From: Methanoplanus sp. FWC-SCC4
GTDB taxonomy: Archaea; Halobacteriota; Methanomicrobia; Methanomicrobiales; Methanomicrobiaceae
DNA length: 64,000 nucleotides
Reading direction: 5' to 3'
NCBI RefSeq assembly: GCF_032878975.1
Contig: NZ_CP043875.1
Location: 1,480,370-1,544,369, forward strand
Shown here: one piece after another, positions 1 to 64,000 of the stretch
Layout: every line of letters begins with the position of its first letter
How positions within the stretch are numbered: the stretch's first letter is position 1
Notes under the pieces: generated by a model
Told to the model about the DNA's origin: nothing
The model's input: only the letters and a program-made list of their open reading frames with translations
Databases searched by the model: none
Made by a program: the position numbers and the translations under genes

Positions 1-133
1 ACTTTAAAAGATCAACCCATATATTTTTAAGGCAATATATCGACAATAAAGCTTTAAACAGGTCTAATAACCGAATATTTTAGAGAAATATTACAATGAT
101 TTAAATAGTATTATCTACACTAATATTTTTAAT

Positions 134-385
134 ATGAAGAATACTTTCTCCCGTAGTCTCTCAAAGAAACAGGTTATGAGTACAGATGGAATGGTCATCG
201 GTACAATTCGCAATATAATGGTTGATATGGATTCAGGTCAGGTTGAGAGTCTTGTGGTAAGACCGGAAACAGGATTTGATACAGCCGGCTACACCATTGA
301 CGGCGACAGACTTTTCATTCCGTTTGAGGCTGTAAGAGATATCAGGGATTATATTGTGGTTGACAGGTACCTGTCAAAACAATGA
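134..385 (+). CDS. PRC-barrel domain protein
   Basis: A small 83-residue protein consisting of essentially one PRC-barrel domain. The signature is the central stretch around residues 18-45 (DGMVIGTIRNIMVDMDSG followed by a beta-strand LVVRP) and the C-terminal strands ending FIPFEAVRDIRDYIVVD. PRC-barrel proteins in archaea are cytosolic all-beta modules linked to RNA metabolism or to cell division (the CdpB-type proteins in haloarchaea); which role applies here cannot be read from sequence. There is no clear Shine-Dalgarno site before ATG 134, and an AT-rich TATA-like stretch lies near 105-114, so the mRNA may be leaderless. Its 3' end overlaps the convergent phosphatase gene by 12 bases. 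Confidence 0.85.
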   Translation: MKNTFSRSLSKKQVMSTDGMVIGTIRNIMVDMDSGQVESLVVRPETGFDTAGYTIDGDRLFIPFEAVRDIRDYIVVDRYLSKQ

Positions 386-1087
386 CGGGAAGAATTTACG
401 GACACATTCAGCAAACCCGTCTCCATATTTTTTTGTACTGACATAATCTGCGGCATCCTGTGCTTCTTTTTGGCCGCCCATCACAGCAACACCGGTACCT
501 GCGGCTTTTATTAGTTCAATGTCATTTGAAGAGTCTCCAAAGGATATGAATTCCTCCGCTTTTATTCCCATATCTTTTGAAAGATTCAAAAATGTGCTTC
601 CTTTTGTTACACCTTCTGACTGGATGTGTACTGCAAATCCGGAATCAAGAATTTTTACAGGCATTCCCTTTACAACATCACGGACTTCATCAGGTTCGAC
701 ATTCCTTGCAAAGGCAACATCGGCAAAACGGTATTCAGGACTGTAAAGCTCAAGCTCAATTCCTTTATCGCAGTAATAATCCTCCAGCAGTTCAAAAGCC
801 TTCCAGCACATGGCATGATCGCCGCATACCTTCTGCTCCCCTGTAAAACCTACCCTGTAAACACCTCCGTTTTCAGCGATTATTGTCCCGTCTGTTCCAA
901 TCATCTTTGAAAGCATTGTGATTGAACACACAGTGTTCCCGCTTGCCAGAACAACAGGAATTCCACTGTCAACAAGGGTCCGGATAACAGAAATTGCATC
1001 AAGATTGATTCTACGTCTTTTATCGGTAATAGTTCCGTCAATATCGCAAATCAGGGCCTTTGGAAAAAAGTTGGAGGTATTTGTCAT
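374..1087 (-). CDS. phosphoglycolate phosphatase, archaeal HAD type
   Basis: HAD-superfamily phosphatase of 237 residues, near the usual ~225 of archaeal phosphoglycolate phosphatases. It would hydrolyse 2-phosphoglycolate to glycolate in the cytosol. Motif I is DIDGTITD (residues 15-22, two catalytic Asp), motif II is the ASGN around residue 49, motif III Lys lies in SEGVTKGST, and motif IV is GDSSNDIEL near residue 192. The cap is the Cof/SPP-type C2 insertion. It starts 18 bases downstream of the radA stop on the same strand, so it may be co-transcribed with radA; no clear ribosome site precedes the ATG. Related sucrose-phosphate or phosphomannomutase-like HAD enzymes share the fold, so substrate is inferred. 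Confidence 0.85.
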   Translation of the reverse strand: MTNTSNFFPKALICDIDGTITDKRRRINLDAISVIRTLVDSGIPVVLASGNTVCSITMLSKMIGTDGTIIAENGGVYRVGFTGEQKVCGDHAMCWKAFELLEDYYCDKGIELELYSPEYRFADVAFARNVEPDEVRDVVKGMPVKILDSGFAVHIQSEGVTKGSTFLNLSKDMGIKAEEFISFGDSSNDIELIKAAGTGVAVMGGQKEAQDAADYVSTKKYGDGFAECVRKFFPSLF

Positions 1088-1105
1088 CTATATTTATATG
1101 TGATT

Positions 1106-2080
1106 TCAGATGGATTTAAGACCTGCCATTTCTACAACAAATGCCGCCTCTCCTTCAGGCTGGTCAGGACTATCGACAAGTTTTGCAACCCTCTTTCCGC
1201 CTTTGCTCTTCCTGAGATAGACACGGAATTTTGAAGCATGCCCGACAATGTTTCCTCCGGTAGGTTTGGTCGGATCTCCAAAGAAGACTGCCGGATTGGA
1301 CTGTACCTGGTTTGTAACAATTACTACGGCATTTGACTCTTTTGCAAGTTTTGCAAGATCATACATGTATTTATTCAGCTTCTGCTGACGTGCAGACAGA
1401 GTGCCACGTCCCGCATATTCCGCACGGAAATGTGCCATGAGTGAATCAACCACAATAAGCCGGAGAGGCTTGTCAGTCTCCCTCAACTCTGATGCAAGCT
1501 CACGGATACTGTCGACCAGAAGCATCTGATGATCGGATGTAAATGCTTCTGCGACATGAATGTGGCTTAGGAACTCCTCTGCATCAGGGATTTCCCCATC
1601 AACTTCGAGACCCTCAACCATCTGCCTGACTCTTTCCGGCCTGAAAGTATTCTCGGTATCGATATATATGACCGAGCCGTTGAGTCCGCCAAGCTCTTCG
1701 GGCAGCTGTGCATTCACAGACATCTGGTGGGAGATCTGACTTTTACCTGATCCAAACTCACCATAAAATTCTATGATGGACATGGTCTCAAGTCCTCCCC
1801 CCATAAGTTCATCGAGTTCAGGTACAAGAGTGCTTAACTTCCGGACATTTTTCCTCTCCTCAAACACCTGCATGCCTGTACGAAATCCCCCGATATCAGC
1901 CATTTTTCGGGCTTCCTTGATCATCTTTTTTGCAGTCGCCTCACCTATTTCGGCGGCCTCTGCAAGATCGGCAGATGATGCGGTTGCAATACCTTCTATT
2001 GTTGAATAACCCGCATCACGAAGTTTATCAGCGGTTGTTGGCCCTACTCCCGGCAAATCTTCTATTTCATGTTCTGACAT
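1106..2080 (-). CDS. radA: DNA repair and recombination protein RadA
   Basis: Archaeal RecA/Rad51 homologue that forms ATP-dependent filaments on single-stranded DNA and carries out strand exchange. The 324 residues match the family length and there is no intein. An N-terminal helix-hairpin-helix domain ([16 protein letters not shown], residues 10-25) precedes the ATPase core with Walker [10 protein letters not shown] (107-115) and Walker B LIVVDS (208-213); the DNA-binding L2 region follows TNQVQSNP. A strong GAGGTGA ribosome site sits 8 bases before the ATG, and a TATA box lies about 55 bases upstream. The OB-fold RPA-like gene lies just upstream on the same strand, which fits a shared recombination and repair role. 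Confidence 0.97.
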
Positions 2081-2128
2081 TATTTTTTCACCTCAAAAGA
2101 ACATTCTTACAATTCAGTTTGGATTCGT

Positions 2129-2140
2129 AGTATATATTCC
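2129..2140 (-). promoter_or_regulatory. radA TATA box
   Basis: On the minus strand this reads GGAATATATACT, an archaeal TATA box. It would place the radA transcription start near 2110, giving a leader of about 30 bases that contains the GAGGTGA ribosome site. Position and composition are seen; promoter activity is inferred. Confidence 0.5.
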
Positions 2141-2271
2141 AATACCGTGCGGTGCGAAAGTAATATTTCCGGTTCACCAGCATTAATAAATTCATAGATT
2201 TAAATCAGGACAATATATGATTGAAAAATAATTTGCAGACCAGGATACATAGACAAAAATACCGGGTATTT

Positions 2272-3582
2272 TTAATCAGCATATATGTCCTTCAGATTTG
2301 ATACCCTCTCTTCAAGATCTGATCTTAAAACGACAACCGGTTCAACACTGTCTGCGTAAATTCTGCTGCCCCTGATTATTCCGTCAGCCTTTACAAAAAA
2401 TCCTTCAGGGAGACTAAAACTGCCCATAATAAGAAAACTGCCCCTCCCGGACTCAAGATAATATCCGTCACAAAGCCTGTTTATAAAACCTGTAAGTGAA
2501 ACAGATTCCCCATCCTTTGAAGAACCGGTTGCATAAATCAGGGAGTCATAACCTGAATGAATCTCAAATACATCTCCGGATTCATCATCGCCTCTGAAAG
2601 CATTACGCTTAACCACCCTGCCGGAATAAATCTCTGCGATATCTCCTTTGAACAGAGGACGAAGGGCATTATTTCCCCACAAAACAAAAGGACAACTGCA
2701 GGTGCCATCACTCATCAGTCCCTTTCGTCTCCAGGAGATATTCCCGTTTTTTGTAACAAAACTCTCAGGTTTGTCACATAATTCAATCTTCGTTCTGATG
2801 TTGCAAAAATCCAGATTGCAGGCATCATGAAGGGATATAAATGAGGATTCCACAACATCCCCTGACACCATCACAGATGTCTGAAGGGAGGATGAATATT
2901 CTTTGAGGCCGCATTTTGCCTTTTCCAAAAGACCGGAGACCTCAACAGTCATACCCGCAGAATATCCCTCAAAAAGTTTGGGATTCCAGCAATTTAAGAC
3001 AACACCGCCCATCCTGCTGACGCCTGATATCCTGCACCAAAACCCTTTCTCCCCGTCTTTTCTCCGGTATTCGGAAACTTCACCTATGTCAAGAATTTTT
3101 AGTATGACAGTCTGTTGGGAGAGGGTTTTCATTCCGTTTTCCCGGAGAGAAAGTTTGAGATCGGATTTCTGCATATCAACTGCAAATATCTGACTCCTGC
3201 TTTTTACCCTCCCGGCAATCTCAATCACATCACCAACTGAAATCTCATTGACGCATAATGCTTTTTCATCCCAGAAAACCAAAACAGCCTCTCCCGTATC
3301 ATCACCTACAAGAATGCGGGATACAAGACCGGGAGTATCATCAGACCTCTTAAATTCACGAGGCCCTGCGATGTCAATTACCTGTCCGAAAAATGAGTTA
3401 AGAGTCGGTTTTGAATTTAATTTTGATATTTTGGGATGGAGGCGGCCCGCCTCTGAAACGATTTCAAGAGATGCCCTGTTTTCAGATTCCTCGTCATCGC
3501 TCCCGCCGGTCAGATCATATACCGCCGCCTCAAATTCATCCCACGTAAAGAGATCATCCACGAGCGCGTAATAAGCTCTCAA
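2272..3582 (-). CDS. RPA-like single-stranded DNA-binding protein with repeated OB folds
   Basis: A 436-residue protein with three OB-fold-like modules, at about residues 60-130 (RILVGDDTGEAVLVFWDEKA is diagnostic), 155-230 and 255-330, resembling the RPA41/RPA-family proteins of Methanomicrobiales and other euryarchaea that coat single-stranded DNA in replication and repair. The conserved N-terminal segment (ALVDDLFTWDEFEAAVYD) also occurs in archaeal RPA. No C-terminal zinc finger is visible. The start is a TTG (3582) preceded by AAAGGAG 11 bases upstream; a GTG at 3561 is an alternative. It lies 24 bases after lysA, so it seems to be the last gene of a dapL-lysA-RPA operon, with radA next downstream. 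Confidence 0.85.
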   Translation of the reverse strand: MRAYYALVDDLFTWDEFEAAVYDLTGGSDDEESENRASLEIVSEAGRLHPKISKLNSKPTLNSFFGQVIDIAGPREFKRSDDTPGLVSRILVGDDTGEAVLVFWDEKALCVNEISVGDVIEIAGRVKSRSQIFAVDMQKSDLKLSLRENGMKTLSQQTVILKILDIGEVSEYRRKDGEKGFWCRISGVSRMGGVVLNCWNPKLFEGYSAGMTVEVSGLLEKAKCGLKEYSSSLQTSVMVSGDVVESSFISLHDACNLDFCNIRTKIELCDKPESFVTKNGNISWRRKGLMSDGTCSCPFVLWGNNALRPLFKGDIAEIYSGRVVKRNAFRGDDESGDVFEIHSGYDSLIYATGSSKDGESVSLTGFINRLCDGYYLESGRGSFLIMGSFSLPEGFFVKADGIIRGSRIYADSVEPVVVLRSDLEERVSNLKDIYAD

Positions 3583-3606
3583 TGCCTGACTTACTCCTTT
3601 TAATCC

Positions 3607-4902
3607 TTATTTTTCATGCCAGGGAAGTTTTTTCATTGTATTTACAATGTCAATTACAGTCTCGGCCCTGCGCATAACTGCTGACCTGTCTCCTGCAACC
3701 ATAACCTCAGGACAGCGGGGACGGCAGTTATACTGAGATGACATTGAATATCCGTATGCACCTGTGTCAAGAATGGCAAGAATGTCCCCGTCCTCAATCA
3801 TTGGCAGTTTCCTGTCGGCCGCAATAATGTCACCGGTTTCACAGATAGGCCCTGTTACAGTGTAATCAGTTTCTGCTTCCTTATCCGCCTTGTTTGCAAC
3901 GATTATCTCATGATATGAATCGTACATTGCGGGACGGAGGAGAAGGTTGAATCCGGCATCAACATTTACAAACTTCTTATGAGCGGTTTTGACAGAATTT
4001 ACATTTGTAAGAAGAACGGTTGTGTCTCCGACAAGATTTCTTCCGGGCTCAACCCAGAGCTGCGGTTTTATGCCGAGTTTCTGTATGCCTTGTAAAAATA
4101 CAGGCAGAACAGCATCTGCATATTCCTCAGGAGTCGGTGCAACCTCGGTCTCATGCCTGTAGGGAATGCCAAGACCTCCTCCGATGTCTATGAATGAAAG
4201 CCTGACACCCAGTGCCGTAATATCCCCTGCAACCTTTACCATGACCTCTGCAGCCTTTGCAAACGGTGCTACGTCAAGAATCTGTGAGCCGATATGGCAG
4301 TGCATTCCAACAGGAACAACATTCTCACATTCCATAGCCGCACGGTATGCATCTGTTATCTGGTCTGCAGGTATTCCGAATTTGCTTGTTGCAAGACCTG
4401 TTGCAATCTTCGGGTGTGTCGGGACATCTATTGCAGGATTAATCCTGAATGATACCTCAACAATTTTCCCTGCATCCCCTGCAATTTTGTTAAGCTGACG
4501 AAGTTCATCAAAAGAATCAAGAGATACTTTCACTCCCTTTTCAACGGCAAGCTTTAGATCCTCTTTTGTCTTTGAACTGCCGTTGAACAGAAGTTTTTCA
4601 GGTTCCATCCCGGCAAGAAGTGCAAGGTGAAGTTCTCCTGATGAAAATACATCTGCACCTGCTCCCAGTTCGGCAAAAACTTTCATGACTGCAAGATTGC
4701 CGTTTGCTTTGGCGGCATAAAGGAGCTGTACATCTTCATAGTGCTTCTTTAATGCGCTGTCATATCTCTGAAAGTTCTCTCTTAAACGGTCTTCATCAGT
4801 AACATATACAGGTGTACCATACTCCTGCGCCAGGACAGTGCAGTCATGTCTGCCGATATACAGATGTCCGTCTTTTACGGTAAGATGACCTGGAAGTTTC
4901 AT
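3607..4902 (-). CDS. lysA: diaminopimelate decarboxylase
   Basis: PLP-dependent fold-III decarboxylase that converts meso-diaminopimelate to lysine, the last step of lysine biosynthesis. The 431 residues match the family. The PLP-binding lysine is K65 in YAAKANGN; the glycine-rich phosphate loop is DIGGGLGIPY, the HCHIGSQI segment lies near residue 199, and the substrate-binding ETGDIIAADR and the C-terminal YGYSMSSQYN (active-site Tyr) are present. The ATG overlaps the stop codon of dapL by one base (TGATG), so the two are translationally coupled and encode consecutive parts of the diaminopimelate aminotransferase route. Confidence 0.96.
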   Translation of the reverse strand: MKLPGHLTVKDGHLYIGRHDCTVLAQEYGTPVYVTDEDRLRENFQRYDSALKKHYEDVQLLYAAKANGNLAVMKVFAELGAGADVFSSGELHLALLAGMEPEKLLFNGSSKTKEDLKLAVEKGVKVSLDSFDELRQLNKIAGDAGKIVEVSFRINPAIDVPTHPKIATGLATSKFGIPADQITDAYRAAMECENVVPVGMHCHIGSQILDVAPFAKAAEVMVKVAGDITALGVRLSFIDIGGGLGIPYRHETEVAPTPEEYADAVLPVFLQGIQKLGIKPQLWVEPGRNLVGDTTVLLTNVNSVKTAHKKFVNVDAGFNLLLRPAMYDSYHEIIVANKADKEAETDYTVTGPICETGDIIAADRKLPMIEDGDILAILDTGAYGYSMSSQYNCRPRCPEVMVAGDRSAVMRRAETVIDIVNTMKKLPWHEK

Positions 4903-6050
4903 CAGTACTCAAGCCCCCTCATACGCTCAAGAGCTTCCTCTATCCTCTCAACGCTGCGTGTTATTGCGAACCTGACATATCCTTCGCCATTGCTGCCAAA
5001 TCCTACTCCGGGAGTTACAACAATACCTGCTTCATTGAGCATCTTCTGAGCAAAGCTCATACAGTCATCAACCTTCATCCAAACGTAGAATGTTGCCTTT
5101 GGTGAATTTACCTCAAATCCGAGATCACGAAGGCCGGCTACAAGTACATCGCGCCTTTCCTGGTAAACCCTGCATGCATCCGATACGCATTCCTGTGATG
5201 ATGTAAGTGCGGTTATTCCGGCTCTCTGGATTGCATCAAAAGCTCCTGAGTCCACATTGGTTTTAACACGCCCGAGACCGGCTATGAACTTCTCTCCTCC
5301 GACTGCCATTCCAAGACGCCAGCCTGTCATATTGTATGTCTTTGAAAGGGAATGCATCTCCATACCAACCTCTTTTGCTCCGTCAGCCTCAAGGAAGGAA
5401 GGCGCTTTGTATCCGTCATAAGTTATCTCGGAGTAAGCATTGTCGTGTACAACAACAATTTCATTCTCCTTTGCAAACTCAACAACCTCTTCAAAAAATG
5501 ACAGGGGTGCAACTGCTGCCGTAGGATTGTTTGGATAACCAAAAAACATCAGTTTTGCCTTTTTCAAGACATCTGCAGGGATCTCGTCAAGTGCAGGCAG
5601 AAAGTCATTATCTTCGGTTAATGGAAGCTGATGGAGTTTACCTTCTGAAAACAGGGTTGATGTCTTATATACCGGATATCCGGGATCTGTTGCCAATACA
5701 TAATCACCCGGATTTACAAAAGCCTCAGGTACATGGGCAATACCCTCTTTTGATCCTATTAATGCAAGAACTTCTGTTTTTGGATTAAGATCCACATTGA
5801 ACCTTTTTTTGTACCACTCAGAAACAGCCTCGCGGTATTCAATCATTCCTGTGTAATCAGGATAATGATGTGTAGAAGGATCGCGGGCTGCATCACAGAG
5901 TGAATCCACAATATGCTTTGGAGTAGGGAGATCCGGATCTCCTACACCAAAGTCGATTACATCCACGCCTTCAGCCCTCTTTTGAGCCTTCAGGGCATCT
6001 ATCTGCGCAAACAAATATGGTGGAAGATTATCAAGACGTTTTGCATACAT
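4902..6050 (-). CDS. dapL: LL-diaminopimelate aminotransferase
   Basis: Class I/II PLP aminotransferase of 382 residues that makes LL-diaminopimelate directly from tetrahydrodipicolinate and glutamate. The PLP lysine lies in SLSKTYNMTGWRLG; other family marks are the N-terminal IDFGVGDPDLPTP, GYPNNPTAA and the C-terminal FVWMKV/VRFAIT segments. Its one-base overlap with lysA, whose product uses the epimerised form of its product, supports the DapL assignment over aspartate or alanine aminotransferases. It is the first gene of the operon; its promoter should lie in 6051-6160, where the minus strand has an AT-rich TATA-like stretch (near 6130-6145). Confidence 0.93.
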   Translation of the reverse strand: MYAKRLDNLPPYLFAQIDALKAQKRAEGVDVIDFGVGDPDLPTPKHIVDSLCDAARDPSTHHYPDYTGMIEYREAVSEWYKKRFNVDLNPKTEVLALIGSKEGIAHVPEAFVNPGDYVLATDPGYPVYKTSTLFSEGKLHQLPLTEDNDFLPALDEIPADVLKKAKLMFFGYPNNPTAAVAPLSFFEEVVEFAKENEIVVVHDNAYSEITYDGYKAPSFLEADGAKEVGMEMHSLSKTYNMTGWRLGMAVGGEKFIAGLGRVKTNVDSGAFDAIQRAGITALTSSQECVSDACRVYQERRDVLVAGLRDLGFEVNSPKATFYVWMKVDDCMSFAQKMLNEAGIVVTPGVGFGSNGEGYVRFAITRSVERIEEALERMRGLEY

Positions 6051-6100
6051 TTACCTTAATTTAGGAATTGATCTCTAATAATATCGCTCTTTGAATGCCT

Positions 6101-6112
6101 GCATGATCATGC
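6101..6112. repeat. 12-base palindrome in the dapL upstream region
   Basis: GCATGATCATGC is perfectly self-complementary and lies about 50 bases upstream of the dapL start, near where its promoter is expected. It could be an operator, but a 12-base palindrome may also occur by chance. Confidence 0.3.
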
Positions 6113-6299
6113 GGCAAAATGGTATCGAATATATTTTATAATTTCAGCCATCTATAACCATCCTAAAGAGTCAGGAAAATATCCGTGATCTTTTTATCCG
6201 GATTTTTTTACGAAAAAAACAAAATTACATCCAACTGATGAAAATCATATAATATTAAGTATTCATACGATAATTTCAGATAAAAAATTAGGAGTGTTA

Positions 6300-6596
6300 A
6301 TGAACCGTTGCATAAACAAACTCAGACCGGACATCATTGAAGAGGAAATAGCTCCTGAAGAAGCGGTTTCCTATATCAAAAAGAAGTCCCCGGAGGTTTA
6401 CAAGATGCCCGAAGGGTTTACCATCAAAGGCGTCACAATTCTCGGAGACCCTCCGCTTTTTGTCGGGTTGAAACCAAAGAAAAAGGAAATTGTTTTTTAT
6501 TTCAAGAAACCCTGCTTTGGGACATATCTGATGAAAATTGAAGGCAGTGAGGATGATTTTTCCAAAATAAGAAGCGAAGGAAAACTCATTGAATAA
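6300..6596 (+). CDS. small hypothetical protein
   Basis: A 98-residue protein that I do not recognise. The likely start is ATG 6300, because an AGGAG site at 6290-6294 sits 5 bases before it; a GTG at 6294 would add two residues but overlaps that site. The protein is mixed charged, with no membrane segment. It has an acidic N-terminal third (IIEEEIAPEEAVSYIKKK), a central beta-rich stretch (GFTIKGVTILGDPPLFVGLKP) and a KKKEIVFYFKKPCFGTYLMKIEG block containing one of two cysteines. The fdhD-like gene follows 78 bases later on the same strand, which may mean joint expression, but nothing links their functions. Confidence 0.75.
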   Translation: MNRCINKLRPDIIEEEIAPEEAVSYIKKKSPEVYKMPEGFTIKGVTILGDPPLFVGLKPKKKEIVFYFKKPCFGTYLMKIEGSEDDFSKIRSEGKLIE

Positions 6597-6674
6597 ATAA
6601 AATATTTATATTCTGCATTAACACTGCACAATCTTTTTTCGTATTGAATCACAATCTAAATTCAGGTTGGTTTT

Positions 6675-7406
6675 ATGGTATTAAAGGAAGTTCAGGCAAT
6701 TCAGGTAAATGAAGATTCTGCAAATATAATTTCAGATTATGTCGTCAATGAAGACACAATTTCGATATACATAAACAATGATCACATAACAACACAGGTT
6801 GCAACACTTATGGACCTCAGGGAACTTGGCGCAGGCTTTGCCATTTCCGAAGGCTTATGTGAGCATGTCGACAGGGTAGACTCCGAAGGGGAAAAAATCT
6901 ATGTATATGCCGATATATCAGGAGAAATAAAGCCCAAATACTGCTCATCGGGAGGAACGAGCATGTCACTTGAGACAAAGTGCGTAACCGCTGACATCAC
7001 CATAGATCAGGAGGACATTTTCAGGGCAACAAAGGAGATAATATCTGACACCTGGAAAAAAACCGGCGGCGTCCACTGTTCAGTTCTCTTCAAAGACAAG
7101 GAAATCATATCAAAAATGTCTGATATAGGGCGGCACAATACAGTCGACAAGGTAATAGGATTTGCAGAGTTGAACAATATCGACAGATCAAAGTGCTATC
7201 TTGGCTGCACCGGAAGACAGCCCTCAGGTATGGTTTCCAAATGTGCAAATGCAAACATACCCGTAATAATTTCCAAGTCCGCATCCACAACTGAAGGTAT
7301 AATGACCGCACAAAAAACAGGGCTGACTCTTGTCTGTTTTGCAAGGGACAGGAGATTTACAATTTATGCAAATCCGGAGAGAATAAGGGGAATAAAACTC
7401 CCCTGA
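6675..7406 (+). CDS. fdhD: FdhD-like sulfurtransferase (formate dehydrogenase accessory protein)
   Basis: Member of the FdhD/NarQ family, which passes sulfur from a cysteine desulfurase to the molybdenum or tungsten bis-MGD cofactor of formate dehydrogenase. The 243 residues match. Conserved blocks are KTGGVHCSVLF (129-139), DIGRHNTVDKVIGF (150-163), CTGRQPSGMVSKCANANIP (178-196) and SKSASTTEGIMTAQKTGLTL. The canonical CxxC loop is altered: the equivalent region reads YCSSGGTSM, leaving only C90. No formate dehydrogenase genes are in the window. A long T-rich run follows the stop codon and would serve as an archaeal U-tract terminator before the convergent U32 gene. Confidence 0.88.
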   Translation: MVLKEVQAIQVNEDSANIISDYVVNEDTISIYINNDHITTQVATLMDLRELGAGFAISEGLCEHVDRVDSEGEKIYVYADISGEIKPKYCSSGGTSMSLETKCVTADITIDQEDIFRATKEIISDTWKKTGGVHCSVLFKDKEIISKMSDIGRHNTVDKVIGFAELNNIDRSKCYLGCTGRQPSGMVSKCANANIPVIISKSASTTEGIMTAQKTGLTLVCFARDRRFTIYANPERIRGIKLP

Positions 7407-7424
7407 GATTTCTTTTTTATTTTT

Positions 7425-10010
7425 TCAGACGCCTTCCCTGAAATGTCCTGTTGTTATCCCGCCGGCAGATATTTTCTCCAGATCTTTTTTGAGTTCTTCG
7501 AGTGTTGCCCACAACCTTGGATCTTCATTTACAGAAATATCAACAGCCGTTTTGTATGCCCCCGATACTTTTTTGGCATATTCAAAGCCCTTTCTCCTGC
7601 CGTCAATTGAAATTACATCAATGCCCGTTTTTAAAATGTCAGGGATCAGATCAACAAGGCAGGTTTCAACTGAATTATAAATATGCGTCCGGCCGGATTT
7701 GTCAACATAAACCGGAAAATTTCTGCTCTTCTCATCCGTTATGGCAAAGGATTCACCCTTTGGTTTTTTGGGAAAGCCTGATAATGAAGTGGCTGTAAGA
7801 TTGTTCTCCGTCACCATCAGCTCAACTGCGCCATGAACCATCAATTCAGTTTCTACCTGATTATCCGGAGATTTTTTGTCCAAAAGCGTTCTGATCTCAT
7901 CAAAGGACAACTCCTGCGAGAGTGTAACCGATGAAAAAATATCATCCAGAATTTCAAAAGCAAGAGAATTAAAGATGTTAAGACCGGCGGCCCCGTACAC
8001 CTTTAAGGACGGGCATGTTTTTTTGACAGCATATCCCGCTCCCGCACCTTCAGTCATAATTCCCGATATGCCTGCCGAAACTGCTTTTTCAATCATTGGT
8101 TTTGCATCCTCCAGAAAAGACTGAGGGGTTATATGTGGCCATTTCCAGATAAATTCGGCATCATATTGTTTGCACATTTCTGACAGCTCAGATAAGCGGC
8201 AGAGGAATTTTTCACGCACAGAGGGGTCTGAGAAATCCGCGTCCTCCTCATAACAGATTCGCGTGCATCCTCCCTCCAGTGCACCTTTCACAGATTCGGG
8301 AGTGTCACTGTAAAATGAAATTTCAGGTTTATAATTTGTCTTTGAAACCTCAGAGACGTTCATTTTGGCATTATTCAGCATTGCAAAAACAGAGTCGCTG
8401 CAATATTTTATCCTCTCTTCCAAAGGAATATAGGAATTTATCAGGCACTCTTGTGCTTTTGTATAAAACTCCCGTCTTAAATTATTCAGCAGTCCCTGTG
8501 GTGCAAAGAGGTTTTCGTCGTATTCTGCAGAAAAAGAACCGGCAGTGAACTGTGTACCACCTGTTTTCCCGAATATCTTTTCAAGATTGGCCTTTGTTAC
8601 AGGTTTTTTTATTGCCTCTGACATTTCAAACCCGGCATGGATCATAAATGACAGACTTTTCCCGTGTATTTCTGTCCTGCCTTTTACCACAGGCACATTT
8701 CCTTCAAGGAAAAATTCGACATGGACAGGTATTTTTTTGTAAATTCCTCCATCAGCACTGCAAATGATTTCAGCAAGAGAAGAAAGTTCTTCCCTGCGTG
8801 TGATATTAACCAAATCTCCTGCGCTTAGCCGGGATGAGGTTTTGAAATACAGTATCCCGTCTCTTACGGAATAGGGCGGATGAAGAACAAAACCCTCCTC
8901 ACGCGATGATTTCTTATTAAAGACCACCATCCCGTCTCCTGCAAGCGGTTTTACCCGACCCTCCAGCTTCATGGAAGCTCTTCCGGTCTTATTGTCGTAA
9001 CTTAATATGCTGCCGGAATAAACGCCCCTGTTGTCAGGCCTGTCCTGTGCCATCAGAGAGGACCCAAAATCGCCTGTAAGATATCCGCCGGTAAAAAGCC
9101 GGTTGAACGCAAACAGCAGGGTATTGATATCATCCTCAGAGGCTGACCAGCTGCCGCTGCCTTCCAGTATCTTATCCATCGCCTTTCTGTAAACAGATAC
9201 AACAAGTGCAACATATGCAGGCGATTTCATCCTCCCTTCTATTTTTAAGGAATCAACGGGGGCTGCTAAAATATCCTTTAAAAACGGGTACGTGCAGAGA
9301 TCCCTTGGTGAGAGCAGATACTGCCCTTTTGTTTTTAATCTTTGATACCTGCCAATACGCCCGTAATTATCAGGAAAACCTGACAAAAGAGAATATTTTT
9401 TTCTGCATGGCTGGGCACACATCCCGCGGTTGCCGCTCCTGCCTCCAAGAAACGATGAGAGGAAGCACTGTCCGGAATAGGAATAACATAACGCACCATG
9501 AACAAAGACCTCTATCTCAGGCAGGCATTCGCTCTTTGGATCATGTATCTGATATATCTCATCAAGTGAAACCTCACGGGCAAGAACGACACGGGAAATA
9601 CCCTTTTTGCATGACCATTCCAGACCTTCCCTGTTATGAACAGTCATCTGGGTTGAGGCGTGAAGTTCAAGATCGGGAATGCATTTTAAACCTGCACTCA
9701 ATAATCCCAAATCCTGAACAAGAACAGCATCAACACCGATTGTATAAAAAAATAAAAGCTCTTTTAGGGCATCTTCCATCTCATTGTCATGGATGAGGGT
9801 ATTATGGGTCACATATACCCTGACACCACGCGAATGACAGTAACGGACTGCCTCTTTTAGTTCGTCGTGATCAAAATTTTTAGCGAAACGTCTTGCACCA
9901 AATTTCCTGCCGCTGAGGTACACAGCATCAGCACCCGCAGAAATTGCGGCAAAGAGAGCTTCTTTGGATCCTGCCGGTGCGAGAAGTTCTGTTCTTTTTT
10001 TTATTGTCAT
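7425..10010 (-). CDS. U32 family peptidase / RlhA-type tRNA or rRNA hydroxylation protein
   Basis: An 861-residue member of the peptidase U32 family, whose bacterial relatives RlhA and TrhP hydroxylate 23S rRNA and tRNA bases; older annotations call it collagenase. The N-terminal domain starts RTELLAPAGSKEALFAAISAGADAVYLSG-like and holds the U32 signature EVFVHGALCYSYSGQC, followed by the cysteines of GNRGMCAQPC that may bind an Fe-S cluster. A middle DUF3656-type domain spans roughly 370-490 and a second TIM-barrel-like half follows at about 620-830. Start ATG 10010 is preferred over TTG 10016, two codons upstream, because family members begin just before the ELLAPAG motif. It is convergent with fdhD. 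Confidence 0.87.
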   Translation of the reverse strand: MTIKKRTELLAPAGSKEALFAAISAGADAVYLSGRKFGARRFAKNFDHDELKEAVRYCHSRGVRVYVTHNTLIHDNEMEDALKELLFFYTIGVDAVLVQDLGLLSAGLKCIPDLELHASTQMTVHNREGLEWSCKKGISRVVLAREVSLDEIYQIHDPKSECLPEIEVFVHGALCYSYSGQCFLSSFLGGRSGNRGMCAQPCRKKYSLLSGFPDNYGRIGRYQRLKTKGQYLLSPRDLCTYPFLKDILAAPVDSLKIEGRMKSPAYVALVVSVYRKAMDKILEGSGSWSASEDDINTLLFAFNRLFTGGYLTGDFGSSLMAQDRPDNRGVYSGSILSYDNKTGRASMKLEGRVKPLAGDGMVVFNKKSSREEGFVLHPPYSVRDGILYFKTSSRLSAGDLVNITRREELSSLAEIICSADGGIYKKIPVHVEFFLEGNVPVVKGRTEIHGKSLSFMIHAGFEMSEAIKKPVTKANLEKIFGKTGGTQFTAGSFSAEYDENLFAPQGLLNNLRREFYTKAQECLINSYIPLEERIKYCSDSVFAMLNNAKMNVSEVSKTNYKPEISFYSDTPESVKGALEGGCTRICYEEDADFSDPSVREKFLCRLSELSEMCKQYDAEFIWKWPHITPQSFLEDAKPMIEKAVSAGISGIMTEGAGAGYAVKKTCPSLKVYGAAGLNIFNSLAFEILDDIFSSVTLSQELSFDEIRTLLDKKSPDNQVETELMVHGAVELMVTENNLTATSLSGFPKKPKGESFAITDEKSRNFPVYVDKSGRTHIYNSVETCLVDLIPDILKTGIDVISIDGRRKGFEYAKKVSGAYKTAVDISVNEDPRLWATLEELKKDLEKISAGGITTGHFREGV

Positions 10011-10184
10011 CCACAAACCGCCCCGGTTTAATTATTCCAGAGTTGGAAAGATATTTATCAGGATCATTTCAAATGAAGATTAATAAAAAGCATGGTTCAG
10101 CCTGAAGATTCCAATCAAAAAATGTTTAGTCAGATATGACAAAAATTCCTAAAGCAGTACAGTTTAAGGGAGAATATTTTTTTC

Positions 10185-13100
10185 ATGGCCCTTTTTGATC
10201 GAAAAGACAATAAAAATGACACAGACAATATCAGCTACCTCATATCAGCTTTAGGCTCAAAAGACTGGAAATTAAGGCAGGAAGCAGCGGTTGGTCTGGC
10301 ACAGGCAGGAAAACCTGCACTAATTCCTCTCTTAAAATCACTGGACTCAGACAACGCGATGATACGATCCGGTGCCGCAGAAGTCCTTGGCGCTTATGGA
10401 GAAATTGCGCTGCCCACACTTTTGAAGCTTATTGTAACCGGCAAGGAAAATGTAAGGGACGGGGCCGCACGTGCTATAGGCCAAAACGGTGAAACTGCTC
10501 TAAAGCCGCTTGAAGAGGCACTCAAAAACAAAAACTACAAATCAAGAAGAGGTGCGGCACTTGCACTTGGCTATCTCGGATATCTAGGCCCAAATATTAC
10601 AGGACTGCTCGTAGGGGCTCTTGAAGATCAAAATGATGAGGTCAGACTTCAGGCAGCAAAATCCCTCGAAAATATCAACTGGAAACCGGCAAACCGCCAC
10701 CAGGCAGCATTATACTATTATGCAACAGATGACACGGATTCTCTTGCAAAATCCGGACGCGATGCCATCCATATCCTGAAATCAGGTATTTCAACCGGCA
10801 ACACGGCAAGAAAAAGAAAGATCGCACAGGTTCTCTCAAAGATTAACGAAGAAGAGTCTCTCATTCTGCTTGTAAAACTCCTGGAAGACGAACAGCCCGA
10901 AGTCCGTCAGGCCGCAGCCGAGGCACTTGGAAATGCAGGTGACCGGAGAGTCTGGCAGTTTCTTGTAAAAGCGCTTGATGATCACATATCATATGTAAGA
11001 GTTGAAGCCGCATGGTCTCTTGACAGAACCGGATGGAAACCCTCAGACAATGATCAAAAGGCCAAATACCTGATGACAAAGGAAAGATGGGCGGAACTTG
11101 TTCAGATGCGTGAAGCCGCCCTTCCGGTCCTGATCAGTTCACTTAAAGATGATGATAACAGCATAAGGCTAAAATCAACAGAAGTCCTTCGTGCGATGGG
11201 GAATGTGGGATATGCAGCCATCAACGAGGCTCTCAAAAGCGATGATCCAAAACTGAAAAGAGCAGCTGCACATGCTGTTGCACATATTAAACAGAAAAAT
11301 GCAGAGGCACATTCACAAAAACCAAAAGACAGACCAAAATCTCCCGAAGATGAAATTGAGGAGCAGATTAAACGGCAGAAAGCTTCAATGGCAAAGAGGG
11401 ATTCAAAATCAGAAGAATTCTGGGCTGCCATTCTCCGAAAAAACAATGTAAACGAAGAGAGAGTTCTCCGTCTTTCAAAAGCACTTTCAGATGAAAACGA
11501 AATTATCAGATCTGCTGCAGTAGAAAACCTGAAAAGCCTTGGCAGTGCCGGAACTGAATGTATACTGCATCTCCTGGCGGATAAAAAGAACAATGTAAAA
11601 ATTGCCGCCATCGAAGCCCTCGGCGACCTTAAAGTCAAAAAAGCTGCACCATACATTCTAAAACTCTCAGGAGACAAAAACGAAAATATCAGAATGGCAT
11701 GTGCCCATTCACTCGGCCAGATAAAGGAACCAAAAACAATACCTGGTCTGATTAAGCTTTTCTCAGACAATCATACAGGAGTCAGGAAAGAAGCATCTCA
11801 TTCGATATCAGAGATTGGAAGTATTACACTTCCGTTTGTCAAAAAAGCATTTGATGAAGCTGACATTACAGTCAGAATCACGGCAATTGATGCGGTTTCA
11901 GGAATAAGGGACCCGGTTTCAATATCTCTGACAGTAAGAATGCTAAACGACAGTGAGTATGATGTGCGCATATCCGCCATTAAAGCACTGACAAATTTCA
12001 GTGAATATCTGTTCAATCCTCTCATGGACGAAGCCCTGAGGGTAAGCATACGGGGCAACTTCATGGAGAAGACTGGTATGATCTCTGCCCTCTCTGAAAT
12101 TGAAGATTTAAGGGCCAAAGAAGCAATAGCCGCCTTCGCATCAGATCAGGATAACAAAATTAAATCCCTGGCATTGTCCGCAATAAAAAGCACTCAGGAA
12201 ACAGAGGATCCGGGGCTTCATAAAAAGCTGGTCATACAGAAACAGGAAATCAAAGAAGAAATCTCAGAGATTGACAGAATCATATCCGGCCTGAAGAGTG
12301 ATGACAATACAGTTCAGATGAAAGCTGCAGAGCAGGTATTCATGATGGGCAATGAAATAATCGAACCTCTCATTGCATCCCTTGATGAAAATAATCCGTC
12401 TTTTCAGAATATTGTTGCCGAAATACTGATCGGTCTGGGCGATCCTGCAATAAAGGGGCTGATTAAAGCACTCAAAACAGGAAGTACAGCCGTAAAAATT
12501 ATTGCCGCACAGAATCTGGGCAAAATTCCGGAAGATGAAACAATAAATGCGTTGTGTGATGTCTTGTATAGTGAAACGAATCCGGAGGTCAGAATTGTTG
12601 CCGCAGAATCCCTCGGATTTACGGGAGATAAAAGAGCAGTTGATGCTCTCATATTTGCATCAGCAGATGAAAATACGAAAGTCCGGGCTTCAGCAATCAG
12701 GTCTCTTGGATATTCAGGAGACAAAAAAGCCATCCCGACACTTATTAAGGCATTTGAAGAAGATGACACATACATTGCAAAAACGGCAACCGACTCCCTC
12801 AAAAATATCGGTTCTGATGCAACAGATGCACTTGTAAATGCAATAAAATCAGGAGACGGGGCATACAAACTTAAAATAGCACATGCGCTTGATGCAATGG
12901 CATGGGTCCCGGAAACCGAAGAGGCAATTACATACTACCTTATTGCAAAAAGAAACTGGAATGAAATCGAGAGAATAGGAACACCCGCAATTGCTCCTCT
13001 CTCGGAATTAACAGATGACAGTGACATCGACACAAGACTTGGTGCTGTGAACGCAATTGCAAAAATTGGTGGAACTGAAGCAATACCTCCCCTTTCAGCA

Positions 13101-13262
13101 GCGATATCAGACATATCTGTAATGGTCAGGAAAAAAGCGGAATGTGCCCTGATAGAAATTGGAGACCCGGCAGTCCCTTATCTTGAAGAAATTGTAGCAT
13201 CAACAAATGATCCTACCAAAAGAACTTTTGCGATGAATCTTATCAGAAAAATAAAAAGCTGA
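10185..13262 (+). CDS. large HEAT-repeat protein
   Basis: A 1025-residue all-helical protein made almost entirely of HEAT/PBS-lyase-type repeats of about 31 residues, with the recurring pattern of VR.AAAEALG..GD..AV..L. There is no signal peptide or membrane segment, so it should be cytosolic. Three repeats contain a different insert with a WKP or WVP motif and a YY..A...W.... helix (near residues 160-190, 290-320 and 905-940), as in E-Z type phycobilisome-lyase-like HEAT proteins. A charged, low-complexity linker at about 370-405 splits it into two solenoids. Such proteins act as protein-binding scaffolds; no partner can be named. A GGGAG lies 12 bases before the ATG, which is distant for a ribosome site. 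Confidence 0.9.
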   Translation: MALFDRKDNKNDTDNISYLISALGSKDWKLRQEAAVGLAQAGKPALIPLLKSLDSDNAMIRSGAAEVLGAYGEIALPTLLKLIVTGKENVRDGAARAIGQNGETALKPLEEALKNKNYKSRRGAALALGYLGYLGPNITGLLVGALEDQNDEVRLQAAKSLENINWKPANRHQAALYYYATDDTDSLAKSGRDAIHILKSGISTGNTARKRKIAQVLSKINEEESLILLVKLLEDEQPEVRQAAAEALGNAGDRRVWQFLVKALDDHISYVRVEAAWSLDRTGWKPSDNDQKAKYLMTKERWAELVQMREAALPVLISSLKDDDNSIRLKSTEVLRAMGNVGYAAINEALKSDDPKLKRAAAHAVAHIKQKNAEAHSQKPKDRPKSPEDEIEEQIKRQKASMAKRDSKSEEFWAAILRKNNVNEERVLRLSKALSDENEIIRSAAVENLKSLGSAGTECILHLLADKKNNVKIAAIEALGDLKVKKAAPYILKLSGDKNENIRMACAHSLGQIKEPKTIPGLIKLFSDNHTGVRKEASHSISEIGSITLPFVKKAFDEADITVRITAIDAVSGIRDPVSISLTVRMLNDSEYDVRISAIKALTNFSEYLFNPLMDEALRVSIRGNFMEKTGMISALSEIEDLRAKEAIAAFASDQDNKIKSLALSAIKSTQETEDPGLHKKLVIQKQEIKEEISEIDRIISGLKSDDNTVQMKAAEQVFMMGNEIIEPLIASLDENNPSFQNIVAEILIGLGDPAIKGLIKALKTGSTAVKIIAAQNLGKIPEDETINALCDVLYSETNPEVRIVAAESLGFTGDKRAVDALIFASADENTKVRASAIRSLGYSGDKKAIPTLIKAFEEDDTYIAKTATDSLKNIGSDATDALVNAIKSGDGAYKLKIAHALDAMAWVPETEEAITYYLIAKRNWNEIERIGTPAIAPLSELTDDSDIDTRLGAVNAIAKIGGTEAIPPLSAAISDISVMVRKKAECALIEIGDPAVPYLEEIVASTNDPTKRTFAMNLIRKIKS

Positions 13263-13268
13263 TTTTTC

Positions 13269-13293
13269 ATGAAAATGGAAGTTCCATTTTCAT
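13269..13293. terminator. perfect 12-bp inverted repeat between convergent genes
   Basis: Arms ATGAAAATGGAA and TTCCATTTTCAT flank a single G, starting 6 bases after the HEAT-gene stop and 40 bases before the stop of the convergent methyltransferase gene. In RNA it would form a hairpin from either strand. Position suggests a transcription end or processing signal for both genes; a T-rich run at 13318-13335 lies beyond it. Confidence 0.5.
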
Positions 13294-13332
13294 AAGACAG
13301 CGTAAAAGATTAGTTGCTTTTCGCTTATTTTT

Positions 13333-14172
13333 TTAGAAACCTTCTGAGAGACAGACCCATGCATCATAGATCGGATCCCTGTCATTTGAAAAGATCTCTG
13401 CCTTCCTTCCTGAGTCCCTGCACCAGCCCTCTATTCTTTTGATCTCAGGTTCGGTTGCAGTTGAAATTAATACATTTTCACACAGTCCAAAGATTTCAGC
13501 TGAAATTCCTTCCCAGATATGACTGTTGAAAGCAGTGATGTCCCCAAGCATAAGCCCTATTCCAAAGTCGGCATCCGGACAGAATACAGAAGCACATGAT
13601 GCATCAATGCACATTGAATAATCAGGCAGAAGACGACCGCTTTGTATACCGCGGGAGATTAAGCCGGCATCGTTGTCAAATGAGAGTGTCTCAAAACCCT
13701 TATCCCTGAGAACTGATGTTGCAACACCCGAACCGCAGCAGAAGTCAAGAGCGGTTTTCCCCTTCCCGTCCCAGCCGGTTTGATCAAGGAGGCTTTTTAT
13801 CATCTCATATCTTCCGGGGCGGTTATCCTCAATAACAGACGGAAACTCGTTTAAAATGTCATTGCAGTAATATTCACGGAGGGCAAAAAGGCAGGTATTT
13901 CTGTTCTCCTGATAGATGTCACTGCCGAATTCTTCAAAAAATTCGAGAATTCCAAGAGAAAAAGGTCTGTACAAAAAGGAAGATACAAGCCATCCACCAT
14001 CTTTTTCATGAACGGCTATTGCAACCGGGTTTTCCTCCTCATCTATTAAGAGTCTTGCATCATCTGCATCCAAAGACAGCGTCATGCCGGTATAGCCGGT
14101 TTCTGTATGATCATTAAGGGTTGGTTCAAGGCATTCTAAATTTTCAATCTCAAATATATCATTTATTTTCAT
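13333..14172 (-). CDS. class I SAM-dependent methyltransferase-like protein
   Basis: A 279-residue protein with a C-terminal Rossmann methyltransferase fold: motif I ALDFCCGSGVATSVL with the acidic end of strand 2 in FETLSFDND, and a later DADFGIGLMLGD strand. The N-terminal ~120 residues are a separate domain without a recognised family (SLDADDARLLIDEEENPVAIAV, then aromatic and acidic stretches). The substrate is unknown. Its ATG overlaps the stop of the upstream beta-helix gene by four bases (ATGA), so the two are translationally coupled and probably act together. Motif I has the unusual CC before GSG, but the glycines needed for SAM are intact. Confidence 0.75.
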   Translation of the reverse strand: MKINDIFEIENLECLEPTLNDHTETGYTGMTLSLDADDARLLIDEEENPVAIAVHEKDGGWLVSSFLYRPFSLGILEFFEEFGSDIYQENRNTCLFALREYYCNDILNEFPSVIEDNRPGRYEMIKSLLDQTGWDGKGKTALDFCCGSGVATSVLRDKGFETLSFDNDAGLISRGIQSGRLLPDYSMCIDASCASVFCPDADFGIGLMLGDITAFNSHIWEGISAEIFGLCENVLISTATEPEIKRIEGWCRDSGRKAEIFSNDRDPIYDAWVCLSEGF

Positions 14173-15017
14173 TTTTTCCCTCTCTCTATCTTTAGTCCCC
14201 CCGGTGCACGAATAGTACCGTCAATTAAGGCCTCTTCGTCAATTACAATGGAACGGCACCTGATATCTCCGAGTATATGCGCATCTTTTTCGATAATTAC
14301 ATTTCCGGCGTTGGACGTAACAGCCCCGTGTATGACATTTCCGCCTGAGATCTTTATATCCCTGTTTGCAGATATACTGCCGAATATCGTATTGTTCTCT
14401 TCAATAATTACAGATTCAGCATGGATATTTCCATGCAGTCTGCACAACTTACCAATTTTCATACTTTGCGTTACTGAGAACTTCTCCATGTTAAGGGTTG
14501 AATTTGGAGGTATTATCAGGGGCATTGATGAATTATCATTATCTTCGGAGAATAATTTTTCAAAAAAAGCCACTATATCTTCTTCTTTTTCAAGACCCAG
14601 AAGAGTTATCAGATAAAGCATGATGTATGTTACAACAGGAAGAGGATTCCTGATTGATATCCATCCTTTTGCCTCAAATCCCTTATTTATCTGGACATTG
14701 TCCCCAAGATCAAGGTCGCCGAGAACCACCAGGCGCCCGTCTATCTTTACACCCTCTCCGATATATGCATCCCCGTTTGTGTACACATCTCCTGTTACCT
14801 CAGACCAGTTATCCAGTCTGATATCACTTTCTGCACGAATATTTCCCTTTATGCTGCAAAATTCACTGACAAGAACCTCATCACCAAAAAGACCGTAATC
14901 TATCTTACAACGGTCCCCGATGATGATGCTTTTATCAGTTTTCAGGGTATGTTCCTGCAGTTCGGTATTGTCAGGAATTGTACACTGCCATAGAAATTCT
15001 CCCTTAATATCATCCAT
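14169..15017 (-). CDS. polymer-forming cytoskeletal / bactofilin-like beta-helix protein
   Basis: A 282-residue protein with two blocks of left- or right-handed beta-helix repeats, alternating short strands with I..G....GDI.. turns (for example SIKGNIRAESDIRL, DVYTNGDAYIGEGVKIDG and near the C-terminus IEKDAHILGDIRCRSIVIDEE). Between them, at about residues 125-155, is a hydrophobic helix (TYIMLYLITLLGLEKEED) that could be a membrane anchor or packing helix. This layout matches proteins annotated as polymer-forming cytoskeletal or acyltransferase-like in methanogens; no acyltransferase active-site His is evident. ATG 15017 follows GGCGGT by 6 bases; an in-frame TTG is at 15023. It is coupled to the downstream methyltransferase gene. 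Confidence 0.75.
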   Translation of the reverse strand: MDDIKGEFLWQCTIPDNTELQEHTLKTDKSIIIGDRCKIDYGLFGDEVLVSEFCSIKGNIRAESDIRLDNWSEVTGDVYTNGDAYIGEGVKIDGRLVVLGDLDLGDNVQINKGFEAKGWISIRNPLPVVTYIMLYLITLLGLEKEEDIVAFFEKLFSEDNDNSSMPLIIPPNSTLNMEKFSVTQSMKIGKLCRLHGNIHAESVIIEENNTIFGSISANRDIKISGGNVIHGAVTSNAGNVIIEKDAHILGDIRCRSIVIDEEALIDGTIRAPGGLKIERGKK

Positions 15018-15190
15018 AAACAAACCGCCTGAACTAACTCGTATATTTTCTATCTAAAGAATATCATTGTTTTTGTTCATATTTACAATTGTTAAAACGG
15101 ATTTTTTTTAATCCGGACTGAACATGCAATATCACTGCCATCAAATAGTGTAAGGATAATACATTTCTCTGACACTTGATACTCCTGCAT

Positions 15191-15226
15191 AAAAAATATA
15201 GAAAAACTTCAGACTCTGAAGATTTT
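15191..15226 (+). promoter_or_regulatory. promoter of the aldo/keto reductase gene with overlapping palindrome
   Basis: An AT-rich TATA box (AAAAAATATAG, 15191-15201) is followed at once by the inverted repeat CTTCAGA-C-TCTGAAG (15207-15221), which extends to 15202-15226 with one mismatched pair. The repeat covers the region between TATA box and the expected start site near 15224, the usual place of an archaeal repressor operator. The AGGTGA ribosome site of the gene is at 15250-15255. Confidence 0.45.
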
Positions 15227-15264
15227 TCTGCACGGGGTTATGTAAATACAGGTGAATTAACTGC

Positions 15265-16404
15265 ATGCTTTACAGATTAAACCCTAAAACCGGGGATAAA
15301 TTTTCCGCTTTAGGATTCGGCGCAATGCGTCTTCCGTTAAAAGAAGACGGAAACATTGATGAAAAAACAGCAACATCAATGCTTAGAGGAGCAATCGACT
15401 GCGGTCTCAATTATATCGATACCGGATATGACTACCATAATCAGGAGAGTGAAAGCTTTCTTGGACGCGCTTTACAGGACGGTTACAGACAAAAAGTTAA
15501 TATCGCAACCAAACTTCCATCATGGCATGTTAATTCACGTGAAGATATGGATAATATCCTGAATGAACAGCTTAAAAAACTTCAGACCGACAGAATAGAT
15601 TATTATCTTTTAATTGCTCTCTCAAAAAGCAGATGGGAGAAACTTCTGGATCTAGGGGTGCTTGAGTTTCTTGATCAGGCAAAAAAGGACGGAAGGATAA
15701 AGTATGCCGGTTTTTCTTTCCATGACGATTATGACTTTTTTGTAGATTTGATAAACTGTTATGACTGGGACATATGCCAGATACAGTACAACTACCTTGA
15801 TGAAAATTTCCAGGCAGGTACAAGGGGTCTTGAATATGCAGCTGAAAAGGGAATAGGTGTTGCGGTAATGATGCCTCTTCGCGGCGGCCATCTTGCAAAC
15901 AATATTCCAAAAGATATTCTTGACTTGTTTAAGGAAGCTGAAATAAAAAGATCACCTGCCGAGTGGGGATACAGATGGGTTTTAAATCACCCGGCAGTCA
16001 CGGTTGTTTTAAGCGGTATGAGCAGTCAGGAGCAGGTCGATGAAAACATACGCATAGCAAAGACCAGTGAGCCGAATTCACTTACATACAAGGAACTTGA
16101 GCTTGTAGACAATATCGCCGGAAAAATCAGGGAAAGAATGAAAATTGGGTGCACAACCTGCGGCTACTGTATGCCCTGCCCGAATGGTGTGGACATTCCG
16201 TCCTGTTTTGTTCACTATAACAATTCATTCCTTTTCAATGATTATGATACAGCCGGCTTTTATTATCACTCAATGCTCGGAAATGAATCGGACGGTAAAG
16301 GTGATGCATCGCTTTGCATAAACTGCAATGCCTGCAGTGAAAAATGCCCCCAAAAAATTGATATTCCAAAAATGCTTTTGGAAGTTAAAAACCACTTTGA
16401 CTAA
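15265..16404 (+). CDS. aldo/keto reductase with C-terminal 2[4Fe-4S] ferredoxin domain
   Basis: A 379-residue fusion of an AKR-type TIM barrel with a C-terminal ferredoxin-like domain, a type common in methanogens and anaerobes. The N-terminal half holds the AKR residues D52 (YIDTGYDY), Y57 and K83 (IATKLPSW). The expected catalytic His, usually in a YLLH motif, is replaced: the sequence is DYYLLIALS with I117. Two cysteine clusters follow, GCTTCGYCMPCPNGVD and, at 351-361, CINCNACSEKCP, each CxxCxxCxxxC, enough for two [4Fe-4S] clusters. It is probably a cytosolic oxidoreductase using ferredoxin or NAD(P)H; the substrate is unknown. The AGGTGA site 9 bases upstream supports ATG 15265. Confidence 0.88.
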   Translation: MLYRLNPKTGDKFSALGFGAMRLPLKEDGNIDEKTATSMLRGAIDCGLNYIDTGYDYHNQESESFLGRALQDGYRQKVNIATKLPSWHVNSREDMDNILNEQLKKLQTDRIDYYLLIALSKSRWEKLLDLGVLEFLDQAKKDGRIKYAGFSFHDDYDFFVDLINCYDWDICQIQYNYLDENFQAGTRGLEYAAEKGIGVAVMMPLRGGHLANNIPKDILDLFKEAEIKRSPAEWGYRWVLNHPAVTVVLSGMSSQEQVDENIRIAKTSEPNSLTYKELELVDNIAGKIRERMKIGCTTCGYCMPCPNGVDIPSCFVHYNNSFLFNDYDTAGFYYHSMLGNESDGKGDASLCINCNACSEKCPQKIDIPKMLLEVKNHFD

Positions 16405-16460
16405 AACATCTGTTTATACAGAAAATCCATCTTTTTTGCGATTTATAAATTCAAAGGCAT

Positions 16461-16468
16461 TTTATATA
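16461..16468 (+). promoter_or_regulatory. TATA box for the LEA-like gene
   Basis: TTTATATA centred about 27 bases before GTG 16492. With the usual archaeal spacing transcription would begin at or next to the start codon, so the mRNA is probably leaderless; no ribosome site is visible. Confidence 0.45.
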
Positions 16469-16491
16469 GATTACTGTCAATATAAAGAATT

Positions 16492-17037
16492 GTGAAGGGT
16501 TTTTTCAATCGTTATCTTAATGCATCAAAAAAAACAATCGCTTTTGCTGCAATAATATTACTTACAGCAGCAGTTGTTTTATCCTCCCTTTACGTCCCGG
16601 CTATTTTTTTTAAGGCTCCGGATATCTCCCTTATATCAATTGAAATCTCAGGGATCTCGACTGATAAAACAGATCTTAACATGGAAATTCTTATTGATAA
16701 TAAAAATCCCATTGGAGGAACAATAGACGATCTCTCCTTTGATATACTGATGAATGATAACGGCCGGATGAAGCATGTTGCACACGGAGAGAAAAACAGC
16801 ATTTCGATTCAGGCAAAGGAGAACAAAGACGTCATGATACCTGTTGAAATATATCACAAAAGCCTGATCCCGCTTGCATTAAAAACGGTTCTTGACGAAA
16901 ACATAGAAATTACAATCAGGGGACAGGCATATTACCGCTTCTTAATCTGGAAGATCCATGTTCCTTTTGAAAAGAAAATAACTTATGATCCTGATTTAAA
17001 TTCGATTGCGGGATTTTTACGGAATATCACATTCTAA
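16492..17037 (+). CDS. membrane-anchored LEA type 2 (WHy domain) family protein
   Basis: A 181-residue protein with one N-terminal membrane helix (about residues 16-40, TIAFAAIILLTAAVVLSSLY) and an extracytoplasmic domain of the LEA_2/WHy family: strand-rich, with the hallmark NKNPIGGTIDDLSFDILMND (residues 68-87) and the paired PVEIYHKSLIP segment. Plant and bacterial members are linked to desiccation or stress, but the archaeal role is unknown. Start is GTG 16492, supported by a TATA box 27 bases upstream. It follows the aldo/keto reductase gene by 87 bases with its own promoter and is convergent with the Agl23-like gene. Confidence 0.8.
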   Translation: MKGFFNRYLNASKKTIAFAAIILLTAAVVLSSLYVPAIFFKAPDISLISIEISGISTDKTDLNMEILIDNKNPIGGTIDDLSFDILMNDNGRMKHVAHGEKNSISIQAKENKDVMIPVEIYHKSLIPLALKTVLDENIEITIRGQAYYRFLIWKIHVPFEKKITYDPDLNSIAGFLRNITF

Positions 17038-17082
17038 GATAAAAAAGGATTTGATTTTCATCCAAAAGATTTTAAAAAAGTT

Positions 17083-18741
17083 TTATTGGGATTTTACAAA
17101 AACATCCAGGTTGATGCTGCCGGTCTTTGCATCCCTCGTAAAGTAGTAACCAATAAGGCTCTTTATATCACTGAAAATCAATTGCCTGTATCCTGAGTCA
17201 AGCATATTCCCTTTCTGCCAGGGAGTCTTAATCAGATCATACACACTTATCCAGTAACTTTTCTTAAAGGAATACTTCTCAAAACCCGGTATTTTATCCA
17301 CTTTTTCAACGTCATACAAAATAATGACATCATAATCCTCAGGACCCCTTGCGGCATCGTAACCTTCCGGATAATATGAAACCTTATCCGGATAATCGTT
17401 GATGTAATACCAGACAAAAGGCCATCTGACTTCATTTGATATGGCAACCCTGTCAGCCGAATCAATTATTTCCATAACGAAACGGAGGTCTTCTGAATTC
17501 TGAACCTGCACTATCGGCTCGCTTATGTCTGCCGGAGTAAAGGCAACATGTGCTGTCATCAATAAAAGGAATATAATTCCCGCTGCCGATAACCAGACCT
17601 TCCATTTTTCAAAATTATACACGGCAACAAAGATCATCGGAACGAGCTGATGCAGTATCAGCCAGGGCACTTTTTCACCCAGATATGCATAGACCAGCAA
17701 AGAGAGTATCATCCAATAGATGCAGAATCGGGTGAATTCCCGGTTTTTATCAAAGGTTGTGAGAGAAGAAGCTGTTTCAGCGCTTTTCCCTGTATTCATT
17801 CCAGTGTCAGAATATTCAGATTTGGCAGTCTCACAGGCTACTGAGATTCCCTGTTTTTTGCATCTGATAAAGTCATATACTCCTGCAATTCCCAGAAGAA
17901 GTACAGGAAGTTCATATAGCAGGAATAAGATGATATAGAAATACGCCGGACCTCCAAGCCTCTGCTGGTTGTGCATCGCCGTCCAGTGTGAAATTGCATT
18001 TACCGGCCCTTCAATTAATATTTCCGGGTGGGCTCCAAACGAAGAATAGAACAGAGCCAGTATCCCTCCCATCAAAAAGACGGAGAGAACAAAGTCACGA
18101 ATCCAGGTTTTAGGCAGCGTGAATCTGCCGGTGTATATGAGATATAACAGGTATGATCCGAATATCAAAAATACAATCGGCATATTCTCCTTTGCAGCCA
18201 GACCAAGACCCGCAGCGACACCTGCAAGCAGGGCATATTTCAGTTCTTTTCTCTCAATATAGTAAAGGAGAGCCACAAGCAAAAGCAGAGTGAAGAATAC
18301 CACAAATATATCATTTCTCAAAAATCTTGAGAAATAGATCAAATCCGGAGATATTGCAAGAAAGAGTGCTGCGAATACTGTCTGCCTTTTGTTAAGATAT
18401 CCAAGCCTGTATACAGGATATACCAGACCAACAAGCAGACTCCCAAACAATGCCGGCAGAATCCGGCCTGTAAAATCAGATGCCCCGAATATTCCAAAAA
18501 TTCCGGCTGTCACATAATACAAAAAAGGCCCGTGATATACAGGATCGTAAACATATTCGCCCTTTGTTAAAAGATTCCACGCAAACCATGAATGAATAGA
18601 CTCATCATGATGCAGCAGTTTTAAATCAAGAAACAAAAATCTGAATAAAATTCCGATAATAAATATTAAAATCAGAGTTCTCTCAACAGTAAAGAACCTG
18701 CCATAATCTCTAAATTGAGAGAAAAAATTTGCGGCTGTCAA
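17083..18741 (-). CDS. flippase-associated Agl23-like membrane protein (TIGR03663 type)
   Basis: A 552-residue polytopic membrane protein of the GT-C fold, similar to the archaeal TIGR03663 family that includes the Agl23-type proteins tied to lipid-linked glycan flipping or transfer in N-glycosylation. The N-terminal region has a Phe-rich first helix and the luminal loop LLHHDESIHSWFAWNLLTKGEYVYDPVYHGP-type signature with the conserved HHDE (only part quoted), followed by about ten hydrophobic helices and a soluble C-terminal segment. Start is TTG 18741 with AGGGAGG 7 bases upstream. It lies only 15 bases after rpsJ, so it may be read through from the tuf-rpsJ promoter. Confidence 0.83.
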   Translation of the reverse strand: MTAANFFSQFRDYGRFFTVERTLILIFIIGILFRFLFLDLKLLHHDESIHSWFAWNLLTKGEYVYDPVYHGPFLYYVTAGIFGIFGASDFTGRILPALFGSLLVGLVYPVYRLGYLNKRQTVFAALFLAISPDLIYFSRFLRNDIFVVFFTLLLLVALLYYIERKELKYALLAGVAAGLGLAAKENMPIVFLIFGSYLLYLIYTGRFTLPKTWIRDFVLSVFLMGGILALFYSSFGAHPEILIEGPVNAISHWTAMHNQQRLGGPAYFYIILFLLYELPVLLLGIAGVYDFIRCKKQGISVACETAKSEYSDTGMNTGKSAETASSLTTFDKNREFTRFCIYWMILSLLVYAYLGEKVPWLILHQLVPMIFVAVYNFEKWKVWLSAAGIIFLLLMTAHVAFTPADISEPIVQVQNSEDLRFVMEIIDSADRVAISNEVRWPFVWYYINDYPDKVSYYPEGYDAARGPEDYDVIILYDVEKVDKIPGFEKYSFKKSYWISVYDLIKTPWQKGNMLDSGYRQLIFSDIKSLIGYYFTRDAKTGSINLDVFVKSQ

Positions 18742-18756
18742 TTGCCGCCTCCCTTA

Positions 18757-19065
18757 TTAGTTCTCAAGAACAATCTCAATGCCGATGTCCTTTGGGACGT
18801 GAATGCGCATCAGCTGTCTGAGTGCACGCTCATCTGCATCAAGATCAATCAGTCTCTTGTGGACACGCATCTGCCAGCGATCCCATGTTGCAGTACCCTC
18901 TCCATCGGGGCTCTTGCGAATAGGAACCACCATCCTTTTTGTCGGAAGGGGTACAGGACCTGAAAGGTTTACACCTGTTCTCTCTGCTATTTCCCTGATG
19001 CGGTCACAGACCATCTCGACTTTTTCAAAATCTGTTCCTGAAAGACGAATCCTGGCTTTTTGCAT
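18757..19065 (-). CDS. rpsJ: 30S ribosomal protein S10 (uS10)
   Basis: The 102-residue uS10 protein of the small subunit head, also known for binding NusG-family factors in bacteria. It starts [17 protein letters not shown] and carries the conserved [14 protein letters not shown] and [14 protein letters not shown]-like blocks. ATG 19065 is the right start: GGTGAT precedes it by 4-5 bases, whereas an in-frame TTG four codons upstream (19077) overlaps that site. It lies 33 bases after tuf, the usual archaeal tuf-rpsJ order. Confidence 0.97.
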
Positions 19066-19098
19066 GTTTATCACCAAATAAATATTGTATAGATGAGA

Positions 19099-20376
19099 TT
19101 ATCTCATCTCTTTCTGCTGAATACTGATACACATTCCAGCTGCAATTGTTGATCCCATATCACGAATTGCAAATCTTCCAAGCTGTGGGATGTCCTTGAA
19201 GTTCTCAATTACCATAGGCTGAACCGGGCGGAACTTAACAATTGCGGCATCTCCTGCTTTGAGGAATGTTGGATTCTCTTCTTTGACCTGACCTGTACGT
19301 GGGTCAAGCTTCTTGACGAGCTCAACGAATGTGCATGCTACCTGTGATGTGTGGCAGTGGAATACAGGGGTGTATCCGACTGTGATTGCACTTGGGTGCT
19401 GAAGAACAACAATCTGTGCTGTGAATTCTTCTGCTACTGATGGTGGTGCATCTGCAGGACCACAAACATCACCGCGGCGGATATCGTTCTTTCCGACACC
19501 ACGGACGTTGAAACCTACGTTGTCTCCAGGTAGTGCCTCAGGAATTTCTTCGTGGTGCATCTCAATTGACTTAATTTCTCCATCCTTGTTTGCAGGCATG
19601 AATGAAACTTTCATTCCCTTCTTCATGACACCTGTTTCAACACGTCCTACAGGTACTGTTCCAATACCTGAAATTGTGTAAACATCCTGAATTGGGAGGC
19701 GGAACGGAAGTGCTGTTGGAAGTTCCGGTGAAACAAGATCGTTGAGAGCCTCAAGAACTGTTGGACCGTTGTACCACTTTGTGTTCTCGGATTTGGCTGC
19801 AATATTGTCGCCGTTGAAAGCTGACATTGGGATGAAAGGAACCTGTGCAGGGTTGAATCCTACCATCTTGATAAGATCGGAGAGCTGTGCCTTTACTTCC
19901 TCATAGCGCTTCTCATCGTATTTGACTGCATCCATCTTGTTGATACCAATGATAAGCTGGTTGATACCAAGTGTCTTTGAAAGGAAAACGTGCTCCTTTG
20001 TCTGCTCCATTGCGCCGTCAGGTGCTGCAACAACTAAAAGTGCTGCATCTGCCTGTGATGCTCCGGTGATCATGTTTTTGACAAAGTCACGGTGGCCTGG
20101 GCAGTCTACTACTGTAAAGTAGTACTTGTCTGTGTCGAACCTCTTGTGAGCGATATCAATTGTGATACCACGCTCGCGCTCCTCTTTGAGGTTGTCCATT
20201 ACCCATGCAAACTCAAAGGAACCCTTTCCTTTTGATTCTGCTTCTTTTCTAAAGTTCTCGATAACGTGCGCAGGTACTGCACCGGTCTCAAACAGTAAAC
20301 GACCCACTGTTGTGGACTTTCCGTGGTCGATGTGCCCAACCACGGCCAGATTCATATGTGGCTTCTCAGCTGCCAT
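19099..20376 (-). CDS. tuf: translation elongation factor EF-1 alpha (aEF1A)
   Basis: GTPase that brings aminoacyl-tRNA to the ribosome; 425 residues as usual for archaeal EF1A. G1 is [10 protein letters not shown] near residue 14, followed by the G2 region [12 protein letters not shown]3 [10 protein letters not shown]4 NKMD ([10 protein letters not shown]) and the domain II/III sequences [11 protein letters not shown] and [10 protein letters not shown]. Start ATG 20376 follows GAGGT by 7 bases; a TTG two codons upstream is inside that leader. It heads a tuf-rpsJ transcript whose TATA box lies at 20438-20447. Confidence 0.98.
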
Positions 20377-20437
20377 ATTCAAAACCTCATTTTATAAAAG
20401 GACAAAATAATTCGTCCGATCGCATAGATACGAGTAT

Positions 20438-20447
20438 CTTATATATG
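20438..20447 (-). promoter_or_regulatory. tuf operon TATA box
   Basis: On the minus strand this reads CCATATATAAG. It lies about 65 bases before the tuf start, predicting a leader of about 40 bases. A second TATA-like stretch (CTTTTATATGG on the minus strand) is at about 20457-20467. Confidence 0.5.
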
Positions 20448-20472
20448 GAAATACGCCATATAAAAGATTTCG

Positions 20473-20489
20473 TTGTGAATGATTCACAA
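20473..20489. repeat. 17-base palindrome in the tuf divergent region
   Basis: TTGTGAAT-G-ATTCACAA is a perfect inverted repeat with a single central base. It lies between tuf (minus) and the CxxCxxC gene (plus), some 30 bases upstream of the tuf TATA box, so it could bind a dimeric regulator for either gene. Confidence 0.4.
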
Positions 20490-20564
20490 TGAAATTTTCA
20501 AAACCCGTTTCAATGCCATCTAAATGGACAAACTATTATTCTATTGGATATACATCATCTTTAA

Positions 20565-20867
20565 ATGAAATCTCTCGACCTGAATTTTAGCGAAGATAAA
20601 TCAAAAGTTACTGTAACGTGCGCAGGAAAAGAAGTATCAGTTTACAGCCACTGCGCATACTGCAAAAACTGTGAAGGCGTTTTGGTAGGTAAAAGAACGA
20701 TAAAAACACCCCAAAAAGAAAAACTGGGCGGTGTAAAAAAAGGACTGACACCTGAAGATGAACTTTTGAACGCGGCTATGATGTTCAACACATTAATTCG
20801 CGACGGCACTGCAATCATATGCAACGATGATCAGGACAGCGGATTTAAGTCAATGTACAGCTATTAA
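20565..20867 (+). CDS. small CxxCxxC protein of unknown function
   Basis: A 100-residue protein that I do not recognise. A CxxCxxC cluster (HCAYCKNCEG, residues 27-36), with C19 before it and a further Cys near residue 86 (IICNDD), could hold zinc or an Fe-S cluster. The rest is hydrophilic, with a KTPQKEKLGGVKKGL basic patch followed by an acidic GLTPEDELLNAAMMF helix. There is no signal or membrane segment. The start ATG 20565 has no ribosome site and is probably near the transcript start. It diverges from tuf, sharing a region with a 17-base palindrome, and its end is marked by two hairpins. Perhaps a methanogen-specific redox or nucleic-acid-binding protein. Confidence 0.75.
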   Translation: MKSLDLNFSEDKSKVTVTCAGKEVSVYSHCAYCKNCEGVLVGKRTIKTPQKEKLGGVKKGLTPEDELLNAAMMFNTLIRDGTAIICNDDQDSGFKSMYSY

Positions 20868-20892
20868 GACGCACAACATAAATCATACAAAT

Positions 20893-20912
20893 TCTTTTTT
20901 CTTCAAAAAAGA
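20893..20912 (+). terminator. hairpin downstream of the CxxCxxC gene
   Basis: TCTTTTTT and AAAAAAGA are perfect 8-base arms around the loop CTTC. It lies 25 bases after the stop codon; the strand choice follows the upstream gene. Confidence 0.45.
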
Positions 20913-20918
20913 TTATTT

Positions 20919-20934
20919 AAGATTTTTAAATCTT
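20919..20934 (+). terminator. second hairpin downstream of the CxxCxxC gene
   Basis: AAGATTT and AAATCTT flank TT, followed by ATTTTG. It follows directly on the first hairpin and precedes the convergent sulfite-reductase-like gene, so it may serve either transcript. Confidence 0.4.
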
Positions 20935-20990
20935 ATTTTGCCGATAATCATGGACATTTACAGATTCAGCAGATCCCGTTTGCCCCGCGT

Positions 20991-21854
20991 TTACACCTCA
21001 AGTGATTCCAGAATATCGCCTTTGAATTTTTCAAAGTTTATGTCATCAAGCTGATCTGAGAGAAGTCTTCCTGACCACGCACGCCTGTAAACCCAGTAGA
21101 CAAGTTTGTCAATAACCTCTATCACCTCATCCTCGGTCTCAACTTCAACCAGTTCACGCCCGAGCTTTGGGTGTCTTCCCCTTCTTCCCCCGACAGTGAT
21201 TAGATATCCTCTGTTGCTGACCTGTATCAGTTTGAACGGGCATGACTCGATACATACACCACACTGCATGCATAGTTCATCATTTACAATAGCCTCACCG
21301 TTTACAACCGCAATTGCCATCTCCTTGCAGTATTCGGAACACTGGCCGCACCCCGTGCAAAGTCCCGGTGTCCTTATCGGCTTTACTCTTCCAACTATAC
21401 CTATTTCATTTAGTATGGGACTTGTGCAGGCATAAGGACAGCCTGAAATTGAAATTCTTACCTTGACAGGCATCTCTTTTCCAAAAAGTTTCTCGTCAAT
21501 ACGGAAGGCAAGATTTATTGAATCGATATTGGCAAATTTGCACCTGTCATTTCCCGGGCATGCCACAATATTCACAATTTCATCTCTTTCAGAACCAATA
21601 GGAGTCCCGTTTGCCTCAAGGGCCTCTCCAATTTTATCTATATCGGTAAAGTGGATGTGAGGGATTTCTATTGTCTGACGGGTTGTCAGATGTACCCTGT
21701 CCTGACCAAATTGTTCAGCGATGTCAGCAATGCCACGCATTTTTTCAATCGACAGTATCCCGGCGGGCATACGCGTTCTGATGGTACAATTATCCCCATC
21801 CTTTTGCGTAATGACTCCGCCTTTGGTATGTAAACCATAATCAGGCATTTCCAT
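20991..21854 (-). CDS. sulfite/nitrite reductase-like Fe-S protein (Dsr-like protein)
   Basis: A 287-residue member of the nitrite/sulfite reductase ferredoxin-like family, similar to the small Dsr-like proteins of methanogens. The siroheme-[4Fe-4S] ligands are visible as CPGNDRCKF (Cx5C) and GCPYACTSP (Cx3C), after the N-terminal half-domain with TTRQTIEIPHI. A two-cluster ferredoxin insert follows (LCTGCGQCSEYCK and LCMQCGVCIESCP). Such proteins are proposed sirohaem reductases for sulfite or other substrates, but the methanogen function is not settled. No ribosome site precedes ATG 21854; an AT-rich stretch 25-35 bases upstream suggests a leaderless start. cobS lies 64 bases upstream on the same strand. 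Confidence 0.87.
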   Translation of the reverse strand: MEMPDYGLHTKGGVITQKDGDNCTIRTRMPAGILSIEKMRGIADIAEQFGQDRVHLTTRQTIEIPHIHFTDIDKIGEALEANGTPIGSERDEIVNIVACPGNDRCKFANIDSINLAFRIDEKLFGKEMPVKVRISISGCPYACTSPILNEIGIVGRVKPIRTPGLCTGCGQCSEYCKEMAIAVVNGEAIVNDELCMQCGVCIESCPFKLIQVSNRGYLITVGGRRGRHPKLGRELVEVETEDEVIEVIDKLVYWVYRRAWSGRLLSDQLDDINFEKFKGDILESLEV

Positions 21855-21918
21855 GAAAGATCATAGGGGTAGTTTACTCTATTAATATTAACTTAAATTA
21901 GTTCAAAAAACAGAAAAA

Positions 21919-22644
21919 TCAGGAAAGGATTGCAAGAGCAATTATTACAAACATCCTCACAATTTCATTTGATGCGCCGGCAACATCCCCGTTGACTCCT
22001 CCAAAAAGCCTGTTTGAAAGCACATACAATAAAATCACAGGAATAGCCATACCGATAAAGATGCCTCCGAATTCAAAGGCATTCAGGGGCAGGAGGAGAA
22101 GAGGGAGGCAGAGCATAAATGCGACAGGCGTAAACCACCACTTTGTAAAAGAGTGGGTGTACGAATGCATACCTTCCCTGAAAGGTTTCCCGTTTACCAC
22201 AAAGACAACCTGTGAGAATTTTGCCATTACCTCAGCCGCCAGTATCGCAAAAGGTATGGACGCAACCGATAATAGTCCGGAATAAGTCAGGAGAAGAACA
22301 AGAATACCTGTTGCAACACCTCCTGCACCAATCTGCTGATCAGTAAGGGCCTTTATTCGTTTTTCACGGCTTCCATGTGCCATCAGACCGTCGCCCAGAT
22401 CAAGGAGACCGTCAAAGTGATTGAAACCGTAAATTACCATCACAACAGCAAGAGCCACCGCCGCCGACAGCTGAAGATCTGCAAAAAGAACTGAGGCAAG
22501 AGCTGCAAGCCCTCCCACCAGATAGCCTGTAAGAGGCATCAGATAAAAGCGGCGTGCATATTCGTCATAGTCGGCAGGTTGTCCAAGCGGAAGTATGGTG
22601 CAAAACTGAAACATTGCACGGACAGAGGTTAGAAATCCTTTCAT
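21919..22644 (-). CDS. cobS: adenosylcobinamide-GDP ribazoletransferase
   Basis: Integral membrane enzyme that joins adenosylcobinamide-GDP and alpha-ribazole (phosphate) to form cobalamin. It has the expected six to seven hydrophobic helices and the conserved cytosolic motif NHFDGLLDLGDGLMA with the Asp-rich active site, plus SREKRIKALTDQQIGAGGVAT. The start used is ATG 22644 (241 residues, MKGFLTSVRAMFQF), since family members begin just before the LTA.QFLT region; an upstream in-frame start at 22689 would add 15 residues with no family match. It diverges from cobT, the enzyme supplying the lower ligand nucleotide. Confidence 0.93.
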   Translation of the reverse strand: MKGFLTSVRAMFQFCTILPLGQPADYDEYARRFYLMPLTGYLVGGLAALASVLFADLQLSAAVALAVVMVIYGFNHFDGLLDLGDGLMAHGSREKRIKALTDQQIGAGGVATGILVLLLTYSGLLSVASIPFAILAAEVMAKFSQVVFVVNGKPFREGMHSYTHSFTKWWFTPVAFMLCLPLLLLPLNAFEFGGIFIGMAIPVILLYVLSNRLFGGVNGDVAGASNEIVRMFVIIALAILS

Positions 22645-22744
22645 GTGATAATCATATTTTGTTACTGCCTCAAAGTAAATATATCCCAAAAAAAGCCATT
22701 TTTGTCTTTAAAATTCAACTTAATTATTTTTTAGAAGAGATCAA

Positions 22745-22774
22745 TTAATTATGATTTAATGAAATATTAATGAA
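22745..22774. repeat. three TTAAT units at 11-base spacing between cobS and cobT
   Basis: TTAAT begins at 22745, 22756 and 22767, exactly 11 bases apart; the second and third copies are the longer TTAATGAA. The spacing is about one helical turn, in the shared region of two cobalamin genes. The DNA is AT-rich, so chance is possible. Confidence 0.35.
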
Positions 22775-22812
22775 TTAACTTTTATCAGGTAAAATGCAGA
22801 AAGATAAGGTAC

Positions 22813-23826
22813 ATGAGTTTTCTATCAGTTGTACCTGACATTTCGTTTAAAAAGCCCATGGCGGCGATGGTCATAGGCAATTCAATGTTATCAACAGTCC
22901 CGGGAGTATCTGCGGCAGGGGCAAATCCAAAAGCAACCCTTATGACCCCGAATCTTGATGCAGAACTGATAGTAAACGGTCTGAAAAAAGGAATGGATAT
23001 CCCCTTAAGCCCGCGTGGATGTGCAACACCTGCAACCATAACCCGTGCACTGCTTGAACTCTGCAACATTGAACCCTTAATTGTCAACGCAGGTCTTGTA
23101 AATACTCCCAAAATTCCGTGCATCGATGTCTACGGGAGACCCGGCGGTGATCCCAGAAAAGAAGATGCAGTACCGGATGCACATGAACTGTATCAAAAGG
23201 GGATTACAATAGGAAAACAGTGGAACAGTTACAGCGATCTGTTAATGCTTGGAGAAAGTGTTCCCGGAGGAACAACCACAGCACTTTGTGTCCTCAGGGG
23301 TCTTGGATATGATGTTGGCGTTTCCAGCAGTTTCATTAAGAACAATTCATCAGTGAAGAAAGTTATCTGCAGGGATGTTCTCGCCAGGATTAAAAACGAC
23401 AATATCAAAGACCCTCTCGATATAGTCAGGTACGCAGGAGATCCTATGATGCCCGTCGTTGCCGGAATCACAAAGGGCTTTAAAGGAGAGATTATCCTTT
23501 CAGGTGGATCGCAGATGCTTGCAGTCTGTGCAGTCCTGAAAGCAATGAATAAAAAAATGCCGCCCCTTGTCACAACAGAATATGTGCGCGCAGACACAGT
23601 TGCAGATATTGAGGGTGCCGTAAAAGAGGTTGGCGCTGTTGCGTGGTATACAGACCCTGACTTCGAAAATATCGGAAGGGAATCCCTGAGGCGCTATTGT
23701 GACGGCGAAGTAAAGGAAGGTGCGCTCTTAAGCGGGGCACTCTGGCTGTCTTATATGATGAATTATAGCAAAGAAGAGATCTGGAAGGCAATTCTTGAAT
23801 ACCTGGATCGTTTTGGATGCAAATAA
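22813..23826 (+). CDS. cobT: archaeal CobT-like nicotinate-nucleotide--base phosphoribosyltransferase
   Basis: A 337-residue protein of the archaeal CobT-like family (TIGR00303 type), related to bacterial CobT, which transfers phosphoribose from nicotinate mononucleotide to the cobamide lower base, giving alpha-ribazole phosphate. Family marks are the N-terminal ISAAGANPKATLMTPNLDAE-like region, the GLVNTPKIPCIDV segment, LGESVPGGTTTALCVL and the glycine-rich ILSGGSQMLAVCAV. The start ATG 22813 has AAGGTAC just before it. The neighbour cobS, divergent, acts on its product, which supports the call. Methanogens may use bases other than dimethylbenzimidazole, so the exact base is unknown. Confidence 0.88.
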   Translation: MSFLSVVPDISFKKPMAAMVIGNSMLSTVPGVSAAGANPKATLMTPNLDAELIVNGLKKGMDIPLSPRGCATPATITRALLELCNIEPLIVNAGLVNTPKIPCIDVYGRPGGDPRKEDAVPDAHELYQKGITIGKQWNSYSDLLMLGESVPGGTTTALCVLRGLGYDVGVSSSFIKNNSSVKKVICRDVLARIKNDNIKDPLDIVRYAGDPMMPVVAGITKGFKGEIILSGGSQMLAVCAVLKAMNKKMPPLVTTEYVRADTVADIEGAVKEVGAVAWYTDPDFENIGRESLRRYCDGEVKEGALLSGALWLSYMMNYSKEEIWKAILEYLDRFGCK

Positions 23827-23964
23827 AACAATAAATAATCTTATTTTGCCCATAAATGCCAAAACAGATGCCCATTTGAGATCTGTTATACCGGCACCAA
23901 CAATTCTTCGGGCCCGTGCCTCTTATGAAAACTCTATACCCTTATAATTCCTTACTACTATGAA

Positions 23965-24525
23965 ATGCGTCCCATATATCTTGTAAATAACTTTGGGCAG
24001 TTTAACCATCTAATCAAGAGAATGCTAAGAGATCTTGAGATAGATGCGGAAATGATTAAAAACGACACCCCGCCTGAGACAGTAGCTGAGGAATGCAGGG
24101 GAATTATCCTGGGCGGAGGACCTGACATCTCGCGTGCAAACTTTGCAATGGAGTATGTAGACCTTGGTCTCCCGGTACTTGGAATCTGTCTCGGCCACCA
24201 CATAATTGCATCCAGAAGAGGCGGCACAGTAACAAAAGGTGCAATGGGCGGCTTTGGCGGTGTTGAAGTTGAAATCCTTGACCACTGCAATATACTCGAA
24301 GGCTTCCCGGACAAAATTTCAGTATGGGCATCACATGCAGATGAAGTCAGGAAAATGCCTGAAGGCTTTACACTTCTTGCAAAATCCGACATCTGCGGTG
24401 TTGAGGCGATGGCAAAGCCTGATGAACACCTCTACGGCCTTCAGTGGCACCCTGAAGTAAGTCACACTGAAAACGGACATATAGTTTTTGAAAACTTTGA
24501 CAGAATTACAAAAGAGCTGCTCTGA
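23965..24525 (+). CDS. guaA: GMP synthase, glutamine amidotransferase subunit
   Basis: The 186-residue class I amidotransferase subunit of the two-subunit archaeal GMP synthase; it releases ammonia from glutamine for the separate ATP-pyrophosphatase subunit, which makes GMP from XMP. The nucleophile Cys is in LGICLGHHII (about residue 76) and the catalytic His-Glu pair is in LQWHPEVSHTENG (about residues 163-167). Its length equals that of archaeal GuaA subunits, far shorter than fused bacterial enzymes. The ATP-pyrophosphatase subunit is not in the window. It is the first gene of a tight guaA-ykgJ-traB cluster. Confidence 0.94.
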   Translation: MRPIYLVNNFGQFNHLIKRMLRDLEIDAEMIKNDTPPETVAEECRGIILGGGPDISRANFAMEYVDLGLPVLGICLGHHIIASRRGGTVTKGAMGGFGGVEVEILDHCNILEGFPDKISVWASHADEVRKMPEGFTLLAKSDICGVEAMAKPDEHLYGLQWHPEVSHTENGHIVFENFDRITKELL

Positions 24526-24532
24526 TAATCAC

Positions 24533-25072
24533 ATGCAGGACAGAGAAAAAACGGGACAGGAGATCAAAAAAACGGGTTTTCAGTGCAGAATGTGCGGCGA
24601 ATGCTGCTCAAATGTTTCTGAAGACTCAAATCTTGTTCTTTTAAGCGCTCCTGAAATCAGGGAAATAATCGAAGCAACCCAACTTTCATGGAACGATATT
24701 GCTGAACCATATCCTGAAACTTTCAGTGAGAATGATTCAACATTTACATTCGCATGGTGCCTTCGCAGGAACGAAAAAAACTGCATATTTTTAGGTCCGG
24801 GTAACAGGTGTAAAATATACAAACACCGCCCGCTCATCTGCAGGACTTATCCTTTCATGATAACAGAGGACGGGCTGACAGCCTTTGAGTGTCCGGGTCT
24901 TGGAGAAGAGATAACAAAAGAAGAGGCCCTTATGTTATCAGACGAACTTATCTGCCGGAAAGAGAAAGAAGATATGGAATTTAATAAAATTAGTAATATC
25001 TATGAAAATACAAAAATGCCCCGCAATAGTTTTTGTGTGATAGATAGCGAGGGGGTTAAAAAAATTGGGTGA
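24533..25072 (+). CDS. YkgJ-family cysteine cluster protein
   Basis: A 179-residue member of the YkgJ/CxxCxxCC family of putative Fe-S or zinc proteins. The N-terminal cluster is FQCRMCGECCSN, followed by the family marks CIFLGPGNRCKIYKHRPLICRTYPF, which give the remaining cysteines. Function is unknown; members have been suggested to act as oxidoreductases or in metal handling. ATG 24533 is taken as the start because it lies just after the guaA stop, while the in-frame ATG at 24488 is inside guaA. Its 3' end overlaps the traB start by 8 bases, so the genes are coupled. Confidence 0.85.
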   Translation: MQDREKTGQEIKKTGFQCRMCGECCSNVSEDSNLVLLSAPEIREIIEATQLSWNDIAEPYPETFSENDSTFTFAWCLRRNEKNCIFLGPGNRCKIYKHRPLICRTYPFMITEDGLTAFECPGLGEEITKEEALMLSDELICRKEKEDMEFNKISNIYENTKMPRNSFCVIDSEGVKKIG

Positions 25073-26267
25073 AATACGTCTGGTAGGCACGGCACATGTG
25101 TCACAGAACAGCGTTGATGAAGTCAGAAGGGCAATAGAGGAATTTGAACCTGATGTGGTTGCAATAGAACTTGATCAGGGAAGATATGCGGCACTCAAAA
25201 AAGAAGGGCCCAAAGCAACCGTTGACGATATACTAAAGGGCGGCAATTTTTCAGAAATTCTTGTGCAGTGGATGCTTGCATACATCCAGAAAAAGATAGG
25301 AATGGATGTGGGTGTCGAGCCAGGCGCAGAGATGATGGCGGCAATGGAAGAGGCCGAGGGAAGGAATATACCAATAGCACTTGCCGACCGTGACATCCGC
25401 CTGACACTCTCAAGATTCTGGAAAGGGATGAGCCTTTGGGAAAAGATGAAACTCATAGGTGCACTTGCCGGAACCGTTGCCGGAAGAGGCGGAGATGAGG
25501 AGATTGATGTCGAGGCTCTGACAAAAGATAAGGATTTGATTGAGGCTGCAATCGAAGAGTTTCATAATTTCTCACCAAGAGGGGCAAAAGCACTCATTGA
25601 TGAGAGAGATGCATACCTTTCACATTCGCTCCTGAGACTCGCACAGCATAATGAAAAAGTGCTTGGAGTAGTCGGTGCGGGACATGTAAAAGGAATCACC
25701 GGTTACTTTAATGACCCTTCAAAACTCCCGCCCTTTGCATCACTAGTGGAACAGCCAAAAACTCTCCCCTGGAAATACATCTTTGGCGGACTTTTCATTG
25801 CAATGTTCGCCTTTTTGATGATCCTGATAGGATTTTCAGGAGTAGGCATTGATGTTCTCATCTGGGCGATAGTATACTGGGTTTTAATAAACGGAATACT
25901 TGCAGGCGGATTCACACTTATTGCAGGCGGCCACCCGCTCTCCGCAGTTACCGCCTTTGGTGTGTCATGGATGACCTCCTTAAATCCGCTGCTTGCGGCA
26001 GGATGGTTTGCGGCAATTACCGAAGCAAAGGTCAGAAAACCAAAGACTTCCGATCTTCAGAAGATTGTAGAGGCTGAGAATTTCACGGAGATGAGAAAAG
26101 TTCCTCTCTTCAGGGTTGTACTTGTGGCAGCGCTTGCAAATGTTGGAAGTACTATCGGAACATTTGCATATTTTATATTCATATTCCCGATACTCGGAAT
26201 CGATCCGACTGTTGTTCTGGCAGACGGATTTAACAATCTGATGGCATTTTTAGGATCACTCATATAA
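25065..26267 (+). CDS. TraB family protein
   Basis: A 400-residue protein of the TraB/PrgY-like family. The N-terminal ~230 residues are the cytosolic TIKI-type metalloprotease-like domain: LVGTAHVSQNSVDEV with the conserved H at about residue 11, EFEPDVVAIELDQGRY, the LADRDIRLTLSRFW segment and the C-terminal GVVGAGHVKGI with the second conserved GxxH. Four or so hydrophobic helices follow (about residues 235-400), so it is membrane-anchored. Start is TTG 25065, with GAGGGGG 8 bases upstream; no other suitable start precedes the conserved GTAH. Archaeal function is unknown. It overlaps the ykgJ gene by 8 bases. Confidence 0.88.
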   Translation: MGEIRLVGTAHVSQNSVDEVRRAIEEFEPDVVAIELDQGRYAALKKEGPKATVDDILKGGNFSEILVQWMLAYIQKKIGMDVGVEPGAEMMAAMEEAEGRNIPIALADRDIRLTLSRFWKGMSLWEKMKLIGALAGTVAGRGGDEEIDVEALTKDKDLIEAAIEEFHNFSPRGAKALIDERDAYLSHSLLRLAQHNEKVLGVVGAGHVKGITGYFNDPSKLPPFASLVEQPKTLPWKYIFGGLFIAMFAFLMILIGFSGVGIDVLIWAIVYWVLINGILAGGFTLIAGGHPLSAVTAFGVSWMTSLNPLLAAGWFAAITEAKVRKPKTSDLQKIVEAENFTEMRKVPLFRVVLVAALANVGSTIGTFAYFIFIFPILGIDPTVVLADGFNNLMAFLGSLI

Positions 26268-26342
26268 GATCCCAAAAATTTTTCTTCTTTTTAACCTTCA
26301 AAATAGCAAAAATTTTTGTCTTATCCATCTATATTATGCCCT

Positions 26343-26849
26343 ATGAATCTTGGACTTACTATCCTTAAGGGCAGAAGAAGCATCAGGAAATATAAAGAAG
26401 AGGAGATTTCTGAAGAAATCATCCAGAATGCACTTGATGCTGCAAGACTGGGGCCAACTGCAAGAAACCAGCAGCCGTGGGTCATCGGCGTTGTAAAAGA
26501 TAAGGAAACACTTTTGCAATTATCAGAGATTGCAACGTATGGAAAATTCATAAAAGATGCAAACGCCTGTTTTGCAGTATTTGCCGAACGTGATCACAAG
26601 TTCTTCGTAGAAGACGGAAGTGCCGCAACCATGCAGATTATTCTTGCACTCTGGGCATACGGTGTCGGATCATGCTGGATTGCCGGGGACAAAATGGATT
26701 ATGCAGAGGAGGCAAGAGTCCTTCTTAATGTGCCTGAGAAGTACACTCTCATATCACTTATTCCTGCAGGATACCCTGCCGAGGTCACAATCCCGTCAAA
26801 GAAAGAACTCAAAGAGATATCTTTCAGAGAAAAATTTGAAGCAGAATAA
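26343..26849 (+). CDS. nitroreductase family protein
   Basis: A 168-residue FMN-dependent oxidoreductase of the nitroreductase/FbiB-like fold. The FMN phosphate-binding motif RRSIRKYKEEEIS is at residues 10-22, LGPTARNQQPW holds the conserved Ser/Gln region (here ARNQQ), and GVGSCWIAG is the usual C-terminal glycine motif. Enzymes of this type reduce nitro compounds, quinones or flavins with NAD(P)H; here, F420 may be the partner but nothing shows it. ATG 26343 is preferred over 26316 because the family begins close to the LKGRRSIR motif. No ribosome site is visible, so it may be leaderless. Confidence 0.85.
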   Translation: MNLGLTILKGRRSIRKYKEEEISEEIIQNALDAARLGPTARNQQPWVIGVVKDKETLLQLSEIATYGKFIKDANACFAVFAERDHKFFVEDGSAATMQIILALWAYGVGSCWIAGDKMDYAEEARVLLNVPEKYTLISLIPAGYPAEVTIPSKKELKEISFREKFEAE

Positions 26850-26926
26850 TTCAGATTTTAATCTCCCTTTTTTTAATACATTTAGATAAACTTAATTTTC
26901 TATTGGAAAGAATCTGAAAGGTAATT

Positions 26927-28213
26927 ATGTCAGGACCAATCCTTCAGGCAGCACTCGACCTGATTGAACTTTCAAGGGCCGTTCAAATCGGAAGAGAGGC
27001 GATACAGGGCGGGGCAGACTGGATTGAAGCGGGAACACCGCTTATTAAAAGTGAAGGCATGAATGCTGTCAGGAGACTAAAGGAAGAATTTCCAGACACC
27101 ATAATTGTGGCAGACATGAAAATTGCCGACACCGGAACACTTGAAGTCGAAATGGCCGCAAAGGCAGGTGCGGATGTTGTATGCGTCCTTGCAGGTGCAG
27201 ATGATTCGGTCATATCAGAGGCAGTACGGGCCGGACACCTGTATGGTGTTAAAATAATGGCCGATCTGATTAATGTCAAAGAGCCGCTTAAAAGGGCACA
27301 GGAAGTCGAAGCTCTCGGGGTAGACATAATAGCAGCCCATGTCGGCATTGACCAGCAGATGAAAGGAAAGAACTCGCTTGATCTTTTGTCTGAGATAGCA
27401 GGAAAGGTAAACATCCCCATAGGTGCGGCAGGAGGGCTTAATGCACAGACCGCCGGAGAGGCTGTGCTGGCAGGTGCGGATATTCTGCTTGTTGGAAGCA
27501 GCATTACAAAAGCTGCCGATGTTGCCGCTGCCGCAAGGAATGTCAGGAATTCAATAGACAAACCAGGGATTAAAAAATCCGGAAAAGCCGACATAAACGA
27601 TGAAATCAGGGCACTATTTCTGGAGGTCTCTGCACCAAACATTACCGATGCGATGCACAGGAAAGGAGCGATGTCAGGCCTCATCTCAATCTGCGGCGAT
27701 GTGAAGATGGTCGGCCGGGCAGTAACGGTTGAAACTGTTGCAGGGGACTGGGCAAAACCGGTTGAGGCAATTGATGTTGCACAAAGAGGGGACGTCATTG
27801 TTATCAACAACGGACGTGCCACACACGTTGCACCCTGGGGAGAGCTTGCAACACACAGCTGTCTTAACAAGGGAATCTCCGGTATCGTGATTGACGGTTC
27901 TGTCAGGGACGTTGACGACATTAAAAAACTGGGTCTTCCGGTATTTGCAACCGCAACCTCGCCGAATGCAGGTGAACCAAAGGGCTTTGGAGAAATAGGA
28001 ACCGAGATTAAATGCTGTGGAGAGTCAGTCCGGCCCGGAGACTGGATAATCGGCGATGAATCGGGCGTTGTAGTTGTTCCAAAAGAAAGGGCTTATGAGA
28101 TAGCAAAGCGTGCACTGGAAGTGAAAAAACACGAAAACAGAGTACGTGAGGAGATTAAAAGAGGCTCAACATTATCAGTTGTAATGGAACTTGTTAAGTG
28201 GGAGAAAAAATAA
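26927..28213 (+). CDS. bifunctional 3-hexulose-6-phosphate synthase / RraA-like protein
   Basis: A 428-residue fusion. Residues 1-210 are 3-hexulose-6-phosphate synthase (Hps), an OMPDC-fold aldolase joining ribulose 5-phosphate and formaldehyde, or working in reverse to supply ribulose 5-phosphate in archaea; the metal-binding DxKxxD is VADMKIADTG and the phosphate site is GAAGGLNAQT. Residues about 225-428 are an RraA/demethylmenaquinone methyltransferase-like domain with GDVIVINNGRATHVAPWGEL-like core and GIVIDGSVRD. In methanogens lacking the oxidative pentose pathway the Hps domain supplies pentoses, and it is a step of the reductive hexulose-phosphate pathway with PRK (also in this window). 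Confidence 0.93.
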   Translation: MSGPILQAALDLIELSRAVQIGREAIQGGADWIEAGTPLIKSEGMNAVRRLKEEFPDTIIVADMKIADTGTLEVEMAAKAGADVVCVLAGADDSVISEAVRAGHLYGVKIMADLINVKEPLKRAQEVEALGVDIIAAHVGIDQQMKGKNSLDLLSEIAGKVNIPIGAAGGLNAQTAGEAVLAGADILLVGSSITKAADVAAAARNVRNSIDKPGIKKSGKADINDEIRALFLEVSAPNITDAMHRKGAMSGLISICGDVKMVGRAVTVETVAGDWAKPVEAIDVAQRGDVIVINNGRATHVAPWGELATHSCLNKGISGIVIDGSVRDVDDIKKLGLPVFATATSPNAGEPKGFGEIGTEIKCCGESVRPGDWIIGDESGVVVVPKERAYEIAKRALEVKKHENRVREEIKRGSTLSVVMELVKWEKK

Positions 28214-28338
28214 TTTCTGTATATATTTCATTATTTTTTCAGATTTTATTCACACCATATCCCCTGGTGGAATTATGTATAAAATTTTTAATTCAATACT
28301 TTTTTTTAAAAGACAAAACAATTTTTTAAACAGTTTAT

Positions 28339-28767
28339 ATGATCCTCTCAAAAGAAGAAATGGAAAAACGGATTGAATCGGGCAGTCTTATATTAAATCC
28401 CTACAGTAACGACTCACAGCAGCCTGCATCCTATGATCTCCGCTCAGGCGAGGATTATATCCTCAGAAAAGGAGAAACAACACTTGTTCATTCTATGGAG
28501 CGGGTCGAACTCCCGGTTGATGTTTCTGCAACGCTTATGTGCAGATCCTCTTTTGGAAGAAGGGGTGTTTTGATCGGAGGCGGTTATGTGGATCCCGGTT
28601 TTCGCGGAAATCTTACGCTCTGTCTTGTCAATATGGGAGCAGAAGATATTGAACTAAAAAAAGGCGAACGATGCGTTCAGATCATAATGCACGAAGTGAC
28701 AGGAGGAAAGACACTCTATAACGGAAGATACCAGGACAGCGAAGGAGCAGTCGGGGCAAGAAACTAA
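28339..28767 (+). CDS. dut: dUTP diphosphatase, archaeal dCTP-deaminase-like type
   Basis: A 142-residue trimeric dUTPase-fold enzyme which would clear dUTP and supply dUMP. The N-terminus MILSKEEMEKRIESGSL, PASYDLRSGED, the phosphate-binding CRSSFGRRGV and the GGGYVDPGFRGNLTL motif place it in the archaeal dUTPase subfamily of the dCTP deaminase group. The dUTPase-type Asp is present (VDPGF), but the Glu of true dCTP deaminases in the following LTLEL is Cys here (LTLCL), so deamination is unlikely. Start 28339 is ATG after a GTTTATATG context. It lies 125 bases after the Hps-RraA gene. Confidence 0.85.
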   Translation: MILSKEEMEKRIESGSLILNPYSNDSQQPASYDLRSGEDYILRKGETTLVHSMERVELPVDVSATLMCRSSFGRRGVLIGGGYVDPGFRGNLTLCLVNMGAEDIELKKGERCVQIIMHEVTGGKTLYNGRYQDSEGAVGARN

Positions 28768-28784
28768 ATTTTAGGAATTTTTAA

Positions 28785-28811
28785 GTGGAAATCACTTTGT
28801 GATTTCTCCAC
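28785..28811. terminator. hairpin between convergent dut and orphan genes
   Basis: GTGGAAATCAC and GTGATTTCTCCAC flank TTT; the stem is complete except for a two-base bulge. It lies 18 bases after the dut stop. Confidence 0.45.
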
Positions 28812-28816
28812 AAACG

Positions 28817-28849
28817 AGTGCCTGAAAAATTATTTTCATGCACTTTTTT
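28817..28849 (+). terminator. intrinsic-type terminator after dut
   Basis: AGTGC...GCACT arms enclose a second stem TGAAAA/TTTTCA with an ATTA loop and one mismatched pair; a run of six Ts follows. It immediately follows the first hairpin and ends the dut transcript before the convergent gene at 28901. Confidence 0.55.
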
Positions 28850-28900
28850 AAAAAATTATATTTTTTTGAATTTTTCAGATGTCAGGATATTATTTCTCAT

Positions 28901-30046
28901 TTACTTGTCATCAAGGAAAACACCGGCATATCCCCTTGCAACCCTTGCACCAAGAGTAGGCTTTAAGTCTTCGAGCCATATATAAAAACCTGTCATCTGC
29001 GGAGTCCTTTTACTCTCTACTTTAAGTTCACCGGACTTCTTTTTTACAACCTTGAGGTATTCGCTCTTTTTCCGGGACCTCATGTATATGACAGGCTCAT
29101 ACTGGGGAATGTCAATTGCAAGAACAACCTTTGAAAAGTTTTTGACAACATCCTCATATCCGTATTTTTTTGTCCTCATCGTGAAGGTTCTCTTATCCAT
29201 TAACGCTTTTACACCTGAAGGATACAAAACACCCAGGAGTATTTTTTTAGAAACGGGAGGAATCTCATCTCCCTTTTTCATCTCCGAAAGACCCTTTTCA
29301 GCCATCATGAGACCCACAACCCGGTCACGCTTCATGTCATGAAGATGCTTGTATTCAAAAGGTCTTTTAGCCGGAACTTTCTCAAGATCAATTAATTTCG
29401 GGTGATTGATAGGCTTTCTTGGCACACCCCTTATCGAAGCAGGCGTTAAAAGAGTCTTTATCTCCTCGCAGGTTTTTGTAACAATAAGGGTGCTTTCCGT
29501 CTCTTTCATCAGGCGCTTCATAATCGAGGAACGGGATATGTCAACTGACGAGAAAAGTACGAAAGGAACCAGAACCTGACCATACAGATACCCGAGAAGC
29601 TTCTTTTTGTATCTTACCTCATCCTCCATGTCTTTTAAGTCTGATGCTGATGTTACAATCTCGGCAAAACACACCCTGTCCTTATTGTCAACAAAAAGAA
29701 TATCAAATTCCGCAATATCCTGACCGTTTCCACGGACGTTAATATCACCTCTGTTGGAATAGAAAAGACCGTTCTGACCAAGTTTAATCTCGGGAGGCGG
29801 GAAAGGTGCATCCGCCCCTTTCCGGACAATATATTTTATCTGATCTGATTTTTCCGAAACCTCAATTAACATCTCGTATATGAGGGACTCATACCATCTC
29901 CCCTCTGCCGCTCTCATATACGACAGGTCATCTGAAAAAAGCTGTTTCTTTTCAATCTTTTTAAGATGCCTTATAGCCCTTCTGGCAACCGGCTTCTTTG
30001 GTCTGCCTTTTGGAAAATTGGCATCAAGCCATTTTAACATACTCAT
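28901..30046 (-). CDS. hypothetical protein with a possible PD-(D/E)XK nuclease-like core
   Basis: A 381-residue protein I do not assign to a named family. The N-terminus is strongly basic (KGRPKKPVARRAIRHLKK, residues 13-30), suggesting nucleic-acid contact. At 110-131 it reads D-IAEFDILFVDNKDR-VCFAEIV, a beta-D115-beta-E129 pattern like the PD-(D/E)XK nuclease core, preceded by a helix with E48/E53 (AEGRWYESLIYEM). The usual Lys after E-x is Val (E129-I-V), but K147-K149 lie in the next helix (EDEVRYKKKL), a place to which the catalytic Lys can migrate in this superfamily. The C-terminal ~180 residues show no recognised fold. It stands alone, convergent with dut. Confidence 0.75.
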   Translation of the reverse strand: MSMLKWLDANFPKGRPKKPVARRAIRHLKKIEKKQLFSDDLSYMRAAEGRWYESLIYEMLIEVSEKSDQIKYIVRKGADAPFPPPEIKLGQNGLFYSNRGDINVRGNGQDIAEFDILFVDNKDRVCFAEIVTSASDLKDMEDEVRYKKKLLGYLYGQVLVPFVLFSSVDISRSSIMKRLMKETESTLIVTKTCEEIKTLLTPASIRGVPRKPINHPKLIDLEKVPAKRPFEYKHLHDMKRDRVVGLMMAEKGLSEMKKGDEIPPVSKKILLGVLYPSGVKALMDKRTFTMRTKKYGYEDVVKNFSKVVLAIDIPQYEPVIYMRSRKKSEYLKVVKKKSGELKVESKRTPQMTGFYIWLEDLKPTLGARVARGYAGVFLDDK

Positions 30047-30143
30047 CTGTTATTCAAACCTGCATTTCCTCTAAAACGCTAATCTCATTCATTATTTGAT
30101 TGTAGAGCTTTAAAGTATTTTATTTAAACAATTATTTTTTGGA

Positions 30144-31097
30144 TTATTCAAGGACCATAACCCTGCGGGTCAGGCTTTTGTGTACTCTCTGCTCATGAAA
30201 CTGAACAACGGTGAAATATTGTTTCGCAATCTCCCTTATATCAATATGGGTGACTACAACCGCTCTTCTTCCCTTCTTTAAGATACGTCTGATTTCGGAT
30301 AGTGAATTATTGTATAACGAGTCCATCGAGTCGGCCTTAATACAAACCGACTGACCATAAGGCAGGTCTGTTACAACCACATCCGCAGAATTATCACAGA
30401 GCGGAAGTTTTGCAGAGTCCACTCTTAGCACCTCTGCTGACTGAAGATTTTCAAGACAGCCTTTGAGCATTGAACGGTCCATGTCACAGCCGATTATTCT
30501 GTTGTTTAAGAGCATGCCTTCAAGCAATACACCGCCTGTACCGCAGAAAGGATCACACAAAACATCCCCTTCTCTTGTCTGTGCGAGGTTTACAAGTGTT
30601 CTTGCAAATATCGGCATCATGACACCGGGATGGAAGAATGCCCTTCTCATAGGATTGCGGTATGCAAAATCCCCGCGGTCGATTTTGTGGATCACTCTGC
30701 CGAAATAGCATTTGTCTCCGGAGAAAACCGCTCTGTATTCAACCAGCGGGTTATTAAGAGAAACCGGCCCTTTTATGTGGGAGCCGATGCACCTTTCCAG
30801 ATCAAGCTGGGAATCTTCAATTATCGTATCACTGATCTTTTTAACACGCCCTGCAAAAGCGTCATCAGTTTCTAATGAAAGTCTTTCAAGCATTTCTTCA
30901 AAAGAATTCATATCAGCATGACATCTTCCGAGATCTTCTATCACACAGTGTGTCATTGCAAGACGTTTTGTCTCCTCTGCATCCGGGCAGTCCATTACGG
31001 CAACCTGCATGCCACTTTCGATGATCTCACCGAGACACTCTATCTCAGAAAAAGGAAGTGTCGGATGTTCGCCGGATAGTTCAAAGATCAGTTTCAT
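30144..31097 (-). CDS. tRNA (guanine(10)-N2)-dimethyltransferase-like protein
   Basis: A 317-residue methyltransferase of the archaeal TrmG10/Trm11 family, which methylates N2 of guanosine 10 in tRNA. The N-terminal ~130 residues form a THUMP-type RNA-binding region (family-typical but weakly conserved here). The C-terminal Rossmann domain has motif I LCDPFCGTGGVLLEGMLL, the SAM acidic motif IGCDMDRSML and the catalytic N/DPPY-type tetrad as TDLPYGQS. The DLPYGQ variant fits enzymes acting on exocyclic amino groups. Length is close to the family's usual ~330. It is a single gene separated from neighbours by promoters on both sides. Confidence 0.87.
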   Translation of the reverse strand: MKLIFELSGEHPTLPFSEIECLGEIIESGMQVAVMDCPDAEETKRLAMTHCVIEDLGRCHADMNSFEEMLERLSLETDDAFAGRVKKISDTIIEDSQLDLERCIGSHIKGPVSLNNPLVEYRAVFSGDKCYFGRVIHKIDRGDFAYRNPMRRAFFHPGVMMPIFARTLVNLAQTREGDVLCDPFCGTGGVLLEGMLLNNRIIGCDMDRSMLKGCLENLQSAEVLRVDSAKLPLCDNSADVVVTDLPYGQSVCIKADSMDSLYNNSLSEIRRILKKGRRAVVVTHIDIREIAKQYFTVVQFHEQRVHKSLTRRVMVLE

Positions 31098-31185
31098 AAT
31101 TTAAGCATTACACTTTGGTTTTTATTCAAAATAAAATGAATAGCATCAAAAAAAATATTTTAATAGTCAGAGGTTTTTTTGGGGT

Positions 31186-32334
31186 TTATTTCATTGAATC
31201 CTTCATCTTTCCGACGACATCCTGAAAGAAGCCGCTCTTCTTTCCGCCTTTGCCCTTTTTGGCTGCCTCAATCTCTACAAGGCGCTCATAAAGTTCTTTT
31301 TCTTCATCGTTAAGCTGTTTTGGAATCTCAATTTTAATTCTTACAAGAAGATCCCCGGGTCTTCCTCTTCTCTTTATACCCTCACCTGAGATTTTAAGGG
31401 CAGTTCCGTGCTGAACACCTGCGGGGATCCTTAGTTCGACTTCACGTCCGTCAATGGTATTTATGTCCACTTTAGAGCCGACTGCCGCATTTGGAGCAGA
31501 TATTGTGACATTTGTCTCCAGATTATCACCAATGCGCCTGAAGTTTTCATCAGGAAGAACCTCAACCTCTATGAAGAGATCACCGTTTGGCGCACCTGCA
31601 TCACCGGCCTCACCGTATCCTTCCATTCTAAGGCGCATGCCTGTGTCAATTCCCGGAGGAACAGTGACTGTGATTGTTCTTTTTACACGTGTATGTCCGC
31701 TGCCGTTACAGGCCTTACATCGCTCCTCAGGGATCTTTCCTCTTCCCTGGCACTGTGAACATGTCGCCATGCTGACAAAATTTCCAAAAGGCGTTCTGTT
31801 CTCACGCTTCTCCTGACCACTTCCACCACATCTGGGACAAACACGCACCTTTTTGTTGGAACTTCCGGTACCCTCACATTTCTCGCAGGGTTCGGTATGC
31901 ATCACGTCAATGTCGCGGTTTGTTCCAAGAGCTGCATCGCGAAGTTTTATCTGGATGCGCATCAGCAGGTCGGCACCGGGCTGAGGGCCTCTGGGGCCCC
32001 TTCTCGCCCCCCCTCCAAAGAAGGCATCAAAGATATCTCCAAACCCGCCAAAGTCAGCATTGAAACCCGCACCACCAAAGCCTCCTCCGGAATACTGTCC
32101 TTTGGAGGCGTTTGTGAAGGTTTCATGACCCATTCTGTCATACTGGGCCTTTTTCTGATTGTCGGAGAGAACGCTGTAAGCCTCGTTTATTTCCTTGAAC
32201 TTTTCTTCAGCGCCTTCTTCTTTGCAGACATCCGGGTGATACTTCTTCGTCAGGGTGCGGTATGCCTTTTTAATTTCCTGCTCTGTTGCATTACGCGAAA
32301 CATTCAGGACGTCATAGTAGTCTTTCGCACCCAT
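31186..32334 (-). CDS. dnaJ: chaperone protein DnaJ
   Basis: Type I DnaJ of 382 residues, co-chaperone that delivers substrates to DnaK and stimulates its ATPase. It has the J domain with YHPDVCKEE (HPD motif near residue 33), a Gly/Phe-rich linker (residues about 77-115), four zinc-binding CxxCxGxG repeats ([32 protein letters not shown]) and the C-terminal substrate-binding domains. It is the last gene of grpE-dnaK-dnaJ, 19 bases after dnaK. This set in archaea is of bacterial type, and is regarded as horizontally acquired. Confidence 0.98.
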
Positions 32335-32353
32335 GATTTTTTGCCCCGGCCAT

Positions 32354-34201
32354 TTACTCGTTCTTCTTGTCGTCTTTTACTTCGTAGTCTGCATCGACCA
32401 CATCTTCATCGGCTGTATCTTTTGCTGCTTCGCCGCCCTGTTCTTTAGCGGCTTCTGCTTCTGCAGCTTTCTGATACATCTTTGTTGAAGCTGAAAATAC
32501 TGCTTCAGTGAGCTCTTCAACATCCTTTTTGATGGCTTCAAGATCATCGGTTTCAACAGCCTTTTTGACTTTTTCAACACCTGCCTCGATCTTTTCCTTA
32601 TCCTCAGCCTCGATCTTGTCTTCGCTTTCTTTCAGGAGTTTTTCTGCGGCAAATATTGAATTGTCTGCACTGTTTCTAATCTCAATCTCTTCACGCTTCT
32701 TTTTGTCTTCCTCTTCGAAGTCCTTTGCCTTGTTGACCATCTGTTCAATCTCATCATCAGATAGGCGTTTGTCTCCGGAGATTGTGATTGCCTGGCTGTT
32801 TCCGGTTCCAAGGTCCTTTGCGGATACATTGATGATGCCGTTTGCATCAATATCGAATGTCACCTCAATCTGAGGGATTCCACGGGGTGCGGGAGGAACT
32901 CCGGTGAGCTGGAATTTACCGAGTGTGAAGTTGTCTGCTGCAAGGGCACGTTCTCCCTGAACAACGTGGATCTCAACACTGGTCTGGTTGTCCGCCGCTG
33001 TTGTAAAGATCTGGCTCTTCTTTGTCGGGATTGTTGTGTTTCTCTCAATGAGCTTTGTTGCGATACCGCCCATTGTTTCAATGGAGAGTGTCAGCGGGGT
33101 CACATCAAGAAGAACAACATCCTTTGCCTCACCTGTGAGGACACCACCCTGAATTGCAGCACCGACTGCCACACATTCATCAGGGTTAATTCCCTTGTCA
33201 GGCTCTTTTCCGAGAAGTGATTTGATTCTTTCCTGGACCATCGGGACACGGGTTGAACCGCCGACCAGAAGCACATGGTTGATATCAGCTGCCTTGAGTC
33301 CTGCATCGTCCATTGCCTGCTTAACAGGTCCGATTGTCTTGTCAACAAGGTCTCCGATAAGCTGCTCAAACTTTGAGCGTGTCAGATCCATATCAAGGAA
33401 TTTAGGCCCTGATGAATCGGTTGTGATGTATGGAAGGTTGATGTTTGTTTTCTGGACTGTTGACAGCTCTTTTTTGGCGTTTTCTGCTGCATCGCGGATA
33501 CGCTGCATTGCCATCTTGTCTTTGGCGAGATCGATTCCTTCCTGCTTTTTGAACTCATCGACAATGTAGTCCATGATACACTTGTCAAAGTCGTCACCAC
33601 CAAGGCGGTTGTCACCTGCGGTTGCCTGAACTTCAAATACACCGTCACCGAGTGTCAGGATTGAAACATCGAATGTTCCGCCTCCAAGATCATATACAAG
33701 GATTGTTGCTTCATCTTCCTTGTCAACACCGTATGCAAGGGCACTTGCGGTAGGTTCGTTGATGATACGGAGAACTTCAAGACCTGCAATCTTTCCGGCA
33801 TCCTTTGTTGCATTCCTCTGTGCATCGTTAAAGTATGCAGGAACAGTGATGACAGCCTTTGTAATTTCTTCTCCAAGATATGCTTCAGCGTCAACTTTCA
33901 GTTTCTGAAGAATCATTGCGGAGATTTCCTGCGGGGTAAACTCCTTATCATCGATTTTGACCTTGCGGTCTGTTCCCATGTCTCTCTTGATAGAGATAAT
34001 TGTTTTATCGGTATTTGTGACTGCCTGGCGTTTTGCGACGTTTCCTATGAGACGTTCATTGTCTTTTGAGAATGCCACAACAGAAGGCGTTGTGCGTCCT
34101 CCCTCTGCATTGGGGATAACAACAGGTTTGCCGCCTTCCATTATTGCCATACATGAGTTTGTTGTACCAAGATCTATTCCAAGAATTTTATTAGAAGCCA
34201 T
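32354..34201 (-). CDS. dnaK: molecular chaperone DnaK (Hsp70)
   Basis: Bacterial-type Hsp70 of 615 residues. The ATPase domain opens with the phosphate loop [15 protein letters not shown] and contains [19 protein letters not shown], the [10 protein letters not shown] linker segment and [14 protein letters not shown]. The hydrophobic interdomain linker is [14 protein letters not shown] and the C-terminal lid ends in an acidic tail ([18 protein letters not shown]). It lacks the ~24-residue N-terminal insert typical of Gram-negative DnaK, as other archaeal copies do. It lies one base after grpE and 19 before dnaJ. Confidence 0.98.
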
Positions 34202-34202
34202 T

Positions 34203-34772
34203 TTAGTTTTCCTCCTTATTTCCTTTCGATACTGCTACTTTTGCACATCTGATTACTTTGTCATCCATACAATAACCGCGGGTGACTTCATCAATTATTA
34301 CTCCGTCTTTGCACTCAGACGGAACATATGCTATTGCTTCATGCTTTACGGGATCAAACTGCTGTTGTAACGACTCTATCGGAGAGATTGAATAATTTTC
34401 ATAAACTTTTGCAAATATTTTTCTGATCTGCTCAACACCTTCACGAAGGCAGGAATCATCAGATTTCAGTGCCCTTTCGATGTTGTCAGATACCTCAAGC
34501 ATCTCTACTGCAAATTTTTCGATTGCACGATTTACACGTGCTTCGGAATCCTTCGCACTTCGCTTTCTGAAATTCTCAAAATCAGCAGCAAGACGGAGAT
34601 ATTTTTCATTAAGACTGTCGAGTTCTTTTTGAAGTTCTTCTTCACGGGAGGCCTTCTCCTCCTTTTTCAAAGATTCTTCAGATGATTTATCAGAAACATC
34701 TTCTGCCTTTGCTGAAGAGTCTGAAATCTTCTCTTCATCAGACATTTTTTTCTCTGCATTTTCATTGTTCAT
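34203..34772 (-). CDS. grpE: nucleotide exchange factor GrpE
   Basis: A 189-residue GrpE that releases ADP from DnaK. The first ~60 residues are a charged, low-complexity coiled-coil lead (Glu, Lys, Ser-rich), followed by the dimer helix [20 protein letters not shown], the conserved [15 protein letters not shown] region and the beta-domain with the [13 protein letters not shown] and [12 protein letters not shown] motifs. It is the first gene of the chaperone operon. The upstream region 34773-34947 holds two direct repeats containing TATA boxes and a palindrome (reported separately). Confidence 0.96.
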
Positions 34773-34811
34773 ACGTCAATTCCCCATTATAGAGAGGTTG
34801 TTACTAACAAT

Positions 34812-34823
34812 ACCATATATGGT
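34812..34823. repeat. 12-base palindrome in the grpE promoter region
   Basis: ACCATATATGGT is perfectly self-complementary, 40-51 bases before the grpE start. If the nearer TATA box is used, transcription starts almost at this site, so it could be an operator, but it may itself contain a TATA element. Confidence 0.35.
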
Positions 34824-34824
34824 G

Positions 34825-34878
34825 GTTTGTAGTTCTATATAATCTTTTTTGATTATCTGTTTGCAGTTCTATATATAA
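34825..34878 (-). promoter_or_regulatory. duplicated promoter elements of the chaperone operon
   Basis: A direct repeat GTTTG(T/C)AGTTCTATATA occurs at 34825-34843 and 34859-34878. On the minus strand it reads TATATAGAACT(A/G)CAAAC, with the TATA box at its upstream edge, so the operon may have two tandem core promoters 34 bases apart, with predicted starts near 34811 and 34845, or a repeated regulator site overlapping each TATA. Confidence 0.5.
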
Positions 34879-34947
34879 GTTGTGATTAGATGGACCATGT
34901 AAAATAATAAAATCAGAGGAACAAAAAAAACATTTTTTAATAAAATA

Positions 34948-36327
34948 TTATTCTGTGGGTTTTTCCTGATTTTTTGAGAGATTATACTCATCTAAAAGTT
35001 CAACCATTTTCGGAGGGAGTTCATCCCATCTCCACAGACCAAGGTCAACGTAGCATTTGGGAAATTTGTTTTTTTCCGCACATGAGCGCAGGTATTCCAT
35101 CCATTCCCCGTATTTTTCAGGCAAAAGCTCTTTTACCCTCTCGGCCTCGCTCTCAAGCATTGCAGGACACATCCAGCATCCGACACGCTCAAAGCCAAGA
35201 TCATACAGGGGATTGTATGGAAGTTCTCTCCACCAGATATACAAAAAAACCTCAAGTGCACGCCAGCTTCGTATCGGCGAGATGTTAATCTGCTTATTGT
35301 TGTAAGGATTCTCTATTGCGGCAGGAAGCCCTGATCTTGCAAAGGATTCATACCACCTGTTACCCTGCACAGTTACGCATCCCCCCTCTTCATTCAGCCA
35401 GTTGCTCACAGGATGAAGTTTAAGCCTCTCACAGCACCAGCGGTTGTCCTTTTTTGGAATGCCCCTTTGTGCAAGCTCACTTTTAAAGTCCCCACCCTGA
35501 AATTTCTGCCCGATATTCATCGATTCCACAAATTCAATTGTCTGTGGAAACTCCATACCTGTATCGACAAAATATGAATCAGTAATACCGGCACGTTTAG
35601 CAAGTTCAAGAACGACAGTGCTGTCCTTTCCACCGCTGAAAGAAACATTGGCGTTGGGTCTCTTCCAGGAATGCTGATTTACTTCGATCTTGATGGACCT
35701 AATCGCATGCCTTTCGATATTTTTCAGATGCTTTTTGTTACAGCGGATGACATTTGAATAATCAGGATCAGGCAGGGGCTTTTCTTCAACAACCCCGAAC
35801 TGTCTGACTTTAAGAAAACCGTCCTGATAATTACCAACACCCCATTTTCCGCCGACACGTATGATTACACATCCGTTCTCACAATCGGCAGAGAACTCAA
35901 TTTTCTTTCCGCCAAGACGCCTGCCTTTATTCTCCCTCATATAAGACGTGATATCAACGATATTTTTGGAAACATCAGGGAGGATAAAAGAAAGAGCCTC
36001 AAAAGAAGGTTCAAATGAATACTTCCTGGTAACAGGCGAAAAGTTCAGCCATCCAAAGCGCACACCGTTTGCGATTACAAGATCAGTCCTGTCTGTTCCG
36101 CCTGTCTTATTGAAAAGAACGATCTTTGGCAGTTTTCCTCCACCAAATCTCTCTTCAAGCAGATTTAAAAGCAGAGTCCTGTCATGTTCAAGTGCCGGGC
36201 GAACGTCATATGGTTTTAGAAGCGGAAACTCCACACCCCTTGTCCCGCAACCGCATGTACCTGCAATAAGGGGCACATTACACTCAGGACACCAGAAAAG
36301 GCTTTTTTTTATTGATGGCTCTCTCAT
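34948..36327 (-). CDS. phosphoadenosine phosphosulfate reductase-family protein with N-terminal zinc ribbon
   Basis: A 459-residue archaeal protein. It begins with a zinc-ribbon-like C13-x2-C16...C25-x-C27 (FWCPECN...TCGCGT), then a PUA-like domain (to about residue 160, GVRFGWLNFSPVTRKYSF) and a PAPS-reductase/ATP-pyrophosphatase-fold domain with the phosphate loop NVSFSGGKDSTVVLEL near residue 228. Cysteine pairs WCCERLK and CWMCPA follow; the last resembles the Fe-S ligands of APS reductases. These proteins are common in methanogens; whether they reduce sulfate esters or modify tRNA or thiols is not known. It diverges from purH across a 17-base palindrome. Confidence 0.83.
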   Translation of the reverse strand: MREPSIKKSLFWCPECNVPLIAGTCGCGTRGVEFPLLKPYDVRPALEHDRTLLLNLLEERFGGGKLPKIVLFNKTGGTDRTDLVIANGVRFGWLNFSPVTRKYSFEPSFEALSFILPDVSKNIVDITSYMRENKGRRLGGKKIEFSADCENGCVIIRVGGKWGVGNYQDGFLKVRQFGVVEEKPLPDPDYSNVIRCNKKHLKNIERHAIRSIKIEVNQHSWKRPNANVSFSGGKDSTVVLELAKRAGITDSYFVDTGMEFPQTIEFVESMNIGQKFQGGDFKSELAQRGIPKKDNRWCCERLKLHPVSNWLNEEGGCVTVQGNRWYESFARSGLPAAIENPYNNKQINISPIRSWRALEVFLYIWWRELPYNPLYDLGFERVGCWMCPAMLESEAERVKELLPEKYGEWMEYLRSCAEKNKFPKCYVDLGLWRWDELPPKMVELLDEYNLSKNQEKPTE

Positions 36328-36364
36328 ATTTACTTATTAAAATGCCCTGCAATTCAGATAATGA

Positions 36365-36381
36365 GTATGGTATTACCATAC
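36365..36381. repeat. 17-base palindrome between the PAPS-reductase-like gene and purH
   Basis: GTATGGTA-T-TACCATAC is a perfect inverted repeat around one base, 37 bases before the purH ATG and 37 bases after the start of the opposite gene. Its near-central position in a 91-base divergent region suggests an operator for one or both genes. Confidence 0.45.
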
Positions 36382-36418
36382 CAACATTATTGAGATTTAA
36401 AAACACAATAATAAAGCA

Positions 36419-37906
36419 ATGAAATATGCACTTCTCTCGGTCTGGGATAAGACCGGCATAATTGAACTGGCACAGACACTTAAAGCCGCTAACTTTAAGA
36501 TTTTAAGTTCAGGCGGTACAGCAAAGACACTGCGCGAGGCAGGACTTGATATTACCGAAGTTTCTGATTACACAGGCGCACCTGAGATGATGGACGGACG
36601 TGTAAAAACACTCCACCCGAAAATTCACGGAGGGCTTTTGGGCAGACGCGGTATCGATGATGCCGTAATGGAGGAGCACGGCATCTCCGGAATCGATCTT
36701 CTGGTCGTAAACCTCTATCCCTTTGAGGAGATGTCAGGAAAGGATCTCCCGCTGAATGAACTTGTCGAATACATCGACATCGGCGGCCCTGCAATGATCC
36801 GTGCAGCTGCAAAGAACTTCAAAGACGTTGCAGTGGTAATCGATCCAAAAGACTACGATATGGTAAAAGAGGCAGTCAGAGGGGAAGGATTTACAGAAAA
36901 AGACAGACTTTACCTTGCAAAGAAAGTCTTCGCACGCACCGCATCATATGATGCAGCGATTGCAAACTACTTCTACAGCATCGACTCAGAATTCCCGGAA
37001 GTCTACACTGTACAGTTTAGAAACGGCAGAACACTCCGCTACGGAGAAAACCCACACCAGAAAGCTGCCGTGTATGGTGAAACAGGCATTGCAGGACAGA
37101 CAACACTTCAGGGTAAAGAGATGTCATACAACAACTACCTTGACGTTGACGCAGCAGTGAGCCTTTTAAGAGAGTTTGAAGAGACAGCCTCCGTAATCGT
37201 AAAACACAACAACCCGTGCGGTGTTGCAACAGGTGAAAAACTCCTTGATGCATATCTCTCAGCCCGCGATGTGGACCCTGTATCCGCATACGGCGGAATA
37301 GTTGCATTAAACCGCGAAGTCGGGGCAGATGTGGCAGAAGAGCTTGCATCAACATTTATCGAGGTTGTAATTGCTCCGTCTTACACTGATGAAGCACTTA
37401 AAATTATGACCAGAAAGGAAAACATGCGTGTCCTCGTTTTACCGGAGGAAGAGCCTGAAGTCTCTGTAAGAACAATCGACGGTGGTGCACTTCTTCAGAA
37501 AACTCCAAAAGATTTGACTGAAAACTGGCAGGTTGTAACAGAACGCGAACCCACAGCAGAAGAAATGGAGTCAATGAAACTTGCAATGAAGGTCTGCAAG
37601 CACACAAAGAGCAATGCAATCATCTTTGCAAAGGGAAAATCCGTTCTGGGAATCGGTGCAGGACAGATGAACCGTGTGAACTCTGCACAGATTGCTGTTA
37701 TGAAATCCAACTTCCCGCTTGAGGGATCAGCAGTCGCATCAGATGCCTTCCTTCCGTTTGCAGACACACTAGAAGAGGCAGCAAAGGCAGGCGCCACCGC
37801 ACTTCTTCAGCCCGGCGGTTCAATACGCGATCAGGAAGTAATCGATGCCGCAAACAGACTCAATGTCGCAATGGTATTTACAGGAATAAGATACTTCAGA
37901 CACTAA
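36419..37906 (+). CDS. purH: bifunctional AICAR transformylase / IMP cyclohydrolase
   Basis: A 495-residue bifunctional enzyme for the last two steps of IMP synthesis, AICAR formylation and ring closure. The N-terminal MGS-like IMP cyclohydrolase domain has LLSVWDKTGI, SSGGTAKTLREAG and MMDGRVKTLHPKIHGGLLG; the C-terminal transformylase domain has RYGENPHQKAAVYG, the KHNNPCGVATG nucleotide site and the VLGIGAGQMNRV motif. Both domains look complete, slightly shorter than the E. coli enzyme. Many archaea use separate PurO/PurP enzymes, so this bacterial-type fusion is informative. An AT-rich TATA-like stretch lies at about 36394-36404. It diverges from the PAPS-reductase-like gene. Confidence 0.97.
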   Translation: MKYALLSVWDKTGIIELAQTLKAANFKILSSGGTAKTLREAGLDITEVSDYTGAPEMMDGRVKTLHPKIHGGLLGRRGIDDAVMEEHGISGIDLLVVNLYPFEEMSGKDLPLNELVEYIDIGGPAMIRAAAKNFKDVAVVIDPKDYDMVKEAVRGEGFTEKDRLYLAKKVFARTASYDAAIANYFYSIDSEFPEVYTVQFRNGRTLRYGENPHQKAAVYGETGIAGQTTLQGKEMSYNNYLDVDAAVSLLREFEETASVIVKHNNPCGVATGEKLLDAYLSARDVDPVSAYGGIVALNREVGADVAEELASTFIEVVIAPSYTDEALKIMTRKENMRVLVLPEEEPEVSVRTIDGGALLQKTPKDLTENWQVVTEREPTAEEMESMKLAMKVCKHTKSNAIIFAKGKSVLGIGAGQMNRVNSAQIAVMKSNFPLEGSAVASDAFLPFADTLEEAAKAGATALLQPGGSIRDQEVIDAANRLNVAMVFTGIRYFRH

Positions 37907-38012
37907 TCATTTAAAATAAGGCAAATCTACAATATTTTTTTCTTCTTTTTTAGAAACCCCGACAAATATCCGCATAAGACGGATAACAAAAACCGATCAA
38001 TTGTGTTATATG

Positions 38013-38035
38013 TTAGCATGCCACATATTAGCATG
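38013..38035 (+). repeat. direct repeat TTAGCATG in the symporter operon promoter
   Basis: TTAGCATG occurs at 38013-38020 and 38028-38035, 15 bases apart, as parts of ATGTTAGCATG and ATATTAGCATG. A TATA-like GTTATATG lies just before the first copy (38004-38011), placing the repeats between TATA box and the expected start site, a plausible repressor site. Confidence 0.4.
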
Positions 38036-38040
38036 GTAAA

Positions 38041-38148
38041 ATGTTTGGTCTGCCTGATATAACACTCCTGTCCGTTTTAGCAGGGACAGGAATATTAATA
38101 TTCATACTTTTAATCTGGGGGCTCCGGTTCAGGGAGGCAGGGATTTGA
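38041..38148 (+). CDS. small membrane protein, symporter accessory type (35 residues)
   Basis: A 35-residue open reading frame, too short to be obvious. It has a short leader MFGLPDI, one hydrophobic helix (TLLSVLAGTGILIFILLIWG) and a basic end (LRFREAGI). Its stop TGA (38146-38148) overlaps the TTG start of the sodium/solute symporter by two bases, so the two would be translationally coupled, and the AGGGAGG ribosome site of the symporter (38131-38137) lies within it. Similar short membrane proteins precede solute symporters in several methanogens and are annotated as symporter small accessory proteins. No strong ribosome site precedes it; a short leader after the TATA-like GTTATATG is likely. 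Confidence 0.7.
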   Translation: MFGLPDITLLSVLAGTGILIFILLIWGLRFREAGI

Positions 38149-39665
38149 ACGCTGACTTATCCACTGTCGGAATTATTGCGATATATGCACTTGCACTTAT
38201 CTACATCGGAAGCTGGGCATCGAAAAAAGTTCACAATACCGAGGATTACATTCTTGCAGGGCGATCTCTTGGATTCTGGGTTTTCACAATCCTGATGGTC
38301 GCATCCGTATGCAGCGGAATGACACTTGTCGGGGTTTCAGGTTTTGGCTACACTTCAGGTTGGCCGGGAATATGGGAACAGCTCGCAGTGCCTCTTGCCG
38401 CATCCTTTGCAATCATTGTCCTGGGTGTCAAACTACATTACATCGGAAGAAAGTCAGGTTACATGACTGTTGAGGACTATTTCGCACACAGGTTTGAAAG
38501 CCCAAAAGCAGTAAGAGGCGTTTCGGCAGTCGCTGGAATTGTCGTATCACTCATATACCTTGTCGGACAGTACACCGCAATTAGTATTGTATTAGTCTGG
38601 CTTTTTGACATAGATCACAGGCTTGCACTGATAATTTCGGCCATAATAATTACAGTTTATACAGTAATCGGCGGCCTTTACGCTGTTTCATGGACAACTC
38701 TCATACAGGGCGGAATTCTGATCATCGGCGTTTTGCTCATGGCACCGATTGTCATTTTTGCTGCAGGAGGTCTGACACACATAAACGAAGTAATGGCAAC
38801 AATTGATCCAAATATGGTTCAGCCCTTCTACCCGACTGCATATGCACCCTATGCCTTCTGCACGCCGGAATTTCTCTTCTCGTTTGTGGTTTTTCTGACT
38901 ATTGGTCTTGCTTGTGCACCACATGTGGTAAACAATGTGCTTGCTGCAAAAGAGGACAAATTCTTCAAGTGGTCTCCGCTGATTGCCTTTGGAATATACC
39001 TTGTCGTAATGCTCCTCGTCAAGTTCTCAGGCTTTGCTGTAAGGGTTTTGGTAGAAGAGGGAAAGCTTGTTTTGCCGACAGCAGTTAACGCACAGGACTT
39101 TGCATTCATGTATGGCGTGGAATATGCCGCTCCCAATATGTTTGTATGGGCACTCTTTGCAGTGATTGTGCTCGCAGCCGTTATGTCCACAACAGACAGG
39201 CTCATGCTTACAATCGGAACAATGTTCTCATGGGACATTTACAAAAATCTGTTAAAACCGGATGCATCTGACAGGCAGGTCCTGAGGTTAAGCCAGATAT
39301 GTGTGGTAATTTCAGCGGTTGTCTCCCTCATACTCGCTTTAAATCCACCGGAAATGCTTGCATTCCTCATATGGATGGGAATAGGAGTCATGCTTTCAAC
39401 ATTTGCAGTGCCTTTCATCGCAGGCCTTTACTGGAGGCGTGCAACAAAGCAGGGGGCGATAGCTTCCATGCTCACAGGTCTTATATCTGCGGGAATTTTC
39501 GCTTACTATTACCAGTTCGTTGAAAAACTTCCGATGCACTTTTCGATATACTCACTTGCCTGTGCAATCATTGCAATGATTGTGGTAAGTCTTCTGACAC
39601 CGAAAAATTCAGAGGAAGTTCTTGATAACACAATGACCGGCTGGTACATTCAGCCAAAAGACTAA
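38145..39665 (+). CDS. sodium/solute symporter (SSS family)
   Basis: A 506-residue polytopic membrane protein of the SSF family with about 13 hydrophobic helices, importing a small solute with Na+. The usual N-terminal motif DYILAGRSLGFWVF (residues about 31-44) and ASVCSGMTLVGVSGFGYTSG near the unwound first core helix are clear, as are YLVGQYTAISIVLVWL, the conserved VMSTTDRLMLTIGTMFSWDI segment and the late Trp-rich core. The substrate (proline, acetate, pantothenate or another) cannot be told. Start is TTG 38145, supported by an AGGGAGG site 7 bases before it and by the overlap with the small upstream gene. Confidence 0.92.
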   Translation: MNADLSTVGIIAIYALALIYIGSWASKKVHNTEDYILAGRSLGFWVFTILMVASVCSGMTLVGVSGFGYTSGWPGIWEQLAVPLAASFAIIVLGVKLHYIGRKSGYMTVEDYFAHRFESPKAVRGVSAVAGIVVSLIYLVGQYTAISIVLVWLFDIDHRLALIISAIIITVYTVIGGLYAVSWTTLIQGGILIIGVLLMAPIVIFAAGGLTHINEVMATIDPNMVQPFYPTAYAPYAFCTPEFLFSFVVFLTIGLACAPHVVNNVLAAKEDKFFKWSPLIAFGIYLVVMLLVKFSGFAVRVLVEEGKLVLPTAVNAQDFAFMYGVEYAAPNMFVWALFAVIVLAAVMSTTDRLMLTIGTMFSWDIYKNLLKPDASDRQVLRLSQICVVISAVVSLILALNPPEMLAFLIWMGIGVMLSTFAVPFIAGLYWRRATKQGAIASMLTGLISAGIFAYYYQFVEKLPMHFSIYSLACAIIAMIVVSLLTPKNSEEVLDNTMTGWYIQPKD

Positions 39666-39744
39666 TCAAATACTTTTTTTATTTCACACCGCACGGATTT
39701 TCATTAATAACAGCCCAGACATATTAGAAAATCAGTTTTGCCTA

Positions 39745-40839
39745 ATGCCATACAGACAAAAAGACAGAATCATACTCCATGTGGACATGGACAGTTTCTA
39801 CGCCTCTGTGGAGATGCGGGAAAATCCGAAATTAAAAGGAAAACCTGTAATCATCGGCGCCGATCCCAAATCAGGAACCGGCAGGGGCGTTGTGAGCACA
39901 TGTTCATACGAGGCACGTAAATTCGGCGTCAGGTCTGCAATGCCGGTCACAAAAGCATATATGCTCTGTCCGGATGGTATTTTTCTTCCCGTAAACATGA
40001 GGCTGTACGCCCTGGTTTCTGAAAATGTTATGAATATCTTAAGGGAGTATTCTGATAAATTTCAGCAGGTCAGTGTTGATGAGGCATATCTCGATGTAAC
40101 ATACCTTGGAAATTTTTATAATGCATCAAATCTCGCAAAAGAGATAAAAGATAAAATCAGAAATACGGAAAACATTACCTGCTCTGTCGGTGTAGCTCCG
40201 TCAAAGGTGGTTGCAAAAATTGCATCCGACTTTCAAAAGCCCAACGGCCTGACAGTTGTGACACCTGATAAAGTCAGGGATTTTTTAAACCCGATGGATG
40301 TAGGGAAGATCCCGGGTATTGGGAAAAAAACACAAAGCAGACTCTCAGGGCTTGGTATTTTCAAAATCTCCGATCTGGCGGATTATGATATCCAGAAACT
40401 GATTTCCGTATTTGGAAAGCATGCCGTTGACATGCAAAAACTTGCAACGGGAAAGGATGAAAGGGAGGTCAGGGAAAAAGGAGAGAGAAAATCAATCGGG
40501 CGGGAGCGTACATATCCGGAGGATACAGCCGATGAGGAAAGAATAACCAAAACGATTGAATGGATCTGCGAAGACATCCACAAAAGACTCATTGAAAAGG
40601 ATTTTCGATTCAGGACAGTGACTGTTAAAATCAGGTACACGGGGTTCATTACAAAAACACGGGCGGTGACACTTGATCACTGCACTGACAGCCCCGATAT
40701 AATCAAAGATCTGGCAATAAAGATATTCAGGAATCTGATTGATACTGATAAAAAACCCGTAAGGCTCATTGGAGTATCAATATCGGGATTTGAAAGCGGC
40801 AGAAGCAGACAGACAAGAATAGAAGAATTCTTCAGATAA
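39745..40839 (+). CDS. dinB: DNA polymerase IV (Y family)
   Basis: A 364-residue translesion polymerase of the Dpo4/DinB type. The palm begins HVDMDSFYASVEM (catalytic Asp in VDMDSF) and the second pair of catalytic acids is in VSVDEAYLDVT (D-E, about residues 110-111). The steric gate is Phe or Tyr in the SFYASVE motif. The helix-hairpin-helix GIGKKTQSRLSGLGI and the little-finger domain that ends in a PIP-like tail (TRIEEFFR, probable PCNA-binding) follow. It belongs to DNA-damage tolerance and stands as a single gene after the symporter. Confidence 0.96.
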   Translation: MPYRQKDRIILHVDMDSFYASVEMRENPKLKGKPVIIGADPKSGTGRGVVSTCSYEARKFGVRSAMPVTKAYMLCPDGIFLPVNMRLYALVSENVMNILREYSDKFQQVSVDEAYLDVTYLGNFYNASNLAKEIKDKIRNTENITCSVGVAPSKVVAKIASDFQKPNGLTVVTPDKVRDFLNPMDVGKIPGIGKKTQSRLSGLGIFKISDLADYDIQKLISVFGKHAVDMQKLATGKDEREVREKGERKSIGRERTYPEDTADEERITKTIEWICEDIHKRLIEKDFRFRTVTVKIRYTGFITKTRAVTLDHCTDSPDIIKDLAIKIFRNLIDTDKKPVRLIGVSISGFESGRSRQTRIEEFFR

Positions 40840-40938
40840 TTTCAGAATAAATCAGGCAGGAAATCAACAGGTCATTATGACTTTTATTTTATTACAACAG
40901 ATTTGCTGACTATAAAAAAACGTAATTAAAAAATATTA

Positions 40939-40968
40939 AATGCTGAAGAAATTTTCAAATTCAGCATT
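40939..40968. terminator. inverted repeat between convergent dinB and DEAD-box genes
   Basis: AATGCTGAA and TTCAGCATT are perfect nine-base arms around a 12-base loop, 16 bases beyond the stop of the minus-strand helicase gene and 100 bases after dinB. It is read as a hairpin from both strands. Confidence 0.5.
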
Positions 40969-40983
40969 ATATCTATATTAATA

Positions 40984-42591
40984 TCAGCTTCTTGATCTTG
41001 CTCTCTTTGCCGGCTCAAATGAAACTTCATTACCGCGGATTGTGCCGCCGTTCATGATACTAAACACTTCTGAAGCGTATTTCTCAGGAACTTCAACAAA
41101 TGAAAAGTCATTGTAAATGCTTATTGCACCTACTGAACTTCCGGGAATATCAGTCTCTCCTGCAATTGCACCAACAATATCTCCGGGGCGGATTCCCTTT
41201 GCTTTTCCGATATTGATAAAGAAGCGAACCATTCCGGGCTCTGCTCCTGTTTCAGCGGAGTTGAATTTGACCTCTTCCACAGCTTTGTCTCTTGTTGATC
41301 CGCTTTCAAGGTGAAGTTTTAAAAGTGCCGCAGAGATGTCAACTGATGTATAGTCTTCGTCCATGAGTCTTTCAACAGCGGATACATATGACGAGAGATC
41401 GCTTTCTGCCAGAACTTCCCTTACATTGTCGAGGAACCTTTCAATACGGCAGTTCTCAACATCCTTTATGCTTGGAGGGCGGGTACGTCTGATCTTCACA
41501 TTTGCAACCTTCTGGATCATACGGAGTTTGTTGGTCTCGCGTGGACCCACAAATGTATACGCACGGCCTGTCTTTCCGGCTCTTCCTGTTCTTCCTATTC
41601 TGTGGACATAATACTCCACATCCTGCGGGACATCGTAGTTGTATACGGTGTCAATGTCATCAACATCAATACCACGGGCTGCAACATCGGTTGCAATTAA
41701 AATATCAATGGAGCCATTGCGGAATTTGTTCATCACATTGTCCCTCTGGCTCTGCTTTAAGTCACCGTGAAGACCTTCTGCAAAATATCCTCTTGAGCGG
41801 ATAGAGGAGGAAATTTCGTCCACTCTTCTTTTGGTATTGCAAAAGATCATTGAGAGTCCCGGTCCGTTTATATCGATGAGTCTGCAGAGAACTTCGAGTT
41901 TTTCCTTTTCACGAAGCTCAATGTATGACTGTTCAATTGAAGGAACTGTAAGCTCTTTTGTATTGAGTTTAAGGAATTCAGGATTTTTCTGGAAAGCCTT
42001 TGATATCTTCAGGATAGGCTTTGGCATTGTTGCAGAGAAGAGGATTGTCTGTCTGTCTCCAGGAGTGTATTGTAAGATATCCTCCAAATCTTCCTTAAAG
42101 CCCATATCAAGCATCTGATCAGCTTCATCGAGTACAATTGTGCTGACACCTGAGAGTTTTAAAGTTCCTCTCTTGAGGTGATCCATTACTCTTCCCGGAG
42201 TACCGATGATTACCTGGACACCTTTATTCAAAGCTGAAATCTGCCTTTCAATAGGCTGACCACCGTAAATTGGAATTACACGAACATCACGGCGGTATTT
42301 TAAAAGTCTGTTGAACTCTTCTGCGATCTGTATAGTAAGTTCTCTTGTAGGTGAAAGAACAATTGCCTGAACATGACAATTGTCTGAATCTATTTTTTCA
42401 ATAACCGGTATCGCAAAGGCGGCTGTTTTTCCTGTACCTGTCTGAGCCTGCCCGGTTACATCAATGCCTGACATTATCAGGGGTATTGAAAGTTGTTGTA
42501 TAGGGGTTGGCTCTTCAAAGCCCATATCTTCGATTGCTCTAAGTATTTCATCAGAAATGTTGAGCTCATTAAATTTCAAAAAAGAAACCAT
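40984..42591 (-). CDS. DEAD-box ATP-dependent RNA helicase with C-terminal DbpA-like RNA-binding domain
   Basis: A 535-residue RNA helicase. The Q motif (FEEPTPIQQLSIPLI), Walker A AQTGTGKTAAFA, DEAD box VLDEADQMLDMG, SAT motif FSATMP and the C-terminal HRIGRTGRAGKTG are all present. After the helicase core (to about residue 375) comes an alpha-helical segment and a DbpA-type RNA-binding domain (VRFFINIGKAKGIRPGDIVG through FEPAKR), as in bacterial DeaD/CsdA. It may help ribosome assembly or RNA unfolding at low temperature. Start ATG 42591 has AAGGA immediately before it, too close; a TTG at 42579 is an alternative. It diverges from a membrane protein gene. Confidence 0.95.
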   Translation of the reverse strand: MVSFLKFNELNISDEILRAIEDMGFEEPTPIQQLSIPLIMSGIDVTGQAQTGTGKTAAFAIPVIEKIDSDNCHVQAIVLSPTRELTIQIAEEFNRLLKYRRDVRVIPIYGGQPIERQISALNKGVQVIIGTPGRVMDHLKRGTLKLSGVSTIVLDEADQMLDMGFKEDLEDILQYTPGDRQTILFSATMPKPILKISKAFQKNPEFLKLNTKELTVPSIEQSYIELREKEKLEVLCRLIDINGPGLSMIFCNTKRRVDEISSSIRSRGYFAEGLHGDLKQSQRDNVMNKFRNGSIDILIATDVAARGIDVDDIDTVYNYDVPQDVEYYVHRIGRTGRAGKTGRAYTFVGPRETNKLRMIQKVANVKIRRTRPPSIKDVENCRIERFLDNVREVLAESDLSSYVSAVERLMDEDYTSVDISAALLKLHLESGSTRDKAVEEVKFNSAETGAEPGMVRFFINIGKAKGIRPGDIVGAIAGETDIPGSSVGAISIYNDFSFVEVPEKYASEVFSIMNGGTIRGNEVSFEPAKRARSRS

Positions 42592-42831
42592 TCCTTATAC
42601 TATATGTCGTGGGAGGTATTGGAGTTTTGCCATGAGGACATTATTTCATCCTGATCATAATGGATAATTTCAGAAAATAATGCAGGCAAAAACCGGATTT
42701 TCTTCCATTATATCAGATATTTAAGGACAAAAATCAGGTCGCGCAGTTTAAGGCCAAAAAAGACTTTCAAAAAAAACACCGCAGGGCACAAAAAGATAAT
42801 TTTAACATGAAAATTTTCAATATAAAAATAT

Positions 42832-43254
42832 ATGGAATTAAACCCCCATAAATTATTGAAAGTTGCAGGACTCGGATTTTTGACATGGCTTTTGCCGCTT
42901 GCTTTATCAGTTTTCTTCTATACCAAAACAGGAGAACCCGCAGTGGATATCACTTTTTTTAAAACGATAATGATCGTCCTCTTCGGCGGATTCGGCACAG
43001 TTCTGCTCGCATATTATTTCAAAGGCGTCAGCGAATTCTATATTTTTGAAGGCTTCTTTGTAGGAGCAGCATGGCTTGTCATAAACTGGATCATGGATTT
43101 TTTAATACTCCTGCCAATAAACGGGATGGATATTACGACATATTTTAAGGAAATCGGACTCAGGTATATTTTGATTCTTATTATTGCAGTCTCCATCGGG
43201 ATTGCTGCTGAAGATGCAGCAGGGAAATCAGGAAAACAAAACACAATAAAATGA
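42832..43254 (+). CDS. hypothetical membrane protein, four helices
   Basis: A 140-residue protein with four clear hydrophobic segments (about residues 11-30, 44-63, 75-95 and 110-128; for example GFLTWLLPLALSVFFYTKT and FVGAAWLVINWIMDFLILLP). The connection DITTYFKEIGLRYILIL and a short basic-acidic tail (EDAAGKSGKQNTIK) face the cytosol by the positive-inside pattern. I do not recognise a family; the helix pair spacing resembles small archaeal membrane proteins of unknown role. Start ATG 42832 lacks a ribosome site and lies in AT-rich sequence, so it may be leaderless. It is convergent with pcm, with 4 bases between them. Confidence 0.75.
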   Translation: MELNPHKLLKVAGLGFLTWLLPLALSVFFYTKTGEPAVDITFFKTIMIVLFGGFGTVLLAYYFKGVSEFYIFEGFFVGAAWLVINWIMDFLILLPINGMDITTYFKEIGLRYILILIIAVSIGIAAEDAAGKSGKQNTIK

Positions 43255-43258
43255 TTAA

Positions 43259-43942
43259 TTAATCCAGACTGTCCCACCCCTCTTTTCCGACAAGAGGAAC
43301 AAACCTGACTCCGCCGTGCCAGGTCAAAACGGGTTTTTTGTCTTTTATTTTAACTTTTAAAAGTTCCTGCTGGAGATAATCGCCGACAGGAACCACAAGC
43401 CTTCCGCCTTCGTTTAAGATGTCAACAAGATAATACGGAATTTTAGGTGACGCCGCAGTAACTATTATCGCATCAAATCTGCCAAGGTTTCCGATATACC
43501 CCGTCCCGTCACAGACAATTATCCTCACATTTTTTATCTTTAAATTTTCAAGGTTTTTTTCAGCAAACGCGGCAAGCTCGGGGACACGCTCAAGCGAGAT
43601 TACCTCTGAAGAAATTTCTGCAAGAAGTGCTGCCTGGTATCCTGAACCGGTCCCAATCTCCAGTACACGATCACGGGGGGTTAGTTCAAGAAGTTCGGTC
43701 ATCAGTCCGACAATAAACGGCTGGGATATTGTGGCTCCGTGCCCTATCGGAAGAGGGCTGTCCACATAAGCATAACTTCTCTCGCCCGGCGGCACAAACA
43801 GATGGCGGGGAACAGAAAGCATTGCCGAAATTACATTTTGATCACTAATACCTCGTCTTATTATCTGGTTTTCCACCATAGCCTCCCTTGCCGCCAGAAA
43901 TTTAGGAGAATCCAAATCATCCCCTGAAAACAAATTCTTCAT
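43259..43942 (-). CDS. pcm: protein-L-isoaspartate O-methyltransferase
   Basis: A 227-residue SAM-dependent repair enzyme that methylates isoaspartyl sites so that they can revert to aspartate. It has the family sequences MVENQIIRRGISD, VPRHLFVPPGERSYAYVDSPLPIGHGATISQP (only named, the SxPLPIGxGATISQP block binds substrate), the SAM motif VLEIGTGSGYQAALLAE and DGTGYIGNLGRFDAIIVTAA. Length is as usual. The leader 43943-43970 can form a CCCATC/GATGGG stem next to its ribosome site. It lies downstream of enolase on the same strand but beyond a terminator. Confidence 0.95.
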   Translation of the reverse strand: MKNLFSGDDLDSPKFLAAREAMVENQIIRRGISDQNVISAMLSVPRHLFVPPGERSYAYVDSPLPIGHGATISQPFIVGLMTELLELTPRDRVLEIGTGSGYQAALLAEISSEVISLERVPELAAFAEKNLENLKIKNVRIIVCDGTGYIGNLGRFDAIIVTAASPKIPYYLVDILNEGGRLVVPVGDYLQQELLKVKIKDKKPVLTWHGGVRFVPLVGKEGWDSLD

Positions 43943-43946
43943 AGGT

Positions 43947-43963
43947 CCCCATCTGATGATGGG
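43947..43963 (-). promoter_or_regulatory. hairpin over the pcm ribosome site
   Basis: On the minus strand CCCATC-ATCA-GATGGG is followed by GACCTATGAAG, so the GGGG that could serve as ribosome site (spacing about 5 to ATG 43942) lies in the stem. A stem of six base pairs could modestly block translation. Confidence 0.3.
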
Positions 43964-44034
43964 ATAAAGTGACTAAATTATATTAAATCTATCCCGTAGA
44001 TATTCAAAAATTTCAGGTACGATTAAAAATGAAA

Positions 44035-44059
44035 TGAAGACCGGCGGACCGGATCTTCA
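44035..44059 (-). terminator. terminator hairpin after enolase
   Basis: The minus strand reads TGAAGA-T-CCGG-TCCG-CCGG-TCTTCA, a stem of ten pairs with a one-base bulge, then TTTCATTTTT. It begins 25 bases past the enolase stop and is GC-rich against the AT-rich surroundings, so an intrinsic-type terminator for eno is likely. Confidence 0.6.
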
Positions 44060-44083
44060 CGGCTGATTTTATTAAATTAATAT

Positions 44084-45397
<1,314 letters not shown>

Positions 45398-45491
45398 TTA
45401 TTATTTGTAAACACAATACTAAAAAACCACATCAAAAAGGTTGATTCAACACAACAAGATTATTAGTAAACCAAAATTCAAAACATATAGT

Positions 45492-46823
45492 GTGAAAACT
45501 GCAATCCTTGGTGGAGGACTGACCGGACTAACCCTTGCACGCCTGCTTTCATTAACAGGCGAAGAAGTTGTCGTGCTTGAAAAGGAAGAAAAATACGGTG
45601 GTCTGTGCCGTTCAAAAACAGAAGACGGATTTACTTTTGACATAGGCGGATCACACATCATTTTCAGCCGCGATACTGAAGTAAACGACTTCATGAGGGA
45701 AGTATTAAGAGAAAACAAAGATACAAGAAACCGCAATACAAAAATCTTTTTCAAGGGAAACTACGTAAAATATCCCTTTGAAAACGGCCTCTATCAGCTT
45801 CCGGCAGAAGACCGCTTCTTTTGCATTAATGAATTCATAAAAACCCTGATTGCACATGAAAAAGGGGAATTAAAAGATCCTGAAAACTTCAGGGAATGGA
45901 TATATCTGACATTCGGAAAAGGAATTGCCGAATCTTACATGGTGCCATACAATGAAAAAATCTGGAATTTCCCAACAGAAAAGATGTCGCATCACTGGGT
46001 TGACGGAAGAATTCCAAGACCGCCTGTTGAAGATATAATTAAATCGGCAATCGGCATCGAGACAGAAGGCTATACGCACCAGTCTGTATTCACATACCCT
46101 GTAAACGGGGGAATCGAAGCCCTCACACAGGCCATTGCAGAACCTGTATTAAGCAAAATCAGAACAGGATTTTGTGTGGAATCTGTCAGGGAAAACAAAG
46201 ACGGAGAGGGATTTGTAATTTCAGACGGCAAAGAGGATATTATATGCAGCCGTGTCATCAACACTCTTCCTCTTCAGGTGCTTCTTCCATGCCTTGAAAA
46301 TATCCCGGACGATATTAAAACAGCATGCAATGATCTCAAATACAACTCAATTGCATGTGTGGGTATTGGTGTTGAAGGTGAGTTAAGCGATATTTCATGG
46401 CTTTATGTCCCTCAGACAGAGCTTGGTAAATTCAACAGGATCTCCTTCCCTTCAAACTATTCAACCGAGGTTGCTCCAAAGGGCTGTTCATCCGTTCTTG
46501 CTGAAATCACCTATAACGAAGGCGATGATGTATCAAAGATGACTGATGAGGAACTGATTGACCATGTAACAGAAGGCCTCATTAAGATGGATATAATAAC
46601 AGACAAAAACCTTGTCAGGTACTCAACGGTTGAGAGATTTGAGTTTGCATATGTGGTGTATGACACAGAATACCAAAAAAACATAAAAACAGTACGTGAG
46701 TATGTTGAAGCACTCAATATCGATCTTGTTGGTCGTTTTTCAGAGTTTGAATACATAAACATGGACGGATGCATCAGGCATGTGCTAAACTACATTGAAA
46801 ACAGATACAAAAATCAGGAATAA
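45492..46823 (+). CDS. FAD-dependent protein, UDP-galactopyranose mutase / protoporphyrinogen oxidase-like
   Basis: A 443-residue FAD-binding oxidoreductase. The dinucleotide-binding motif is AILGGGLTGLTLARLLS with the acid end VVVLEKEEKYGGLCRS, and the GG motif continues with DIGGSHIIFSRD. The IAESYMVPYNEKIWNFP motif resembles the PYNxKxW segment of UDP-galactopyranose mutases and related glycan enzymes. Start GTG 45492 is preferred, since FAD enzymes begin a few residues before the GxGxxG; an in-frame TTG at 45441 would add 17 residues without family likeness. A family-2 glycosyltransferase gene lies 231 bases downstream, suggesting a cell-surface polysaccharide role. It diverges from enolase. 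Confidence 0.82.
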   Translation: MKTAILGGGLTGLTLARLLSLTGEEVVVLEKEEKYGGLCRSKTEDGFTFDIGGSHIIFSRDTEVNDFMREVLRENKDTRNRNTKIFFKGNYVKYPFENGLYQLPAEDRFFCINEFIKTLIAHEKGELKDPENFREWIYLTFGKGIAESYMVPYNEKIWNFPTEKMSHHWVDGRIPRPPVEDIIKSAIGIETEGYTHQSVFTYPVNGGIEALTQAIAEPVLSKIRTGFCVESVRENKDGEGFVISDGKEDIICSRVINTLPLQVLLPCLENIPDDIKTACNDLKYNSIACVGIGVEGELSDISWLYVPQTELGKFNRISFPSNYSTEVAPKGCSSVLAEITYNEGDDVSKMTDEELIDHVTEGLIKMDIITDKNLVRYSTVERFEFAYVVYDTEYQKNIKTVREYVEALNIDLVGRFSEFEYINMDGCIRHVLNYIENRYKNQE

Positions 46824-46907
46824 GCCACCCTTATAATTTTTTTATTCTACATTCTTATTTTACGTTAAAAAAGTGCATTAAATGATTTTTTTTAGGTATT
46901 GTTTGAA

Positions 46908-46928
46908 GAAAATGATACTATCATTTTC
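46908..46928. repeat. 21-base palindrome between the FAD and glycosyltransferase genes
   Basis: GAAAATGATA-C-TATCATTTTC is a perfect inverted repeat with one central base, 85 bases after the FAD gene stop and 127 bases before the glycosyltransferase start. It could end the first transcript (TTTTTTT lies at 46941-46947) or be a regulator site. Confidence 0.45.
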
Positions 46929-47013
46929 ATGAAGAAGCATTTTTTTATTAATTACCAGTCAGCTTCCGGATTAAAGCGTAACTGTCACTTTTTTTATTCA
47001 GATTCACTGATAC

Positions 47014-47024
47014 CAATATATATT
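47014..47024 (+). promoter_or_regulatory. TATA box of the GT2 gene
   Basis: CAATATATATT is a good TATA-like sequence about 35 bases before the start ATG 47055, predicting a leader of about 10 bases. Confidence 0.45.
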
Positions 47025-47054
47025 GCTCATTAAAGGTCAAATAATAAAGAACAA

Positions 47055-47765
47055 ATGGCGCCCAGAATATCAGTGGTTATCCCGACCTTTAATGAAGAAA
47101 AAAATATTACTCCCTGTCTGGAATCCCTCTCTAAACAGACAATTCCAAGGGATGAATATGAGCTTATTGTAGTTGACGGCAACTCAAAGGACAAAACACG
47201 TGAATATGCGGAAAAGATTGCAGACACCGTAATAATCCAGACCAGCAAAAAGGTTGGCGGAGCAAGAAATGATGGTGCGGCCCTTGCAAAGGCTGATATT
47301 ATCGCAACAACGGATGCGGACTGTATCATCCCTCCGGACTGGCTGGAGACAATTTTAAAGTCCTTTAAGGAAAATGAAGATATTGTCCAGCTTTACGGAA
47401 CGGTTTACCCTCTTGAACCAGGCATCAAATTCAAGTTTTATCTTGCACTTGCAAACACATTCTCAAGACTCGGGTATTATACCCACACTCTTTACTACAC
47501 CCTCGGGTGCAATACCGCATTTACAAAAGATGCATACCGAAACTTAGACGGATACAAGTGTATTGATGCAGGGGATGACCTTGAGATTGCACAGAGAATG
47601 AGAAAAATTGGAAAGGTAAAACTGAATACAAAGATGAAGGTTCAGTTTTCAATGCGAAGATATGTGCAGTTCGGGACTATTAAATCATTATACATCTGGC
47701 TCTATATCGTCTTAAAAGGCGGAGAAAGCGACAAGTTTTCTTACGCAGGTAAAAATTACAAATAA
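47055..47765 (+). CDS. family 2 glycosyltransferase
   Basis: A 236-residue GT-A fold transferase. The N-terminal ISVVIPTFNEEKNITPCLESL and the ELIVVDGNSKDKTREYA block bind the nucleotide sugar, KVGGARNDGAALAKADIIATTDADCI holds the DxD-like metal site (TDAD), and GDDLEIAQRMRKIGK resembles the (Q/R)xxRW-like acceptor region with ED-like GDDLE base. A weakly hydrophobic stretch appears at about residues 130-150, and the protein could be peripheral. The acceptor is unknown; the UGM-like FAD gene upstream suggests surface glycans. A TATA box precedes the gene. Confidence 0.9.
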   Translation: MAPRISVVIPTFNEEKNITPCLESLSKQTIPRDEYELIVVDGNSKDKTREYAEKIADTVIIQTSKKVGGARNDGAALAKADIIATTDADCIIPPDWLETILKSFKENEDIVQLYGTVYPLEPGIKFKFYLALANTFSRLGYYTHTLYYTLGCNTAFTKDAYRNLDGYKCIDAGDDLEIAQRMRKIGKVKLNTKMKVQFSMRRYVQFGTIKSLYIWLYIVLKGGESDKFSYAGKNYK

Positions 47766-47956
47766 TATTTTAAAATCTCCGTGATACCGGATTTAAATAA
47801 AAAATAATTTTTGGGATTTTTTTCGGATATAGCATTCTCATGAGATACCCGGAAAACAGGTTCCCAAAAAAGGTTTCCCCTTTTAACGTCCAATCTCTGG
47901 AATGGAGCTGTTTTAATTTTACAATGCTGTCTTAAACATCACCTGGACTATCAGGT

Positions 47957-48283
47957 TCATAATTTACTCTGAAGTTTCTCAATCTGTGCTTTTTGCTGCT
48001 TTATCTGACTCTCCAGTTCCTGAATCTTCTCCTGAAGCTGCTGCTGCTGCGTTTCTCTTGCATTGACCTGTTCAAGCTGCTGTTCAATCTGTTTCTGGTG
48101 CTGGAGCTGCTCCTGGAACTGCTTTTCAAACTGCTCCTGGTGCTGAATCTGTTTTTGGAATTGCTGCTCTACCTGCTGCTGGTGCATTTCAAACTGCTGT
48201 GCATGCTGCCGGTAATCCTGAAGCTGTTGGATCTGCTGCTGAAGCTGACCAACCTGCTGTTCAATCTGACGGCCTTCTACCAT
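47957..48283 (-). CDS. glutamine-rich coiled-coil repeat protein
   Basis: A 108-residue protein of which 43 residues are Gln. The centre contains 14-residue repeats: VEQQFQKQIQHQEQ, FEKQFQEQLQHQKQ and IEQQLEQVNARETQ. Hydrophobic residues fall at positions 1, 5 and 9 of each repeat, compatible with an amphipathic helix, and the C-terminal part (LQEKIQELESQIKQQKAQIEKLQSKL) looks like a regular heptad coiled coil. There are no cysteines or membrane helices. The start is certain: AGGAGGTGA lies 7 bases before ATG, the best ribosome site in the window, implying strong expression. I do not recognise the family; a filament or multimer-forming scaffold is a guess. The 3' end and flanks are AT-rich. 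Confidence 0.85.
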   Translation of the reverse strand: MVEGRQIEQQVGQLQQQIQQLQDYRQHAQQFEMHQQQVEQQFQKQIQHQEQFEKQFQEQLQHQKQIEQQLEQVNARETQQQQLQEKIQELESQIKQQKAQIEKLQSKL

Positions 48284-48487
48284 TTACATTTCACCTCCTT
48301 TTCTGATTTCGTCTCAATAACGACAGATAACATATTTAAGAAAGTGCCTTACCGGACCGATTATCACATCAGATGACCGCTATATGTTAAATATTTAGAA
48401 TAATTACAGATTCTCTGGTTTTTCGTCAGAACTATTAAAAAATGCTGATATTTAAAAAAATTTATTACTAAATCTATGCCCCATTCA

Positions 48488-49372
48488 CTATTCAAGGAGC
48501 TCATAACTGCTCATTACAACAGGGCCTTTGAGACTGTCAAGAACACGCTCGAGAAAAACTCCCTCTCTTTCAGGATTTTCACGACCAAATGATGCACGGA
48601 TTGCGAGGGTGGTAAACTGAACGGCCCTGTCAAGTGCTATTGGAAGGCTGTCTCCTTTAAGGAGACTTCCGACAACAACTGATGCAAAGGCATCTCCGGT
48701 GCCGGGGTAATGTGCAGGGATGTAGTCACATGAAACCTTCCACAGTTTCTCACTCCCTTTGTCATAGGCAAGGACGGATGTTCTCTTATCTGAACTTTCA
48801 TACGGGACACTTGTGACTATAACAACTCCGGGCCCCATATCGGCAAGCCTTAAAAGCCATTCTTTTACAGTCTCCTCATCTATTGAATCACTGTAAGGCT
48901 CATTTAACAAAAAAGCAGCCTCGGTTAAATTCGGAGTTATTACATCCGCACGGGATATAAAAGACCTCATCCTCAAAACCATATCGTCTGTTATCGGGCC
49001 GTAGGTTTTACCGTCATCACCCATTACGGGATCAATTACCACAAGAGGACTACCGTCCCTCTCTAAAAGAGAATCAATCAGCTCTGAAACAATATTCATC
49101 TGCTCGGAAGAACCCAGAAAACCACTGTAAACAGCATCAAAATCGATCCCGAGATTGATCCAGTGAGAAACACAGTCCTTCATAAAAGGTGTCAGATCAT
49201 TGAAACAGTAATCACTAAATCCTGTTGTGTGCGTTGACAAAACCGCTGTCGGCATGGGGCATGCCTGAACTTCCATAGCAGACAGTACAGGAATTACAAC
49301 AGTAAGGGATGCACGGCCAAAACCTGACAAATCATGAATCGCTGCAACTCTGGGTACCGGATTTCTGATCAA
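48488..49372 (-). CDS. pdxY: pyridoxamine kinase-like protein (ribokinase family)
   Basis: A 294-residue kinase of the PdxY/ThiD type which phosphorylates pyridoxal or pyridoxamine to restore PLP. The N-terminus AAIHDLSGFGRASLTVVIPVLSA is the substrate-side motif, and VVIDPVMGDDGKTYG and PAHYPGTGDAFASVVVG supply the conserved anion-hole and catalytic Asp (GTGDAF). TTG 49372 is preferred: AGGTGA lies 8 bases before it, while an in-frame GTG at 49384 overlaps that site. The chance of a related hydroxymethylpyrimidine kinase role is not excluded. It diverges from the DUF2148 gene. Confidence 0.85.
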   Translation of the reverse strand: MIRNPVPRVAAIHDLSGFGRASLTVVIPVLSAMEVQACPMPTAVLSTHTTGFSDYCFNDLTPFMKDCVSHWINLGIDFDAVYSGFLGSSEQMNIVSELIDSLLERDGSPLVVIDPVMGDDGKTYGPITDDMVLRMRSFISRADVITPNLTEAAFLLNEPYSDSIDEETVKEWLLRLADMGPGVVIVTSVPYESSDKRTSVLAYDKGSEKLWKVSCDYIPAHYPGTGDAFASVVVGSLLKGDSLPIALDRAVQFTTLAIRASFGRENPEREGVFLERVLDSLKGPVVMSSYELLE

Positions 49373-49454
49373 TTTATCAATCACCTGAAAAAGTTTTTAA
49401 TTTAATTCATTTTGATATTTTCATACGGGCATAATTTTAACTACCCGATTTGGA

Positions 49455-49477
49455 TTAATTATAGTTATCATAATTAA
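49455..49477. repeat. inverted repeat between pdxY and the DUF2148 gene
   Basis: TTAATTAT and ATAATTAA form perfect eight-base arms around AGTTATC in the shared upstream region of two divergent genes. A regulator site is possible, but the arms are pure A/T. Confidence 0.3.
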
Positions 49478-49586
49478 GAGGACATCAAATATTCCAAATT
49501 GACCAGTCCGTCACAATGTATTTTTTTAAAGAACATTACAATATACCAAATAATTTATTATGCATACAGGACTATTTTAAAAACTG

Positions 49587-50138
49587 ATGTCTATCGAAAA
49601 AAACGGCGTGATGACTGTCGCCGAATTAATGGCAGTTTCAGCGAGAACTGCCCCAAAGTCAAAAGGCAGTGACGTTATTTCGGTTATAATAGCATCAGGT
49701 GAAGAACTGAATACGCTTGCTGAGTCAATGAAGGAATTTGGCGAAAAACACAATCTCAGCTTTTTCATTCGCGATGCCGGCAATATTGAACAGAGCGACT
49801 GCTGTGTCATAATCGGCGCAAAACGTGACGGAAGCCTCGGTTTGAACTGCGGCGGATGCGGGTTTTTAACATGCAGGGATATGCTTGATGCACAGACAGG
49901 TGTTTCATGTGGTAAAAATCCGGCATTCGAAGGTCCGAACTGCATAATAAGGCAGGCAGATTTGGGGATTGCAGTCGGTTCTGCTGTTAAAACAGCATCT
50001 ATTCATAATGTCGACAACAGAGTGATGTTCTCGGCAGGCGTTGGAGCACTGAAACTCGGTTGGCTCGGGAGTTGCACAGTAGCATATGCAATACCGCTGT
50101 CGGCCTCAGGTAAGAGCATTTTCTTTGACAGAACCTGA
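49587..50138 (+). CDS. ferredoxin-domain protein (DUF2148)
   Basis: A 183-residue DUF2148 protein, found across methanogens and other anaerobes. The cysteine cluster is LNCGGCGFLTCRDM, with another in SCGKNPAFEGPNCIIR, enough to bind an Fe-S cluster, and the C-terminal SAGVGALKLGWLG is typical of the family. The function is unknown. ATG 49587 has no ribosome site; a TATA-like TTTATTATG about 26-30 bases upstream suggests a leaderless start. It precedes mptG by 38 bases, so may be co-transcribed with methanopterin synthesis, and diverges from pdxY. Confidence 0.85.
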   Translation: MSIEKNGVMTVAELMAVSARTAPKSKGSDVISVIIASGEELNTLAESMKEFGEKHNLSFFIRDAGNIEQSDCCVIIGAKRDGSLGLNCGGCGFLTCRDMLDAQTGVSCGKNPAFEGPNCIIRQADLGIAVGSAVKTASIHNVDNRVMFSAGVGALKLGWLGSCTVAYAIPLSASGKSIFFDRT

Positions 50139-50176
50139 ATCACTGATTATCAGCTCTATTTTAACCGGAGAGTTTT

Positions 50177-51250
50177 ATGGCAAAAATTATGATCCGAGGC
50201 GGAGACCTGGATCTTGTAGAATACGATTTTTCACCGTTTGATGTCGGTGAGAACATAAATACGTCTGGATTTTCAAAAAATTATGATCTTAACATTTCTA
50301 AAAAACCAATAGAAGTCAAAGTTCCGGCAAGGATACACTTAACCGTCCTTGACATGAACCGCTTTTCTCCTGACAGACCCGGAGGGGGCGGACTTGGATT
50401 TGCTGTTCAGATATATACAACAGCCGTTGTGGAATGCACAGATAACGGTATTGAAATTGATTATTCAAGGAAACCGATTGTCAGACACTTTGCCGAAGTC
50501 ATCAAAAAAGTTACCGGCTATACAGGCGGGTTTAAAATCTGCATCCACGATCATGATAAAAAGCATGTCGGCCTTGGTTCAACCGGCTCTGTGATGCTTG
50601 CAATAGGTCACGGGATGAATCAGGCTCTTGGGTGTCCTCTGACATCAGAAGAGATCAGGCTTTTAATCGGCAACAACTATGTCGAGGAGACCACTGACGG
50701 CCGGATAATTCCGGGCTTTGAAACAGGTGTGGGCCCCGCAGCCGCAACATACGGTGGGATGGCGGTAATGGGTGACGAACTCTCACTGGTCTGCCACCAC
50801 TCCTTCGGACATGAACACAGTGTTTATATCATAATCCCCCCGACAGAGGCTGATGCAGCCGGAGAAGAAGAGTTCAATGTTTTAATGAACAGGGCCCGAA
50901 CACTTGACTATCGCGACAGGGAGCTCAAGGCATACCTTGTATTAATGGATCTGATTCCCGCACTTTTGAAAAACGATATTAAAAAACTCGGAGATATCAT
51001 CTGGGAGATTGACTTTCGGGGCTCAAAACGTGCCGAAGTTGAGCACAACTCCTTTGAGATTTATCACTACATGAGCAAATTAAGGGAAGGAGGCCTTGAA
51101 TTCGTTGCAATGAGTTCTGTCGGCCCCTCAATTGCGATAATCACCTCCAAAAATTCTGAAGATGTCGAAAAGATTGTCAGCGGTGCAGGACTTAAAATTG
51201 CACTGAAAACAAAGATCGACAACACAGGTGTCAGGATAATTCCTGAATAA
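50177..51250 (+). CDS. mptG: beta-ribofuranosylaminobenzene 5'-phosphate synthase (methanopterin pathway)
   Basis: A GHMP-kinase-fold protein of 357 residues similar to RFAP synthase, which joins 4-hydroxy- or 4-aminobenzoate with PRPP early in methanopterin synthesis. The N-terminal VPARIHLTVLDMNRF and GGGGLGFAVQ, the glycine-rich VGLGSTGSVMLAIG and the late FVAMSSVGPSIAIIT are the relevant blocks. Methanopterin is the one-carbon carrier of methanogenesis, in keeping with the other markers. GGAGAG lies 4-7 bases before ATG 50177. It follows the DUF2148 gene and is followed at 105 bases by a DUF362 gene. Confidence 0.87.
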   Translation: MAKIMIRGGDLDLVEYDFSPFDVGENINTSGFSKNYDLNISKKPIEVKVPARIHLTVLDMNRFSPDRPGGGGLGFAVQIYTTAVVECTDNGIEIDYSRKPIVRHFAEVIKKVTGYTGGFKICIHDHDKKHVGLGSTGSVMLAIGHGMNQALGCPLTSEEIRLLIGNNYVEETTDGRIIPGFETGVGPAAATYGGMAVMGDELSLVCHHSFGHEHSVYIIIPPTEADAAGEEEFNVLMNRARTLDYRDRELKAYLVLMDLIPALLKNDIKKLGDIIWEIDFRGSKRAEVEHNSFEIYHYMSKLREGGLEFVAMSSVGPSIAIITSKNSEDVEKIVSGAGLKIALKTKIDNTGVRIIPE

Positions 51251-51355
51251 CCCTTTTTTTCCCAGATAAATTGAAAGAACCTTTTTTTATGCGGATTATT
51301 TTTCAGATCATCCTGCAACTAAAATAATTAAACAGATAAAACCAAACATTCAAGG

Positions 51356-52561
51356 ATGGCAGCACCCGTAAATGAAGAAGGAATTAATTCAAAAAAGAAG
51401 GTTTCAATAGTTTCATGTGAAAATTACGGGAGAGAATGCACATATCTAAAGGTAAAGGCAGCAATAGACGAACTTGGCGGAATTGAAAAGTTTGTAAAAC
51501 CCGGTTCAAAAGTGCTTTTAAAACCAAATCTCTTAATGGGCTCCGACCCGGATTCATGTGTTATAACGCACCCTGATGTATTGTATGCGGCAGGAAAAAT
51601 CCTAAAGGAAAACGGATGCGATATAACAATTGCCGACAGCCCGGGAGCGGGAATTATTTACAATAAAAAAAACCTTTTGAAAAATTATGAAAAATCCGGA
51701 TTTTTAACGGTTGCAAAAGACCTGAATATTAAACTCAATTATGATACAGGATACAGTTATGTTTCATGCCCAAAAGGACGTGTGATGAAGAGTTTTCCGG
51801 TGATAAACCCTGCAGTCGAGGCAGACTGCATAGTATCGGTTTCAAAACTTAAAACCCACATGTACACCTATCTCACATGTGCACAAAAAAACCTCTTTGG
51901 AATTGTTCCAGGTCTTGACAAACCCACATTTCATTCAAGATTTCAGACAGGAGAAAGTTTTGGTGAGATGATAACAGACTTAAATACCATATCAAAGACC
52001 GCACTAAATATTGTCGACGCGGTATGGGGAATGGAAGAAAACGGACCTATGGGCGGTTCAAAAAGGTATATCGGCGCAATTCTTGTTGGTGAATCCGGAG
52101 CCGCAACTGATGTATGTGCTGCAAAAATCATAGGAATAGATCCAATAAGGGTCGGGAGCATCAGTGCATCGGTTAAAAGAGGATTCTTAAAAGAGGACTT
52201 CAGTGACATTGAGCTGACTGGGAAAAAACCTGAAGATTTTTTTGTTCCGGACTACAAAATGCCGTCCTCATATAAAAACAAACACAAAAACACAATTTTA
52301 CAAAACCTGACACTCAAAATAATGCAGAAATACGGAAAAATCTATTCTCCTGTGCCGGTTGTAATAGAGAACAGGTGCATCTCATGCGGACAGTGTGTCA
52401 GGATATGTCCGGTTAAAGCCGCCTCAATAAGAAATGGCAAAGCATATTTTGACATTTCAAAATGCATCAGATGCTACTGCTGTCATGAGATGTGTGATTC
52501 ACATGCAATAGGACTTAAAAGAGGTTTGCCGGGTAAAATCCTTGCAAAAATACTGGAATAA
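51356..52561 (+). CDS. DUF362 protein with C-terminal ferredoxin domain
   Basis: A 401-residue protein with an N-terminal DUF362 domain (about residues 15-300; VSIVSCENYG, KVLLKPNLLMGSDPDSCVITHPD, and GIVPGLDKPTFHSRF) and two CxxCxxCxxxC clusters near the end: CISCGQCVRICPVKA and CIRCYCCHEMCDSHAIG, i.e. a 2[4Fe-4S] ferredoxin. Family members are found in methanogens and anaerobes with unknown, perhaps electron-carrying or cofactor-handling functions. The ATG at 51356 directly follows AAGG, so the start is likely close to the transcript end. It lies downstream of mptG, possibly as part of the same expression unit. Confidence 0.86.
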   Translation: MAAPVNEEGINSKKKVSIVSCENYGRECTYLKVKAAIDELGGIEKFVKPGSKVLLKPNLLMGSDPDSCVITHPDVLYAAGKILKENGCDITIADSPGAGIIYNKKNLLKNYEKSGFLTVAKDLNIKLNYDTGYSYVSCPKGRVMKSFPVINPAVEADCIVSVSKLKTHMYTYLTCAQKNLFGIVPGLDKPTFHSRFQTGESFGEMITDLNTISKTALNIVDAVWGMEENGPMGGSKRYIGAILVGESGAATDVCAAKIIGIDPIRVGSISASVKRGFLKEDFSDIELTGKKPEDFFVPDYKMPSSYKNKHKNTILQNLTLKIMQKYGKIYSPVPVVIENRCISCGQCVRICPVKAASIRNGKAYFDISKCIRCYCCHEMCDSHAIGLKRGLPGKILAKILE

Positions 52562-52612
52562 TTTTTTTGGATGCCCCTGTATTTAGAGTTTCAGGGCTTT
52601 AAACCAAAAATA

Positions 52613-54352
52613 TCAGATAACTGTCACACTTTTTGCAAGGTTTCTCGGTTTGTCAACATCACGCCCGAGTTTTACGGCTGTCCTGTATGCCAGAAGCTGA
52701 AGAACGACAAGCGACGTTATGACCTCGGATATTTCAGAGGACTTAGGAAGAGGAATATATACATCGGAAAGCTCTTCCAAATCCTGATCACCGACAGAAC
52801 CGATCCCTATTACCGGAGCACCACGGGCTTTAATCTCCTTTATGTTTGAAAGCATTAAGAGACGGGACTCATCTCCGGTGCACAGGGCAACAACAGGAGT
52901 ATTCTCACAAAGAAGTGAAAAAGGCCCGTGTTTGAGTTCCCCTGCCGCATATCCTTCTGCATGGATGTACGTAATCTCCTTCATCTTCAAAGCCCCTTCA
53001 AGAGATACAGGATAAAATAACCCTCTTCCTACAAAGAAGAGATTTGATGCATTGCTGCAAAGAGAGACTGCATCATCAGTTTCTGTTAATAGCGAGTCTT
53101 CAATAATCTGGTAAATATCAGAAAATTCGTCCTCAAAACCACACTCACACAGCAGATCCGCAATCTTCATAAATATTGCAACCTGGGCGATGAAAGACTT
53201 GGTTGCAGCCACACTGATTTCAGGACCTGCTCTTGTATAAAATGTGCTGTCGGCAATTCTTGTGATAGAGCTTCCAAGAACATTTGTAATTGCAATAGTC
53301 CGGCAGCCGTGTGCTTTCGCCTTTTTTAAAGCTGCAATGGTATCAGCAGTCTCACCGGACTGTGAAACAGTAATTACAACAGAATCCTGGCGGGGATTGA
53401 AATAACGACACTCGGATGCGATATCAACCCTTACTGGAATACTGCTGCACTTCTCCATCAGATACCTGAAAACCATGCCGGCATGATAGGATGTTCCACA
53501 GGCTATAACAGTAATCTCAGACGGGTTTTTTAAAACTTCCACCTCTCCGCACGGGAGAGAGGAATAAAATGTTTCATAAAATACCGAAGGCTGTTCAAAG
53601 ATCTCCTTTAGCATGAAATGGTCGTATCCGCCTTTCCTTGCGGAATCAATATCCCACTCCACCAGCTCTTCAGGTCTGACAACAGGTTTCTTATCTGAAT
53701 ATACCGAAATTCCACCAGCAGAGATGTCCATAACATCACCGTCTTCAGGAAATATCATCTTCTGTGTGTATTCAAGCACAGGAGTCATGTCAGAGGATGC
53801 AAAATATTCATCATCACCTATTCCTATAACAAGAGGACTGCTGTTTCTCGCAGCAACAATTCTGTTTTCATCCTTTGCTACCGCCAGAAATGCATATGCA
53901 CCATCAAGTGACGGCAGTAACCTGAAAACAGCACTGAGCAGATCTCCTTCATAGAACTTTTCTATTAAATGGGCAATCACTTCACTATCTGTATCTGATT
54001 TAAAAACATGCCCTTCGGATTCGAGACTACGTCTGATATCCATGTAATTTTCAATAATACCGTTATGGACTATTGCAAAATCACCCGAACAGTCTGTGTG
54101 AGGGTGGGCATTAATGTCATCAGGGACACCGTGGGTTGCCCACCTTGTATGGCCTATGCCGCAGTTTCCCGTTAAATTTTCAGCAAGGTGCCCACATTCA
54201 GATATTCTGCCTTTCTTTTTTACAACCTGTACTCCGCTGCCTGTTGTTGCAACGCCAAATGAGTCATATCCCCTGTATTCAAGCTTTTTCAACCCCCCGA
54301 CAATAACAGACGCTGCATTGCGCCGTCCTATATAACCGACAATCCCGCACAT
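52613..54352 (-). CDS. glmS: glutamine--fructose-6-phosphate aminotransferase (isomerizing)
   Basis: A 579-residue enzyme producing glucosamine 6-phosphate from fructose 6-phosphate and glutamine, the first step to UDP-GlcNAc. It starts with the catalytic cysteine MCGIVGYIG and contains the glutaminase motifs GIGHTRWATHG and HNGIIENY. The two SIS isomerase modules follow with AGTSYHAG-like ACGTSYHAGMV, SQSGETADT and the C-terminal KPRNLAKSVTVI. Length fits archaeal GlmS. It is the fourth gene of the glmM-NTase-NTase-glmS operon, 24 bases after the preceding gene, so the first step of the pathway is encoded last. Confidence 0.97.
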   Translation of the reverse strand: MCGIVGYIGRRNAASVIVGGLKKLEYRGYDSFGVATTGSGVQVVKKKGRISECGHLAENLTGNCGIGHTRWATHGVPDDINAHPHTDCSGDFAIVHNGIIENYMDIRRSLESEGHVFKSDTDSEVIAHLIEKFYEGDLLSAVFRLLPSLDGAYAFLAVAKDENRIVAARNSSPLVIGIGDDEYFASSDMTPVLEYTQKMIFPEDGDVMDISAGGISVYSDKKPVVRPEELVEWDIDSARKGGYDHFMLKEIFEQPSVFYETFYSSLPCGEVEVLKNPSEITVIACGTSYHAGMVFRYLMEKCSSIPVRVDIASECRYFNPRQDSVVITVSQSGETADTIAALKKAKAHGCRTIAITNVLGSSITRIADSTFYTRAGPEISVAATKSFIAQVAIFMKIADLLCECGFEDEFSDIYQIIEDSLLTETDDAVSLCSNASNLFFVGRGLFYPVSLEGALKMKEITYIHAEGYAAGELKHGPFSLLCENTPVVALCTGDESRLLMLSNIKEIKARGAPVIGIGSVGDQDLEELSDVYIPLPKSSEISEVITSLVVLQLLAYRTAVKLGRDVDKPRNLAKSVTVI

Positions 54353-54376
54353 TGATCTTACCCCTGTTTATCCCTG

Positions 54377-55540
54377 TTATCTTACAATACTGTTATCCGG
54401 CAGTCTTCCTTCAATGACCCTTCCCTTTTCAATAGAAGAGGTGTGGCCGACTATGCAGTTTTTAAATACAGTAAAAGGAGCAGATGTCGTCCTCTCACCA
54501 ATTACGCAACCGAAATCTCCATAAACAAAACTGTTTCTCTCTTCTTCGGACTCTGACACGAAACGGCCGCATACTGTAACGGTATGATCAGAAAGCATGC
54601 AGCCGTCGCCGATTACAGATTCAGTAATCCGTGAATGTGAACCGACCGTCACATCATCCATTACAACCGAATCCTCAATATAGGTAAAAGGCTCAACCCT
54701 GACACGTGAGCCTATCGATGTATACGGCATAATGACAGAGTTCGGGCCGATATAACAGTCCTCTCCCAATACAACAGGCCCTGTGATTATTGCACCGGGG
54801 GATATTTCAGTTCCCTTTCCTATGTTGACCCTGCCTGAAATAACAGCCTGCCGGCTGATTTTCCCAGAACTTTCCTTTGCTATTCTTTTAAGCGTGATTC
54901 TGTTCATCCGGATGAGGTCCCAGGGGTATATTGCATCATGCCACCTGCATGCAGGGATTGCTCTTATGGAAATGCCCTTTTTAGTCATCAGTTCTATTAC
55001 ATCCGGAATCGAGCACTGGACAGGATAGTCAAAAAAATCTTTTGTCAGGGAAAATATCCCTGTGCTGACTAAAACATTCTCTGTAATCTCAGGTTTTTCA
55101 ACAATTTCTGCAAGATAGCCGTTGCTTATTTCCACAACACCGTAATTTGAAGGCTGCGGGTGCTCTGATACAAGCATCGCATTCTTCTCCGTCTTTATGC
55201 GGCTTATCGACTCTTCATCGATGTAGTTGTCACCGGGGAGCAGAAGAAAGTCACCGGTTATCAGATCTTTAGCACAGCGAAGTGCATCTGCAGCCCCGGT
55301 CTGCTTTTTCTGAATAACAACCTTCACCTCTTCGTCAAGGGTGTTTAAATACCTGATAAGCTGTTCACTCCGGTACCCTGCCACAACAATTATGTCCCGG
55401 ATTCCGTTTTTCAAAAGACTTTCAACTACATAACCGATGATCGGTCTGTTTGCGACCGGGAGCATCACTTTTGGCATGCTTTTTGTAAGCGGTCTTTGTC
55501 TGTGACCCTCCCCGCCTGCAAGTATTACAGCCTGAACCAT
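54377..55540 (-). CDS. bifunctional sugar-1-phosphate nucleotidylyltransferase / acetyltransferase (second copy)
   Basis: A 387-residue two-domain protein. The N-terminal GT-A-like nucleotidylyltransferase starts VQAVILAGGEGHRQRPLTKS and has the PVANRPIIGYV and LLLPGDNYIDEE (metal-binding Asp) motifs; the C-terminal left-handed beta-helix (from about residue 240) has the hexapeptide turns of acetyltransferases, as in archaeal GlmU-like enzymes. It could acetylate glucosamine 1-phosphate and attach UTP, or work on glucose 1-phosphate; the paralogue next to it might take the other job. The signature loop GGEGHRQRP differs from the more usual GxGxRLRPLT. It is 24 bases upstream of glmS. Confidence 0.87.
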   Translation of the reverse strand: MVQAVILAGGEGHRQRPLTKSMPKVMLPVANRPIIGYVVESLLKNGIRDIIVVAGYRSEQLIRYLNTLDEEVKVVIQKKQTGAADALRCAKDLITGDFLLLPGDNYIDEESISRIKTEKNAMLVSEHPQPSNYGVVEISNGYLAEIVEKPEITENVLVSTGIFSLTKDFFDYPVQCSIPDVIELMTKKGISIRAIPACRWHDAIYPWDLIRMNRITLKRIAKESSGKISRQAVISGRVNIGKGTEISPGAIITGPVVLGEDCYIGPNSVIMPYTSIGSRVRVEPFTYIEDSVVMDDVTVGSHSRITESVIGDGCMLSDHTVTVCGRFVSESEEERNSFVYGDFGCVIGERTTSAPFTVFKNCIVGHTSSIEKGRVIEGRLPDNSIVR

Positions 55541-55546
55541 TTTTTC

Positions 55547-56749
55547 CTACCTCCCTATCCTTGTATTGCTGTCTATCTTCCCTTCAACAAATGAGCCGGG
55601 TGCAACTGAGACATCACTTCCGATAACAGATCCGGTGTTAACAGAGCAGTTTATCCCAAACATTACATTGTCCCCGACCACTGCACCAAACTTTCTTCTT
55701 TTGGTGTCTCTTCCGGCCGCTTTGACATTTTTGTTGTCATGCCTGAGGTTTGCAATCTTTGTTCCTGCACCAAAATTACAGCCAGAACCTATCACACTGT
55801 CTCCGACATAATTGAAATGGGGAATTTTTGTGCAGGGCAATATCACTGAGTTTTTGAGTTCAACCGAATGGCCGATATGGCAGTCATCGCCGATTGCCGT
55901 AAAACCCCTGATATATGCATGCGGTCCGAGAGAACAGTTATCTCCCACTATACATGTGCCTTCTATATATGTTCCCGACCTGACAACACTCCCCTTTCCA
56001 AGTATAAGTGTGCCTTTTACAAAAACTCCGTCCTCAACAGTCCCTTTTATGTCATCGGATAGATTTTCTGATAAGAGTTCATTTGCATCAAGTATATTCC
56101 AGGGCTCTCCCACATCAAGCCAGGATTCAAGAGTACAGGCAGAAAGCCGGCATTCACTGATATAACCGGCAAGTGCATCTGTCAGTTCATACTCCCCCCT
56201 TTCAGAGAGCGTGACAGACGAGAGAATTTTGAAAATCTCAGGTTCAAAAAGGTAAGCACCGGCATTTATCAGGTTGCCGGGCGGATTTTTGGATTTTTCA
56301 ACATGTCCCGTAATCATCCCGGATTCAACAGTGACAACTCCGAAATCCTGCGGGTGACTGCTCTCAAATACTCCGAGGCATGGCGGGGGAAGAGATATGA
56401 ATTTTTTTATGTCGGCACATTTGAGGACCATGTCTCCATTAATAAGGAGGAAAGTGTCATCCACAAGCCCTTCTGCCGCCATTAATGCATCCCCGGTTCC
56501 CATCTGCTTTTTCTGAACCGTGTATCTGATCTTTATCCCGAATTCACTGCCGTCTTTAAAGTAGTTTCTGACTTCCTGTTCATGATACCCGACAACAAAA
56601 ACAAAGTCTGTAATCCCTGCGTCCCTGACAGCCAGAACCAGATGTTCAATCATCGGTTTGTTTACTATCGGAAGCATAACTTTTGGTTTTTTGGCAGTCA
56701 GGGGCCTCATTCTTTTTCCTTCCCCTGCCGCCAGCACAACACACTGCAT
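55547..56749 (-). CDS. bifunctional sugar-1-phosphate nucleotidylyltransferase / acetyltransferase (first copy)
   Basis: A 400-residue paralogue of the neighbouring gene, also GlmU-like. The N-terminal domain has MQCVVLAAGEGKRMRPLTAKK, MLPIVNKPMIEHLV and FLLINGDMVLK, and the C-terminal beta-helix includes the FGAVVGDNVMFGINCSVNTGS acyltransferase-type turns with the Asn-rich tail typical of the archaeal GlcNAc-1-phosphate enzymes. Its closer fit to the regular GxGKRMRPLT loop makes it the better candidate for the UDP-GlcNAc pyrophosphorylase. It lies 6 bases from the next gene and 50 after glmM. Confidence 0.88.
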   Translation of the reverse strand: MQCVVLAAGEGKRMRPLTAKKPKVMLPIVNKPMIEHLVLAVRDAGITDFVFVVGYHEQEVRNYFKDGSEFGIKIRYTVQKKQMGTGDALMAAEGLVDDTFLLINGDMVLKCADIKKFISLPPPCLGVFESSHPQDFGVVTVESGMITGHVEKSKNPPGNLINAGAYLFEPEIFKILSSVTLSERGEYELTDALAGYISECRLSACTLESWLDVGEPWNILDANELLSENLSDDIKGTVEDGVFVKGTLILGKGSVVRSGTYIEGTCIVGDNCSLGPHAYIRGFTAIGDDCHIGHSVELKNSVILPCTKIPHFNYVGDSVIGSGCNFGAGTKIANLRHDNKNVKAAGRDTKRRKFGAVVGDNVMFGINCSVNTGSVIGSDVSVAPGSFVEGKIDSNTRIGR

Positions 56750-56799
56750 AATCCTAAAAAACCCCTTTTGTATTCAGTTATTATTTATCCTGTTATTTT

Positions 56800-58044
56800 T
56801 TATTTTCCTGAAGAGAGGATTTTCTTTCCTTTTTCTTCCATCTCTTTTGCTTTTTGTTTTGTCCTGCCTTCAGCTGTTATTCTGACTTTGGGCTCGGTCC
56901 CGCTTGCACGGATTAAACACCAGCCGTCTTCATCGCTGATTCTTATACCGTCTGTCGGAATATCTGCACCAAGTTTTATCAGAATATCCTTTGCATTTTC
57001 ACAGACGTAAGAACTTCTTAAAATCGGGTAGTCGGGCATTTTGTCTGTGATTTCAGATATATTTGTCTCCGCGGCAATCCGGGCGAACAGTGCTGCTGCA
57101 TAAATTCCGTCAGGGCAGAGTGAATGGCCGGGGAAAAGCCAGCTTCCTGATGGTTCGCCACCAAAATCTCCCCATGACAAAAGCTCCTCTGATACATAGG
57201 AATCGCCAACCGGCGTCCTGTGAACGTCTGCTATCTCCTCGATTGCCATCGATGCATCAGCGGTTGTTACAACCCGTTTTGCCCCGAGGTATTCTGAAAA
57301 GAGCATGAGCATATGATCTCCGCCGATGTACCTCCCCTTTTCATCAAACGCCATGAAACGGTCGGCATCGCCGTCATGTATTATTGCACCTGCACTTTTT
57401 GTCTTTTTAATCATCGCAGGGATGTAATGGAGATTTTTTTCGAGCGGCTCTGAGGGTCTTGGGAATTTACCGCTGATGTGACAGTTGATGCAGTTTGTCT
57501 TTACCCCTGCCTCCTTTAAAAGTCCGGGTGTTATCATGCATCCCGCACCCCCGCCGCAGTCGACAACCATATCAGTTCCGCTTTTTATGGATATCTTTTC
57601 AAGGATTGCTTTTTTGTGACCGGATATGATATCCTTAACAGAGACATCACCCTGCAGCTGCCAGTCTGAAGTATCCGGATCATTTAAGAGATCCCCGATT
57701 TCTTTTTGCTGATTCTTTGTAAAAGCCGAACCGTCCGGGTTTATCAGTTTTATTCCGTTATATTCTTCAGGGTTATGAGATGCCGTGATGCAGCATCCCG
57801 CATCACTTGTCTTTGCAGCGTATGCAACGGTGGGGGTTGGTGCAATCCCTCCGTTTATAACATCAGCACCTGCATACATTGCCCCTGCCATAAATCCCTG
57901 CATTAAGAGATTACCGGTTGTACGTGCATCTCTTCCCACAACAACCGATTTATTGTTTTTTGCAACGGCAATACCCACACTAACAGATAGTTTTAGAAGA
58001 TCTTCATCAAATATCCGCCTGATACCGGACGACCCAAAAAGCAT
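56800..58044 (-). CDS. glmM: phosphoglucosamine mutase
   Basis: A 414-residue alpha-D-phosphohexomutase converting glucosamine 6-phosphate to glucosamine 1-phosphate. The active Ser is in CCITASHNPEEYNG, the metal loop is IIHDGDADRFMAFD, the sugar-binding loop is GGEPSGSWLF and the phosphate-binding loop near the C-terminus is RASGTEPKVRITAEG. ATG 58044 (MLFGSSGIRRIF) is chosen, since the family starts close to the LFG(T/S)(S/N)G motif; a GTG at 58059 would add five residues. It leads the operon for UDP-GlcNAc with two nucleotidylyltransferases and glmS. Confidence 0.94.
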   Translation of the reverse strand: MLFGSSGIRRIFDEDLLKLSVSVGIAVAKNNKSVVVGRDARTTGNLLMQGFMAGAMYAGADVINGGIAPTPTVAYAAKTSDAGCCITASHNPEEYNGIKLINPDGSAFTKNQQKEIGDLLNDPDTSDWQLQGDVSVKDIISGHKKAILEKISIKSGTDMVVDCGGGAGCMITPGLLKEAGVKTNCINCHISGKFPRPSEPLEKNLHYIPAMIKKTKSAGAIIHDGDADRFMAFDEKGRYIGGDHMLMLFSEYLGAKRVVTTADASMAIEEIADVHRTPVGDSYVSEELLSWGDFGGEPSGSWLFPGHSLCPDGIYAAALFARIAAETNISEITDKMPDYPILRSSYVCENAKDILIKLGADIPTDGIRISDEDGWCLIRASGTEPKVRITAEGRTKQKAKEMEEKGKKILSSGK

Positions 58045-58160
58045 ATGATAAGTTTCCACATTTTAAATGAAATAATTTGGGTTGTAATATTGATAAAAAC
58101 AGAATGTTGGTTTTATGGAAGTTTTCAATTGTACCCGGGCGGGTAGAGGATACTCATGAA

Positions 58161-58769
58161 TTATTTTCTTCCGTAAGGGCACCAGTGCTCATATCCGTTC
58201 ATGGCACAGACACCTAATGTTGTAGGGCCGATGAAAATCACCCTTTTTTCCTCAAGGTATTTTTCTGTGATTAAAAGCTCCTCATCGCCGAATATGCCGT
58301 CCCCGGATACAATGATTATCTCTGCCTCATCAGGGGACTTTGTGATGTTTAAAGGTATCATCTCCATAAGCCCCGGCATATTTCCATTTAGGTAAACCTT
58401 TTTGTCACCAATCTCACTTTTAAGCTCACGAAGGCATAACGGATATGACTCTTCATCGCACGCTTTTGATACCCGTGTAAAGCACATGAAAACTGATATT
58501 ACATTGATAATTGCACTGGCCGCAGTCCTCTGCTTAGGACTGTTTAAGGTTTTGCCGTACATAAACGACATCCGGGTCACCGCTTCTATCGGATATGAGG
58601 TGGTTAATTCACTCACTTTACCGCCAAACTTTGCCAAAAGCCCCTTACCGCTTACATACGGGCAGGGTATAATTAAAGGGTCTGTCTCAAGTGTGATATC
58701 ACCGTGATCACATCCGCTTCCCTGCATCTTTTTTTCAATCTCTTTTACTGCATCCGTTATTATGCTCAT
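58161..58769 (-). CDS. cysteine-rich hypothetical protein downstream of suf genes
   Basis: A 202-residue protein I cannot assign. It has seven cysteines spread in several pairs (C20 in GSGCDHGD, IIPCPY, VFMCFTRVSKACDEESYPLCL, LGVCAMNGYEHWCPYGRK), no membrane helix apart from a weakly hydrophobic ASAIINVISVFMCF, and a beta-alpha pattern with AEIIIVSGDGIFGDEELLI that looks like a small Rossmann-type core. The C-terminal GYEHWCPYG is distinctive. GAGGTG lies 5 bases before the ATG. It lies 27 bases after the cyclase gene of the suf-associated row, so co-expression with Fe-S assembly is possible. Cysteine-rich layout suggests a metal or Fe-S protein. Confidence 0.75.
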   Translation of the reverse strand: MSIITDAVKEIEKKMQGSGCDHGDITLETDPLIIPCPYVSGKGLLAKFGGKVSELTTSYPIEAVTRMSFMYGKTLNSPKQRTAASAIINVISVFMCFTRVSKACDEESYPLCLRELKSEIGDKKVYLNGNMPGLMEMIPLNITKSPDEAEIIIVSGDGIFGDEELLITEKYLEEKRVIFIGPTTLGVCAMNGYEHWCPYGRK

Positions 58770-58796
58770 AAAAACACCTCTAAATCCTGTTTTGTA

Positions 58797-59399
58797 TTAT
58801 ATATCCGACAATATCACACGGGCCGGTGAACCGTCAAGACCTTTTAGACGTAATGGGAGGGCATACATATTATAACGACCTGTTTTAACCAGTGAGAGAT
58901 CCAAAAGCTCAATTATCACAATTCCGTTTTTCAAAAGAATTTTATGGACTGTGCCATCCCCGTCAAATGACTCTGCCGACGGGGTGTCTACACCAACACA
59001 AACTACACCTGATTCTGCAAGGTATTCGGCGGCAGACGGGGTCAGATGTGAATAGTTCTTTTCAAATTTTTTTGTTCCTGAAAACTGTGTTTTTATCAGA
59101 ATCCTTTTCGACCCGGATATCAGGCCGTACAAATCATGCCTGCCGATTGAGCCCTGCAAAGATGTCAGATCAATTACTGTTGTTTCACCAATAAGTGCAT
59201 CAGGAGGGATTTTGTCAACTGATATCCCCTCATTTAAGTAGTGATATGGTGCGTCAATATGCGTTCCGCTGTGGGTTGATAATTCAAGCTTTGTAACCCT
59301 GCACCCATTAGTGTTTTCCGGCGTAAAGGAGACCCGGGGGTCACCGGGATAGATAATTGTGTCTTTTGAGAGCTCACGCGTTATGTCGTAAAAAGACAT
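58797..59399 (-). CDS. cyclase family protein (kynurenine formamidase-like)
   Basis: A 200-residue metal-dependent hydrolase of the cyclase/formamidase family. The metal-binding LELSTHSGTHIDAPYHY holds the family's HxGTHxDAP motif, YPGDPRVSFTP is the usual N-terminal pattern and the core TVIDL and VVCVGVDTPSAE follow. In bacteria relatives hydrolyse N-formylkynurenine or act on polyketides; in methanogens the substrate is unknown. It lies 26 bases downstream of sufBD and 27 before the cysteine-rich gene, so it probably belongs to the same transcript. Confidence 0.88.
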   Translation of the reverse strand: MSFYDITRELSKDTIIYPGDPRVSFTPENTNGCRVTKLELSTHSGTHIDAPYHYLNEGISVDKIPPDALIGETTVIDLTSLQGSIGRHDLYGLISGSKRILIKTQFSGTKKFEKNYSHLTPSAAEYLAESGVVCVGVDTPSAESFDGDGTVHKILLKNGIVIIELLDLSLVKTGRYNMYALPLRLKGLDGSPARVILSDI

Positions 59400-59425
59400 G
59401 ATAAATAATTAAAAAAAAGTTATAT

Positions 59426-60541
59426 TTAAAAGCCTGACTCTGCTGCATCAATAGCGGCATCGATCTGCTTTTGAAGGGATTCAGGGAGGCCTTTTATTTT
59501 TACATCCAAAAATCCGCGGATGATTGTGGCAGTTGCCTCCTCTTCGTCAAGTCCTCTTGCCATAAGGTACTCAATCTCATCACGGGCAATCTTTCCGACT
59601 GCTGCCTCATGTGAGAGTTCTGTGTTTGTGAGGCGGCCTTCAATTTCAGGCACTGCATGGATTGTACCGTCTTTTAGGATCAGACCCTTGCACTCGATGT
59701 GACCTTTGGTTCCCTCAGCCGCACCTACAATGTGTGATCTGGAAACAGCCTTTCCACCGGTTGTAATGAGGCGGGATATAAGTTCGGCACTGCACCCCTC
59801 GGCCCCTAAAATTGCACGCTGACCAAGATCAAGCTCGGAGCCTTTCGGCGCAACGACGATTGAGTTGAATCTTGCAACGGAATTTTTGCCGATAAGGTCT
59901 GCAACCGGATACATCTGGACACGGCCTACAGGATTTAAGCTTACATAATTTGAGAGGAATGTTCCGTTCTCTTCCACTCTTGTGGCACTTCTCGGAAGGA
60001 CGTTAATGTTCTCACCCCATGTGTGAATCATGGTGCTGCTTACAAGAGCGTCTTTTCCGACATATATCTCGGTTATTCCGTAGTGTGTTCCCTTTTCTCT
60101 CCCGATGCTGCTTGTGCACCCTGTTATAAGATGAAGCTCGGCACCTTCCTCTGCAATTATTATATTGTGCACGGTCTGGATTTCAGAGCTCTGCATAAAC
60201 AGGCAGGACTGGAGGGGGAATACATTTTTGCTTCCCTTTCTTGCAATTACAACAAAGCCTCTGGCACCTTCCTCATCTTCTCTTCCGGCAACGAATTTTG
60301 TGTATTCGTCTTTGTCCTTGTCAACAAGATTCCAGCATTTGTCCTTTAGCCAGTCGTATTTTTTAAGTGCGATGTCGATAGGGAGCATCTCGATACCGTC
60401 AATTTTTGAGCCGGAATGGTGAACATGCTGGTCGGTCTGCATGTAGCTTCCGGATCTGTGCTCCTCTTTTACCTCAAAACCTGAGAGTAATAAGCGTTCT
60501 TTGTCTTCAGCCGACATTTCAGGGATTAAATCTTCTGGCAT
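59426..60541 (-). CDS. sufB: Fe-S cluster assembly protein SufB/SufD family
   Basis: A 371-residue SufBD protein, the scaffold subunit of the SufBC system that builds Fe-S clusters. Family marks are GMMGRE-like AEEGAELHLITGCTSS, the STMIHTWGENINVLPRS beta-helix core, LNPVGRVQMYPVAD, LEGRLTNTELSHEAAVGK and the terminal YLMARGLDEEEATATIIRGF. It is shorter than bacterial SufB (~480) as usual in methanogens, where a single SufBD protein works with SufC. ATG 60541 follows GGAG by 8 bases; the upstream GTG 60550 abuts that site. The sufC stop overlaps the start region by 16 bases. Confidence 0.93.
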   Translation of the reverse strand: MPEDLIPEMSAEDKERLLLSGFEVKEEHRSGSYMQTDQHVHHSGSKIDGIEMLPIDIALKKYDWLKDKCWNLVDKDKDEYTKFVAGREDEEGARGFVVIARKGSKNVFPLQSCLFMQSSEIQTVHNIIIAEEGAELHLITGCTSSIGREKGTHYGITEIYVGKDALVSSTMIHTWGENINVLPRSATRVEENGTFLSNYVSLNPVGRVQMYPVADLIGKNSVARFNSIVVAPKGSELDLGQRAILGAEGCSAELISRLITTGGKAVSRSHIVGAAEGTKGHIECKGLILKDGTIHAVPEIEGRLTNTELSHEAAVGKIARDEIEYLMARGLDEEEATATIIRGFLDVKIKGLPESLQKQIDAAIDAAESGF

Positions 60542-61257
60542 CTTATACACTCCTGATATCCTTTTTCCTGGATGACTTTGAGTATTTCACGCGGATTTCC
60601 GTGACATTTTATTTCACCGTCGCAGAGCATGTGACCTGCGTCTGCTTCGATGTAGTCAAGTATGTATCCTGTGTGGGTAATTACAAGGCCTGATTTGTGG
60701 CGGTTTATGATGTGCCTGTCTTTTTCGACAAGTCTTGCAATCGAGTGTCCGATTAATGAGATGTTTTCAAGGTCGACTCCGCTTTCGGGTTCGTCGAGCA
60801 TTACAAAGTCAGGCTGCTGGATCATGAGCTGGAGGACTTCGCTTCTTTTAATCTCACCGCCTGAAAAACCGGCGTTGACATCCCTTTGCAGGAATCCGGA
60901 CATTTTCATCTGTGCAGCGTATTTATCTATATTTTCATTTGTGCTGCCTGATGTTGCATAGAGGAGTTTTCCAAGTTTTAATCCGGATATTGTGGGAGGG
61001 CGCTGGAACATAATTCCCATTCCGTATCTTGCCCTTTCATGGAGAGGTATGTTTGTTACATCCCTGCCTTTGAAAATTATTTTTCCCTTTGTTACTTTAT
61101 ATCCTGAAAAACCCATGATGGTTCTTAGCAGTGTTGTCTTGCCTGAACCGTTGGGACCCATGAGCACGTGTGTTTCACCTTCACGGATGTGGAGGCTTAC
61201 ACCATGGAGGACTTCTTTGCCCTCCACTTCTACATGCAGATCTTCTATTTTCAGCAT
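60526..61257 (-). CDS. sufC: Fe-S cluster assembly ATPase SufC
   Basis: A 243-residue ABC-type ATPase that powers the SufBC complex. Walker A is MGPNGSGKTTLLR, the Q loop follows, the signature is FSGGEIKRSEVLQL (the SufC-type GGE) and Walker B is DFVMLDEPESGVDLE; the D loop and the H motif ITH(TG)Y come next. Start ATG 61257 is preferred over GTG 61269, because a GGTG site lies 9 bases before it and family members open with a short lead to LKIEDLHV. It is the first gene of the suf-cyclase-orphan transcript, and overlaps the sufBD start. Confidence 0.96.
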   Translation of the reverse strand: MLKIEDLHVEVEGKEVLHGVSLHIREGETHVLMGPNGSGKTTLLRTIMGFSGYKVTKGKIIFKGRDVTNIPLHERARYGMGIMFQRPPTISGLKLGKLLYATSGSTNENIDKYAAQMKMSGFLQRDVNAGFSGGEIKRSEVLQLMIQQPDFVMLDEPESGVDLENISLIGHSIARLVEKDRHIINRHKSGLVITHTGYILDYIEADAGHMLCDGEIKCHGNPREILKVIQEKGYQECIRCQKI

Positions 61258-61296
61258 CTGTTTATACACCCAAAAACTTGCGTTTTACAATTTTGG

Positions 61297-61331
61297 TCAT
61301 ATAGGGTTATAGTGGTGTCGACATGTACATG
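61297..61331 (-). promoter_or_regulatory. suf promoter region with CATGTACATG palindrome
   Basis: On the minus strand CCTATATGACC at about 61297-61308 may be the TATA box, 45 bases before the sufC start. The self-complementary CATGTACATG (61322-61331) lies about 14-20 bases upstream of it. Regulation of suf by such a site is only a guess. Confidence 0.3.
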
Positions 61332-61400
61332 CCATTTACACCCCACAAAATTTCAGATAATCAGGGAATTTTTTACTTTCACACCACACGGAATAGTGAG

Positions 61401-61407
61401 TTATAAG
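61401..61407 (+). promoter_or_regulatory. TATA box of the 61-residue gene
   Basis: TTATAAG, centred 26 bases before ATG 61430, would place transcription start at the codon and yield a leaderless mRNA. Confidence 0.4.
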
Positions 61408-61429
61408 CGTTGTTTCATATCCGGATACT

Positions 61430-61615
61430 ATGTCAGATACTTTCTATTCGATTGCACTAAGAGCCAGGGATCAGGCACAGGTTGTCAGGAAGAGCCAGTT
61501 TAAAAAAAGCGTATTTTATACCGCCGCTGCCCAGAAGAAGATAAAATCAGACAATTTAGACAGGGACAAAAAGAAGGCGGGTTGTTCAGGAAACAGGATT
61601 ATTATATGTGTGTGA
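61430..61615 (+). CDS. possible small protein, 61 residues
   Basis: A 61-residue open reading frame in an otherwise 480-base region between sufC and the PRK gene. It is basic and Lys/Arg-rich with MSDTFYSIALRARDQ at the start and two cysteines near the end (residues about 51 and 60), and it has no known match. Support is contextual: a TATA box 26 bases upstream and a hairpin with a T-run exactly at its stop codon. A small basic protein that binds nucleic acid or an untranslated RNA would both fit. No ribosome site is visible; the remaining sequence 61258-61429 is the divergent promoter region of sufC and this gene. Confidence 0.45.
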   Translation: MSDTFYSIALRARDQAQVVRKSQFKKSVFYTAAAQKKIKSDNLDRDKKKAGCSGNRIIICV

Positions 61616-61636
61616 AAGAAGGTATCTTTCATTTTT
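61613..61636 (+). terminator. terminator hairpin at the 61-residue gene stop
   Basis: TGAAAGA-AGGTA-TCTTTCA, seven-pair perfect stem, is followed by TTTTT. The stop codon of the small gene is the first three bases of the stem. Confidence 0.55.
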
Positions 61637-61751
61637 CCGGACTGAATTTTTCAAAAGCAGTCTTTACATAATCTATCATAATGTGATGAATCAACATAAA
61701 ATGCCAATTTAAACAGGTGAAAAATGTCTGCTACTTTCAACAAAAGAAACC

Positions 61752-62735
61752 TCACACACAAAAGCCGTCCCCGGACTCCTCCTCAATTGCTATTCTTTTG
61801 TTTATAATTCTCCATGAAAGCAGAAGCTGAACCATCTCAGTCGCTGTAACATATTCTTTTCCGGAATAAAGAGACACGGGTGTTACACCGGTCTGCTTTT
61901 CAATATTTTTCTCAAGACTTCTGATGACATCAAAGCTGAATTCACCGTCAAGGGAAAGGGCACCTAATCTTCTTTTGTCCGTGTTCGTCCTGTGAAACTC
62001 AAACAAAAAGTTACGGTCTGCAAGAGAGTTAATCGAGAAGAGATTAAAGTTCAGATTTATGTTTTTTATGGTTTTGTCAAGCCTGTTTTGGTACAGTGTG
62101 ACATTATACACATTCCTCATGTTCTGGACCCTTTTTCCATAACGGGAATTTGAGATCCTTATTACCGCATCAGAATATTCAATCTGGGGTTTTACATAAA
62201 GTTCATAATCAACACTTCTTGCCTTTAGTTCAGCCATGACATCCTCTTTTTTATATCCCCTCTCCCCGACATCACGCCTTATCTTCCAGTCATATTTTAC
62301 ATCTTTATCAGGATTTACAAAAACCGTAAAGTCCATTAAAGAACGAAGTTCTTCCGTTGCAAAGGGATGGAGACCCTCTAAAATAATTATCTTTTTCGGG
62401 CTGAAAGGAACGGGAGGATCAAATCTTCCGTTTTTGTGGTTATAGACCGGCTTTTGTATGGGGAGCCCCCTTTTAAGCATCGAAACATGCTCTCTTAAAA
62501 GCTCAAAATTGTTTGCCTCAGGAGAAAGCGGAGTTACATTCCTCTCCTTTCTCTCCTCCCTGTCAAGAGTGTGATAATCGTCAAGGGTGATGGTGGATAC
62601 AAGATTTTCCCCGAATATCTCCCTGACCGCACTGGTAAATGTGGTCTTCCCGGAGCCCGAATCACCTGCAACGCCGATTACAAACACACACGGTGATTTT
62701 GCAATAACATCCCTGAAGTTTTTTGTTTTTTTCAT
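61752..62735 (-). CDS. prk: phosphoribulokinase / uridine kinase-like protein
   Basis: A 327-residue kinase with the P-loop GVAGDSGSGKTTFTSAV (residues about 18-34), then LDDYHTLDREERKERNVTPL, which matches archaeal phosphoribulokinases rather than uridine kinases (DDFY); the catalytic Asp is in TLDDYH. The conserved YNHKNGRFDPP and EGLHPFATEELR region follow. In Methanospirillum and relatives this archaeal PRK makes ribulose 1,5-bisphosphate for a Rubisco-based reductive hexulose-phosphate pathway. Rubisco is not in the window; Hps is (26927-28213). A TATA-like TATAATATAA 28 bases upstream suggests a leaderless start at ATG 62735. Confidence 0.85.
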   Translation of the reverse strand: MKKTKNFRDVIAKSPCVFVIGVAGDSGSGKTTFTSAVREIFGENLVSTITLDDYHTLDREERKERNVTPLSPEANNFELLREHVSMLKRGLPIQKPVYNHKNGRFDPPVPFSPKKIIILEGLHPFATEELRSLMDFTVFVNPDKDVKYDWKIRRDVGERGYKKEDVMAELKARSVDYELYVKPQIEYSDAVIRISNSRYGKRVQNMRNVYNVTLYQNRLDKTIKNINLNFNLFSINSLADRNFLFEFHRTNTDKRRLGALSLDGEFSFDVIRSLEKNIEKQTGVTPVSLYSGKEYVTATEMVQLLLSWRIINKRIAIEEESGDGFCV

Positions 62736-62756
62736 TCTACCGGCCTGTCTCCTTTT

Positions 62757-62770
62757 TTATATTATATCAG
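62757..62770 (-). promoter_or_regulatory. TATA box of the PRK-like gene
   Basis: The minus strand has GATATAATATAAAA centred about 28 bases before ATG 62735. The spacing implies a leaderless transcript. The preceding 62775-62943 is AT-rich and holds nothing else I recognise. Confidence 0.45.
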
Positions 62771-62943
62771 CGGGCTTAAAAACATCTTCACCTGAAAAAA
62801 GCCCTTTCTTCCGTTTATTAAAAAAAGGCATTGTGAGGCTATTTTTCAGTATGTAAAAATCAGCCCCTGAATATTTATGATTTACACAGAACCAGGACGT
62901 TCAAACCTTAATATCGCCGTCTTTTTTAAATCTGCAAAAAAAA

Positions 62944-63663
62944 TCAGGGTAGTGTGGTTACAATCTTTTCCCTGTTTAAAAACCGGGTTAAGAATCCGAC
63001 AACTGACAGCATAAGAATTCCAAAAAGAAACATGGAAAAGACTACAGTAGCCGATATTGCAATTACTCCTTCTGTTACAAGACTGTTGAAAACGGAGATT
63101 ACTGCAATAAACCCGACAATCAGTGCAATGTTAATTATCTGGTTCTCCTTCATTCCCAAAAGAAGCTGGACAAAACCCAAAAGGCCAACTGCACATGCAA
63201 TGTAGACCGGGACCACTATCAGTATGTACAGGAACATGACAGGTGAGGGCAAAACCAGAAAATCAGCCTCCATGTTTGAAAGACCCACAAGTATCCCGGC
63301 GATCAAAAGAGTTACGCCATATGAGGGAATCATAACTCCCAAAACCTTCCCAAGCCAGATGTCCCTTAACGGCAGAGGTGAGCAGAGCAGTGTTTCGATT
63401 GTGCCCTCAAGCTTTTCACCGAGAAAGGCCTGCGAAGAGAAGAAATATCCGGTAAAGACACCTAAGACCAGAACAAGATACATAATAAGGGAATCAAGCG
63501 AGGATATGATGCTTTCAGGGTTTTTCTCAACAACAGACATTATAGCACCAAGAGAGGTCATCCCCCCAAAAATACCCATGAAAAGCACAGCGCCTAAAAT
63601 AAGTCCCCTGTTGTTTGCAATCTGCCTGATCTCTTTTTTTGCGACAACCATTATCGGATTCAT
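62944..63663 (-). CDS. ABC transporter permease (ABC-2 / NatB-like type)
   Basis: A 239-residue membrane protein with about six hydrophobic helices, including ILGAVLFMGIFGGMTSLGAIM, LIMYLVLVLGVFTGYFFSS, VVPVYIACAVGLLGFVQLL and the last ILMLSVVGFLTRFLN. The QAFLGEKLEGTIETLLCSPLPLRDI motif near residue 80 (E...GT.E.LL..P) is the ABC-2 permease signature linking to the ATPase. Substrate is unknown (sodium, drug or polysaccharide export types share the fold). The start ATG overlaps the stop of the ATPase gene by four bases, so both are coupled. Confidence 0.87.
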   Translation of the reverse strand: MNPIMVVAKKEIRQIANNRGLILGAVLFMGIFGGMTSLGAIMSVVEKNPESIISSLDSLIMYLVLVLGVFTGYFFSSQAFLGEKLEGTIETLLCSPLPLRDIWLGKVLGVMIPSYGVTLLIAGILVGLSNMEADFLVLPSPVMFLYILIVVPVYIACAVGLLGFVQLLLGMKENQIINIALIVGFIAVISVFNSLVTEGVIAISATVVFSMFLFGILMLSVVGFLTRFLNREKIVTTLP

Positions 63664-64000
63664 AATTCCGCCTCCTCTTTCATAACTTCAATGTAAATAT
63701 CCTCAAGAGAGCGTTTGCCCTTTACAACCTCTTCAATATTAATTCCTGCACTGCAAAGACCGGATATTACACCTGATGCCGATTTCCCTGAAAGTGCTAT
63801 CGAAAATCCGTGCCCGGTCTTTTTAAAATCAGAAACATCCTGCATAGTGGAAACAACAAAACGAGCCTGCTCTGACTGAAGAGAATCGGACAGAGTAATA
63901 TTTAAATTTGTAACACCGCTGTTTTTCCTGAGATTTTCAACAGAGTCAAGAGCCTTTATCCTGCCTCCGTGAAGAATTGCCACACGGCTGCATATCTTCT
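63660..64000 (-). CDS. ABC transporter ATP-binding protein (C-terminal part, cut by window edge)
   Basis: The C-terminal ~112 residues of an ABC ATPase whose start lies beyond the right end. The visible frame opens KICSRVAILHGGRIKALDSV, the usual segment following the H-loop, where the ABC core ends; a ~80-residue C-terminal extension with a GKSASGVISGLCSAGINIEEVVKG beta-alpha pattern follows, as in NatA/DrrA-like exporters. The Walker motifs are off the edge. Its stop overlaps the start of the permease gene by four bases, so both form an exporter unit. The codon ATG at 63983 is internal and not a start. Confidence 0.85.
   Translation of the reverse strand, partial: KICSRVAILHGGRIKALDSVENLRKNSGVTNLNITLSDSLQSEQARFVVSTMQDVSDFKKTGHGFSIALSGKSASGVISGLCSAGINIEEVVKGKRSLEDIYIEVMKEEAEL

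Follow-up and report, generated by a model that had tools for sequence, protein, structure and literature searches.

A glutamine-rich orphan open reading frame with a predicted coiled-coil product in a variable junction of a methanogen genome

In the window, the whole 64,000-nt stretch of Methanoplanus sp. FWC-SCC4 DNA that was analyzed, a short glutamine-rich open reading frame (ORF) stands alone between a kinase gene on the same strand and a convergent glycosyltransferase gene (Table 1). Counting confirms that 43 of its 108 residues are Gln, as a first-pass annotation of this DNA had stated, and the resulting fraction of 0.40 compares with a mean of 0.021 and a maximum of 0.073 in a sample of 422 other ORFs. 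This sample, taken from 20 stretches of 20 kb and from the window, consists of ORFs of at least 100 aa, with overlaps pruned longest first and several start codons allowed for each ORF; the Gln-rich ORF itself is absent from it because the ORF antisense to it is longer. Among the 108 residues there are also 1 Asn, 2 Gly, and 26 charged residues, the longest Gln run is four residues, and the sequence shows no evident signal peptide or membrane segment.

Table 1. Coordinates, in window numbering, of the Gln-rich ORF and the features around it.
Feature	Position	Strand	Basis
Gln-rich ORF, predicted coiled coil, 108 aa (43 Gln)	47957..48283	-	ORF exact
Three 14-residue (42-nt) units, residues 38-79; unit 3 degenerate	48047..48172	-	Repeat analysis
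Ribosome-binding site AGGAGGTGA, 7 nt upstream of ATG	48291..48299	-	
Candidate TATA-like motif CTTAAATA, -57 to -50 relative to start	48333..48340	-	
Upstream neighbor: Phos_pyr_kin kinase (PF08543), 204 bp off, edge of variable junction	48488..49384	-	
Convergent neighbor: family 2 glycosyltransferase (PF00535), opposite edge of variable junction	47055..47765	+	

The ATG is preceded, at a distance of 7 nt, by a 9-nt ribosome-site match (AGGAGGTGA). None of the sampled ORFs has a match longer than 8 nt, and a match of 8 nt is reached by 2/422; within the window, the best site among the other 56 ORFs is 7 nt long, which bears out the earlier description of this site as the best in the window. 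A two-codon ATG-TAA mini-ORF directly separates the ribosome site from the start codon (48284-48289, minus strand; ATGTAAATG). The TATA-like motif further upstream (CTTAAATA) is unremarkable as a promoter signal; in 70 control upstream regions, such motifs show no positional enrichment. The synonymous codon score per degenerate codon is 0.184 for the ORF, compared with a gene median of 0.099 and a 95th percentile of 0.167, and the antisense Leu-rich ORF (47993-48376) scores -0.040, which is below the 1st percentile. Much of the score is supplied by a preference for CAG, which accounts for 39 of the 43 Gln codons (2154/2750 in the sample). When Gln codons are left out, the score is 0.083, a value still normal for genes; leaving Leu out of the antisense ORF gives -0.104 (both with a stricter set of 311 ORFs). 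These scores favor the minus strand over its antisense, and the minus-strand ORF is therefore likely the coding strand. The 9-nt match and the codon fit support the original proposal that this is a protein gene whose ribosome site is exceptional; the ORF is probably translated. We infer that it is expressed, and the one ribosome site suggests that expression may be strong.

The hydrophobic residues of the protein recur with a peak period of 3.46 residues, the strength of which was equaled in 0/2000 shuffles, and the chain thus has the hydrophobic period of approximately 3.5 residues that is characteristic of coiled coils. In the N-terminal part, I7, V11, L14, I18, and L21 are spaced 4-3 in heptad fashion over residues 7-21, and in the C-terminal part (L83, I87, L90, I94, I101, L104, and L108), regular heptads appear again over residues 83-108 with the register shifted by one. 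The 4-4-6 spacing of the hydrophobic residues between these two ends had been considered unusual, a description that does not hold. The residues concerned (V38 F42 I46, F52 F56 L60, and I66 L70) fit the g, d, and a positions of alternate heptads in the N-terminal register, and the spacing is therefore a coiled-coil feature that continues this register rather than a separate fold. In this middle segment, every second core layer is occupied by Gln, His, or charged residues, and because hydrophobic and polar layers alternate in this way, loose packing would be expected in the middle of the rod. AlphaFold2 run without an alignment returns one helix from residue 2 to 107 with a mean pLDDT of 95, a single-sequence monomer model that is silent on partners and stoichiometry and belongs to a kind of sequence, low-complexity and rich in Gln/Glu, that is readily modeled as helix. 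Together, the 3.46-residue period and the monomer helix model make a coiled-coil oligomer the likely fold, in line with the oligomeric assembly predicted earlier; the filament-like form also proposed then is speculative. Beta-branched residues at a together with Leu at d favor parallel dimers, and both ends of the chain, with Ile/Val at a and Leu at d, suggest such a dimer. Since these ends (residues ~7-21 and 83-108) are mostly beta-branched at a with Leu at d, a parallel two-stranded coiled coil would be the most likely arrangement.

The repeat within the ORF can be seen in both protein and DNA. Tandem Repeats Finder reports a 42-bp tandem array of 2.6 copies with 77% matches, in which units 1 and 2 are identical at 30/42 bases; unit 3 shares just 19/42 bases with either of them and is therefore a weak copy. 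At the protein level, lag 14 yields 29 identities, which makes it the top lag jointly with lag 4 (29 each), and this count was equaled in 6/5000 shuffles in one run and 0/2000 in another. The 14-residue repeat noted in the first-pass annotation is thus present, although partly decayed. A 42-bp duplication would add exactly two heptads to the rod and keep the register, which explains why the repeat is 14 residues long.

With 43 Gln and 1 Asn per 108 residues, the protein has the Q/N-rich, low-complexity composition of prion-like sequences. A Gln content of 40% within a heptad context could mean that polar Gln layers leave the helix metastable, and that the coiled coil switches to aggregates or condensates in the manner of the Q/N-rich prion-like domains of yeast and animals. 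Precedent for this is provided by human MED15, in which coiled coils are reported to overlap Q-rich prion-like domains and both coiled-coil dimers and amyloid are formed (PMC7997880). However, prion-like behavior is at odds with the single Asn, the Gln runs of no more than four, and a chain that is confidently modeled as helix over its whole length. The high-confidence predicted helix and the charged residues (26/108) also make amyloid somewhat less likely as the ground state, and we regard such a switch as improbable.

The Gln-rich ORF is an orphan without detectable relatives. No homologues were found in 60 relatives, in 232 genomes of the order, or in a 392-genome sample of the phylum (E up to 0.1); the order and phylum searches gave only weak matches, with a best E of 0.002, and most of the matches listed lie inside longer open frames. 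Its own genome contains no paralogues at E up to 10, and no homologue was found in viral contigs, phages, plasmids, or GTDB contigs. An origin as a phage or plasmid gene likewise finds no relatives in viral, phage, and plasmid records, and the best E in PHROGs is 0.14. Searches of Pfam, NCBIfam, PHROGs, and PDB sequences returned just generic coil matches that are below cut-offs or have poor E-values, and no archaeal Gln-rich coiled-coil family was found in a literature search; the first-pass annotation, which knew of no described archaeal family with this repeat, agrees with the lack of a fitting family in these four resources. Some of the weak coil matches are to SMC/Rad50-type models, and the Gln-rich coils recovered with DNA patterns (see below) are mainly prefoldin beta, both of which could point to a diverged fragment of a prefoldin-like or SMC/Rad50-like coiled coil. 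Such a derivation is highly improbable. The ORF has no prefoldin match at E up to 1, as opposed to 7.5e-22 for the prefoldin-beta ORF of a relative, and the genome has a separate Gln-rich ORF that is prefoldin-beta-like (L210, assigned by resemblance), while the SMC/Rad50 matches are hundreds of bits below cut-offs, with the best model at 17.7 bits vs 300. At just 108 aa, below the profile cut-off and without an ATPase head, the ORF is not an SMC/Rad50-type ATPase.

Eight related genomes have a comparable junction at the kinase, and a Gln-rich ORF is present there in 0/8. The junction is nearly without space in three of these relatives (G022, G024, and G026); that of G013 contains an Imm5-like putative immunity gene (L003 842-1297, minus strand), that of G007 contains HTH and PepSY genes within the part read, and those of G006, G012, and G018 contain a 235-aa ORF and a short ORF, with a glycosyltransferase observed beyond this junction for G006 and G012. 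Because its content differs between relatives, the junction appears to be a slot where accessory genes come and go. The ORF could be young or non-functional: a CAG-rich expansion in a spacer, open by chance and by chance furnished with a ribosome site. Its orphan status, tandem repeats, low complexity, and position in a variable junction would all be consistent with this origin. Nevertheless, a well-spaced ribosome site of 9 nt and a 3.5-residue period maintained over 100 residues are hard to obtain via repeat drift, and we consider a chance origin of this kind unlikely.

DNA patterns for Gln-rich coils were used in three scans of the 232 genomes, the first of them with Gln-Gln-hydrophobic codons. 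The second scan matched in 83/232 genomes and the third in 79/232, and the loci opened were part of all matches: 80 in total, 20 from the first scan, 30 from the second via a Gln-content filter, and 30 from the third, in addition to 21 fetched stretches. The scans mostly returned prefoldin beta or runs out of frame with other genes (e.g., L110). A separate observation is a 1141-aa tubulin/CetZ-domain protein in G022 (L158 374-3799, minus strand; Pfam CetZ_C E 3.1e-43) with a long Gln/Asn-rich repeat linker. In G011, which belongs to another genus of the same family, a look-alike ORF of 111 aa and 33% Gln (L111:1384-1719, minus strand) follows a GGGAGGT ribosome site and adjoins a pseudouridine-synthase-like gene; it has a 3.51-residue period (equaled in 3/1000 shuffles), and lag 14 is its top identity lag (1/2000). 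It is also an orphan, matched in 1/232 genomes, and no such Gln-rich ORF is found in G005 next to the same gene, the protein of which is 92% identical. In two genomes of a different family within the order, G037 and G057, Gln-rich ORFs follow GGGGTGA-type sites among CsbD genes. Those of G037 (L214, G037:C9:68000-78825) are low-complexity ORFs of 26-53% Gln at 2884-3840, 4751-4942, and 5855-6394 (minus strand), each with a GGGGTGA-type site before it, and they are interleaved with four CsbD-like genes, one of which is below the Pfam cut-off. G057 has a similar Gln-rich pair (L215), including a Gln-rich ORF from the start at L215:5860.

These look-alikes raise the possibility that this order of methanogens has a recurring class of small, Gln-rich proteins that are strongly initiated, evolve quickly to the point of escaping homology search, and serve a common function, which might be protection against stress or osmotic change. 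The G011 ORF, with its Gln content, 14-residue repeats, and GGGAGGT site, and the Gln-rich ORFs beside CsbD-like stress genes in two genomes of another genus would fit into such a class. Local alignment of the Gln-rich protein with the G011 look-alike gives a score of 127, which full shuffles reach in 7/1000 cases and pattern-preserving shuffles in 80/1000, and because the alignment does not clearly exceed shuffles that keep the hydrophobic pattern, homology with the G011 ORF is not demonstrated. The CsbD-linked ORFs, for their part, are without hydrophobic heptads, and CsbD is matched in neither of the two genomes that carry the coiled-coil type. The G011 ORF resembles the Gln-rich ORF in size, Gln content, 14-residue repeats, strong ribosome site, and stand-alone orphan status, and differs from it in its locus, in containing Trp, and in having more Asn; their alignment reflects composition and heptad pattern only. 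CsbD itself occurs in 13/232 genomes, and the source genome (G000) and G011 are not among them, so a CsbD link for the Gln-rich ORF was set aside. The G011 and CsbD-linked ORFs are thus leads to a wider class, not one family, and a class with a shared role is doubtful. Also doubtful is a related proposition, namely that small Gln-rich proteins with strong initiation arise again and again in this methanogen order and evolve beyond recognition by homology, some of them coiled coils with 14-residue (two-heptad) repeats and others disordered and CsbD-linked, and that they serve as a class of helical or hydrophilic scaffolds or protectants.

The best reading of the Gln-rich ORF is that of an ORFan grown via CAG-rich repeat duplication. 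It is fairly probable that it represents a lineage-specific coding gene in a variable junction, translated into a helical rod that pairs through heptads. In the mechanism that we favor, the near-perfect ribosome site would drive translation of a single continuous and very hydrophilic alpha-helix, and this helix would pair through its heptads, most likely into a parallel two-stranded coiled coil of ~16 nm. As for the cellular role, our best guess, a tentative one drawn from sequence, is that the protein acts in the cytosol as a small spacer or scaffold built of identical chains. At present, this is one orphan gene and fairly ordinary. If it is expressed, it would cleanly exemplify how a new gene in an archaeon becomes a coiled coil by in-register repeat duplication, and if the look-alikes have a role in common, methanogens would contain a class of Gln-rich helical proteins that has stayed hidden from homology searches.

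Several known systems can be compared with the Gln-rich ORF. Hydrophilins are defined by a Gly content of more than 6% and high hydrophilicity, and with 2 Gly per 108 residues, the protein does not belong among them. The coiled-coil-rich cytoskeletal proteins of bacteria (crescentin, FilP, and Ccrp) are rod-like coiled coils without a catalytic domain. The Gln-rich ORF resembles them in this respect, although it is far shorter and has no family match. With prefoldin subunit beta (PF01920), it shares the character of a short archaeal protein with a Gln-rich coiled-coil helix; unlike prefoldin beta, it has no Pfam match and is modeled as one uninterrupted helix. In contrast to the Q-rich, coiled-coil prion-like domains of the MED15 type, it is a stand-alone archaeal protein of 108 aa that is nearly free of Asn, charged, and without an adjoining domain; what it would share with those domains (PMC7997880) is Gln-rich sequence laid out on heptads and an expected helical dimer.
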